The notes below the pieces were generated by a model that was not told where the DNA came from, ran no database searches, and saw nothing but the letters and a program-made list of their open reading frames with translations. A DNA stretch of 64,000 nt, taken from NCBI GenBank assembly GCA_964036195.1, contig OZ038456.1:8556001-8620000 (forward strand). Reading direction: 5' to 3'. The translations under genes and the position numbers were made by a program. Each line of letters opens with the position of its first letter. The first letter of the stretch is position 1. Below are positions 1 through 64,000 of this stretch, piece after piece. This DNA is from Sphaerolaimus hirsutus. Lineage: Eukaryota > Nematoda > Chromadorea > Monhysterida > Sphaerolaimidae.

Positions 1-653
1 CTGTCCCCGAACTTTTTGAACGCACCAAGTACAACGTGCACACCGAAAGATCGAAAGGCGCTTAGTTTGTTGTTTTATTGTTCATTAGGAGTGGGATGAT
101 GGATCTTATCGAATATTGACCATGTATCTATTGAATAGCTATATCGAGAGCCCATATCGAATATCGACTTTCTCAAAAATATGAAGTATCAAATATCGAA
201 AAGTCACATCGTCCCAACTATGTTCACTTTTTTGTCGTTTTCAATGAAACAAAAATTATTATCTTCAGTGAATTCGTATTCTGGCATTGGGCTCAATTGC
301 AATACAAGAATCCGGACGTGCAGTTAATAAAATTGAGGAATTTCACACCAAATCCGTATTTTCAGGCTTTTCTGGGTTTGTTTCTTTTTTCTATTGGTTG
401 AGGTGTCAGCGATAAAAAATAGAAATGGAAAGCGGTGATGGAAATTTTGGTATAAAAATCACAAAACTACGGAATATTTTTTATATCGAAATAAAGCTCG
501 TTAATTTAGATGTGCAAAAAGTATAAAAACCAACATTTTAAAGCGTTTTTAGGTCACTTGTCATTTACCTTTTAACTTTTTACTTTTCATTTCACTCCTA
601 AATTTACTTTCCCTCTCACTTTTTTACTTCTCAACTCGCGGAATTGGCACCAG
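1..653. other. Upstream non-coding stretch, possible intron
   Basis: No coding exon could be supported here. The sequence is AT-rich and of low complexity. It ends in GGAATTGGCAC followed by CAG (651-653), which resembles the right end of the CWG-targeting element family described elsewhere in this window. The stretch may therefore be the 3' part of an intron of the gene that follows. Confidence 0.35.
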
Positions 654-2704
654 CATTAATGTTTTTAAGCCAGTATGCATTTGTCAATTTCACACACTTC
701 ACAGGCGACGGGCGGGAAGTGCTGATAGATTTGGACTGGAAATCGAGACAGGAATGCCACGACAGACTCATGGACACGCTTGGCAAATCTGAGTGGGTTG
801 CAGGGTTGTTAAAAGTACTGAACTTTGTTCAAAGTAAACGTAAATGTAAAGTATTTATTTTTTACTCACCACTGAGTACAGAAAACGTAAAGTAAAAACT
901 TTTTACTTTTACACTGCGCAAAACGTGAGTAAAATACTTTTTTTTCCTGGGAAAACGTAAAACCGCATATTTTTCTCACAGAAAACGTAAATATGAGTAT
1001 TTTTCATTTCAGAAAACGTAAAAGTGAGTATTTGTTTCCACAGAAAACGTAAAAGTCAGGAATTTTGTCAATTTTTATTCTAGAATCAAAGATGTGTTTG
1101 TTTCTCCCGATAAGTATTTCTTAGGAAAGTGTCCTATTTTTGTCACTTTCTGTTTGTCAAAATGTCACTTTGACGTCCCATTTAAATGCGATTTCAGTAC
1201 TCTTAAGAGACTTACTAGAGTTACTCGTACAGAGTAAGTGCGTACCAGTATTTTTTCTGGGAGGAAACCAAGGACGTATCCAGGGGGGGCTGCACCCCCC
1301 CCCCCCCCCCGTTCCCGGGTAAGACCTGAAAAACTCAGCGAAAATGCAACTTGGTAGAAATTATCAAGTTGCTGAGTAAAAATTTTGCGCGCAAGCGCGC
1401 ATTTTCCTTCCGACAGAGGTATTATTGGAAAATCAGTACCTATAAACTCAAATACTCTCCAAAATACACTGAAGGGTGTGCCTGTCGCTCCGTATATATG
1501 TGTATTTGCATATATTTAAGCGATTCTTGGCGCCAGCGCTAAGGCCAACAGCGCCATGGCATGGCGTGGCGCCTATGAATGGCGCCATTACGTCACCCTG
1601 CGGGCAAAATTTTAGAGGGGGGGGGGCTGAGCCCCCCCCCCCCGTTTAACAACTGTGGTGGGTTGAATGTCATAAATGTGTTCTCATAAATGTGTTCTCA
1701 GTCTATTTACCCACTGCATAATCAAAAAAATGTACTTCTAAATTTAAAAAATATTTTTATTTTTGCAATTTTAACACTTTGCATGACATGTAAACTACCC
1801 TGGACAATGGAAAATGTAATGCAATTTGTCAAAAGTGAAGTCAGATACCCTGTGAGATTTCAGATGTCACGCAAAGTGTCAATAGACATTTAAAATACAT
1901 TGTGAAGTGTTAAATGTCGTGCAGTTTCAAAAGTGATGGAAAATGTCAAACGAGTTTGACATTTGACAGGGTCTGGAAGCACCACCAGGACGTTGACAGT
2001 GTCATGTCGAATGTAAATGCATTTCCCACGGTACATAACTCTCTCATGACCACTTATGTCCGTGTGCAGGCTGAACCACGAAGTGGAGCGTCTGCTGTCG
2101 GAACGCGCCCAGTCGGCGGCCAACTTCGGTTCCGACTGCGCTAGGCACTGCATGTGCGAAGTGCCTGGCCAGGTGCCACTCCCAGACCCTGTAAAAGACT
2201 CTGTAAAGTGTAAAAGACGCTGTTAAATGTTATGTGTCATGTAAAAGACCCTGTAAAATGTCATGTGTCATGTAAAAACCCTGTAAAGTGTCATGTGTCA
2301 TGTAAAAGACCATGTAAAGTGTCATGTGTATCCAAATCTTATTTTATCGCATCGAAATCTTGTTGTTGTATCCAAATCTTATGTCAAAAATTTATATTTG
2401 AATGCAAAAACATAAAATTTGGATACCATAAAATAAGATTTGGATACACATGACACATTACAGGGTCTTTCACATGACATTTGACACTTTACAGGGTCTT
2501 TTACATGACAGTTGACACTTTACAGGGTCTTTTACATGACACATGACATTTGACAGAGTATTTTACATGACACTTACAGATTCTTTTACACTTTACAGAG
2601 TCTTTTACAGGGTCTGGGAGTGCCCCCAGGTGCCTTGCCCCGCCCTGTTGCAAGTGCCTGTCCATTTGAGAGGCCAGTGGAGATGGGCTAAGGAGATGGT
2701 TTGA
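654..2704 (+). CDS. 3' end of an unidentified gene (three exons)
   Basis: I do not recognise this protein. Three pieces join in one frame: 654-792 (or from 705 if the nearer acceptor ACAG is used), 2070-2172, and 2630-2704 ending in TGA. Phases match at both junctions (GA|G, then CAG|GTG). The first exon reads through DGREVLIDLDWK and RQECHDRLMDTLGK. The second reads ELNHEVERLLSERAQ, then a Cys cluster CARHCMCEVPGQ. The last gives a short tail that could instead be a misread. The second intron is precisely an inverted-repeat element flanked by CAG. The gene must begin to the left of the window. A possible AATAAA lies at 3243-3248. Confidence 0.5.
801..1060 (+). mobile_element. hAT-like element fragment, GTAAACGTAAA array
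   Basis: It starts with CAGGGTTGTTAAAAGTAC, followed by a degenerate array of AAAACGTAAA units. Two complete relatives with 8-bp target duplications are present at 13432-13933 and 51584-52064. No right end is found here. Confidence 0.6.
1265..1660 (+). mobile_element. Repeat with GGACGTATCC end and C/G homopolymer runs
   Basis: It begins GGACGTATCCAGGGGGG, contains a long C run, GCGCAAGCGCGC, a GGCGCC-rich segment and a G run then a C run near 1620. A second copy lies at 33172-33575 and ends in the complementary GGATACGTCC. Confidence 0.6.
1780..1992 (+). mobile_element. Degenerate CWG-target inverted-repeat element
   Basis: Diverged TGTCAAATGTCATGCAAAG-type repeats run up to a right end reading GGGTCTGGAAGCACCAC followed by CAG. 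It lies in the intron between the first two exons of the gene at 654-2704. Confidence 0.5.
2173..2626 (+). mobile_element. CWG-target element that forms a complete intron
   Basis: The left end GTGCCACTCCCAGACCC and right end GGGTCTGGGAGTGCCCC are flanked by CAG at 2170-2172 and 2627-2629. Intron 2173-2629 therefore begins GT and ends CAG, and the reading frame on both sides is continuous at phase 0. The interior has TGTAAAAGACCCTGTAAAG repeats and a segment built of GTATCCAAATCTTATG, also found in the elements at 26756-27025 and near 45600-45900. Confidence 0.75.
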
Positions 2705-3480
2705 GTGTCGGGGGTTTTTTTATTCGAGTAACTTTTTGTTATTGTTTTCGAGCTAATGTATAGAAGTGGAGTTCCACTGGATAGATTCTGGGGGGTTTTG
2801 TCGCTGAATTTTATCCATTGGTATGAATGTTTTACGCGAATTACAGTTATGTTTTTTGATTCCGCGCCGGTTTTACTGAGCATTTCATTTGATGTCCACC
2901 GACGTCCGTTGTTTTGTGTTGTTTCATTGCTGAGAATTGAAACGTCTACTTAAAAAACTCGATAACTAAACATTTGATTAAACGAAAATTGCATTTGAAA
3001 TCGGACGTTAAAAAGTGGAAACTGCTGAAAAATGTATGGGATAGTTGATTTTGATGTTATTTTCCATGATTACTTCAATTTTCAAAACTTTGGAGTTCTC
3101 GACATTTGGAAGTCAATTGTAAATATAGCAAAAAGTCACTCGAGTTTTTAAATGATGCTGATTTCGATATTTATGTGTTCGAAAGATAATTGATAATGTG
3201 ATTTTTTCACATGTTTGTAACTGCAAGTGTTCGACTTGACTCAATAAAAGGGAAACCTTGAATATTTCATCATTTTTATGTTTCCATGAATGTGTGTGAC
3301 AATGTATTTATGTGGGGCTGCAACATGAAAATCGTTGATTAGCTTTGAAAAATAAGTTTTTTTCTTAAAATTTCAACAATCAGTGTCTTATTTATGAATA
3401 AACAATTTTTCATTTAGTACTTCAATGGCCACGCGCCGTCACATGTTTGAAATTTCGCAAAATAAGAAATCTATTTTTAC
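2705..3480. other. No gene recognised
   Basis: AT-rich, low-repeat sequence downstream of the unidentified gene. A possible polyadenylation signal AATAAA is at 3243-3248. Nothing else could be supported. Confidence 0.4.
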
Positions 3481-3482
3481 TA

Positions 3483-3606
3483 GGGTGTCAAATTTCCGTT
3501 TCCGTTTTCCGTTTCCGCCTTTCCGCAGGAAAAATTTTTACCTTTCTGTTTTCCGTTTTCCGGCTGCCGAAAAATTTTTACCTTTCCGTTTTCCGGCAGC
3601 CGAAAA
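3483..3606 (+). repeat. TTTCCG/TTTTCCGG array (hAT-like left end)
   Basis: The stretch opens with TAGGGTGTCAAATTTCCG and continues as TTTCCGTTTTCCG units. It matches the complete element at 56639-57202, which has an 8-bp target duplication. Only the left side is recognisable here. Confidence 0.6.
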
Positions 3607-3608
3607 AA

Positions 3609-3846
3609 GTGGTCAAGTATACCTTCTACCTAAGCGAATATGCAGGCCAAATTGCAGACTCCTGCTTGTAGCTCAAGATTTATAACGTTCGAAAAAAGTT
3701 TGCTATTGTCGCTGGCTGTCGGAGACAGACTGACAACTGTCCGACAACTGCGAAAGTTTTCAAACGCCTTTAACTCATGAGCTACAAGCACGATTGTGTA
3801 ATTTGACATGCATATTCGCCTAGGTACGATGTATAATTGACCACTT
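3609..3846. repeat. Inverted repeat, about 240 bp
   Basis: The outer arms are complementary: GTGGTCAAGTATACCT on the left against TATAATTGACCAC on the right, then GCGAATATGCAGGCCAAATT against AATTTGACATGCATATTCGC, then CTTGTAGCTCA against TGAGCTACAAG. This is a foldback-like MITE. Confidence 0.65.
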
Positions 3847-4035
3847 TTTCTCATAAATATGGAACATTTTTACTCAACTTATTGAACGTTTTATTTTTGT
3901 CGAGTCGTCACAAAAAATCCGTGTAAACGGGGTCTTACAGTTCATTTGTAATCCCCGTTTAAAGGTAGTTGACGGAAATTTCCGTAATGGTAAATTCAAA
4001 TGTTCTGACATTTCGTTCGGTCAACTGTGCATGCC

Positions 4036-4095
4036 GTCATTTAGTCATGCCTTTGGCGCTAGCGCCAGCACCATGGCGCTTTTACATCACTATGC
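4036..4095. repeat. Fragment of GCGCC-palindrome element
   Basis: GGCGCTAGCGCC and CCATGGCGCTT lead into TTTACATCAC followed by TA, the right end of the GTGATG-ended TA-target element family. Confidence 0.5.
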
Positions 4096-5462
4096 ACTTC
4101 ACACAGAGTTCATAACTGTTGCTGATCTCAAGTGCCATCTATAAGTTATGATTGAAATGTTTATTTTCTTCAATTGCTAGCAATTTTTGAGGTTTCTTGA
4201 GGACCAGGCTTTCCGTGATGTAGAAAATTTTGGTTGCGTTAATAATCTTTCATTTCTATCAACTCACAAAATGAAGCCTTTATATTTCTCATGATGATTT
4301 CAGAATGTTCACCTCACGCACTAACTGCTGTCAAAACTTAAAAGTTTATTATGCAATGCAAAAAAATTTATTCATAACATGCATTTGTAAACAGAAAAAA
4401 GTTTATATTTATTCACACCAGCAATATGTTGAAGTGAGAACACTTTCACAATTCACACAATCATATATGATTACACTTTCATACGTACATAATTACTGTC
4501 ATGGCACTGTAAAAAGTGTAGGAGAATCTTGCATCACAATAAAATGCTTATCATATCCCTATGCATGCATAGTTCAAACTCAGGCATTGGTCCTCCTGGG
4601 GCAGGCGCAGTAGCTGCCATCCTCGCCCGGGGGTCCAGGGGGGCCGCGCTGGCCAGGGAACCCTTGGCTGCCGTCCTGCCCTGCTTCTCCCTGCTCCCCC
4701 GGCCCACCCAAATTGCCAGGGAAGCCAGGGTTGCCCAGGTTGCCAGCTTGTCCTGGCTGCCCTGCCTGCCCCCTTTCACCCGGAGTCCCGTCGGGGCCGG
4801 CCTCGCCCTTTCCACCCCTGGTGCCATCACGGCCAGGAGTTCCCTGTGGTTTGGGGGGAGTGAGCTCGTTAACTGGCCATAATATGGTCAAATGTTGTGG
4901 ACTGTGTACTGTTTAGGTTGAAAAATGGCTTGAGACCACCAATTTGAGTCATTCATGACAGGATACCTCTATTGACACAAAACAGAGGCTGCAAGCAAAA
5001 CTACAAAATACCTCAAGGCTGCAATCCCTCATGTTTTATATTCATAAAACCCACAAACTACCAACCTTCTCTCCACCCTCCCCAGGGGGGCCAGTTACAC
5101 CGGGTGTCCCAGGTTGTCCAGGATATCCCTTCCTGCCGGGGTTGCCAGGATTTCCATCATTGCCAGGCTGGCCACCGGTGCCGGCCTCCCCGGGGGTTCC
5201 CACATTGCCGGCTGGGCCACTGGGGCCACGGGGGCACTGAATGCAGCCCAGATCAGGCATCTCCATGGGGGGAAGGCGACCCCCGCTTCACCCGGGGGAC
5301 CTCTTTCACCTGGGGCACCCGGCTCTCCACTGTCTCCAGCTGCTCCGGGGAGACCGGCTGCTCCGGGTGGGCACCGGTTCTGCTCGTCGCACGCTGTGGG
5401 GTGGGGATTGAGATTACTGTTGAAATGGATGATGGTGAGGGTCTTGAGGAATGCTAATTGTT

Positions 5463-6175
5463 TGGTATACTCGGCGGACCGCAAAGTATGCACCCAAAAT
5501 TATTTATGTCTTGGTCGATTATCCGCAAACTGGATACTTACCGTATTTCCTCGAAATACCCCCCCCCCTCGAAATACCCCCCCCCTCGAAATACCCCCCC
5601 TCAAAATGGACACTATGAACTTATTAACCCCCCCCCTCGAAATACCCCCCCCCAAATTTAGTGTATAGAGATCGTAAATGACAAAGGCTGCGGTCTGTCA
5701 TCCGGGCAATGCAAAACACACGTTAAAAACGATGACTCTGTTATGTGAGAACAGTGTTTGTACGTCTACACACTTATAAATGTCTTTAGAGTCTTATAAA
5801 TGGCGATTTTTGTTGCATTTTTCGACGTCTGCGTACGTTTCAGACGACATTTTAGTACTGGGATTTCAAAAAATTTCTGGCGAAATAATAGACCCCCCCC
5901 TCGAAATACCCCCCCCCCCCTCGTTTAACCCCCCCTCAAAATTCTCACTCTGAAAAAATAAACCCCCCGGGGGTATTTCGAGGAAATACGGTATGTATGC
6001 ACTTTCACAGAAAAAAAATTTTAAAAAAGAAAAATGCGGAGTCGCGTACAAACGAGGAATGTTTTTTCCCGTCACGTTTTTTTCTCTTTCATGGAATTAT
6101 TTTGACTGTATTAATGATGACGTCATGATGTAGTGTTTCCTTCAGAAAAATGATAGCGTACGGTCCGTTGAGTAT
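5463..6175 (+). mobile_element. MITE with TACTCGGCGGACCGC ends, split by a nested element
   Basis: It starts TATACTCGGCGGACCGCAAAG and ends GTACGGTCCGTTGAGTATA. The related intact copy is 15878-16143. It sits in the first large intron of collagen copy A at the site also occupied in fragment D (TATACCAA, upstream of AGCATTC), and it contains the element 5541-5991. Confidence 0.75.
5541..5991. mobile_element. CCGTATTTCC element, C-rich array, TA target duplication
   Basis: The ends are CCGTATTTCCTCGAAATACC and GGTATTTCGAGGAAATACGG, with TA on both sides (5539-5540 and 5992-5993). The homologous MITE at 15878-16143 provides the empty site: its complement reads GGATACTTATGTATGCAC where this copy reads GGATACTTA, element, TATGTATGCAC. 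The interior alternates C runs with CTCGAAATA. Confidence 0.85.
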
Positions 6176-6252
6176 AAGAAAAAATATAAAAGTTGACACT
6201 TTAAATACATGAGTTTGGGCATGTTATATTGGGCAGTTTTGTACTGTGACTA

Positions 6253-7210
6253 GTGATGTAAAGGCACCGGGGCACCGGTGCCCCGGTGCTGGGCACCGAA
6301 GGGCACCAGCACCGGTGCTGGTGCGGTGCCATTGCAATCTTCAGGGGTGCCATGCCGGTGCCGGTGCCATTTTTTTCAGAATAGCACCGGTGCCGGTGCG
6401 GTGCGGTGCCATTTTTTTGCCGGTGCCAAAGGTCCTAGCACCAGGGCAAAGTAAAAGGCACCGGGAAAGGCACCGGCCAAGGCTTCATATGCTGTGCAAT
6501 TTTGTCCATAGCGATATATTTAGCGGTATAAAAAACAGCGATATATTTACCCAACCGTTTTTGCCTATTTTGTAAACCTCCCATCAAATAAATATACCTA
6601 CTGTGAAATCCATTATACCCGATACGTGACCTGATGAGCGAATCTAAAATTTTGTTGAATTTTAAATCATTTTTATATTTTATATTTATCTTACTTTTTT
6701 GTTCAAAATTTGTTGTCAGTTTATGACCGAGAAAGTTCCATTAAGAGAGAGAAAGTTTAAGAGAAGGAAAGTTCTGTACAGCAACGACTCCGATCAGTAG
6801 ACAATAGTGGCTATGGACATTGTAGTGAATTAAATATTTTATCTTTCATTTGTAATCATTGTAATTGCTTCATAAAAGTGATTGCCACATCATTCTGATC
6901 ATTTTAAGTGCTCAACCATCAAAATCGGTTGAAAATTCATGAAAATATGCACTTCCAAAGGTGAGACCACTGAGAAACTGCCCTATTTACTTCAGAAATT
7001 CCAGCCCAGTGCGGTGCCTTTCGGTGCTAGCACCGGCAACCCGCCGGTGCCCTTCGGTGCCGGTGCCATTTTTTCCAAAAGGCACCGGTGCCGGTGCGGT
7101 GCGGTGCCATTTTCTGGCCGGTGCCCCAAGGTGCCAGGTGCCCTTTTTCATGCGTTGGCAAAGGTGCCGGTGCGGTGCGGTGCCATTTTTCCCGGTGCCT
7201 GTAACATCAC
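6253..7210. mobile_element. GTGATG-ended TA-target element with GGCACCGGTGCC arrays
   Basis: It starts GTGATGTAAAGGCACC and ends GGTGCCTGTAACATCAC, flanked by TA at 6251-6252 and 7211-7212. Both flanks are dense arrays of GGCACCGGTGCCGGTGCGGT. The middle (about 6550-6990) is ordinary sequence that matches 45046-45310 plus 46147-46260. Confidence 0.75.
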
Positions 7211-7817
7211 TAACTGTGACGTCTTACAAGGTCTTATGTGACGTCTTATATTACAAGGTCTATGAATGCCCCCAAATAATAATCCTCATCCATAAAGTTA
7301 GTGTCATTTTAAATCAAGTTTTCTTGCTTAAAATTTCTTCCAATTTCTAGTTCAATTTCCATACCCCCCACAAAACCGACTGCACTGTGGCTGCGCCTGC
7401 CTCCTGTGCCTCTGCAGCCCCATCTGCCTGCCCTCCCTCGCCTTGACCACGACCATGTCCTCCCACAGAACCTGCGCATCACTTTCAAACTGTTGCATAT
7501 CCCCACTCAACTCTGCGCGGATGGCGGCGGCCTTGTTGTGCAGCACGGGCACGAAGGTGAGCATGGCGGAGAGGGCGACCACGCTGGACACGAGGCACAC
7601 GCACGCCGCCAGTTGGGTCAGTTCGTGGCTGCTGCCCATTGTGGAGGTGGGTTGGATGTCTGCCGGGTAGTTGGTTAGGGTTGGGGACCCTTTGGACATC
7701 TTGGGTGCTGATGGGGATTGTTGCAGGGTTGGTTTAACAGGTAGATATTGGTTATGACAAAGAACGATCGAAAATTTTGAAAAACTTTTTGAATTCTTAA
7801 ATTTTTCGAGTTTACAA

Positions 7818-7868
7818 AATACCCCCCCTCCTCGAAATACCCCCCCCCCCCTCGAAATACCCCCCTCC
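7818..7868. repeat. Fragment of CTCGAAATACCCCC element
   Basis: Short remnant with three C runs separated by CTCGAAATA, inside the first (5' UTR) intron of collagen copy A. Confidence 0.55.
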
Positions 7869-7899
7869 TGGGAGGTGGCAATGGTATAAATTCACTCAC

Positions 7900-7971
7900 C
7901 TATTTGAAGGAAGAACAGGGAAGGCAAGCCGGAGAATGATGTTATGATCCAAAACCGCGCCACTATTTATA
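7900..7971 (-). promoter_or_regulatory. TATA box and 5' non-coding exon of collagen copy A
   Basis: On the minus strand TATAAATA (7971-7964) follows GGCCAACG and is conserved in copies B and C. About 65 bases downstream a conserved G|GTGAGTGAA splice donor (exon end 7900) closes a short untranslated first exon. Confidence 0.7.
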
Positions 7972-8119
7972 CGTTGGCCAAAGTGACATTGACCTTCAAA
8001 CATATTGCCAAACTTGTTTAGGTTTTTGTTTTTTTTTAAATATTAATTGGTTAGGGAACGTAAGCGTAATTGTTAAACAGCCATACGTAATAATCTATAG
8101 GTCCTACACAAACTAGTTG

Positions 8120-8478
8120 ACTAGTTCCTCCTTTCACAAAACCTGAGACTAATTCAAGTGTAGCTTCTCAAAAAAGGAGAAGTTTTATGAAATTGAAACC
8201 AACCAAAATAGTTAACGAACGTTCTGCGAGTGTTAACAGCAGGTGTTAAATGGACGTAGCCGGAGAAAGGTGTGATACACTCAAGAGTTGGTATTTTAGT
8301 AAACTTACCAGACTGCTAAATTTCGAACGCGGCTACGGAAAATGCTGAATTGGTGTCATTTCTTCAATACAGAACAGCCAGATGCCAGTTCCGCACCCTG
8401 TAAATTTTAAAGCCAACTGTAAAATGTCATGTAAATTTGTCAATTGTCATGCAAAGTTTCACAAGTTCAGTAATAATG
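8120..8478. other. Collagen upstream repeat, shared with 24390-24720
   Basis: The sequence with AACGTTCTGCGAGTGTTAAC and flanking text reappears upstream of collagen copy C (24390-24720), showing that the duplicated unit includes several hundred bases of upstream DNA. Confidence 0.6.
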
Positions 8479-8640
8479 GGCCCCCACACGCTAGTTGACA
8501 TCGACACCAAATGTCAACTGGTGCCGATCCCGATTCGAAGCTCGCCGACGAGCCGACTATCGACGTTTAAACTCGAGCCTTGAATTGGGAACGGAACCAG
8601 TTGACATTTGGTGTAGATGTCAACTAACGTGTGTGGGGCC
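8479..8640. mobile_element. CTAGTTGACATCG MITE
   Basis: Left end CACGCTAGTTGACATCGACA, right end ATGTCAACTAACGTGTGTGG. Near-perfect palindromic structure with CCAAATGTCAACTGG on both sides. One of about ten copies in this window. Confidence 0.8.
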
Positions 8641-8880
8641 AATGTCGCTTTTTATCATTTACAACAACTCGAGAAGCCTGATTTTGGCGCCGTTGTTTCA
8701 AAGTGCGATTGTTTTAAACAATGAACACGCGCAAGTGGTGATTTTCCCCCAATGCAAAAAAAACTGAATTCCATGTTTCCTGTTTGGGCGCCAGATCGAA
8801 ATGAAACAGGCGAGTGGAGCAGACGCACGGCCACAATTACAAAAAACTTCTGTGTGTGAGTATACACAGTAACACACTAT

Positions 8881-9540
8881 AATTCACAATGACACCAAAC
8901 ATCAACTGGTTCCCATCCCAATTCAAAGATTGCTGACGAGTATCACTATCACAGCAAAAAATGGATCCGTGAAGCGTGTGGAAGCGTGCGGCGCGCTTCC
9001 ACACGCTTCCACACGCTTCCACCAACATCTCGAAGATCTCGGTGAAGTGTCTTCCACACGCTTCACCTAGCTTCACCGCGCGCTTCACGTGCATCCAAAA
9101 TGTGGAAGACAGTTCACGACGCTGGCGCTTCCACACGCTTCCCCTACGTATACATGCGTGTGGGAGCGCCATATGAGGAAGCGTGAAGTGCCTTCACGCA
9201 GATTTTCGTGATGCGTGTGGAAGCGCCGACATGCTTGGTGAAGGGTCGGGAAGTGTCGGCGTGAAGACACTTCCCGACGCTTCACCGCGCATCCACACAC
9301 CCATTTTTTGCTGTGTATGCATTTTTACATTTAGGTACCTAAACACTAGTCCGTGCCTGCCTTGTCAATACATTGCGCATACCTCAATATTTGTTACAAC
9401 GCCATAGGTTTCATTTGCGACATGATTCAACACCTAGGTAGTGTATTTGAATGTCGTTGGTCGGTTCGTCAGCAAGCTTTGAATTGGGACGGGAACCAGT
9501 TGACATTCGGCGACCTTGTCAACTGGTCTGTGTAGGACCT
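8881..9540. mobile_element. CTAGTTGACA-type MITE with a nested element
   Basis: Arms ACACCAAACATCAACTGGTT and AACCAGTTGACATTCGG enclose about 600 bp, including the nested element 8950-9315. The homologous copy upstream of collagen C is 25795-26045 and lacks the nested insertion. Confidence 0.7.
8950..9315. mobile_element. CACAGCAAAAAATGG element with GAAGCGTGTGG array
   Basis: The inverted ends CACAGCAAAAAATGG and CCATTTTTTGCTGTG flank a dense array of GCTTCCACACGCTTC on both strands. TAT flanks both ends (8947-8949 and 9316-9318). The empty site is ATCACTATGCA at 25850, which shows a real insertion with a TAT (or TA) duplication. Confidence 0.8.
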
Positions 9541-9664
9541 ATAAATTACTACTTTTGGCGGTTGAACAATTACGCTTAACTTACCCAACCAATTAAATAG
9601 ATAAAAAACTAAAACTTTAACAAGTTTGGCATTATGTTTGAAGGTCAATGTGACTTGGCCAACG

Positions 9665-9736
9665 TATAAATAGTAGCGCAGTTTTGGATCATAACATCAT
9701 TCTTCAGCTTGCCTTCTCTGTTCTTCCTTCACAAAG
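9665..9736 (+). promoter_or_regulatory. TATA box and 5' non-coding exon of collagen copy B
   Basis: TATAAATA at 9665-9672 after GGCCAACG, then about 65 bases to the conserved donor AAAG|GTGAGTGAA (exon end 9736). Confidence 0.7.
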
Positions 9737-10270
9737 GTGAGTGAATTTGTTCCATCATCACCATGCAAGGTCCATACACACGTGAGTGAGTTGACAACAA
9801 TTCCAAAGCCGATAACACATTTGAGTTGACTGGAATGAGCTGTCTGTGAACTACTTTTGACGGAGACCGTAAATAATCCATTATGGTAGACTGAAATATG
9901 AGATTAGGTATGGGAAACTTATTTATCAGCCATGCAAATTTCAGCTGTCAATTAGTGTGCATTAGTGGGCACAAATAAGTTTGATCTATTTACCTAAATC
10001 TATTTCACTCTCACTAATGATAGCACACCATTTGGAAAAGGGTTAAAAAATTTAGCTTGTTTTTTCGAAAACAACTTTGGATTATTTCTAAATTTTTTCT
10101 CCAATTTTTGAATTTAGTTTTTGAATTTTTCCACCATTTGGATTTTTCCAATATCCAATTTTCCTGTAAAATTTTGAACGCATCTTGATTTGCAGATGAT
10201 TAGATTAGATTGTATTAAATCCAAGTGACATTGAAGTTTGTAGTTGTTTCTGCATTTTATACAATAAATA

Positions 10271-10690
10271 CCGTAAATCCTCGAATAAGACCCCCCCCCC
10301 CCGAATAACTCCCACCCCCCTTGAATAACTCCCCCCTGTTTGCGAGGTGAGGAAAAAATAACTCCCCCCTCGAATAACTCCCCCTCTTGAATCACTCGCC
10401 CCTCTAGATGAAAACGATACAATACAAAAATACAAAAGAATATTAGCCTAGAGCAGCGAAAGCAGGTACATTATGTGTATGCAATGTATACACATCCTTT
10501 TATTGTTGTTGGACAGTTAAATACCTGAATCACACAAGTTTACAGACTGCACCCATACAATGAATAACGAGGAAGTTTACGAGGAAAAAATAACTCCCCC
10601 CTCGAATAACTCCCCCCCTTGAATAACTCCCCCCTCCAAAACGCCTGAGGAAAAAATAACTCCCCTGGGGTCTTATTCGAGGATTTAGGG
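10271..10690. mobile_element. CCGTAAATCC element, GAATAACTCCCCC array
   Basis: Left end CCGTAAATCCTCGAATAAGA, right end TCTTATTCGAGGATTTAGGG, TA on both sides (10269-10270 and 10691-10692). It lies in the first intron of collagen copy B. Confidence 0.8.
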
Positions 10691-10890
10691 TATCCAAATA
10701 AAATTAAAAACCCTCCAATTTTTGAATTTTTCTAGAAAACCTCCAGATTCTATAGTGTTTTGTCTTGTGGTGGAATAATTTTTCTAACTCAGCAAAAAAT
10801 TTGAATTCAAAAACATTTTCAATCTTTCTTTGCCATCATGAATCTCAACCTGCTAAACCAAGTCTGCAACAACCCCCATCAACACCCAAG

Positions 10891-12407
10891 ATGTCCAAAG
10901 GGTCCCCAACTCCAACCAACTACCCGGCAGACATCCAACCCACCTCCACAATGGGTAGCAGCCACGAACTGACCCGACTGGCGGCGTGCGTGTGCCTCGT
11001 GTCCAGCGTGGTCGCCCTCTCCGCCATGCTCACCTTCGTGCCCGTGCTGCACAACAAGGCCGCCGCCATCCGCGCAGAGTTGAGTGGGGATATGCAACAG
11101 TTTGAAAGTGATGCGCAGGTTCTGTGGGAGGACATGGTCGTGGTCAAGGCGAGGGAGGGCAGGCAGATGGGGCTGCAGAGGCACAGGAGGCAGGCGCAGC
11201 CACAGTGCAGTCGGTTTTGTTGGGGGTATGGAAATTGAACTAGAAATTAGAAGATTTTAAGCAAGAAAACTTGATTTAAAATGATAATTAAATTTAAATG
11301 TAACTAGAAATCGGAATAAATTTTAAGCAAGAAAACTGAAAAATGGCACTGACTTTGTGGATGAGGATCATTATTTGGGGGCATTCATAGACCTTCTAAG
11401 ATGTCACATAAAGTACAAAACTGCCCAATGTAACATGCCCAAACTCATGTAAAGTCTCAAATTTTATTTTATTTTCATACCAATCATTTAGCATTCTCCA
11501 AGACACTTTATAGGAGTTCCACCTGGTCGCCAGATTAAATGCCAAGCTTAACCATCATCCATTTCAACAGCAATCTCAATCCCCACCCCACAGCCTGCGA
11601 TGAGCAGAACCGGTGCCCACCCGGAGCAGCCGGTCTCCCCGGAGCAGCTGGAGACAGTGGAGAGCCGGGTGCCCCAGGTGAAAGAGGTCCCCCGGGTGAA
11701 GCGGGGGTCGCCTTCCCCCCATGGAGATGCCTGATCTGGGCTGCATTCAGTGCCCCCGTGGCCCCAGTGGCCCAGCCGGCAATGTGGGAACCCCCGGGGA
11801 GGCCGGCACCGGTGGCCAGCCTGGCAATGATGGAAATCCTGGCAACCCCGGCAGGAAGGGATATCCTGGACAACCTGGGACACCCGGTGTAACTGGCCCC
11901 CCTGGGGAGGGTGGAGAGAAGGTTGGTAGTTTGTGGGTTTTATGAATATAAAACATGAGGGATTGCAGCCTTGAGGTATTTTGTAGTTTTGCTTGCAGCC
12001 TCTGTTTTGTGTCAATAGAGGTATCCTGTCATGAATGACTCAAATTGGTGGTCTCAAGCCATTTTTCAACCTAAACAGTACACAGTCCACAACATTTGAC
12101 CATATTATGGCCAGTTAACGAGCTCACTCCCCCCAAACCACAGGGAACTCCTGGCCGTGATGGCACCAGGGGTGGAAAGGGCGAGGCCGGCCCCGACGGG
12201 ACTCCGGGTGAAAGGGGGCAGGCAGGGCAGCCAGGACAAGCTGGCAACCTGGGCAACCCTGGCTTCCCTGGCAATTTGGGTGGGCCGGGGGAGCAGGGAG
12301 AAGCAGGGCAGGACGGCAGCCAAGGGTTCCCTGGCCAGCGCGGCCCCCCTGGACCCCCGGGCGAGGATGGCAGCTACTGCGCCTGCCCCAGGAGGACCAA
12401 TGCCTGA
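10891..12407 (+). pseudogene. Cuticle collagen copy B, frameshifted in a C tract
   Basis: Same architecture as copy A, in mirror image. Coding exons are 10891-11218, 11594-11921 and 12144-12407 (TGA). The first donor is T|GTTGGG and the next acceptor CACAG|CCTGC gives Ser-Cys-Asp. AAG|GTTGGT to CAG|GGAACT joins the two Gly-X-Y exons. The exons total 920 bases, one short of a multiple of three, because the C run at 11716-11721 has six C. Unshifted, the protein would have an anchor of about 24 hydrophobic residues, an RHRR site, two Gly-X-Y blocks and a C-terminal YCACPRR. As written, translation leaves frame after VAFPP and stops at about 11892. Its 5' leader is in frame from MSKGSP, unlike copy C. 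Confidence 0.8.
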
Positions 12408-12614
12408 GTTTGAACTATGCATGCATAGGGATATGATAAGCATTTTATTGTGATGCAAGATTCTCCTACACTTTTTACAGTGCCATGACAGTAATTATGT
12501 ACGTATGAAAGTGTAATCATATATGATTGTGTGAATTGTGAAAGTGTTCTCACTTCATCATATTGCTGGTGTGAATAGATAAACTTTTTTGTTTACGAAT
12601 GAATGTGACAAATA

Positions 12615-12983
12615 CCGCAAATCCTCGAATATGACCCCCACTCGAATAAGTTCCCCTTGAATAACTCCCCCCTGTTGGCGAGGCGAGGATAAAATACCCC
12701 CCTTGAATAACTCCCTCCATCTGGATGAAAAGGATACAATACAGCAGCGACAGCAAATACATGATGTTTATGCAGTGTAGGTATACACATCTTTTTGTTG
12801 TTGTTGGACAGCTAAATACTGAATAAAAAAAGTTGACAGCCTGCATCTGTACAATGAATTTAATTACCTACTCAAGTTTTCTGAGGAAAAATTAAATCCC
12901 CCTTGAATAACTTCCCCCTTGAATAACTCTCCCCTCAAAAACGAAAAAATAACTCCCCTGGGGTCTTTTTCAAGGATTTAGGG
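12615..12983. mobile_element. CCGCAAATCC element downstream of collagen B
   Basis: It starts CCGCAAATCCTCGAATA and ends GGATTTAGGG, with TA at 12613-12614 and 12984-12985. The other arm of the inverted duplication (near 4370) has the uninterrupted sequence GAATAAATTTTTTTGC, which serves as the empty site. Confidence 0.8.
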
Positions 12984-13431
12984 TAAATCTTTTGCATTGC
13001 ATAATACAATTTTAAGTTTTGACAGCAGTTGTACTTGATGTGAACGTTCTGAAATCATCCTGAGAAATAGTAAGGTGACTTATTCAAGGATTCATTTTGT
13101 GAGTTTACAGAAATGAAAAATCATGGTCATCAAGAAGCCCCCAAACTTGCTAGCAATTTAAGAAAATAAACCTTTCAATCACAACTCGTGTAAAATAAGT
13201 TGGCGTGGGCACTTCGATGAGTAACAGTCGTGAACTCTGTGTGAAGTGTAGAGTTCACTGACGAGCTTGACAAATGTTATATTAGAGCGAAATAATTCAT
13301 CCAGCTACAATATCCGGAACCGGGCCCGATAAATGCTTGGGTGCAAACAAACGATTTCTGACCATTCTGACTTGAACGCAGTGAAATTGCCAGTTTTTTT
13401 ACTACCAGATATCGGGCGCGAAACATCGGTG

Positions 13432-13933
13432 CAGAGTTGTTCAAAGTACCGAACTTTTTTCAAAGTATACATAAACGTAAAGTATTTAGTTTTTACTCAT
13501 CCCCTGAGTACAGAAAACGTAGAGTAAATTTTTTTACTTTTACTCATGAGTAAACATGAGTAAAATAGTTTTCCCCTAGAAAACGTAAAAGTGAGTATTT
13601 TTTCGGAATTTAGCCCCAATTTTCACTCAAAATCACTAATTTTCGTACCTTTTTGAAAATTTTCACCTTCAAATTCACTAGTTCGTGTGTTTTGGGCCGA
13701 TTTTCAAATATTTTTTTCCTATTTTTCGATTTTTCGCCTTTCTTCCCCATTTATGCCTTGAAAAAGCCCATAACAAGGCCTACCTGAATTACGTTTTCTG
13801 TTCTCGAGTACTTTTAAAAAGTATACATAAGAGCGAGAACAGGTACTTTTTCCAAACTATACGTAAACGTATTTACTACGTACTCGAGTTTACGTACTTT
13901 TTGAGTAAACGTAAATACGTATTAACAACTATG
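13432..13933. mobile_element. hAT-like element with GTAAACGTAAA array
   Basis: The element CAGAGTTGTT...AACAACTATG is flanked by an exact 8-bp duplication CATCGGTG (13424-13431 and 13934-13941). The interior is made of AAAACGTAAA and TTTTACTCA units. No transposase is encoded. Confidence 0.85.
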
Positions 13934-13961
13934 CATCGGTGCCAGTTTCACTATCGGCCAG

Positions 13962-14520
13962 AGTTGCGAAAGCGTATTTACGCTTACCCGAAATACCCGG
14001 GTAAATGGTTACCGTATTTCCTCGAAATACCCCCAGGGGGTTTATTTTTTCAGAGTGAGAATTTTGAGGGGGGTATTTCGAGGGGGGGCTTATTCGAGAG
14101 GGGGGTTATTATTTCGCCAGAAATTTCATAAATATCGTAGTAAAGTATGGGCTTTTCATACCCAGAACTGGTAATAAACGTCATCAAACGGGACGTATCA
14201 GAACATAGAAACGTAGATAGCTATACAAACTACTCTAATAGAGTAACTCTATGTACATATGCTGCGATGAGATTTGACCCCAATAAATACATCATGTAAA
14301 TACATTGTATACATGATGTATATCATTCAAGAGGGGGGTATTTCGACGGGGGGGTTATTTTTCCTCAGCTCAAAAACACCTGGGGGTATTTCGAGGGGGA
14401 GGGTTAATTTAAGGGGGGTATTTCGAGGAAATACAGTATTTATACTTACGCTTTCGTAAAATACCTTTACGCTTTATTACTCTTTCCTGGCCAAGTTACC
14501 CGGATACTAAAAGCGAAAAA
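13962..14520. mobile_element. CAGAGTTG-type array element split by a CCGTATTTCC element
   Basis: The left part starts CCAGAGTTGCGAAAGCGTAT and the right part is TTACGCTTTCGTAAAATACC. Between them is the element 14012-14436 with TA duplications (left end CCGTATTTCC, right end GGAAATACAG). Confidence 0.65.
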
Positions 14521-14550
14521 ATAACTCCTCGAGGAAATACGGTACATATT

Positions 14551-14722
14551 TACTCGGCGGACCGCAAAGTATACGCAGAATGATAAAATCTTGTGATACA
14601 TTTCGTAATTAATTATCCATTAGTTTAAATGAAATAATATGATGAAAGAACTGTATAATTTTTGGTTCATTATTCAGATGGGTTATGGTAGGTTTCCATA
14701 CTAAGTGTGATGTCCGCCGAGT
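14551..14722. mobile_element. TACTCGGCGGACC MITE variant
   Basis: Left TACTCGGCGGACCGCAAAGT, right GATGTCCGCCGAGTA. A diverged interior compared with 15878-16143. Confidence 0.6.
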
Positions 14723-14860
14723 ATATTATACCAATGTTTAAAAATTACACGAAATACATAAAACAACGTATTCGCATGTGAATTTGTTTACATGCGTTAG
14801 TATTATATTCAATAATTGATAAACTCTAGTCAAATCTAGTATCACCGATAAATCGCAAAA

Positions 14861-15709
14861 ATGAATTCTACGAACAAATTGATTCTAATTTTTCAATTTC
14901 TAATCCACCAAAGCCTGGCATTTTATCAAACTTTGCTGAACAATGGCAAAAACGACACTCTATCGAATCAAACTTTGCTATATGAGGGGAAAAACACACA
15001 CACACACATCAAGAGACGGCGTAGGGGAGACCCTGGGGATGATCTTTATGATTATTGGTGTTATTTGTGTGGGGACTTGCGTAGCTATGGGTTTAACCGT
15101 GTGCGCAAATCTACTTTGTGTAGTATTAGTCGGCATCTGCTGCAAGTGCAAAATGTGTTTTTTACAGAGTTGTAAAAAGTACCGAACTTTTTTCAAAGTA
15201 TACGTAAATGTAAAGTATTTATTCTTTACTCACCCCCTGAGGACAGAAAACGTAATGTAATTATTTATTACTTTTACTCATGAGTAAACGTGAGTAAACG
15301 TACTTTTCTCTCAGAAAACGTAAACGTGAGTACTTTCGAGAAGTTTCGCCAAAATTTTCGTTCAAAATCACTCATTTTTGTAACGTTTTGCCCGTTTTAC
15401 GCAATTTTTGACTATATATTTGGTTCTATACATATTTTCGACTACTTTCCCATATTTTTGCATATTTTCTCCTATTTTTTCCTTCTACGAACTTTCCTTC
15501 CTCCTTGAACGTAAAATATCATCAAATTATATCGCGATAGTTACAACTGCCGGATTAGATATAAAAAAGAAATAGTTGGCCCATTGCCAAGAAATGACAT
15601 TGACGTTATGTATTCGCATGCCTATTCTCATTTGCAGGGCCCCACCGAATCAGGTGGAAATGACAATGCTTCTGTTGGTGGCAATTCTAGTGTCGGTGCT
15701 GTCGAATGA
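14861..15709 (+). CDS. Possible small membrane protein, broken or frameshifted
   Basis: Not recognised. ATG 14861 opens a hydrophobic leader (LILIFQFLIHQSLAF) followed by possible N-glycosylation sites, which looks like a signal peptide plus short ectodomain. After an ACACAC run near 15000 the coding-like signal moves to another frame. That frame reads GETLGMIFMIIGVICVG and LLCVVLVGICCKCK, strongly membrane-like. A hAT-like element begins at 15165, directly after this. A possible last exon follows CATTTGCAG: 15638-15709 reads GPTESGGNDNASVGG to a stop, but the +1 frame there is also open. Either this is a small gene damaged by a dinucleotide slip or a chance run. Confidence 0.3.
15165..15515. 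mobile_element. hAT-like GTAAACGTAAA array, right end missing
   Basis: CAGAGTTGTAAAAAGTACCG begins an array nearly identical to the start of 51584-52064. The usual AACAACTATG right end was not found. Confidence 0.65.
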
Positions 15710-15877
15710 GCCTTGCATGTTTTACTTGGATTTGGCACATTTCCAATATTTATAGTTTTCTTGGCATTTCATTGATTCACCTAAATACAAAACGGATTTT
15801 CGATATTTTGCACTGACTCGCTTTTTTGTAACATTGTGTTGTTTCTTTTATGTTTGATACTAGCTCGATACTTGAAA

Positions 15878-16143
15878 TCGGTATACTCGGCGGACCGCAC
15901 GCTATGCATTTTTCTGAAGGAACCACCCCATCATGACGTCATCATTAAAAATAATAATTCCAGCAAAAAAAAAGAAAAAACATTTCGGGAAAAAACATTC
16001 CTCGTTTGTACGCGACTCCGCCTTTTTATTTTTTAAATATTTTTTCTTTTTGTGCAAGTGCATACATAAGTATCCAGTTTGCGCATAACCGACCAAGACA
16101 TAAATAATTTTGGGCGCATACTTTGCGGTTCGCCGAGTATACC
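15878..16143. mobile_element. Intact MITE with GGTATACTCGGCGGACC ends
   Basis: Inverted ends GTATACTCGGCGGACCGCA and TGCGGTTCGCCGAGTATAC. It lies 5' of collagen fragment D, at the site also occupied in copy A but empty in copy B (TCATACCAATCA). Related partial copies lie at 16800-16921, 43575-43722, 43805-43880 and 55990-56054. Confidence 0.75.
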
Positions 16144-16187
16144 AATCATTTAGCATTCTCCAAGACCCTTTTAGGAGTTCCACCTGG

Positions 16188-16378
16188 TGCCAATCCCAAG
16201 CCCTGTAAAGTGTAAAGTAAAGTGTCAAATGTAAAGTCAAATGCAAAGTAAAGTGTCAATTGTCATGCAAAGTTCAGTAATAAAATCTTTTCTTTTTTGT
16301 TTAAATTGACACTTGACTTTGCATTTGACTTTACATTTGACACTTTACTTTACACTTTGCAGGGCTTGGGACTGCCCC
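16188..16378. mobile_element. CWG-target element with proven CTG duplication
   Basis: Left end GTGCCAATCCCAAGCCC, right end GGGCTTGGGACTGCCCC, flanked by CTG at 16185-16187 and 16379-16381. Collagen copy B has the empty site TTCCACCTGGTCGCCAG (about 11517-11533). Here the same text reads TTCCACCTG, element, CTGGTCGCCAG. The 3-bp duplication is therefore seen directly. Confidence 0.9.
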
Positions 16379-16449
16379 CTGGTCGCCAGATTTAATGGCA
16401 AGCTTAGCCATGATCCATTTCAACAGCAATCTCAATCCCCATCCCGCAG

Positions 16450-16687
16450 CCTGCGACGAGCAGAACCGGTGCCCACCCGGAGCAGCCGGTCTCCCCGGAG
16501 CAGCTGGAGACAGTGGAGAGCCGGGTGCCCCAGGTGAAAGAGGTCCCCCGGGTGAAGCGGGGGTCGCCTTCCCCCCATGGAGATGCCTGATCTGGGCTGC
16601 ATTCAGTGCCCCCGTGGCCCCAGTGGCCCAGCCGGCAATGTGGGAACTCCCGGGGAGGCCGGCACCGGTGGCCAGCCAGGCAATGAT
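16450..16687 (+). pseudogene. Truncated collagen exon (fragment D)
   Basis: Only the first two thirds of the middle collagen exon is present, after an acceptor CCCGCAG. It reads [16 protein letters not shown] onward, carries the six-C deletion shared with copies A and B, and stops matching after GGQPGND, where a T run and unrelated sequence begin. No N-terminal or C-terminal exon is nearby, so this is a dead fragment. Confidence 0.85.
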
Positions 16688-17031
16688 TTTTTTTCAGTAA
16701 ACAAAGAGTTTTTGTCCCCGACCGGGGACGTTCGTCCGCGGCAGGGGACTAAAAATTTAGGCAAGGCAAGGGACTAAAAATTTAGGCCAGGCAAGCCAGC
16801 CTTTTCGTTTTTCAAAATATTTTTCTTTTTGTGAAGGTGCATACATAGGTATGCAGCTCGCGCGTTCTCGACTAAGACATAAATAATTTTGGGCGCATAC
16901 TTTGCGGTCCACCGAGTACAACATGAATTTATTTTATGTCAGCCATAATTGCAGGGAAAAAATGGATGGCTAAATAACTCTTTGTTCGTTGAATATCATA
17001 TAAGTTATGATTTCTTATCTATCAGAACATA

Positions 17032-17432
17032 CCGTATTACCTCGAATTATAACCCCCCCTTGAATAAACCCCCCCTCGAATTAACCCCCCCTCAAAATGG
17101 GCTGGGGAAATAATAACCCCCCCCCCCCCCCCCCTCGAAATACCCCCCTCCTGAATGATGGACATCGTGTATGCAATGTACATGATGTATTTATTACTAC
17201 TAATTTGGATTGCAGTGACACTTTTACGCTCATTTGTGTACAGATGTACACCTATAGCCCAAATATGACCTACTTTCTCACATTTTTTTCCGTTTTTGTG
17301 TATGAAAAAGCGTATTCTTTACTATGAATTTCACGAAAATTTCTGACGAAAAAATAAAACCCCCCTCGAATTAACCCCCCCTCAAATTTTGCTGGCGAAA
17401 TAATAAACCCGGGGTATTTCGAGGTAATACGG
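17032..17432. mobile_element. CCGTATTACCTCGAATTA element
   Basis: Left CCGTATTACCTCGAATTATA, right GGTATTTCGAGGTAATACGG, TA on both sides (17030-17031 and 17433-17434). C-rich arrays flank a short unique core. Confidence 0.8.
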
Positions 17433-17639
17433 TATTATATTTTTGAGTGAACTGCGTGGAAAGTGTGCCCAATGCAAAAGATAGGAGGCGCAAAGTTCAT
17501 TGTCATTGTACCCGATTGGTGAATGATTTTACACAGAATGCGGACACTTTTTATTTGCACGTGCAGTGTCCTGTGAATAAAGGTAGTTTTGTAACAGGTT
17601 CGAAAGTTACACGTGCAGAACTAGGGACTTAAATAAACT

Positions 17640-18340
17640 TGGCCCACGGCCAAGAATTCGGTTGTGCATTGTATGAACAAAAGTGCAATGTAATTAAGCG
17701 ACTGGAAATTGTCACTAACGAATGGGGAATGTCTGGGAATGTCAAAAATTACTTAAAATAGGCAGCGAGGCACAAGAAACAAGTTTTAGCCGGCGGCCAA
17801 GTTTATATGCGGGGAATCTCCCCAAGCGGGTTAAATAAAAGGAAAAAGCGGTGGGAGCATACGGTCAGTATACGACCTGTCAGCACCTGTTAATAACTCG
17901 GGAACTGCTTGGCGAAACATGTTGAAATTTGGATATATTATGGTTTCAGGTCGGGGCTCTTTCAGATTTCGACCATTTTTTTCTACGACCGCCCAGACCG
18001 GAGATAGGGGGGGGGTCTATAAAAACACTGTCATTTGCGTTTTTTTGGGTGTCGCCGAGAACATGCAAACTTTGAACATCAATAGCTCGGTCATTTGTGA
18101 ACCGATTTAAGTCATTAAAATGTTAAAATGATCACAAATGTTCGGAGAGTTCATTTCTGAGGTCAAATCGGAGATACACATCTGTTTATATATCGATTGA
18201 GCCCGATTTCGAAATGCAAAATTTCCGCAAAAGTTTGCTTTTTGAACATGCTATCCTATTCTCCTGATCGAGAAAAACTCAATGAAACAAAAATGAGATC
18301 GATATCTCGTTCCGATCAAAAGTTATAGCATATTTTATCT
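17640..18340. repeat. Diverged dispersed repeat, relative at 21460-22080
   Basis: GGGGGGTCTATAAAAA, followed by matching text on AATAACTCAACCATTT/AATAGCTCGGTCATTT and ATCAAAAGTTATAGCA, occurs here and near 21600-22080. No coding potential was recognised in either copy. Confidence 0.5.
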
Positions 18341-18440
18341 GTGCGCAACACACATTCACTACTACCACGCAGTACCCGCTCATTTTCTTCCGCGCAACGT
18401 GACTTCGCTGCGTGCTGCTTTTTATTTATGCTGCTGCATA

Positions 18441-19250
18441 CCGTATTTCCTCGAAATACCACCCCCCTCGAAATATCCCCCCTCAAAATGGCCACTATGA
18501 AATAATTACCCCCCCCTTGAAATACTCCCCTAATTGTATGTAAAGGAACATACATGACTAAGGCTGCGGTTTGTGAGGCGGGCAATGCCAAATACCGTAT
18601 ATCCTCGAATAAGTCCCCAGGGGAGTTATTTTTTGTCAGAGTTTTTGAGGGAGGAGTTATTCAAGGGTGGGGAGTTATTCAAGGGGGGAGTTATTTTTTC
18701 CTCATAACTTTTAGGAAAACTTGCAGGTACGTATGTATGTATACACTGCGTAAAATACACACTGTGTATCTGCTTTCGCTGCTGAAGGCTGACATTCTTT
18801 GTATTTTTTGTCTCACACACTACACTGCATTTGTATTTCGTGTTTTCACTTGTTGCAGTATCTTCTCCACTCATTAGAGAGGGGGAGTTACTCAAGGGTA
18901 GGGAGTTATTCAAGGGGGGAGTTATTTTTTCGTCAGTGCTTTTGAGAGGGGAGTTATTCAAGGGTGGGGAGTTATTCAAGTGGGGGGTCTTATTCGAGGA
19001 TATACGGTATACATTAAAAGCAATGAGCGTGTTACGTTAGAACAGTGTAAATATATATTTACAGTCTACACACTTTAAAAAGTCTATAGACTCTTTTACA
19101 TGGTGGTTTTTGTTGCATTTTTCGACATTTGTGTAGATTACAAGCGACAATTTTGTACTGGAATATCGAAAAAAAATTTGGAGAAATAATACCCCCCTCG
19201 AAATCCCCCCACCACAAATTGTGTGAAAGGGAACGTATATGAAAAAAGCT
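18441..19250. mobile_element. CCGTATTTCC element containing a CCGTATATCC element
   Basis: The outer copy starts CCGTATTTCCTCGAAATACC after TA (18439-18440). The inner element 18595-19007 has ends CCGTATATCCTCGAATAAGT and TTATTCGAGGATATACGG, with TA at 18593-18594 and 19008-19009, and an array of GAGTTATTCAAGGG. The outer interior resembles the interior of 5541-5991 (GGCAATGCAAAACAC). Confidence 0.7.
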
Positions 19251-19328
19251 ATGGTTTGTGATCCGGGCAATGCAGAACACATGTTAAAAACAATGACTGT
19301 GTTCCGTCAGACCAGGGTTATACCATCT

Positions 19329-20180
19329 ACATACTTAAACACCTTCCCGGTCACGTCCGGCACCCTATTTTTTGATATTACTTGTGACACCCTATCTCCA
19401 GTTCTAGGGCACGCCAGAAGCTGAAACTTGGGGGAGGTATTGGTGCAACCCCCCTCTGCTTCGCATGAATTTGGGGGGTCGCGGCGACCCCTCTCAGGGT
19501 GGGTCGACCTATGTGCAAATTTTTTTTGGCTTTTTTGGTGTCCCACAGCAGGTCCGGCACCCGCTGTTTTCTGAGCTGTGGGAGAGGTATAAATCTAAAA
19601 TTTTGGGGATGTGTTACCGACACCACTCCCCTACTATACACTATTCAATAATGTGAGATAAATGTGAAAAATTTCTAAAACATTCTCTTATTCTCTAAAA
19701 ACCACTGCTCTCCAATAGATGGATGGCAAAAAAATCACTTTTTGGAACTTTTTTCTCAGACACTTGAAGAGCTGGTTTACGATACTTTTAAGGGAACAGT
19801 TTGATGTTTAAAGTTATGTAAAGAACCATACCTCTAAAATGTATGCATTGCAAAATTTACTTGGGGGGAATTTCAAAGTGTAAATTTTGTAAATTTTTGT
19901 TCCTGCAATGATGTCATTATGATGTCATAAAATTTGCCCTAAATAAATTTTGCAATGCAGGCATTTTAGAGGTATAGTTCTGTACATAAAACTTTACATC
20001 TTTAAACATCAAACCCTTCCCTTTAATGTATCGTAAACCATCTCTTCAAGTGTCTAATAAAAAAAGTTCCAAAAAGTGATTTTTTTTGTCATCCAGCTAT
20101 TGGGGAGTGGTGTGTTTTAGAGAATACGCAAATTTTTGAGAAATGTTTCACATTAATCTCACATTATTGAATAGTGCTAT
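19329..20180. repeat. Dispersed repeat with large hairpin; second copy at 63090-63837
   Basis: CCGGCACCCTATTTTT, GACACCCTATCTCCAGTTCT and GGGGGGTCGCGGCGACCCCT recur in the copy at the window end. The right half is a long inverted repeat: AAGAGCTGGTTTACGATAC against GTATCGTAAACCATCTCTT, with AAAGTTCCAAAAAGTGAT on the outside. Confidence 0.75.
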
Positions 20181-20208
20181 CAAATGTACTGTATGTACTG
20201 TCATTACT

Positions 20209-20562
20209 GTATCAAAAACCCACATGGATCATGTCATGATTTGTAATTTGGTATTGTTATTGTTTGTATTGTTGGTACATTACATATTGCTTTTCTAAAA
20301 ACATGGCTAGCATGTGGGCAAGCTGAACTATAAGATATGGAAGTTGAAAGTGGAGGTATAGAAGTCCAAAGTCAATAAAGCATAATAATAATCAATTCTT
20401 TTCCATCTAACCCATACAGAGCCCGTGGTTGGATATCTTATAGTTCAGCTTGCCCGCATGCTAGCCATGTTTTTAGAAAAGCAATGGGTAATGTACCAAC
20501 AATACAAACAATAACAATACCAAATTACAAATCATGACATGATCCATGTGGGTTTTTGATAC
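20209..20562. mobile_element. Foldback MITE, arms about 130 bp
   Basis: GTATCAAAAACCCACATGG at the left is complementary to CCATGTGGGTTTTTGATAC at the right, and the complementarity continues through GCTAGCATG to TATAGTTC around a 90-base loop. Confidence 0.8.
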
Positions 20563-20579
20563 AGTGACTACAGGGGTTT

Positions 20580-21349
20580 CTGATATTGCTGATGGTAATT
20601 TGCACTGCATCGTGTCACTACATTACCATAAATTTTAAAAAGAACCCTTATTCTTACAATATTTCAAATAATGGGGTCTTATTATGTGGTGTAGATAATG
20701 CACCAGTTTTGACACAACATTACCATAGGCTGAAATAGAAAGCAATGGGAAAAACTGGCAAATAATTAGATGGTGGACCCCGCGGGCTTTATTTTCAAAG
20801 GGATTCATATCTGATGTGGTAACAAGTGTCCATTAGTATTCGTTAAAGTATAGTAAAACATGAAAACCCAACCGAAGGTCGGAGAGAATCCTGCTAGTGT
20901 TTTTATAAACTGTATGAACTATCTCTGTTGCTAAAAACTCATTGCTTTTCAGGGTGTAAATTTTCAGGGTTCGTGTCTTCAAATTTGCACTCAATGAAAA
21001 AGTGTACATGCACACCGGAACATTAATATAAAAAAGAAGATTTGTTAAAATACAGCTATTCATGGAAAACATAAGCATTATCACATAATAATTGTATATT
21101 GAAAAAAAAATTTCTATCACGAAGAAATAAGTGCACTTATCACAGATCTGCACTTTACTCATTTTTTTCCACTTTGGTCTTTACCGACATTCGGAACTAG
21201 ATGCCTCAAATGGCAGCCAAGTCGTGCTGCCCGTTGCCCTGTGTGATTACGTTGAAAAATGGGTACACCAATTTCCCATTTAAATGTTCCACCAGTTTAC
21301 AATTTGTATACAAATAATTTTTATAAAACCAACCATGGTCCAGAGTAAA
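20580..21349. other. No gene recognised
   Basis: AT-rich sequence without exon-like frames, clear inverted ends or matches to the other repeat families in the window. Confidence 0.4.
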
Positions 21350-21351
21350 TA

Positions 21352-22798
21352 CTGTATTTCCTCGAAATACCCCCAGGGGGTGTTTCGAGAGGGGGGGGTC
21401 ATTACACTACCGTGCAGAATAGTTGAGACTTCTCACACATAGAGAAACAGTAGGCTGGGGGTCCATTGCACTTTTTTTGCTTCCCAATTTCTTGTCCCTT
21501 GCCCAATTTTGATGCCGTTTGAGTATGTTGGGGTTTGATGCTGGGGCTACTACAAAAAATTTTGCTTGCTCAAATAATCCCCCAGGCCCAAGATAAGGGG
21601 GGTCTATAAAAAGATGGTCAATAAATATACAAAAAATGGGCAATCTAGATGAGTGTCTTTGAAGCTTAATAACTCAACCATTTCTGGGCTGATTTGAATC
21701 ATTCAACACTTTAAATGATCAGGACAACCTTCAGATTCGATTTTTGTGGTCGGTTTAGTGATGTCTAAATTCCGTATGTCAATTTGACCCAGTTTTTGAA
21801 CATGAAAAAATAATTTTTTTGAACATGCTATCATATACTTTAGACAACGAGGATTCATTTAAAACAAAAATGAGTTCAATATCTCTTTCCAATCAAAAGT
21901 TATGGCACTTCAAAGTTTTAAATGGTGTCTAAATATTTTATGCTTATTTTACTGGGGTTTGCAACATGAAAATTTTGTTATTGAACAGTCTATAACATAC
22001 TTTAGACAGAGAGAATTAATATGACAAAAACGTTTTTCAATATCTCTTTCCAATCAAAAGTTATAGCACTTACAAACTTCCATCTTCATTCCATCCAAAA
22101 TAATTGCACATTACTCATTCACAGTTGGGCCAACTTTTCTCCCTAATAGAGCAACGCCAAAACCTCAAATTTACACACCAAATAGCCCCAGGATGCCTAC
22201 CCCCATTTCTGAGTTGCTGGCAATGGATGCAAAACTGCAGCAAAAAATAAATAAATGCCACATTTCCATATATGCTTTGCCATATGCTGTTCATGCTTAG
22301 AATGTTTCTTGCTGCACACAGAGCTCAGTGATGCGGGCAAGCAGTTGCCATTGTGAAAATTTTGTTAAAAAATGAACATAGGAATTGGGTATAGACTTTA
22401 AAGTGAGATACTGGGTGGCTACAGCCCAAAACAAGAAAAGTCTCAACTATTCTAAAACATGAACAAACTGAGTTAATATGTTTGTACTCTAAGAATATAT
22501 GCAGATTTGAACTCGAGGGGCGGTCATCCCGGGCATGTGTAGTCAACCCCCCAGGGTACCCATGTATAGTATCCAAATGTTTTGCATATCAACCATTTCG
22601 AAATTCTGGCAACATTAATCAGGCAGCGCAAAAAGTCTCAACTATTCTGCACGGTAGTGCATTTCGCCAAAAAATTTCACGAAATTCATGGTAAATACCT
22701 AGGTATATACATCACGTAACTGCATACATCATGAATTTCCAGACGAGGGTATTTCGAGAGATGTTAATTCAAGAGGGGGGTAAATCGAGGAAATATGG
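21352..22798. mobile_element. CTGTATTTCC element split by a 1.25-kb element
   Basis: The outer ends are CTGTATTTCCTCGAAATACC and GAGGAAATATGG, each next to TA. Removing the inner element 21405-22659 leaves a small copy of the C-rich family. Confidence 0.7.
21405..22659. mobile_element. Tc1/mariner-like non-autonomous element, 26-bp inverted ends
   Basis: CACTACCGTGCAGAATAG and its complement CTATTCTGCACGGTAGTG mark the ends, and the match continues into TTGAGACTT. TA precedes the left end and CA (probably a mutated TA) follows the right. The longest frames inside are under 90 codons and show no DDE transposase motif, so it is non-autonomous. Confidence 0.7.
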
Positions 22799-22878
22799 TA
22801 TTCCTAACGCTCCCTTTGACATTTTTCAGAAACGAAAGCTAATTTTACTCACATTTATGCTTTCACTGAAGAAAAATA

Positions 22879-23306
22879 CCATATTTCTTCTAATAGAACG
22901 GCATACCTCCAATAGAAAGGCAGGTTTTGGCACATTTTTGCACTCACAGAAACAATAGAACGTCAGCCTCCAATTGAACGGCAGCCTCCAATTGAACGGC
23001 ACTTCCAATTGAACGACAGGTAGGAGTTACATTGGGAGTATTTCAAAACACAAAAATGAATGAAAAATGAATGGTGAGAAGATGCAAAGCATTCAAATAG
23101 GTGCTAAATCTCAAATTGATGCTATGATATTCAAATATTGCTAAGCTTTATTCAAAATAAAGCTATTTTCAACTGCGAAATCCGTGAAAATATTGGTGAA
23201 AAAAATAGAACGGCAGCCTCCAATAGAGCGGCACCTCTAATAGAATGGCAGGTAAAAAAGTTGACGATAAGAATAGAACGGCGCTCTTCTATTAGAAGAA
23301 ATACGG
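22879..23306. mobile_element. CCATATTTCTTCTAATAGAACGG element
   Basis: Left CCATATTTCTTCTAATAG, right CTATTAGAAGAAATACGG, TA on both sides. The array unit is AATAGAACGGCAGCCTCC. This is a third flavour of the CCGTAT-ended family; a diverged copy is at 56056-56342. Confidence 0.75.
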
Positions 23307-23318
23307 TACTCATATTTA

Positions 23319-23595
23319 CCGTATTTCCTCGAATAACCCCCCTCCTCGAAATACCCCCCTCGAAATACCCTCCCCCCCTCGAAATGGACACTATGAATTT
23401 GTGGTCCGGGAAATGCATAACAGACGTTCAAAACACTTACTGTGTTACGTTAGAACATCGTTTATACCATTTACATCCTTATATAAGGCTGTAAAAGCTT
23501 ATAAATGGTGGTTATTGTTGCATTTTTCACGTTTTTCTCTCAAAATTTTCACTCTGAAAAAATAAACCCCCGGGGGGTAATTCGAGGAAATACGG
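23319..23595. mobile_element. CCGTATTTCC element, short copy
   Basis: CCGTATTTCCTCGAATAACC to GGTAATTCGAGGAAATACGG, with TA at 23317-23318 and 23596-23597. It begins 12 bases after the end of the previous element. Confidence 0.8.
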
Positions 23596-23599
23596 TATG

Positions 23600-24390
23600 C
23601 TTTCTGAGGGAAAAGTATTTTACTCTCTTTTACTCATGAGTAAAAGTAGAGTCGGCGGAGATATCAGCCTACAAAAAGTCAGAGTTAGGATTCATTCTTG
23701 CACGGGGTGACTGAGTAACTCACATCCAGAACAAAAGCTGCGCGTGGCTTTGTTATTCACGTCACGTGCGCTGCGCTGCTTATTATCGCTGCGCGCATCG
23801 CACAAACAGAGGCCGCAATCTTCGGAAATACAACTTTCCCCACATTTCGCAACAATTTTCGCTTAAGGATTTTTACCGCTGCGTAAGAAAATTTGCACAC
23901 ATCATGGTTATTTTTTTTAGTGCAGTATCAAAACGACTAACATGCACTAGGATCACACAAATGCGCGCAAAACGGCATGAATAAACTAAATTATGTGACT
24001 AATTAATGATTTCAGCACATTCGGCGTACTTACATGGTATTTATACTCATTCAAATTTCAATACAGTTTATGCCGTTATTCGGCCAAACGCGAAAACGTC
24101 ATAAAAGTTTTTGTAGGGTGATACCTCCGTCGACTTTAATAATATTTACTGCACGCTTTTTGTATTTGAGGATGAGTAAAACAAAAATACTTTATGTTTA
24201 TGCATACCTACTTTGAAAAAGTTGAAAAATAACTCTGGCGCGGACGGCAGTCGCCTTCTCATAATATATTGTCAATTCAGTGGTTTGTAAATAATTCCGC
24301 TGCCAAAAACCAGTTCAAAGCGGAATTGTATTTTACAGCATGTGGTGCCCCATTCTGGTTGAAATGATCTTCCGTGTATTAATAATTTAC
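23600..24390. other. No gene recognised
   Basis: No exon with consistent splice phase was found. The stretch contains GC-rich islands (GTCACGTGCGCTGCGCTGC) of unknown meaning. Confidence 0.35.
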
Positions 24391-25023
24391 TATTTTTTTC
24401 CTCCACCCACGGAACCTGAAACTAATTCAAGTGTTACTTTTCAAAAAAAAACCCTAGTTTTATGAAATTGACACTAACCAAAATAGGTTATGAACGTTCT
24501 GCGAGTGTTAACAGCGGGTGTTAAAAAAGCATGGCCGGGAAAGGTAAAATACTCTCAATAGTTTGTAGTAAATTGACCAGATTGTGATAAATCTCGAAAA
24601 CAGCTGTAGAAAAAGGGTCAAAAATTGATGATTTTTCTTCAAACTCTTATGTGTAACATCAACTGTAAAATGTAATTTGAATTTGTCAATTGTCAACTTT
24701 CACAAAGCTCAGTAATAAAAAAAATTCTTTTTATTTTATTGCCATTTCACATGACACTTAACATTATACTTTACACTTTACATGGTGCGGGACTACCCCC
24801 AGTGGTGGTAAAGTCGCATTTAACAATTCACAACAACTTGAGAAGGCAGATTTTCGCGCAGTTGTTTCAAAGTGTGATAAATGTGTGCTTTAAAAGTGTG
24901 CTTTAAATTTTGAATGATATCAAAATTTAGCTGAACATTAACAACTAAATAGGAAAGGTTTCCACAAAATATGGCTGTGATCGCTTCACTGTTTCAAAAG
25001 TTATTGAAGCATACACCAATTGC

Positions 25024-25192
25024 CCCACACACGCTAGTTGACATCGACACCAAATGTCAACTGGCTCCGTTCCTAATTCAAAGATTGTATTTGAACGTCA
25101 TTCGTCCACTCTTCAGCAAGCTTTGAATCGGGATCGGACCCAGTTGACATTTGGTGTCGATGTCAACTAGCGTGAGTGGGCCCAACAATCGT
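25024..25192. mobile_element. CTAGTTGACATCG MITE
   Basis: CACACGCTAGTTGACATCG at the left, CGATGTCAACTAGCGTGAG at the right, both followed by CCAAATGTCAACTGG-type text. Confidence 0.8.
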
Positions 25193-25794
25193 GTTCTACG
25201 ACCACGTCGCTTTAGACCCATTACGCAAGCGCCCTCCAAATTCTTATGAGCAAGGTGGGTTAGTGGCGCGCACGCATGCATTCAGTTGCGGTGCTTCGAG
25301 AAGAAGAAAAAAACTGAAAAAACCAATGCCGATACCGATCCCAGTCCCAAAAAGTCGATCCATTTGGACCGTATCATGAGGTGGTGGTAAAGTGACAATT
25401 ACACGTTTGCTACAATAACTTGTGACTGAGTGGGGCTATCACAGCATTTTTTGGAGGGAACTTTTCCTTTTTAATTTTTAATGTTCACCTAAAGTTTGAC
25501 TTTCATCCGACTACACATAGTCAAGTTATTCAGAATCAAATGCGTTGATCTAAATTGCCGCACCCTGTATAACAATGAACACACGCACATGGTAATTTTC
25601 CCCCAATGCTAATTACTTAATTCTACGTTTGATAGTGAACTGTGAACAGCGCAAAAAAAACACTGAATTATATGCTTCCTGTTTGGGCGCCAGGTGAAAA
25701 TGAAACACAGTTGAGTGAAGCAAACGCACGGCATTAATTCAAAAAACATCTCTGTATTTTTGCCCATGCACAGTGTAGTAACACACTAATTTAC

Positions 25795-26045
25795 AATGAA
25801 ACCAAATGTCAACTGGTTCCCATACCAATTCAAAGCTTGCCAACGAGTATCACTATGCAATATTGTATACCTACACATTAATATTTAGTCCATATAGGTA
25901 CCTGCCTTGTATTTTATTTACAGCTTCATTTGCAACACGATTAGGTAAACACTTTTGCATTTGCAAATCGTTTGTCGGCCTATGAGCCAGCTTTGAATTG
26001 GGATGGGAACCAGTTGACATTTGGTGTCCTTGTCAACTAGTTTGT
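25795..26045. mobile_element. CTAGTTGACA-type MITE, counterpart of 8881-9540
   Basis: Arms ACCAAATGTCAACTGGTTCC and GGAACCAGTTGACATTTGG. It preserves the empty site of the element at 8950-9315. Confidence 0.7.
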
Positions 26046-26180
26046 GCGTAGCGCCTATAGGTTACTGGTTTTTACGTCTGAACAATTACGCTTACCTTCT
26101 CTAACCAATTTAAAAATTAAAAACAAAAACCTAAACAAGTTTGGCAAAATGTTTGAAGGTCAATGTCACTTTGGCCAACG

Positions 26181-26251
26181 TATAAATAGTGGCGCGGTTT
26201 TGGATCAACAATCATTCTGCAGTTTGCCTTCCCTGTTCTTCCTTCAAAAAG
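26181..26251 (+). promoter_or_regulatory. TATA box and 5' non-coding exon of collagen copy C
   Basis: TATAAATA at 26181-26188 after GGCCAACG, with the conserved donor AAAAAG|GTGAGTGAA after 26251. Confidence 0.75.
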
Positions 26252-26755
26252 GTGAGTGAATTTGTTCCATCGTCACAGTGCAATGAGACAACAGTTGACA
26301 TTGACAACATGTCAACGTTTGTCAACACACACCGCTTGACAGCAACTCCAAAGCTGATAACAAATTTGAGTTGACTAGAATGACTTTCTGACAGTCTGTG
26401 AAATACTTTTAATAAAAATCCATTATGGTAAACTAAAAATCCGAAATTATGGAAAACTGATTTATCAGTCATGCAAATTTCTGCTGTCAATTAGTGTGCA
26501 TGGGCTCAATAAGTATGATATTTTACCTAAATCTTCTTATTTACTGGATCATTTGCAACCTTCTTAGCTAATTTGCACATTTTAAAATTAAAATTTTTTT
26601 TATAGAAACCCCCCAGATTTTTCAGTGTTTCGTCTTGTGGTGGAATAAATTTTTTATTTACTCCACAAAGTTTTCGAATTCCACCCTTTCTGTGCCATTA
26701 CGTAACTCAAGCTGCAAAACCAACCCTGGAACAATCCCCACCCAAACAGCTCAGA

Positions 26756-27025
26756 GGGCGGTTCCAGACACTGTAAAGTGTCATATATGTGTATCAAAAT
26801 ATTGTTCTATCATACCCAATTCTGATGTTTTTGTATACAAATCTTGCGTGGTAGGATTTGTATACAAAACATAAGATTTGGATACAATACTATACAATTT
26901 GGATACACATGACACTTCAAAGGGTCATAACATTTGACACTTTACAGAATCTTCTAGTCAACACCTGACTTTTTACCAGGTCTTTTACACTTTACAGGGA
27001 CTTCTGTAGGGTCTGCAACTGGCAC
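26756..27025. mobile_element. Diverged CWG-target element in collagen C 5' region
   Basis: A degenerate left end GCGGTTCCAGACACTGTAAA and a right end GGGTCTGCAACTGGCAC followed by CAG at 27026-27028 enclose TGTATCCAAATC-type sequence. In copy B the corresponding text is continuous (CACCCAAG then ATGTCC), so this is an insertion directly before the upstream ATG. Confidence 0.65.
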
Positions 27026-27087
27026 CAGATGTCCAAAGCACCACTAACCCCAATCAACTTCCCTGCAGACATCCAACCCCCTCCACA

Positions 27088-28559
27088 ATGGGCAGCAGCC
27101 ACGAAGTGACCCGACTGGCGGCGTGCGTGTGCCTCGTGTCCAGCGTGGTCGCCCTCTCCGCCATGCTCACCTTCGTGCCCGTGCTGCACAACAAGGCCGC
27201 CGCCATCCGCGCAGAGTTGAGTGGTGATATGCAACAGTTTGAAAGTGATGCGCAGGTTCTCTGGGAGGATATGGTCGTGGTGAAGGCGAGGGAGGGCAGG
27301 CAGATGGGGCTGAACAGGCACAGGAGGCAGGCACAGCCCCAGTGCAGTCGGTTTTGTGGGAGGGGAGGGTTGGTGGAGCTGCAGAAATTGAAAGAAATTT
27401 CATACTACATTTTTGAAACCAAGAATACTGAACAAGAATTTGAAATGTATTATACTAATTCAGTGTGTCATTCACACCAATTTATGTTGCCTTCAGAATC
27501 ATTCAATTACATGTGGATTATTATCAGGTGGCACTGCCAGACAAAATGCCCTGTGTTAAAGAAAGTGCAAAAACTGATGAAATCTGCTCAAACACCTGTA
27601 AAGTGTAAAATCTTCTTTTATTATTCTACCAAACAATTAGCATTCATGGACTAAGACCCTTCATGGGAGAGCCACCCATTTGCCATGTTACATGCCAAGC
27701 CTCACCATCAGCCAAGTCAACAGTAATCTCAATCCCCACCCCACAGCGTGCGACGAGCAGAACCGGTGCCCACCCGGAGCAGCCGGTCTCCCCGGAGCAG
27801 CTGGAGACAGTGGAGAGCCGGGTGCCCCAGGTGAAAGAGGTCCCCCGGGTGAAGCGGGGGTCGCCTTCCCCCCCATGGAGATGCCTGATCTGGGCTGCAT
27901 TCAGTGCCCCCGTGGCCCCAGTGGCCCAGCCGGCAATGTGGGAACCCCCGGGGAGGCCGGCACCGGTGGCCAGCCAGCCAATGATGGCAATCCTGGCAAC
28001 CCTGGCAGGAAGGGATATCCTGGACAACCTGGGACACCCGGTGTAAATGGCCCCCCTGGGGAGGGTGGAGAGAAGGTTGGTAGTTTGTAGGTTTTTTGAA
28101 TATAAAACATGAGGGATTGCGGCCTTTAGCTATCTTTCAGTTCAGAATGTAGTAGATTTTATGTCAATAACCTTTCCCATCATGATTTACCCAAGTAAGT
28201 AGTCTCAGTGTTAGTAATTGTTACAATCTATTGACAAATGCTCCAATATTTGCACCTATTGCAAATAACCTCACTGCCCCAACCCCAAACCACAGGGAAC
28301 ACCTGGCCGTGATGGCACCAGGGGTGGAAAGGGCGAGGCCGGCCCCGACGGGACTCCGGGTGAAAGGGGGCAGGCAGGGCAGCCAGGACAAGCTGGCAAC
28401 CTGGGCAACCCTGGCTTCCCTGGCAATTTGGGTGGGCCGGGGGAGCAGGGAGAAGCAGGGCAGGACGGCAGCCAAGGGTTCCCTGGCCAGCGCGGCCCCC
28501 CTGGACCCCCGGGCGAGGATGGCAGCTACTGCGCCTGCCCCAGGAGGACCAATGCCTAA
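27088..28559 (+). CDS. Cuticle collagen copy C (intact)
   Basis: Secreted collagen of the nematode cuticle. Exons 27088-27355, 27747-28075 and 28296-28559 (TAA) join to 861 bases, 286 residues. Residues 8-32 form a hydrophobic anchor after [10 protein letters not shown]. Residues 77-80 are RHRR, a subtilisin-type processing site. [15 protein letters not shown] starts the first Gly-X-Y block, which is interrupted by [17 protein letters not shown]. The second block is in the last exon, ending [10 protein letters not shown]. The C run before ATGGAGATG has seven C, so the frame is open here, unlike copies A, B and D. The upstream Met used in A and B (here 27029) is out of frame because one base is missing in the leader, so the second Met at 27088 was chosen. 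A TATA box and 5' exon lie at 26181-26251. Confidence 0.9.
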
Positions 28560-28945
28560 GCTTGAACTATGCTTGTATAGGGGCATAATGAGCATTTGAG
28601 TTGTGATGGGTGATTCTTTTACACTCTTACAGTAAATGCCATGCCAGTAATTATGTATGAAGCTGTGATCAAAGTTGATAGTGTGAATTGTAAGAGGCTT
28701 CTTATTTCATCATATTATGGGTGCAAAAAAAATTGTTTAAAAATGAACCTTATGAAAAAATGTTTTGCATTAGTTAATTAACTTTAAGTTCTGACAGCAG
28801 TTTACTTGAGATATTTATACATTCTGAAATCAACATGAAACAAATATGAAGTATTCCCCACACATCATCTCAATTGCGTGTTGCTATTCTTGCGAAACAT
28901 TATTAGCGAAATTGTGAAACATTCATGCGGCGCGGGCAAATCATT

Positions 28946-29016
28946 TTCGAGAAAGTTCTAGATATTTTCCGATTCTGTCGAATATTCATTGGAATACGGT
29001 ATGCTCTAGAATATTC
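28946..29016 (+). promoter_or_regulatory. Distal heat-shock elements
   Basis: Alternating TTC/GAA pentamers bind heat-shock factor. 28946-28963 reads TTCGAGAAAGTTCTAGAT (four units in register). 28980-28987 is GAATATTC. 29004-29016 is CTCTAGAATATTC. Their position 0.85-0.9 kb before the Hsp90 start codon fits control of that gene. Confidence 0.75.
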
Positions 29017-29231
29017 CTTTAGCAATGTACATTTTCTGTTCGATGACTGTTTATCCCGCGGTAGCATTTGACAATAGTGTAATTTTAAAATACACAAGTG
29101 CGACGAAAGTGCCTCTATTTGATTAATTCTATTCTCTATTCCCTTCCATCACAATTCCCCTCCAAATATATCGCACCTTTCAACAATATTCATCATGGGT
29201 CAAACGCATTTGTACACGCCTACTCAAAACC

Positions 29232-29297
29232 TTCCAGAATGTTCCATTTTTGAAGGGGCGCACGGAACCTTCCTGACTCACTTCATTCTGAAATAAA
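29232..29297 (+). promoter_or_regulatory. Proximal heat-shock elements and TATA-like box
   Basis: 29232-29244 is a perfect three-unit element, TTCCAGAATGTTC. 29265-29272 is GAACCTTC. GAAATAAAAG at 29289-29298 is a plausible TATA-like box just downstream. This is a typical arrangement for a strongly inducible Hsp90 promoter. Confidence 0.75.
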
Positions 29298-29408
29298 AGT
29301 CCCGTGATTTTTGTGCGCGTTGTTATCTTTTAGTCGTGAACCGTTTTTGGCTGCGGATTTCGCGATTTTCTGCCCTGCGACACGCTGACGCCACTTTTCT
29401 GTGATTTT

Positions 29409-41356
<11,948 letters not shown>

Positions 41357-41441
41357 GGTTGAGCCTATTTGGATGAGGGGTTGCGCCCTGGATGGGCTGG
41401 TGGTGATCTGAGTGGGCCCTTCACTTGTGGTTGGATCTAGT

Positions 41442-41662
41442 TGACAACGACGCCGGATGTCAACTGGTTCCCGTCCAAGTTCTAAGCTTGTTCACGAGTA
41501 ACACTACGCATTTGTACATTGCGCGTACCGCTATAGTTTTTTCAACAATATACGCGTTAATTTTTATGACTCACACATACTTCAAAATCTTTTCATTTTG
41601 ATTTGGATGGGAAACCAGTTTGCGTTTGGTGTCGTTTGTCAACTAATGTGTGTAGGGCCATT
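41442..41662. mobile_element. CTAGTTGACA MITE after Hsp90
   Basis: Arms CTAGTTGACAACGACGCCGG and GTCGTTTGTCAACTAATGTG about 90 bases after the Hsp90 stop codon. It may be in the 3' UTR. Confidence 0.7.
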
Positions 41663-41958
41663 TATTTTCTGTCTAATTGTTTTTTCTTTAACTGACCCGT
41701 GAAGGGCTCTCTCCAATTTTCTCTGTGTCGACGTCCATTGATAATTCACGTGCGTGGAAAAAAATCGGGACTTTTAACGCCATTTTTTGTTTGGCTGAGC
41801 ACTTTTTGTCAGCCGTTGTTATGTCAAATCATAGGCGTAGCATTTTTGACGGTAATTTTGCTAGATTTAATTTGAACACGCTTTAGTCTCTTTGATCAGA
41901 AAGCAACTCGGGTGTAATTTTTTTCGTTTTTGTTTTTTAAGGCGATTTCGTGCATCAG

Positions 41959-42122
41959 TGGGCCCACACAGGCTAGTTGACATCGACACCAAATGTCAAC
42001 TGGTGCCGAACCCGATTCAAAGCTTGCCGACGAGCCGACGAATGACGTTCACACGCGAGCTTTGAAGTGGGAACGGAACCAGTTGGCATTTGGTGTCTAC
42101 GTCAACTAGCGTGTGTGGGGCC
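41959..42122. mobile_element. CTAGTTGACATCG MITE
   Basis: GGGCCCACACAGGCTAGTTG at the left and CAACTAGCGTGTGTGGGGCC at the right: palindromic, 164 bp. Confidence 0.8.
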
Positions 42123-42336
42123 ATCTCCGTGCATCATTCCACTGTGGCATGTGCATATGATGTTACTCGTTTCGGTTGTAGTGTGTCACAATGTTTGCTG
42201 GAAAATCGTCAACTCTTGTTAATTAATGTTTTATGGCTCAAATCTTATTTAGTGATCTGGACCTGTGCGTAAAGATGAATGAATTTCTGTTGTAGATTTG
42301 TCCATTTTTTTTCTGCGAGATCGGCGGCCGAACCTG

Positions 42337-42685
42337 GGGCACTCCCAGACCCTGTCAAATGTCATTCAAAGTGTCAAAAGTCATGGAAAATGCCCTGCGA
42401 AATGGCAACCGAGTCGTTATTTTGCAGGGCATTTTCCATGACTTCTGATATTTTGCATGATATTTGACATTTTACAGGGTCTGTGACAGACACCTGGGGG
42501 CAGTCCCAAGCCCTGTAAAGTGTAAAGTGTCAAATGTAAAGTCAAATGCGAAGTGTCAATCAAAACAAAAAAGAAAAGATTTTATTACTGAAATTTGCAT
42601 GACGATTGACAGTTTACTTTACATTTGACACTTTACTTTGCATTTGACACTTTACTTTACACTCTACAGGGCTTGGGATTGCCAC
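42337..42685. mobile_element. Two adjacent CWG-target elements sharing a CTG
   Basis: First element 42337-42493 (GGGCACTCCCAGACCC to GGGTCTGTGACAGACAC), second 42497-42685 (GGGGCAGTCCCAAGCCC to GGGCTTGGGATTGCCAC). CTG occurs at 42334-42336, 42494-42496 and 42686-42688, so the second element appears to have used the duplicated CTG of the first as its target. Confidence 0.8.
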
Positions 42686-42972
42686 CTGGTTGAAAACAAC
42701 TCAAAGCTACTCCATTTGAGCGCTTATTATCGAGAAAAGAAACAACCCCCGAGAATTCTCCATCTGGGGTTTTTGCAGTTCTGGAGGACCTAATTTGCCA
42801 TCGGCGTTGTTCACACAAACTCTAACGCACTTCAGTTGACGACGCCTTATTGCCGGCTCGTACGTGTCAACTGGCCCGTGTCAACTCACATTCTGACTTC
42901 GTGTGACTTTACTCTAAACTACTTTTACACTTGCGGAACTGGCCCCGGATGTGTTTGCGTGCGTCAATGGCC

Positions 42973-43170
42973 CCACACACTAGGTTTCACCGTGACTTTT
43001 GTGAAAACTGAAATGGCCACATAAGGACATTCAGCCTACTCTGTATGTTATACATGTTTTAGTTTTCAAACTCATTAATTTAAATTTAATCATTCAACCG
43101 TGTTCATTAATTTGCACTTAAAAGAATTCAGTTTTCACACGAAGTCACGGTGAAAACTAGTGTGTAGGCA
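42973..43170. mobile_element. CTAGTTTTCACCG MITE
   Basis: CACACTAGGTTTCACCGTGA at the left and TCACGGTGAAAACTAGTGTG at the right. A second copy is at 52160-52402. Confidence 0.75.
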
Positions 43171-44036
43171 CAATGTTGTAAGTAAATGCCGTATTTCCTC
43201 GAATAACCCCCGCCCCCCCCCCCCCCCCCGCGAAATACTCTAGCTCTGGGCCAGGGTTTGTTTTGGCTTTCTGTCTGAGCCTGGGTTCGTTCTGTTAGAT
43301 CGTGTTTTTTTTTGAATATGTCGAAAGTGATCTTGTGCATCCCTTTAACTGTAGGTAGGTGCGGAAAAACTAGACGAAATCGATAGTGGGTATGCCTACA
43401 ATTTTATGTAATTGCGGCCTTGACACTTACGTCAACTGGTCGTGTCGTCTCGGATTTCTCTTCACGTGTCGCAGAGCTCCAAATGCACACGTGGTGATGG
43501 TGTTAAAAAGCATTAGGTACGGCTAGTGCACGGGAACATGGCTGTGCGACACGTGAAACTGAAATCTGAGTAGACCAGAATTTCGGGAAAAACATTCATC
43601 ACTTGTACGCGACTCGCCTTTTTTCAAAATAGTTTTCGTTTTTGTTATATTGCGCACACAAGTGTCCTGCATAAAGACATAAATGATTTTGGGTGCATAC
43701 TTTGCGGTCCATCGAGTATACTGTAATTAATACCTGCTCCAAAAATTGATTGCCATTTATTTCCGTTGCCGAATGACATATTTAGATGCATAAGGCGCGA
43801 TTTTTACTCCGCTGACCGCATGCTATGCATTTTTCTGAAGGGAACAATCGATCATGACGTCATCCTTTATAAACACCTGCCCACACAAGTCCACACACAC
43901 ATTTTTTCTAAATGAAACGTTCCGTCATGACGCCATCATAAATATAATTAAACTTGTTCCAAAAATAACATGTAGTTTCAGGCATTAAACATGTGTTGGT
44001 TGTAGTTTGCTCTGCTACTTTTGTTTATAATGCCAA

Positions 44037-44205
44037 CACACACTAGTTTACGAGCATGAAATGCTCGACTATTTTGGTAAACTGCTTTGACAAAACAGTA
44101 TGAAACACTGCACAGAGTTGTACGGTGTTTCGTACTGCTTTGTCAAAACAGTTTACCAAAATGATCAAGCATTTCACGCTGGTAAACTAGTGCGTGTGCG
44201 CCCAA
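44037..44205. mobile_element. CTAGTTTACGAGC palindromic MITE
   Basis: ACACACTAGTTTACGAGCAT and GCTGGTAAACTAGTGCGTGT are the ends; GGTAAACTGCTTTGACAAAA repeats in complement. It shares the ACACTAGTT outer bases with two other MITE families in this window. Confidence 0.8.
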
Positions 44206-44317
44206 TATTGTTTTTTTTGTCAAATTGCGTACATAAGTCAAATTGTGTACATTGATCACTCTGAAAATCCACCACTAAACTCTCACCCCTCTCAAAATCA
44301 AACCCAAACACTTAAAA

Positions 44318-47300
44318 TCACTTCCTCTTTCCCCTGCTGGCCAGAAAATTGTCTACAGCCATAGGGCCCCCCAATTTGTCGACCGTGGATGCAGGCAGAG
44401 AGTCGGCCAAGGCGCCCAGGTCGTGACCCTGCGCCTCCATGATGTCCAGTGCTTCTATGAGCGTTTTCATGTCTTGCGGGGTTAGGTTGGTGCCCTGGGG
44501 AGGGGGGGGGTGTATTAAGTGGATTGCAGAGTTGTACAAATACTGGTATTTTTAGAAAACGTAAACGTAAACGTAAATACCTTTTCCAAATCAAAACTAT
44601 AAATACTAAAACGTAAGGTATTTTTAAAATACCAAGGAATACGTAAAAAAAGCGTAAACGTAAAAATGTTTGTGTCATATTTGCCGCTGTGATTTGGAAA
44701 ATACCATTATTTTCACCTTTGGATGGGTCAATCGCTGATTTTCATGATATGTTCATGTTGTTAGCACTACATTAGTGATGGAATAAGCGACAAGGTTTTA
44801 GCGCCAAGTGCCAGAAGCGCCATGGCGCTTTTTGTTTTGGCGCTAGCGCCATGGCGCTTTTCCATCACTACACTTTATGCTCACCATAATCAACAACATG
44901 AGTGAAGCAACTATTATTATTATTAATTATCAACTAATTATTTTAGCAAATTTCACAAGCCCATGGCTAAATGGTCACTCTACAGCCACCTATGTAAGAG
45001 GAACAGACAGTAATTTCAGTGCTTTGAAACTTTTAAAATTGTTTTTAGTCTATTTTGGAAAAACACTCCATCAAATATACTGTGAAATCTGCCACACCTA
45101 TCTGAAGAGGGTACCTGGAATTGTGTTGAATTTTAAATCAAAAATATGATATTTCTTTCAGTATTTTGTTCATAATTTGTTGTCCGTTCATTACAAAATA
45201 CAGTTACCTACATTCTCTGTGCGGCATCGACTATGGTTGGTGGACAATGGTGACTATGTGTCAGAGTTTATAAAATGTTTTAGCTATTGTTTGTAATCAT
45301 CCTAATCGCTGCACTTAAGCAGGGTTGGTTTTATAAAAATTCATTTTAGTAAAATTGTATAAAAATTTTATTTTATTTTTATTTTATTCTTGTTTCATTT
45401 TATTTAATTTATTTTATTCCCAAAAGTCATTAATAAAATAAAATGACACATTTTACAAAAATTTTACAAAAATTTTACAAAAAACCAGAATCATGCATGC
45501 AAGGCCAGAAAAATGTTATAATTAGACCTATACATGAAAAACCTGTGACAAATTTTTCCCTTACTTTTCAAAAGTTGCATGCAGTATGTATGTCATGCAA
45601 AGTGTGAATTGTGTATCCAAATTTTGTGTTTTTGTATCCATAGTATGTTTTGTATCCAAATCTTATGTGATTGTATCCAAATGTTCACATAAGATTTGGA
45701 TTCAACAACAACATAATTTGGATACAAAACATAAGATTTAGAAATAAAACATACGATTTGGACACAATTTGCTTGACAATTGATACTTTAATTTTTACAT
45801 GTCATGACAATTGACACTTTACTTCACATTTGTCATGACAATTGACACTTTGCATGACATTTTACATGACATTTGACACCTTACAATGCTTGGGACTGCC
45901 CCCAGATCCGTGAATAAACAGGTACAAACTCAAGCAATGAGATAAAATTTTACAAAAAAAGATGAATTTTGATCCAATTTTACAAAAATACGAATTTTTA
46001 TACAATTTTACAAAAATTTTACAAAAATTCGAATTTTTATACAATTTTTATTTTAATTCTGAAATTTTCCATTTTATTTTATTTTATTTTATTCTTGAAT
46101 ATTCCATTTTATTTTTATTTTTTTCTGAGATTTTGCCAACCCTGCACTTAAGTGATCGCCACATCATTCTGATCATTTTAGGTGCTCCACGATCAAAATC
46201 TGTAGAGAATTCATTGAAATACGCAGTTCCGTCTGAGGGCGCGGCCACTAAGAAACTACTATTATTATTATTATTAACGAGATCGGGAGCCATACCTCCT
46301 TGGAGGTTTCGCTCCTCTCCCATTCAGCTACACTTATTCACCATATTGTTTTCCCTACTTTTTGTCCTCGTATATACATCTACGAATCATTGCATTACAC
46401 TGCTTACGATGTGCATGACACACATTTGCTTGCAACTACTAAATATCAGAATTTTTACGTTTTCCCTGGTACCCGGGTATTTTGGTCAGGAAAACGTAAC
46501 AAAACGTAATGGTACTTTTGGAAAACGTAAACGTAAACGTAAATATAAATACCCGAATAACCGGGTATTTCGGGTAAACGTAAATACGTTTTTCAACTCT
46601 GGTGGATTGGGCCCACACGCTAGTTGACATCGACAACAAATGTCAACTGGGTCCGTGACCCAATTCGAAGCTGGCGTTTGAACGTCGTTCATCGGCTCAA
46701 CAACGAGCTTTGAATCGGAATCAGCACCAGTTGACATTTGGTGTCGATGTCAACTAGCGTGTGTGGGTAGGGTTCAAACGGGATTGACTTTTCGGGATCG
46801 GGATCGGGATTCACTTTTTGAGATTTCGGGATCGGGTTCGGGATCGGGATTGGTTTTTCGAGATTTCGGGATCGGGATTGGCCGGGATTGGGGTCACGGG
46901 ATCGGGATTGGGATTGGCATTTTTCCGGGATCGCGATTTGGTTCTAGGGATAGAGATTTTGGCCATTTTTCTGGCATTCACAGTTGTTCATAAAGGTTTC
47001 AAAACACTGTTGGATGCCAGAAAAGTGGCATAAAATTGACACTGGGGGTTCGCATCCACATTTTTGCATGCAAAAACGTCATTATTTAACTTTTTATAAT
47101 TTCCACTAATTTTTCCGGGATCGGGATCCTGGACTTGGGAGTTTCTCGGGATCGGGATTTGAAAATTTTCGGGATCGGGATCGGGATTGGTATTTTTGGA
47201 TTTCGGGATCGGGATCGGGATTGGTGTTCCGGGATCGGGATCGGGATCGGGACTGGTAAATCCCGGAATTTCACGGGATCCGGGATTGGGATCGGGATCC

Positions 47301-50300
47301 CGTTTGAACCCTATGTGTGGGCCCATTTTTGAATGACTGACACCGTGAGACATTAGTCGTTTCACACGTAATTTGCAAAATTCTAAATTGACAGGACATT
47401 TTAGGTAGGTACAATTTGAAATTGACAGGGCTTTTTACGTACAATTTTAAATTAACATGGCATTTTATTTCACTTTTAGCGTTGCGTACGTTGATTTCAA
47501 AAAGTGCAGCATCATCAATAACTGGGTATTCGCTGGAATGTTTGCATTGCATCTACTTTTCACGACACAGCTTTTTCTACGGCTTAATAATCATAGACTC
47601 CTGTATACTAATATTAATTAGTACGTAGATGGTATCAACACAGCTCTCACGTGATTCCGACATTGTTGTCATGTACGTTCTCTTTACACTCAATCTGGGG
47701 GGTATTTCGAGGGGGGGGGGGGTGATTGTTTCATAGTGGTCTCGAGAGGGGGGGTATTTCGAGGAAATACGGTAAGTGTCAAACTCTCTGGAGTCAACTG
47801 GGTAAAAATTCGAAAACTCCATTCAAAAAAATTTAAAATTGTTTGGAAAAAATTTGGACTTCGAAAAATAATCTCAAAATTCAACACGTCAGTGTTTACC
47901 TTGTTTATCCATCGTGCACCTGGTAGGGTGTAAAAATTTTTTTTAATGGAACACGGAAATGATAATGTTTTTGTACCTGCCGTTAAATGCAGGGTACAGG
48001 GTAAAGGGAAAACGGTGAAATATAATGCCGGAAAATTCCGATAATTGAAAAACTAAAAAAATCGGCAAAAAAAAAATTAGAGAATTTGCCCGAAAATGGA
48101 AAATGAAAAATGAGCCGGAAAAATGGATATGGAATAAAAATTTAGAAGACGGCAATCGGAAACAGCAACGGGAAACAAAAATTTGCATTGGAAAACGGAA
48201 ACAGAAACTTGACACCCTCCCTGCAACCCCCCCCCCCCAAACCAACGGGCATCTCAATATCGGGCACATTTGGCTCGACCGGTCCAAAGTCACCCTGCTC
48301 ACACTTCTCAACCTGCTCGACATGGTCCTGATAGTGCTCGCCGATCTCCAACGCCTGGTGCCACTCCCAGACCCTTGAAAACGCTCTGTAAAATGTCAAA
48401 TGTCACGCAAAGTGTCAAAAATCATGGAAAATGCCCTGCAAAATGGCAAACTCACGTTTGCCATTTTGCAGGGCATTTTAGATGACTTTTGACCCTTTGC
48501 GTGAAATTTGACATTTTACAGGACATTTTACAGGGACCGGGATTGGCGCCTGGTCGCTGTCCCAGGTGTACTGGTCGTGCACGTAGGCGCATAGAGAGTC
48601 CCGGTAGTCTTTGCAGTGCGTGTATGCCTCAGACTGGGAAGGGTTGGGGGGGGGGGGGTTACAGTGAATTGGAAGGGAGATTGACTGATACGCGATATAA
48701 AGGTGTTTGAATATCCCACGCACACAAGTTGACATTGCCATCGGATGTCAACTTTGTCAACTGGTTTCCGTTGTTCACACTAATCAAATGAAGAATGTGT
48801 GCAATTTGTTTGTAAAAATGAGGATTAGAGCATGCGATTTCTGTAAACCCATTTTTTTGGTAATTTATCATTGTGAATGTTTACGAATACAACGTTATCA
48901 CAGCATTAAATTTTTCGTTGTTTTTCGAATGAAAATCACATACGTTACATATCGTTGACAGCCTTCCCACATGAACCACGCGTGCAAGGTGAAATATCAC
49001 TGAAGTATACTCCAAACTACACACCAACCCCCCCCCCAAAAAAAAAAAAGCAACAAAACCCCCCAAAAAACGCACGAAGCACTGGTACTCGCCGGTGGCC
49101 ATGACGTTCTGCACAGCCTCTTTAACGGCCTGGCCCGCCGTGCCCGTGAACGTGCCCGGGTCCAGGATCGCGTGCAGTTCCTGGCAACGTGCCAAGCTTT
49201 TTGCGTGGTCGTGGTTTGGTGTTGTGGATTGTGTGTGACCAGAGGTGCTAATCCCAGACCCTGTAAAATGTCAAATGTCATGCAAAGTGTCAAAAGTCAT
49301 GGAACTTGTCCTGCAAAATTGCAACCGAGTGGCCAGTTTGCAGGGCATTTTCCATGACTTTTCACACATTGCATGACATTTGACATTTTACAGGGTCTGA
49401 GAGTGCCCCCAGTAGTGATGGAAGTAGGAAGTGGAAAGAATGGCGGCAAGCGCCAATAATAGTGTCATTCCTGGCGCCATTCCATCGCTAGCTGAATGAC
49501 CAGGGGCCTGTCACTCAGTCTGTAAAATTTTGTGTAAGCGTTTAAGGTCATGTAAAAGACCCTGTAACGTGAGTTTGACACTTTCCATGACATTTACATG
49601 ACTGTTGACACTTTGCAGGTCATGTTACACGACTTTTGGCACGTTGCATGATATTGAACTTTTTACATGACCTTTGATAAGCACTTAGCATGACATTTTA
49701 CATTTTACATGACTTCTAACACCTAGCATGACATTTTACATTTTACATTACTTTGACACTTTCCATGACATTTTACATGACCTTTGACACTTTACATGAC
49801 ATTTTACAGGCTCTAGAAGCGCTCCCTAACCTAAATTAGAAAAATTCCCCCAAAACTGCACCAACATCCTCTAAATCATCCCTGGGCGGCTCCTCGTGCT
49901 GGTCCATGAACATTTTGCACTGTCTAAAGCGATTCACCAAAAGCGTGCGCGCCTGATCAAAATCGTTCGAACTTTGCAGAGTTACCGGCGCCATTGCCGT
50001 CAACTTATATGTCAACTCCTCTGGGGTGTCTTCGACCGTGCATTCTGGAAGGGGAGCATTTTGTATTTTATGAATGTAGTTGTAAAAGGTTACCGTATAT
50101 CCTTGAATAAGTCCCCCCTTGAATAACTCCCCCTACTTGAAAAACTTCCCCGTTGGTATAATAAGGTGAGGAAAAAATAACTCCTGGTCTTGAATAAAAC
50201 ACCCTTGAGTCACTCCTCCTGCACAACCTCTGATGAATAACTCCCCTGGGGTCTAATTCGAGGATATACAGTATTTCAAACTGTAAAAAGCGACCGCTGT

Positions 50301-50739
50301 GTCCCTGTGCGACCGGGTTCAATGCCTTCCAGAGTGCCTCTGCTTGATCTACCATTTTCGGTTCGAATGCCAGGGGGCACTACCAGACCATGTAAAATGC
50401 CCTGTCAAATGTCAAATGTCATGTAAAATCAAATGTCAAATTTGGAGAATGTCAAATGTTGTGCAAGTCATGTAAAATGTCCAGTAAAATGTAAAATGTA
50501 TTCGTCAATTTACAGCGTATTTTACATGACTTGACACTTTTGCATGACATTTGTCATTTTACAGGGCATTTGCCGTAAGTTTTGACATTTTGCATGATAT
50601 TTGACAGGACATTTTACAGGGTCTAGGAGTGCACCAGTGGTTCTTTGTCAGCTCCTCCACCGCACGCTTGGCACCCATCCAAATTGATTGCAAGTAACAG
50701 GGAAAATGTTGTCAACAAGGTGTATAGTGGCATTTTCAT
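44318..50739 (-). CDS. Secreted Cys-containing protein, 280 residues, unknown function
   Basis: Not recognised. Minus exons: 50739-50635, 50379-50295, 50044-49866, 49180-49076, 48633-48550, 48354-48247, 44494-44318 (TGA). They total 843 bases and all phases agree. The N-terminus MKMPLYTLLTTFSLLLAINL is a convincing signal peptide, followed by a mature part with scattered Cys (DGCQACGG; ECTVEDTPEEL; FRQCKMF; HCKDYRDSLC; EKCEQGD), which suggests disulfides. The tail ends LASRGKRK. The Cys/helix pattern is loosely like nematode secreted DUF19-type proteins, a weak comparison. Introns 1 and 5 are transposon-like elements: intron 1 in CTG orientation, intron 5 in CAG orientation with a GC donor. 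Intron 6 is 3.75 kb of nested repeats. Confidence 0.8.
44775..44868. mobile_element. GTGATG-ended TA-target element, GCGCC palindromes
   Basis: GTGATGGAATAAGCG to GCGCTTTTCCATCAC, with TA at 44773-44774 and 44869-44870. Only 94 bp, almost wholly GCGCCATGGCGC-type text. Confidence 0.85.
45320..46144. mobile_element. hAT-like element with TTTTACAAAAA arrays
   Basis: CAGGGTTGGTTTTATAAA to GAGATTTTGCCAACCCTG, with an exact 8-bp duplication CACTTAAG (45312-45319 and 46145-46152). It splits a sequence that is continuous near 6860-6890. The interior also holds a diverged CWG-target element ending GGGACTGCCCCCAG near 45905. Confidence 0.9.
46610..47325. mobile_element. CTAGTTGACATCG MITE with a GGGATC-array hAT-like element in its end
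   Basis: The MITE runs GGGCCCACACGCTAGTTGAC to GTCAACTAGCGTGTGTGGGC. Inside its right end sits 46768-47313, TAGGGTTCAAACGGGAT to ATCCCGTTTGAACCCTA, flanked by an exact TGTGTGGG duplication (46760-46767 and 47314-47321). The insert is an array of CGGGATCGGGATTGG. Confidence 0.9.
47693..47771. repeat. Right end of a CCGTATTTCC element
   Basis: GGGGGGTATTTCGAGG units ending GTATTTCGAGGAAATACGG then TA. No left end is visible. Confidence 0.6.
47925..48225. repeat. Diverged TTTCCG-type hAT-like element
   Basis: GTAGGGTGTAAAAATTTT at the left and GAAACTTGACACCCTCC at the right enclose GGAAAACGG/GGAAATGG text, resembling 56639-57202. Target duplication not identified. Confidence 0.5.
48358..48549 (-). 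mobile_element. CWG-target element forming a GC-AG intron
   Basis: On the minus strand: GACCAG, then GCGCCAATCCCGGTCCC...GGGTCTGGGAGTGGCAC, then CAG, then GCGTTGGAG. Exon frame ...DSDQ|ALEIGEH... is restored exactly. The first two bases are GC where related elements have GT, making a GC donor. Confidence 0.85.
49245..49409. mobile_element. CWG-target element inside intron 3 of the secreted-protein gene
   Basis: GTGCTAATCCCAGACCC to GGGTCTGAGAGTGCCCC followed by CAG. TGTCATGCAAAGTGTCAAAA internal repeats. Confidence 0.75.
49415..49488. mobile_element. GTGATG-ended TA-target element, 74 bp
   Basis: GTGATGGAAGTAGG to GGCGCCATTCCATCGC, TA at 49413-49414 and 49489-49490, one base after the previous element's CAG. 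Confidence 0.75.
49500..49815. repeat. TTTACATGACTTTTGACAC repeat run
   Basis: Repeated TTTGACACTTTCCATGACAT and TTACATGACATTTTACA phrases, the interior vocabulary of the CWG-target elements without clear ends. Confidence 0.5.
50093..50271. mobile_element. CCGTATATCC element in intron 2 of the secreted-protein gene
   Basis: CCGTATATCCTTGAATAAG to TTCGAGGATATACAG, TA at 50091-50092 and 50272-50273; GAATAACTCCCCC units inside. Confidence 0.8.
50374..50634 (-). mobile_element. CWG-target element forming intron 1 of the secreted-protein gene
   Basis: On the minus strand: GAACCACTG, then GTGCACTCCTAGACCC...GGTCTGGTAGTGCCCC, then CTG, then GCATTCGAA. With donor GT at the first base and acceptor TAG six bases before the element end, TGCCCC plus CTG is retained and the frame continues. 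Confidence 0.8.
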
Positions 50740-51209
50740 TTAGAAAATGGAACTTAACCTGGCACAGTTATGTGATAAGTGATGGAATTTTTATTAGAAA
50801 ACTTATTTCGACTTTTTGTGGGTTATTACCTCTTCAGGTAGTGGGTATTCTAGAAATTTCCGACAATCTAATTGAAAAAACCTGATAAAAGACGGTTAGA
50901 CGAGTTTATTGGCAATCGATGAGCGTTCATTTCAGCGGCGCCCTAACTATTTACACGGTGGTTCATGTTTACTGGGTTTTTTTCTCGCTACAATTATTTT
51001 CAATAATGCGCCATTGTCAAATCACAACTTTGATCTCCGATCTCCCTGAATGTTATTCAATTGTCGCAAAAGTGTCAAAATGTGAGGTTTTAAAAAATGG
51101 GCTAATGACGTTGATAAAAATTCGGAAATGGTGCAAAAATATGTGATACCTAGGTATTCTAGATTTCGTTTCAGCGCTTGATATTATGTGTTATCGACTT
51201 TAAGAACTG

Positions 51210-51400
51210 GGGGCAGTCCCAAGCCCTGTAAAGTGTAAAGTAAAGTGTCAAATGTAAAGTCAAATGCAAAGTAAAGTGTCAATCAAAACAAAAAAGAAAA
51301 GATTTTATTACTGAACTTTGCATGACAATTGACAGTTTACTTTGCATTTGACTTTACATTTGACACTTTACTTTACACTTTACAGGGCTTGGGATTGCCC
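51210..51400. mobile_element. CWG-target element, AAGCCC subfamily
   Basis: GGGGCAGTCCCAAGCCC to GGGCTTGGGATTGCCCC, preceded by CTG and followed by CAG. It lies upstream of the secreted-protein gene. Confidence 0.75.
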
Positions 51401-51583
51401 CCAGGACGTCTTTTTACATAAAATACAAACATTTCTTTCCATACTCCCTGAAATTCATACTCTTGAATCCACAGATGCATATATTATTTTTCATTTTATT
51501 CATTTATGCTATAGAATCCGCAGAAGTATTCATTTTATTCGACATTAATTAACCACCCGTGAACCATATTGTGATATGTAAAC

Positions 51584-52064
51584 CAGAGTTGTAAAAAGTA
51601 CCGAACTTTTTTCAAAGTATACGTAAACGTAAAGTATTTATTTTTTACACACCCCCTGAGTGCAGAAAAGGTAAAGTAATTTTTTTACTTTTACTCATGA
51701 GTTGAGTAAGATACTTTTCCCTTCAGAAAACGTATTTTTGAGTATTTTGGAAAATTATGGTCAAATTTTCACTCAAAATCACTCATTTTCGTACCTTTTT
51801 GACCATTTTGACATTCACAAGTACATGTGTTATGTGCCTATTTTTAGAAATTGTTTTCCTATTTTTCGCTTTTTCTCCCCTATCTATGCCTTGAAAAAGC
51901 CTGTACAAAGCCTATCTGAAATACGTATTCTGTACTCGAGTGCTTTCAAAAAGAAAATGTAAAAGCGAGAACAGCTACTTTTTCAAAGTATACGCACACG
52001 TATTTACTCAGTACTCGAGTATACGTGCTTTTTGAGTAAACGTAAATACGTTTTAACAACTATG
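51584..52064. mobile_element. hAT-like element with GTAAACGTAAA array
   Basis: CAGAGTTGTAAAAAGTAC to ACGTTTTAACAACTATG with an exact 8-bp duplication ATGTAAAC (51576-51583 and 52065-52072). Confidence 0.85.
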
Positions 52065-52159
52065 ATGTAAACTGGTAAGTATGACGCTGGCTAAAACAAA
52101 AGTTCTAAAAACAATTTCGTATCGCATGCGCTGTCTTTCTAGTTACGTCGATATTGGCC

Positions 52160-52402
52160 CTACACACACTAGTTTTCACCGTGACTCGTGTGAAAACTGA
52201 AATGGCCACATGGCGACATTCAGCCTACTTTTTTTGTACGCTATATGTGTTTTAGTTGTAAAATTTTCAAATTTTAACTTTCATCAATTTGAATTCAAAT
52301 TGAAATTCAATGAAATCATTCAACCGTGTTCATTAATTTGCATTTGAAAAAATTTCAGTGCTCACACGAAGTCACGGTGAAAACTAGTGTGTGTGGGCAC
52401 AT
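52160..52402. mobile_element. CTAGTTTTCACCG MITE
   Basis: CACACACTAGTTTTCACCGT to ACGGTGAAAACTAGTGTGTG; CATTCAACCGTGTTCATTAA in the core, as in 42973-43170. Confidence 0.8.
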
Positions 52403-52458
52403 TGATCGTTTTGTAAAATGTAGTGTGGGTACCTGATTAACGTAATGGTGCTCATCTA

Positions 52459-52803
52459 CCGTATTACCTCGAACTACCCCCTTGAATCACCCCCCCTCAA
52501 AATGGGCTGGGGGAATAATAACCCCCCCTCGAAATACCCCCCCCCTCCGGAATGATACTGCTAATTTGTATCGCAGCTACAAATAGACTAGGTAGTTCGT
52601 TAAGCTACCCATGTACGTTTTTATGTCCAAATATATCCTGTTTGGACACATTTATTACCTGTATTGTGTACGCAAATGCCTACTATTTACTACGACCCTT
52701 TCAAATTTTTTTGACGTCTGACGAAAAAATACCCCCCCCCCTCGAATGAGCCCCTATTGAATTCACCCTCCTCAAATTTTGCTGACGAAATAATACACCC
52801 CCA
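52459..52803. mobile_element. CCGTATTACC element, right end lost
   Basis: CCGTATTACCTCGAACTACC after TA, then C-rich units and a unique core. The right side fades near 52800. Confidence 0.6.
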
Positions 52804-52816
52804 TGCTAATACACTG

Positions 52817-52986
52817 GTGCAACCCCCAAACCATGTAAAATGTCAACTGTCATGAAAAGTGTCAAAAGTCATGTGAAATGCCCTGCAGAATGGCAACTCG
52901 GTTGCCATTTTGCAGGGCATTTCACATGACTTTTGAAACTTCACATGACATTTTACAGTGCATTTTACAGGGTGTGGGACTGCCCC
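52817..52986. mobile_element. CWG-target element directly after the receptor stop codon
   Basis: GTGCAACCCCCAAACC to GGTGTGGGACTGCCCC followed by CAG. It begins eight bases beyond the receptor stop codon (52997-52995, minus), so it lies in the 3' UTR. Confidence 0.75.
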
Positions 52987-52994
52987 CAGCCTGA

Positions 52995-55900
52995 CTAATT
53001 CCAAGCGCTGTGTCCATGAGAACCCATCGGTACAAACACAACCCCCTTTTTAGCACTATACACAACGGCTACAGTGCCAGTACTGCTAGACCTTTTATAC
53101 CATCCACATGTGACAAGTGAAAGCATGGCTTGACGCACTGAACTTGACATTAGTATCACACTGTACACGTTGACAAAACTGAATGCCTGCATGGAAACGG
53201 TCCAAATTACAAGAATTACAGGTTTTAAAAAGTTTTCCAAGGACGTGTTTTCGACGAAGAACCAGGGGCCACTCACAGACCCTGTAAAGTGCAATTAATC
53301 ATGTGAAATGTCATGTAAACTGTCTAGTGATGGAAGAGCGCCAGGAAAAATGGCGCCAGGCGTCAGATGGCCACTTTGGTACCATTTAAGGGCGCCAGCG
53401 CCATGGCGCCATTCCATCACTAAAACTGTCTAAAGTCATGTAAAATGTATTGGAAAGTGGCAAGCGTATTTCCTATTTTACAGAGCATTTTACATGACTT
53501 TTGAACGTTTTGAGACATTTAATTTTTACAGGGCATTTTACTCGAAAATTTTCATGACATTTGCCGTTTTCCAGGGTATTTTACATACTTTGCAAGACGT
53601 TTGACTTTTTACATTACTTTTTAAACATTACATTGACATTTTCTGGTCTTTTTTAGGTTCGCCATTTATCAGGGCATTCTACATGACTTTTGACTAGTGA
53701 TGTAAAAGCGCCATGGCGCTGGCGCCTGGCGCTAGCGCCTGGCGCTAGCGCCAAAGCAAAAAGCGCCATGGCGCTTTTGGCGCTTGGCGCTAAAATGCTC
53801 TGGCGCCATGCTTCCGAAAGGCGCCATGGCGTTTTTGGCGCTTGGCGCTATTTTCCGGTGGCGCCATTGGCGCTTGGCGCTAGCATTTTAAAAAGTGCCA
53901 AAAAAGCGCCAGAGAATGAAAAATTTACGCTGCGATAACTGACTGCGAATTGCGTAAGCTTGATGGCCAATTCATTTTATGGCTATTTTTTATTCTTAAG
54001 GATGAAGTGTGCATAATACTACCGGTCTAATAAGTCGTAAAAGTCATGTAAAATGCCCTGTAAAATGTGAAACATATTGAAATTTGACATTCTACGCGGT
54101 CTTTCAAATGACATTTTACAGAATATTTTACATGACATTTGACATTTTACTTGGGTCTTTTCACAAAACTTTTGGCATTTTACAGGTAGTTTGACACTTA
54201 AGAGTTTTACAAGGTCTGGGAGTGTCCCCAGGTGGAATTACTACCTTTAGTGTTAAGCAAGAAAGCTTGTTGGCTTTCATTTGGTTATTATTACGTTCTG
54301 GGAAACGATAGAAGTCATAAGGTGATAAGGAGTCATAAGGTCTGATAGGTGAACTGTGCCTGAGTCATAAAAGGAAAATATTTTGGCGCTGGCGCCATTG
54401 GCGCTTGGCGCCATAGCCTCCTGGCGCCATTGGCGCTTGGCGCCGTGGTCTGGTAAAAGCGCCATGGCGCTTTTGGCGCTTGGCGCCGTTGTGTCGTGGC
54501 GCCCTTGGCGCTTGGCGCTGGACTTTGAAAAGTGCCATGGCGCTATTGGCGCTTGGCGCTAAAATCCTGGCGCTTTTTACATCACTACTTTTGACACTTT
54601 GCATGACATTTGACATTCGACAGGGCATTTTACAGGGTCAGTGAGTGGCACCAGGTGATGCCCGACAACGAGTAGGCGCTCATGCACAGCGCCAGCGACA
54701 CAGCACACAATGTCAGCTTGAGTTCGACGGCTGCGCGTAAAAATGCATGGATTTTTGAGTCGGCAAGGCTCTTAGCGCCTATACAAATTGTAGGTAAACT
54801 CGGCGGACTTTTTGGAAGTCATTCTTCTATGGGATTTTTGTACGAGTGCAAATACTTAAACTTGGCACATGTCCAAGCTCCTTGCGTGTCATGCAAACAA
54901 GTTTAAAGACGCAAGAAAGACGAGCGTTCGAATCCAATGAAGCGACCTCAGATGGCCCCGTATGGCGTCCCACGTATTTACTAGTTGAAACTTGCGTTGA
55001 CTTAATCACATTCCGCAGCCATTATCTGTGACGCGAACAGAAATCGTGCGTATTTAATCTTTTTGGTATGAAACGCAAGGAATTTGGACGTGTGCCAAAT
55101 TCATACTTCATTGCTTTTTCGGAGGAATTTGTTTGCGCTGCGACGATAAGATCCGTCCTAAGGCCTTACGATCCGACTTTCTATAACGATATAGGTACCC
55201 ATCAAATTCATATCGTATTCACATAAAAGTCGGATTGAATAAAATGCATCGTGAACCGAATGGAATTCGTCCATTCAAGTTCGAATTTAAAAACAAACGT
55301 CATCGGTATTTTAACCAAGGGCCGAATAACTGATCCGTTTTATGTCCACCGAGTTTTAACTGTTATTGTTAGATTTTTCTACATCTGAGTAAATATATGC
55401 AATTTCATTAAAATTTCTAGTGAAATAATCGACCTCCTCAAATTAAATCCCCTCAAATATTGCCGGCAAAATAAAAAACCCGCTGGGAGTAAACAGAGGA
55501 AGTACGGTATTGAAATGTGCCTTTCTCCAAAATTTGGACATTAAAAATAACTCACACACAGTGTACCCGGGTGTCATAGTAGTAATTGATCGAGTTCCTG
55601 CATAATATGTATGTAATAATTATTTATGTTTGGTAAATTTCGTTTAATTTAATGCATTTAATTGCATTTTACGCAATTAAAAAATTCCGGCGAAAAATCA
55701 GATGAAACCAACCAGAAAATGTCCGGCGATAGGTACACACGCCCACTGCGTACATGATTGCGGACGAAACCATTGACACCAACATCAGGCCATTTTGCAC
55801 CATGAACACAACACCCTGTGCGCCATAATGGGTTATTACTCGGCAGATACGATACTCTACAAACAGATAGGGGTTATGTCTTCGGCTGGCAGACGGCCAG

Positions 55901-58900
55901 CCGAACACTTATGAAACAACGTGATGATGACGAAGTGATGACGTCATGAAGACGACGTGATGACGAGAGATGATGATGATTACGACGAAAGTGATCACGT
56001 CATGATGGAGTGTTTCCTCCGGAAAAATGTACGGCGTAATGTCATCCGAGTATACCGTATTTCTTCTTATAGAAGGGCGTCTCAAGGTACACGAAGTGCT
56101 GGAATTGTGCCAAATGCGTAGAAAATTAAAAATATCAACGGACGCTGTAATTCAGTGGCTTTGGTTCATTGATTTTGTGATATTTTAACATCAAATGTTG
56201 AATGAACTCAATGTATCGTCATGCTTTGAACTGTCTGTGATGTAACACTTTTAAATAGGTAGCTTGGCAGAAGTTGAAAAAGATTGGCTGAAAAGTTGAC
56301 GAAAAAATAGAAGGTCGCCCTTCTCTTAGAAAGACTGCGGTATTGATGTACCTAATCATTGTTCTAAAAATGGGTGATTTTGACAGAATAAAATAAAATA
56401 CCATCTCATTAAATCTCTTAAACAGAAGATATTATCAAAGCTCTCTAGTACAAAACGCAGATAAACACATGAAAATAGATGATTTATTTCCTATGAGAAT
56501 GAAAATTTGAGAATGAGATGTTCTTTTTTCTATGGTTGCCTTCTACAGGGCATTTTACATGCCTTTTGAAACTTGCATGTCAATTTACAGGGATTTTACA
56601 TGCCTTTTGAAACTTGCATGTCATCTGACATTCACAAGTAGGGTGTCAACTTTCCATTTTCCATTTTCCGTTTCCGCTTTCCACAGGCAAATTTTTTTTC
56701 AGTTTCAGTTTCCGTTTTCCGGCTGCTAAATCTTTTTTCCGTTTCCGTTTTTCCAGCTCATTTTCCGTTTTCCGGCTAAAATTTCAGTTTTTCCGCCTTT
56801 TTTCCATTTTCTGGCTCAATTGTCTGTTTTTCAAACTTTTTTCCATTTTCTGACTCAATTCTCTGTTTTCTGTTTTGGCCAAAGTGGTAAACATGCATGC
56901 AGGTTCTCAATTATGTGAATTGTTTCTATTTCTAGCAAGATTTCTGCAAATTTTTCGATTTCTGGATAAATTTCTGCAATTTTTTTTTCCGTTTCCGGCA
57001 AAATTTCAGCAAATTTTTCCCATTTCCAGCATAATTTCAGCAAATTTTTCCATTTCCGTTTCCGTTTTCCGGCCTTTCATTCTTCCGTTTTCCGTTTTCC
57101 GACAGGTACAAATTTTTTTTCCGTTTCCGTTTTCCGGCAAGTGTAAATTTTTTTTCTGTTTCCGTTTCCGTTTTCCGCCAAAAAGTTTTTGTTGACACCC
57201 TATTCACAAGGCACCTGTAAAACGCACAAAGTATCCAGCGCCGCTGACATAGTGCTTCTCCACGGCAGTGGATTCGTTGGACACCCGGTAGACAATGAAA
57301 ACATCCCGCAAGAAAACCTCAGTGAGCGTGATTGCCAGGTGGCACTCCCAGACCCTGTAAAAAGCCCTGTAAAATGTCAAATGTCATGCAGAGTGTCAAA
57401 AGTCACGGAAAATGTCCTGCAAAATGGCAACCGCGTCGTCATTTTGCAGGGCATTTTCCATGACTTTTGACATTTTACAGGGCACTTTACAGGGTCTGGG
57501 ACTGGCACCAGGGCAAAAACCACAACGTAGGCGGTTGCGCAGCGGGCGCCCATCCATCGCTGCGAGTGGCAGTGGGAAATGAGAAGTAGAAACTTTTTTT
57601 GAAAAAAGTGGTTCAGGTTTTATTTTCTAAAATGACTTTTCGGATCTTCCCACAAAATTCCCAAAGTTACAAGAACGGAATGACTTCTGGGGGTTCGGAA
57701 AAATTCTGGCGACTAAAAAAATACCCCCTTGAAATACCCCCTCCCTCGAATTACCTCATCAAAACTTTCACTCTGAAAACATAAACCCCCTGTGGGTATA
57801 TACCTATACGGTATATACCTAAAAATACAAATACAGTGAATTTCCACCACTTTTAGCAAGTTTTCCCCTTTTTCTACCTTCTACATGTTGAAAAACCTAT
57901 ACATCAGACCCCTACAACCCCCTCCAAAAATCGTTGATCTATCCCTCCGGAGGGTCAATTAGCTATGCACCCAACCCCTGGAAGGTCACAATCCATTTCA
58001 AACCCCCTCCCCCCCTAACCCCCAGCTCGCACCTTGTAAAAGTTGAGCGGGCTCACAATGGCGCTGACTCTATTCGCGCTGAGCACCAACAAGCTGATCG
58101 GCTGGGCGAACATGGCCACGAACTGGCAGTGGGTCATCGCGGTCGGCAGCCAGCCCTGGGGGCAGTCACAAGCCCTGTAAAGCGTAAAGTAAAGTGTCAA
58201 ATGTAAAGTCGAATGCAAAGTAAAGTGTCAATTGTCATGCAAAATTCAGTAATAAGATCTTTTCTTTTTTGATTTCATTGACACTTTACTTTGCATTTGA
58301 CTTCGCATTTGACACTTTACTTTTAACTTTATAGGGCTTGGGACTGCCCCCTGGGTCCATTGGCTCAGCTGTACTGCTGCTGACAGCAGCCAGTGTGGCC
58401 ACCGTTGCCACGAGTTGTTGCTGCCGCTCAGACGGTTGCTCACTGCCTGTGGGGGGGGGGGCTCGAATGAAGGTACCGTATTCGTATCCTTCAATAAGAC
58501 CCTATTGGATAAGACCTGCTTGAATAACTCCCCATGTCAGGTATATTACCCAAAAATTCGAAGTAACCCACCCCATGCCAGGCACCAAATCAGAAAGTAT
58601 ATCAGAATTCAAATGTACCCAATGCATTATGGGCATCGTTATCTACTACAGTGTACATTGCATACATGATATATGCACATCATTCCAGACGGGGGTATTT
58701 CGAGGCGGGTATTAATTCATAGTGACCACCGTTTTGAGGGGGGGGGGGCGTATTTCGAGGGGGCTGGTGGGTTGGGTGGAAAAAGGGTCACTTTACGTAA
58801 GATTACGGTCATTGTCGCATGAACGCGCTGACCAATCACATTTTTGTTTGCACAAGCTATCTGTGCGGTTATTTGCGGATTTATCTGCAATGGATCATGA

Positions 58901-59305
58901 CGCAACGTGTCCATTTTGACCATGCGTGGGTCAAATACAGAAATTTTGATCAGACTTATTTAGATTGCCGATACATCTATACTCGGTGCAAAGCACACTT
59001 AGTATGGAAAGTTTCCATAAATTCATGATTAAAATCTTGTGATAAATTAAAATGGGTTACGAAATAGGTATTTTATGTATTTTTAGAAAACGTAAATGTA
59101 CCTGGTAACTTTGAACCAAAACGTAAAAACACGATTTCAGCACACAACACACATAGAGCAGGTCGGCGGCGGCGTGTCCCAGGGACAGTTTGAAGTAGCT
59201 GCTGCTGAACGGCTCCTCCCCGCGCCACTTGACCACCGAGATCACGTACACGATGTACACAAATATTGAGATCACGTGAAAAATCGCCTCCGCGATGAAC
59301 ATCAT
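52995..59305 (-). CDS. 7TM chemoreceptor-type GPCR, eight exons
   Basis: Plasma-membrane receptor of nematode serpentine type (Srg/Srv-like by general look; the subfamily is uncertain). Minus exons: 59305-59153, 58446-58345, 58155-58033, 57559-57509, 57344-57215, 55856-55713, 54730-54652, 53271-52995. They total 1059 bases, 352 residues, with all phases consistent. Hydrophobic segments: FHVISIFVYIVYVISVV (TM1), a second after FKLSLGHAAADLLY, FVAMFAQPISLLVLSANRVS followed by AIVSPLNFYK (TM3 and loop), CATAYVVVFAL plus AITLTEVFL (TM4), VVFMVQNGLMLVSMVSSAIM (TM5), LTLCAVSLALCMSAY (TM6), PVILVIWTVSMQAFSFVNVY (TM7). The hydrophilic tail ends GSHGHSAWN. Introns 2, 4 and 7 are CWG-target elements. 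The first exon end (59153 or 59144) and an upstream exon are uncertain. The start codon lies 13 bases from a repeat element. Confidence 0.85.
53327..53420. mobile_element. GTGATG-ended TA-target element
   Basis: GTGATGGAAGAGCGCC to GGCGCCATTCCATCAC, TA at 53325-53326 and 53421-53422; GCGCCAGCGCCATGGCGCC inside. Confidence 0.85.
53697..54585. mobile_element. GTGATG-ended TA-target element with GGCGCTTGGCGC arrays
   Basis: GTGATGTAAAAGCGCC to GGCGCTTTTTACATCAC, TA at 53695-53696 and 54586-54587. Both ends are arrays of GCCATTGGCGCTTGGCGC; the core is partly a CWG-target fragment. Confidence 0.8.
55500..55712. other. Non-coding intron sequence, no repeat recognised
   Basis: Part of receptor intron 6 (55712-54731), AT-rich. 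The bulk of that intron, about 54760-55420, shows no repeat family, open frame or RNA gene. Confidence 0.4.
56056..56342. mobile_element. CCGTATTTCTTC element, diverged
   Basis: CCGTATTTCTTCTTATAGAA to TTCTCTTAGAAAGACTGCGG next to TA; relative of 22879-23306. It lies in receptor intron 5. Confidence 0.65.
56639..57202. mobile_element. hAT-like element with TTTCCGTTTTCCGG arrays
   Basis: TAGGGTGTCAACTTTCC to GTTTTTGTTGACACCCTA with an exact 8-bp duplication TTCACAAG (56631-56638 and 57203-57210). It is located at the start of receptor intron 5. Confidence 0.9.
57339..57508 (-). mobile_element. CWG-target element forming receptor intron 4
   Basis: On the minus strand: TTTGCCCTG, then GTGCCAGTCCCAGACCC...GGGTCTGGGAGTGCCAC, then CTG, then GCAATCACG. 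It interrupts TM4. Donor GT is the first base; acceptor GAG six bases before the end leaves TGCCAC plus CTG, in frame (Cys-His-Leu). Confidence 0.85.
58159..58350 (-). mobile_element. AAGCCC-subfamily CWG-target element forming receptor intron 2
   Basis: On the minus strand: TGGACCCAG, then GGGGCAGTCCCAAGCCC...GGGCTTGTGACTGCCCC, then CAG, then GGCTGGCTG. No GT at base 1. The first GT, after GGGGCA, gives an in-frame junction (Gly-Ala added), and the acceptor is the duplicated CAG. Confidence 0.75.
58690..58770. repeat. CGTATTTCGAGGGGG array fragment
   Basis: GGGGTATTTCGAGG units with a long G run inside receptor intron 1. A relative of the CCGTATTTCC family without clear ends. Confidence 0.5.
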
Positions 59306-59318
59306 TTTGGGATACCTA

Positions 59319-59768
59319 CCGTATTTCCTCGAAATACCCCCTCTCGAAATACCCCCGTCTCGAAATACCCCCCTCAAAATGGTCAACATGAAATAATTAC
59401 CTACCCCCTCGAAATACTCCCCCCAGTGTAAAGTGTTTAGTGTAAAGAGGACGTAGATCAAAAAAGCTGCGGTTTGTGACCTGGTCGATGCTGAACACTG
59501 TAAAAAACAATAACTGTGTTACGTTAGAACATGATTTATACCATCTACATACTTATAGAAGTCTATAGACCCTTATACATGGTGCTTATTGTTGAATTTT
59601 TCTACGTCGACGTACGTTACAAACCACAAATTAGTACCGTGAGTTCGAAAAAATTTCTTGTGAAAAAATAAGCCCGCCCTAGAAATACCCCCCCCCCCTC
59701 GTTTAACCCCCCCTCAAAATTCTCACTCTGAAACAATCACCCCCGGGGGGTATTTCGAGGAAATACGG
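59319..59768. mobile_element. CCGTATTTCC element abutting the receptor start
   Basis: CCGTATTTCCTCGAAATACC to GGTATTTCGAGGAAATACGG, TA at 59317-59318 and 59769-59770. It ends 13 bases before the receptor's first ATG on the minus strand, so it occupies what should be the 5' UTR, promoter or an upstream intron. Confidence 0.8.
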
Positions 59769-59770
59769 TA

Positions 59771-61300
59771 GGTCAAATTTGGTGATAAACCTTGGTGGTG
59801 TTTCCTGCGAAATTTTCAAAAAAGTTAAGTGTCAGGCTTGAAGTTTGATGTGTCCAGTTTGAGTTCAGCCCACCATCCAAGATTTTTATGTGTGCATATT
59901 ATTGATTGCATATTAGCGCCTACACTTAGCACAAGCAGCACAGTAATTAGAGTGGTTGTTAATTAGCAAACTTAGGGAAAAGCAGTTAGTACTTAGTGCC
60001 AATACAAAAGGGGGTCCAAGTTGGTTTGAGAAAAGAGTTTATTTTTTAGGGCGATGGAAGAACACTAGCGGCAGAGTAGAAGCAAAGTCAATTTTCGCTA
60101 AGTCAAAGAATTGGGTGAAAAACAACAATTTCAGCTACTTATAAGGCAAATGAAACTACCATAATCGAAATGAATAAAACGCTAAAAAAGGCATAACATT
60201 ATGAAGGTACAGAATCACTTCCAAATCACATAAGCTCTGATGTAAATACTTAGTAAAATCATGGCATACAATTACTCATAACAAGCATAATTAATCAAGC
60301 TAATAAAATGGGTGGTAATAATTAAGAATAGCTAATTGGCGATAATTAAAAAGCTTCATGCGACATGGAGCTTAATGTACTAATTACTGGCTTACTTGGT
60401 ACGACAATTACTTATTTCCATAATTACCTACAATTCCCTACTTAATCCAACATAATCTAAAACAACTAACAACACAGTGCAATGCATTTTTACAAGGAAC
60501 GGGAATGAATGAAATATGGCTAAAGGCAAATACGACATCATAAATTATCATAGGAAATCAAACTAACAAGTAATTAAACAATTAATATAAGCTTACAACT
60601 AATGCTAATTAATTAGAATACAGAGGCGATTAATTAAGCTCGTGGAAATGAAAAACACTGGCGTGAAACAATATGTACAATAATTTCTACATGTCACGTG
60701 GAAACTTTGTATTCATAAATTACAGTAGCTAGCAGAATGCTCGCGGGCGCGAAATGCTTATCACCTCCAACCTCGCAACCCACTATTGTGACTATCCGGT
60801 CAGCTAGCGCCCGTGAGAAAGGTTTCAGCCCTATGGCCACACCCTTTCGAGCGTGATGGGATATTTATGCTGGGGCGGCGGAAAAGTATTTTTTAGACTG
60901 TGACTTGTCACTTTGGGCGTTTTCAGAAGCTGTTCCTACCACCCACCGGTACTAGATCACGCACGACAATCTAGTCAACATGGGGAGGAACGCGGAACAG
61001 TATTTATTTTGGTATTTTTTTGAGTGAAATTCATTGTTCCTGGCTTCCGGTCGCCACCTACCTATCAGTCGTCAGTCTCCGCCTCTGCCCAAAGATAAGT
61101 AAAGGGTGGAATGTGCATTAGACTGCCCAGAAAGTCACAACAGTGTGCCGGCGACCTCAAAGGCGTCCGCACGTCGCGCCGCGGCATTTTAAAGTGAAAA
61201 ATGTGAAATTCCCCTCTCACCTTGTGCCACGTGGAATGTAGTTTACATTTGGGCTAGACATAACTTAGCTAACTTTACCTAAATAGAATTGGCGCACAGA
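59771..61300. other. Mostly unique AT-rich sequence, no gene recognised
   Basis: Rich in TTAATTA/AATTAGC words and nearly free of the repeat families that fill the rest of the window. No splice-consistent frame was found on either strand. Confidence 0.45.
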
Positions 61301-61309
61301 AAATAGCAA

Positions 61310-61495
61310 TTAAATGGGGGATAAGGGAACAAAATTGTGCAGGGCACTACAACCACTATAAACATGGAGAACTTGGTCTGCCAGTGTAGCGGCGTCGATC
61401 TTGCGATGCAGTGCTCTGCCGGGGTACTGCGCAGCCCACTGCACGGCCGCACATGCCGCACAGGCCCCGTAGGCGACGAAAAACCGCCAAAATAC
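61310..61495 (-). CDS. Terminal exon of an unidentified minus-strand gene
   Basis: After an acceptor CCTCCCAG (minus strand) the frame GTA TTT TGG CGG is open for 61 codons to TAA at 61312-61310. It reads VFWRFFVAYGACAACAAVQW, then YPGRALHRKIDAATLADQVL, then HVYSGCSALHNFVPLSPI. The GC-rich codon use and clean acceptor support an exon. The first 20 residues are hydrophobic, perhaps membrane-embedded. No family recognised. Upstream exons were not found between 61500 and 62700. Confidence 0.5.
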   Translation of the reverse strand, partial: VFWRFFVAYGACAACAAVQWAAQYPGRALHRKIDAATLADQVLHVYSGCSALHNFVPLSPI

Positions 61496-62009
61496 CTGGG
61501 AGGATTTATTTAAATTTAATTTACAAACACAGAACAGTTTACGTCCCGTGAATTATTATTGCATTTGGTTGTCTAAAATTTTGTGGGGTGGTGTCTTTCC
61601 CATCGTAAAAACACTCTTACATTAGGAAATTTTTTATTCGCTTGGGGCTAGTGACAGAAAAGCAAAGCCAACGCCAAAGCGCCAAAGTCATGGCCAAAGC
61701 GCCAAAGCGCCTCGTTTCATCACTACTGGGGGCTCAATTTACTCACTGGCTCGTAAAATATACACCCTAATTTTTTACATTCACAGTGATATGGGTTTAT
61801 CGCTTGAAATTTGAACATCAAAACATTACTTCTAACATTACAAAACATTACATCAATTGGCTAGACGATGAAAGCGCACAAAATGGATAGACAAAAATAC
61901 AAATCGTAATTGTAATTCCTGATACGCAGATTGATATTTGGCAACAGCGGACATTTGCAAAAATACATGTAATGCAGGGTGGGGTTAAAGTTGTGTTTTG
62001 AAATTATTG

Positions 62010-62222
62010 TTGGTTTACATACACTAGTGGGCATTTTGGGCACATATGTTACAGAGCGATCTTCCAATGCACCTACAGTAATATTTATTTATCAACATTG
62101 CCACATGTGCAATTGCAGATTGCTCTGTGACATGTGAAGCCAAAATCTGACTTGACACAGTTGACACAGACCAGTTGACATAGACCAGTTGACACACATG
62201 TGCAACTAGTGTGTGAGCCACC
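62010..62222. mobile_element. ACACTAGT-ended MITE
   Basis: CATACACTAGTGGGCATTTT at the left and GCAACTAGTGTGTGAGCC at the right, with ACATGTGCAATTGCAGAT internal and short GACCAGTTGACA repeats. It shares the outer bases of the CTAGTT families. Confidence 0.6.
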
Positions 62223-62462
62223 AATGGCTCAGTTGGGTATGGGGTGTTTGCAGCCTTTGCAGGCGTCAACTTCAATTGGAAAAATGTGTGCAACACACAG
62301 TGTAGCATTTTTATTTTGTGACTTTGGCTGAATTGTCCAAGTGTGTCCAAAAAATAAAGTTATCTTTATGCTCAAAAAGAAAAGCATATGCTGAGTCCCA
62401 ATTGCTTCACAACTATCTAATTTTGTGGGCATAGATAATTGATGTCAGTAAAAATGTCTGTT

Positions 62463-62561
62463 GCAAAACCGGACCGAAGATCCAGACAGTATCCCGTTAG
62501 TATTTATAGAATCCCGTGTAGGGTACTAGAACACTGTTCCTATCTGACCGGGTTTTGCTTG
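62463..62561. repeat. Short inverted repeat upstream of the dehydrogenase
   Basis: GCAAAACCGGACC against TGACCGGGTTTTGC, enclosing GTATTTATAGAATCCC. Either a small MITE or part of a promoter. TATTTATAG inside is TATA-like, about 200 bases before the ATG. Confidence 0.4.
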
Positions 62562-62701
62562 TAAATAAATATTGACACAAAACTTATTTATCTCTGTACA
62601 CCAGAGATAAGCATGGTGCAATAATCATTTTATTTCTGGACAACATTATGTAAAATTATTACTAACAACTGCAAATCAATTCGTTAAAAATTTTCTAAAC
62701 A

Positions 62702-63032
62702 ATGGCGTCCAAACAAAAAGTGGCTGTAATCACTGGCAGTTCAATGGGAATTGGTCTGGCAGTAGTCCAGGTGCCACTCCCAGACCTTGTAAAAAGCCCT
62801 GTAAAATGTCAAATGTCATGCAAAGTTGCCATTTTGCAGGGAATTTTCCATGAGTTTTGACACTTTGCATGACATTTGACAGTTTACAGGGCTTTTACTG
62901 GGTCTATGAGTCCCCCAGAAATTCAAAGAAAATGGCTTTTTCACTATAGGGCTAGACATATTGGATGACAATGAAAAACTAGTTGATGAGTTCCACAAAA
63001 TCGACTTATCACGGGCTGATCATGTGGAGGAG
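62702..63032 (+). CDS. Short-chain dehydrogenase/reductase, 5' exons only
   Basis: NAD(P)-dependent oxidoreductase of the SDR Rossmann fold; substrate unknown. Exon 1 is 62702-62770 (23 codons from ATG) and exon 2 is 62919-63032, ending GAG|GTATGG at phase 0. Residues 11-18 TGSSMGIG are the TGxxxGxG cofactor motif. Asp36 in IGLDIL at the end of the second strand favours NAD(H). KIDLSR is the third-strand Asp that contacts adenine. Catalytic Ser/Tyr/Lys exons are not seen; after 63090 the sequence is repeat, so the rest probably lies beyond the window. The intron is, to the base, a CWG-target element plus its duplicated CAG. Confidence 0.88.
62771..62915 (+). mobile_element. CWG-target element forming the dehydrogenase intron
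   Basis: GTAGTCCAG, then GTGCCACTCCCAGACCTT...GGTCTATGAGTCCCC, then CAG, then AAATTCAAA. Intron 62771-62918 is 148 bases, starts GT and ends CAG, with the same CAG on the exon side (62768-62770). Inside: TGTCAAATGTCATGCAAAG and its complement. Confidence 0.92.
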
Positions 63033-63089
63033 GTATGGCAAAGAGATTTTTATGTGAATGTGCGAAAACAATGTGAATAAATTTTTATG

Positions 63090-63837
63090 GATGTAAACAC
63101 CTTCCCGGCACCCTATTTTTGATCGTACTTGTGACACCCTATCTCCAGTTCTAGGGAGCGCCAGAAGCTGAAACCTGGGGGAGGTATTGGTGCAACCCCC
63201 CTCTACTTCTCATGAATTTGGGGGGTCGCGGCGACCCCTCTCAGTGTGGGTCGCCCTGAGTGCAAAATTTTTTTTTGGCTTTTTTGGTGTCCCACAGTAG
63301 GTCCGGCACCCGCTGATTTCTAGCTGTGGGAGCGGTATAAATCTAAAATTTTGGGGATGTGTTACCAACACCACTCCCCTACTATACACTATTCAATCAT
63401 GTGAGATTAACGTGAAAAATTTCTCAAAAATTCGCTTATTCTCCAAATAAAACACCACTCCCCAATAGGTGGATGACAAAAAAATCACTTTTTGGAACTT
63501 TTTTATTAGACACTTGAAGAGATGGTTTACGATACTTTAAAGGGAAGGGTTTGATGTTTAAAGTTATGTAAAGAACCATACCTCTAAAATGCATGCATTG
63601 TCAAATTTACCTCGGGGGAATTTCAAAGTGTAAATTTTGCAAATTTTTGTTCCTGCAATGATGTCATTATGATGTCATAAAATTCGCCCTAAGTAAATTT
63701 TGCAATGCAGGCATTTTAGAGGACGGTTCTTAGCATAACTTTAAACATCAAACCCTTCCCTTTAAAGTATTGTAAACCATCTCTTCAAGTGTCTAATATA
63801 AAAGTTCCAAAAAGTGAATTTTTTGTCATCCATCTGT
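63090..63837. repeat. Second copy of the 19329-20180 repeat
   Basis: CCGGCACCCTATTTTTGAT, GGGGGGTCGCGGCGACCCCT and the hairpin with AAGAGATGGTTTACGATAC. It sits in the next intron of the dehydrogenase gene. Confidence 0.75.
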
Positions 63838-64000
63838 CAGATATTTTACGTTTTTACTAATTTTACTAGTTTCCGTTTTTACCACAAAAATACGCCACTC
63901 GTCGAATTTTGCCGCGGCAGAGAATTGTAAATTCCGGTCCTTTTGCGCTTCTAATTGCGTGCGTAATTAAATAAATAATTGTTTTTATGGTACGGGGATT

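Follow-up and report, generated by a model that had tools for sequence, protein, structure and literature searches.

Introners, similar sequences that occur in large numbers as introns at unrelated positions, are the closest described parallel to the element analysed here. Those reported by Gozashti et al. (2022; PMC9860276) include, in the available part of that article, intron-creating repeats that resemble DNA transposons in having terminal inverted repeats (TIRs) and target duplications, a likeness shared by the MITE studied here. In Chrysochromulina, as that part describes, the 5' splice site comes with the element and the 3' site is co-opted, with a 4-bp duplication, and in Aureococcus codons are added (12 bp). 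The survey, in the same part, lists introners in two animal groups only, copepods being named, and its main text contains none of the terms nematod-, metazoa- and Harbinger (PMC9860276). By comparison with those cases, ours comes from a host with a nematode-type cuticle collagen and shows a CWG duplication.

A duplication of this type is given as the hallmark of NuwaI, TIR-bearing DNA transposons found mainly in animals, in the available text of PMC4482050, and our MITE resembles them in both its 5'-CWG-3' target duplication and its TIRs. However, NuwaI is defined there by transposase and duplication together, whereas our MITE is known from non-autonomous copies alone. NuwaI/PHIS elements are typically associated with a related DDE transposase whose TIRs match, as a rule together with a Myb/SANT protein. 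The same portion of the text makes no mention of intron creation by NuwaI (PMC4482050). The intron-rich copepod Eurytemora affinis has many recent lineage-specific introns with GA or GG donors after an obligate AG (PMC5714493). A GG donor of this kind would be needed by one of the arrangements open to a copy of our family (58159-58350, see below). No transposon source was named for the copepod introns (PMC5714493), whereas in the present case the element behind the introns is known and GT donors predominate among the supported cases.

The DNA examined is a stretch of 64,000 nucleotides (C9:8556001-8620000; hereafter, the window), in which an inverted-repeat element occupies the first intron of a dehydrogenase (SDR) gene. 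This feature is very probably an introner, that is, a non-autonomous cut-and-paste MITE turned into a spliceosomal intron upon insertion into an exon. Introns of another animal, Fritillaria, have reportedly been attributed to MITE-like elements and are mostly non-canonical, whereas those described here are mainly GT-AG; a 2025 paper is said to describe horizontally transferred introners. Animal introners are rare. A 2022 analysis of intron gain in nematodes discusses, in its available part, the reasons for the failure to find source sequences (PMC9169325). In the literature searched, outside of which lie preprints and most subscription journals, and as far as its texts were available, no introners have been reported in a nematode. 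As far as searched, then, introners are a known kind of element, and the likely host group and a CWG-type MITE with a proto-splice-like target are new.

Intron 1 of the SDR gene

Exon 1 of the SDR gene (62702-62770, plus strand) runs from the ATG to GTCCAG and comprises 69 nt, i.e., codons 1-23 ending in GTC CAG, as delimited by the sequence, Pfam and solved structures. Its last three bases (62768-62770) are the left CAG target-site duplication and would serve as the exonic side of a CAG|GT donor. They are followed on the same strand by a MITE copy (62771-62915), internally shortened from a full length of ~190 bp, the terminal GT of which is the putative 5' splice site, and by the right CAG duplicate (62916-62918), the putative 3' splice site. 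Exon 2 (62919-63032, plus strand) ends in VEE|gtatgg at the donor GAG|GTATGG of the second intron, the position of which is common to three paralogs. The first intron reads GTGCCACTCC...GTCCCCCAG and measures 148 bp. The original prediction had assigned all of 62771-62918 to the element; this is refined here, the final CAG being a target duplicate and the element proper ending at 62915.

In other respects, what had been predicted for this intron agrees with our analysis. The gap between codons 23 and 24 is filled by an inverted-repeat element flanked by CAG, with 35-nt arms that are 97% complementary, beyond chance expectation (RNA fold z = -10.5; none of 200 shuffles was as good). The proposed donor CAG|GT and the acceptor derived from the duplicated CAG are both present, the CWG duplication being found family-wide, and would be the sites used in splicing. 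Taking the intron out exactly brings codons 23 and 24 together, no base being gained or lost (TGSSMGIGLAVVQ|KFKENGFFTIGLD), and retention would shift the frame (148 mod 3 = 1) and lead to an in-frame stop (L016:2699-2857). Since the GT comes from the element and the terminal CAG from the duplicated target, removing the element together with one target copy recovers the uninterrupted sequence.

Homology extends across the junction. The Pfam domain adh_short spans it with E 1.7e-5 and 24.8 bits, slightly below the 26.6 cut-off. The complete protein, encoded by an open frame of 245 codons over seven exons, matches 378 distinct solved sequences, and the junction is gapless in both of the solved SDR structures that were inspected as alignments.

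The MITE family and its CWG target

Members of this family are short, occur in high copy number, and have terminal inverted repeats and target duplications of constant length, as expected for MITEs. A DNA search of the 348-Mb genome gave at least 92 matches (40 of 2036 first-look candidates were scored), and the genome contains 1733 exact matches to the 16-base GTGCC end (868 forward and 865 reverse), against 0 for its reversed control. There are two end types, GTGCCACTCCCAGACC and GGGGCACTCCCAGACC, the ends having the form G[T/G]G..ACTCCCAGACC. Copies are 116-379 bp long (median 184; 39 copies with matching CAG flanks) and built as a long inverted repeat with an arm identity of 72-95% (42 copies). 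Overall, the element is a general MITE numbering far more than a thousand copies; introns would be the outcome where its exon insertions are spliceable.

The GTGCC end is preceded by CAG 754 times and by CTG 631 times, together 80% of the 1733 occurrences, base composition predicting ~1.2% for CAG. The wider target C-CAG-G (CCWGG) is seen in 25/39 and 19/39 cases on the flanks of the copies with matching CAG ends, most of which had been gathered via the CAG pattern itself. When the 754 CAG|GTGCC loci are taken in genome order, CAG stands at both ends in 25 of the first 30 (22 identified as distinct by script, L048 by hand, plus L039 and L042, whose flanks repeat those of their neighbours); the exceptions are L026, L036, L040, L045 and L047. 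CAG|GTGCC is significantly more frequent than CTG|GTGCC (754 vs 631, p = 0.001). The excess of 123, which is 16% of 754, is near the proportion of homology-supported loci among the first 30 (five, see below), a proximity that may be due to chance, and insertion bias could equally yield the excess.

As the MITE has its CWG duplication in common with NuwaI/PHIS, it is likely to be affiliated with NuwaI, a group within the PHIS superfamily of PIF/Harbinger relatives. Its own transposase was not found among 30 loci (L051-L080) fetched out of 163 genome matches to PF13359; these 30 all belong to another family (a second PF13359 group lay outside this set). This DDE_Tnp_4 family was considered as the autonomous partner and rejected: it starts with GGCCCCACGCACAC and has TAA/TAT-like flanks, unlike the MITE. 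Its members are Harbinger-type, 2.5 kb long and mostly 98-99% identical over ~2500 bp, and the family has apparently been active recently. A search of Rfam gave no match within the window.

A possible route from insertion to intron

A simple series of steps could account for these features. The transposase would duplicate the CWG at the centre of a CCWGG target, as the flanks suggest. Given a target that reads CAG in the coding sense and an element placed with its GTGCC end first, the insertion would have the structure CAG|GTGCC...GCCCC|CAG, with the GT donor provided by the element and the duplicated CAG acting both as exon side of the donor and as acceptor. Splicing out the element with one target copy would then give the pre-insertion mRNA, in keeping with the restoration of the frame shown above. 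Inexact arrangements are perhaps tolerated: copies with the GG end first might be spliced as GG-AG or from a GT lying six bases inside, which adds two codons, and in some CTG-oriented ones an AG located nine bases ahead of the right border could be used, which adds three. Once a copy is in place, its hairpin core would decay and its ends persist, as a comparison of the 148-bp copy with a 191-bp version (see below) suggests.

A CWG-targeting MITE would be almost pre-made for this role, with CCWGG resembling a proto-splice site, the duplication as acceptor and the terminus as donor. Because alternative GT and AG dinucleotides lie six and nine bases inside the ends, near misses stay in frame. The genome would be well suited for directly testing the rate at which insertions become introns, selection on orientation and the improvement of splice signals.

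Putative exact introns in other genes

Five of the first 30 CAG|GTGCC loci are exact coding junctions backed by homology. In a carnitine acyltransferase (L046; C1:11818528-11818922) and a gastric-type lipase (L048; C1:12059359-12059701), Pfam matches cross the junction with E 2.9e-16 and 1.3e-12, respectively, and the PDB alignments are ungapped there. L025 interrupts a gene that we take to be SMYD-like, an assignment for which Pfam and PDB give no support; eight in-genome paralogs run through its junction without interruption (seven with E < 0.01, one with 0.62). Two cases are weaker, namely a PAN domain (L035), where the Pfam match crosses at E 7e-4, slightly under the cut-off, and a PI-PLC-Y end joined to a C2 start (L049; E 0.0052 and 0.044, both below cut-offs), for which the PDB search gave no match. 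A separate search yielded L007, in a presumably GPCR-like gene with nothing relevant in Pfam, the junction of which is crossed uninterrupted by seven paralogs (four with E < 0.01, three with 0.26-0.28). The lipase junction is crossed in one open frame by two paralogs and marginally by a third; the single paralog match of the acyltransferase is weak (E 0.04) and was not used as an argument for gain. The CAG is on the coding strand in all homology-supported cases, so that an acceptor CAG is always there.

Similar sequences are thus found as apparent introns at unrelated positions, in the SDR, acyltransferase and lipase genes, in the paralog-backed GPCR-like, SMYD-like and chemoreceptor-like genes and, more weakly, in the PAN and PI-PLC/C2 genes. 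The ends of the element coincide with the predicted splice sites, and its removal restores the frame. Moreover, uninterrupted paralogs in the same genome (for SDR introns 1 and 3 and the lipase, GPCR-like and SMYD-like genes) indicate recent gain, which we infer by parsimony. Several genes, including SDR, appear to have gained introns via this MITE. The more general prediction that the family makes introns by insertion thereby finds support on three sides: a transposon family that duplicates its target, exact introns in unrelated genes, and gains relative to in-genome paralogs.

Controls

Out of 52 sense-strand junction ORFs, 30 were picked by eye for a Pfam search, and six of these joined proteins have a match across the junction at E <= 0.01 (SDR introns 1, 3 and 6, PAN, carnitine acyltransferase and lipase); the sense protein of L031 has a crossing match at chance level (E 0.051). 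Antisense ORFs, 10/45 of which were sent to Pfam, gave no junction-crossing match, and none crosses at E <= 0.01 among the 10/35 ORFs sent for copies lacking GT on the CAG side, where L086 shows a chance-level crossing match (E 0.078). The SDR match of L011 stops at the junction, its real donor lying 22 bp upstream, and the chemoreceptor matches of the 58159-58350 copy (E 0.015-0.056) start 1-5 residues before the junction. Fisher's test of 6/30 against 0/20 gives p = 0.07, so the counts are suggestive and the weight rests on the strong individual cases.

An HSP90 gene (30972-40924 of the window, plus strand) served as another control. None of the 10 introns examined in it starts with the element end, and a C-rich stretch before the acceptor is also found in these ordinary introns. 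A codon-usage score computed for 41 copies, with a small training set that makes it too weak for single copies and useful as a hint only, ranged from +2.0 to -4.0 for the supported introns in the right frame, and an alternative frame beat the right one for L048, L049 and L007.

Copies with other ends or orientations

The window contains further copies of the family. A full-length one with the CAG duplication (58159-58350, minus strand) has its GG end first, CAG|GGGGCAGTCC...CCCC|CAG. It splits a chemoreceptor-like exon on the minus strand, with coding parts 58351-58446 and 58033-58155: 96 coding-like bases follow an acceptor-like CACAG and 123 precede the donor AAG|GTGCGA. Pfam detects an Srg chemoreceptor in the downstream part only of the 58033-58446 exon (E 0.006, below cut-off). 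An uninterrupted paralog (C9:8158861) is 50% identical to the joined protein over residues 6-62 (E 4.4e-12) and crosses the junction at residue 23 in one open frame, the register there being approximate as its match is three codons shorter. This match shows that the copy interrupts a real exon, with a border devoid of GT. It is a candidate introner, either exact with GG-AG or using GT-AG six bases inside its left end, which adds two codons. To restrict survival in exons to GT-first copies is consequently too narrow a view, and the C9:8158861 paralog led us to weigh our main reading slightly down and a non-canonical one up.

Another full-length copy with the CAG duplication (48358-48549, minus strand; CAG|GCGCC...GGCAC|CAG) has coding-like flanks and the top coding score among the 41 copies scored, and its joined protein has no Pfam match; it is a candidate GC-AG introner. 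Three more full-length copies carry CAG target duplications: 57339-57508 (plus strand), to which no putative coding context was assigned, 42497-42685 (minus strand), with no coding context recognised, and 16187-16378 (minus strand), with the GG end on the CAG side.

The opposite orientation was examined in 10 loci (L081-L090, of which L086, L087, L089 and L090 lie on C1). Both ends are readable in seven, and five of these have CTG on both sides. In the CTG sense, the flanks of the CTG-oriented L089 and L090 score positive for coding; L086, judged coding by eye, scores -1.4. In three of the seven readable copies (L086, L087 and L090) an AG lies nine bases inside the right border, such that a GT-AG intron starting at the element's GT would add three in-frame codons. 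In L089, no sequence-preserving GT-AG pair exists at or near both ends. Pfam and related searches gave no convincing homolog for L086, L089 or L090, and the genome search with L090 matched only itself, with no paralog.

Other explanations of the exact junctions

The 58159-58350 copy and L089 raise the question of how such insertions might be removed. One answer is that copies in coding sequence are excised precisely, leaving one CWG, even without terminal GT-AG, with the hairpin or the duplicated target as guide. We consider it unlikely; if true, it would imply either a tolerant non-canonical splicing or a somatic DNA excision similar to that of ciliate IESs, the GT-AG copies being just the visible part. 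A wider version, that removal in general does not proceed by canonical splicing and instead involves hairpin-guided RNA removal, non-canonical sites (GG/TG borders) or precise somatic DNA excision, seems to us rather improbable. The RNA of the element folds into a nearly perfect hairpin (-140 kcal/mol, z = -25, for the 191-bp version), the exon split by the GG-first copy is uninterrupted in a paralog, coding-like sequence is broken up by L089 and L090, and GG and GA donors are known in a copepod (PMC5714493). However, GT-AG alternatives are available for the 58159-58350 copy (two added codons) and for L086, L087 and L090 (three), the terminal CAG is kept in every homology-supported case, and the HSP90 and SDR introns examined have GT donors.

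It is very improbable, in turn, that the MITE entered or replaced an older intron at codon 23/24 without any intron gain. Family copies do lie within longer, ordinary introns, as in HSP90, where some introns harbour copies that do not make up the whole intron (e.g., near 36284-36792), and in an SDR paralog (C2), whose copy sits 22 bp inside an intron. Nevertheless, SDR intron 1 consists entirely of the element plus one CAG, with no remnant of an older intron, and the same exactness is seen in unrelated genes, with paralogs devoid of introns at these positions.

Other SDR introns, paralogs and a second gene copy

Element-type introns account for three of the six examined in the SDR gene, namely introns 1, 3 and 6. 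Intron 3 (L016:6432-6681) lies after residue 85 in phase 1, and Pfam adh_short crosses its junction with E 1.3e-9; intron 6 (L016:9492-9687) lies after residue 210, also in phase 1, with a crossing Pfam match of E 0.0047, under the cut-off. Introns 1 and 3 are absent from all three SDR paralogs (C2, C15 and C3) and the intron 2 position is present in all three, a pattern that argues by parsimony among paralogs for a gain of introns 1 and 3. Intron 6 was dropped as evidence for gain, as an intron of the C2 paralog lies, as read by eye, only some five codons from it. The copy at an apparent coding junction of the C2 paralog was rejected, its intron having the canonical donor CCAG|GTTGGC. Intron 2 contains very large inverted repeats, with 111- and 130-nt arms that are 95% complementary (window 63467-63835; L016:3322-5662). 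A family-like sequence, CAG|GTTAGGGG..., also occurs in the seventh intron (L016:9792-10030), where no clear acceptor was found.

A second, near-identical copy of the gene is located 14.7 kb downstream (L010, L016/L017; from C9:8633489 onward), next to an assembly gap (run of N). Identity to the window gene amounts to 66/68 bases in exon 1 and 113/113 aligned bases in exon 2, and intron 2 starts with 400 identical bases; the copy stems from a recent duplication or else represents the other, uncollapsed haplotype. Its intron 1 measures 191 bp, the window version being 43 bp shorter through a loss in the hairpin core; as there are two gene copies, long (191 bp) and short (148 bp) forms of the intron exist with their ends kept, whether by duplication or as haplotypes. 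Small indels put exon 1 of the downstream copy out of frame, which might suggest that the 62771 copy breaks a pseudogene and that frame continuity is accidental or historical, but this is the least credible reading of all, given that the seven-exon frame of the window gene is open and matches solved SDRs and that those indels may be assembly errors, since exon 2 and the start of intron 2 are identical.

The host

The original prediction placed these introns in a nematode. The window encodes a cuticle collagen N-terminal domain (PF01484, Col_cuticle_N; E 4e-8), the sole phylum marker examined, with which a nematode host is compatible, although nematomorphs may share this domain. A weak match to a nematode-type chemoreceptor (Srg) in the window is also compatible with it. 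Very similar collagen-like reading frames are found in repeated, partly inverted segments of the window at 4529-5668, 10765-12458 and 27088-28595.
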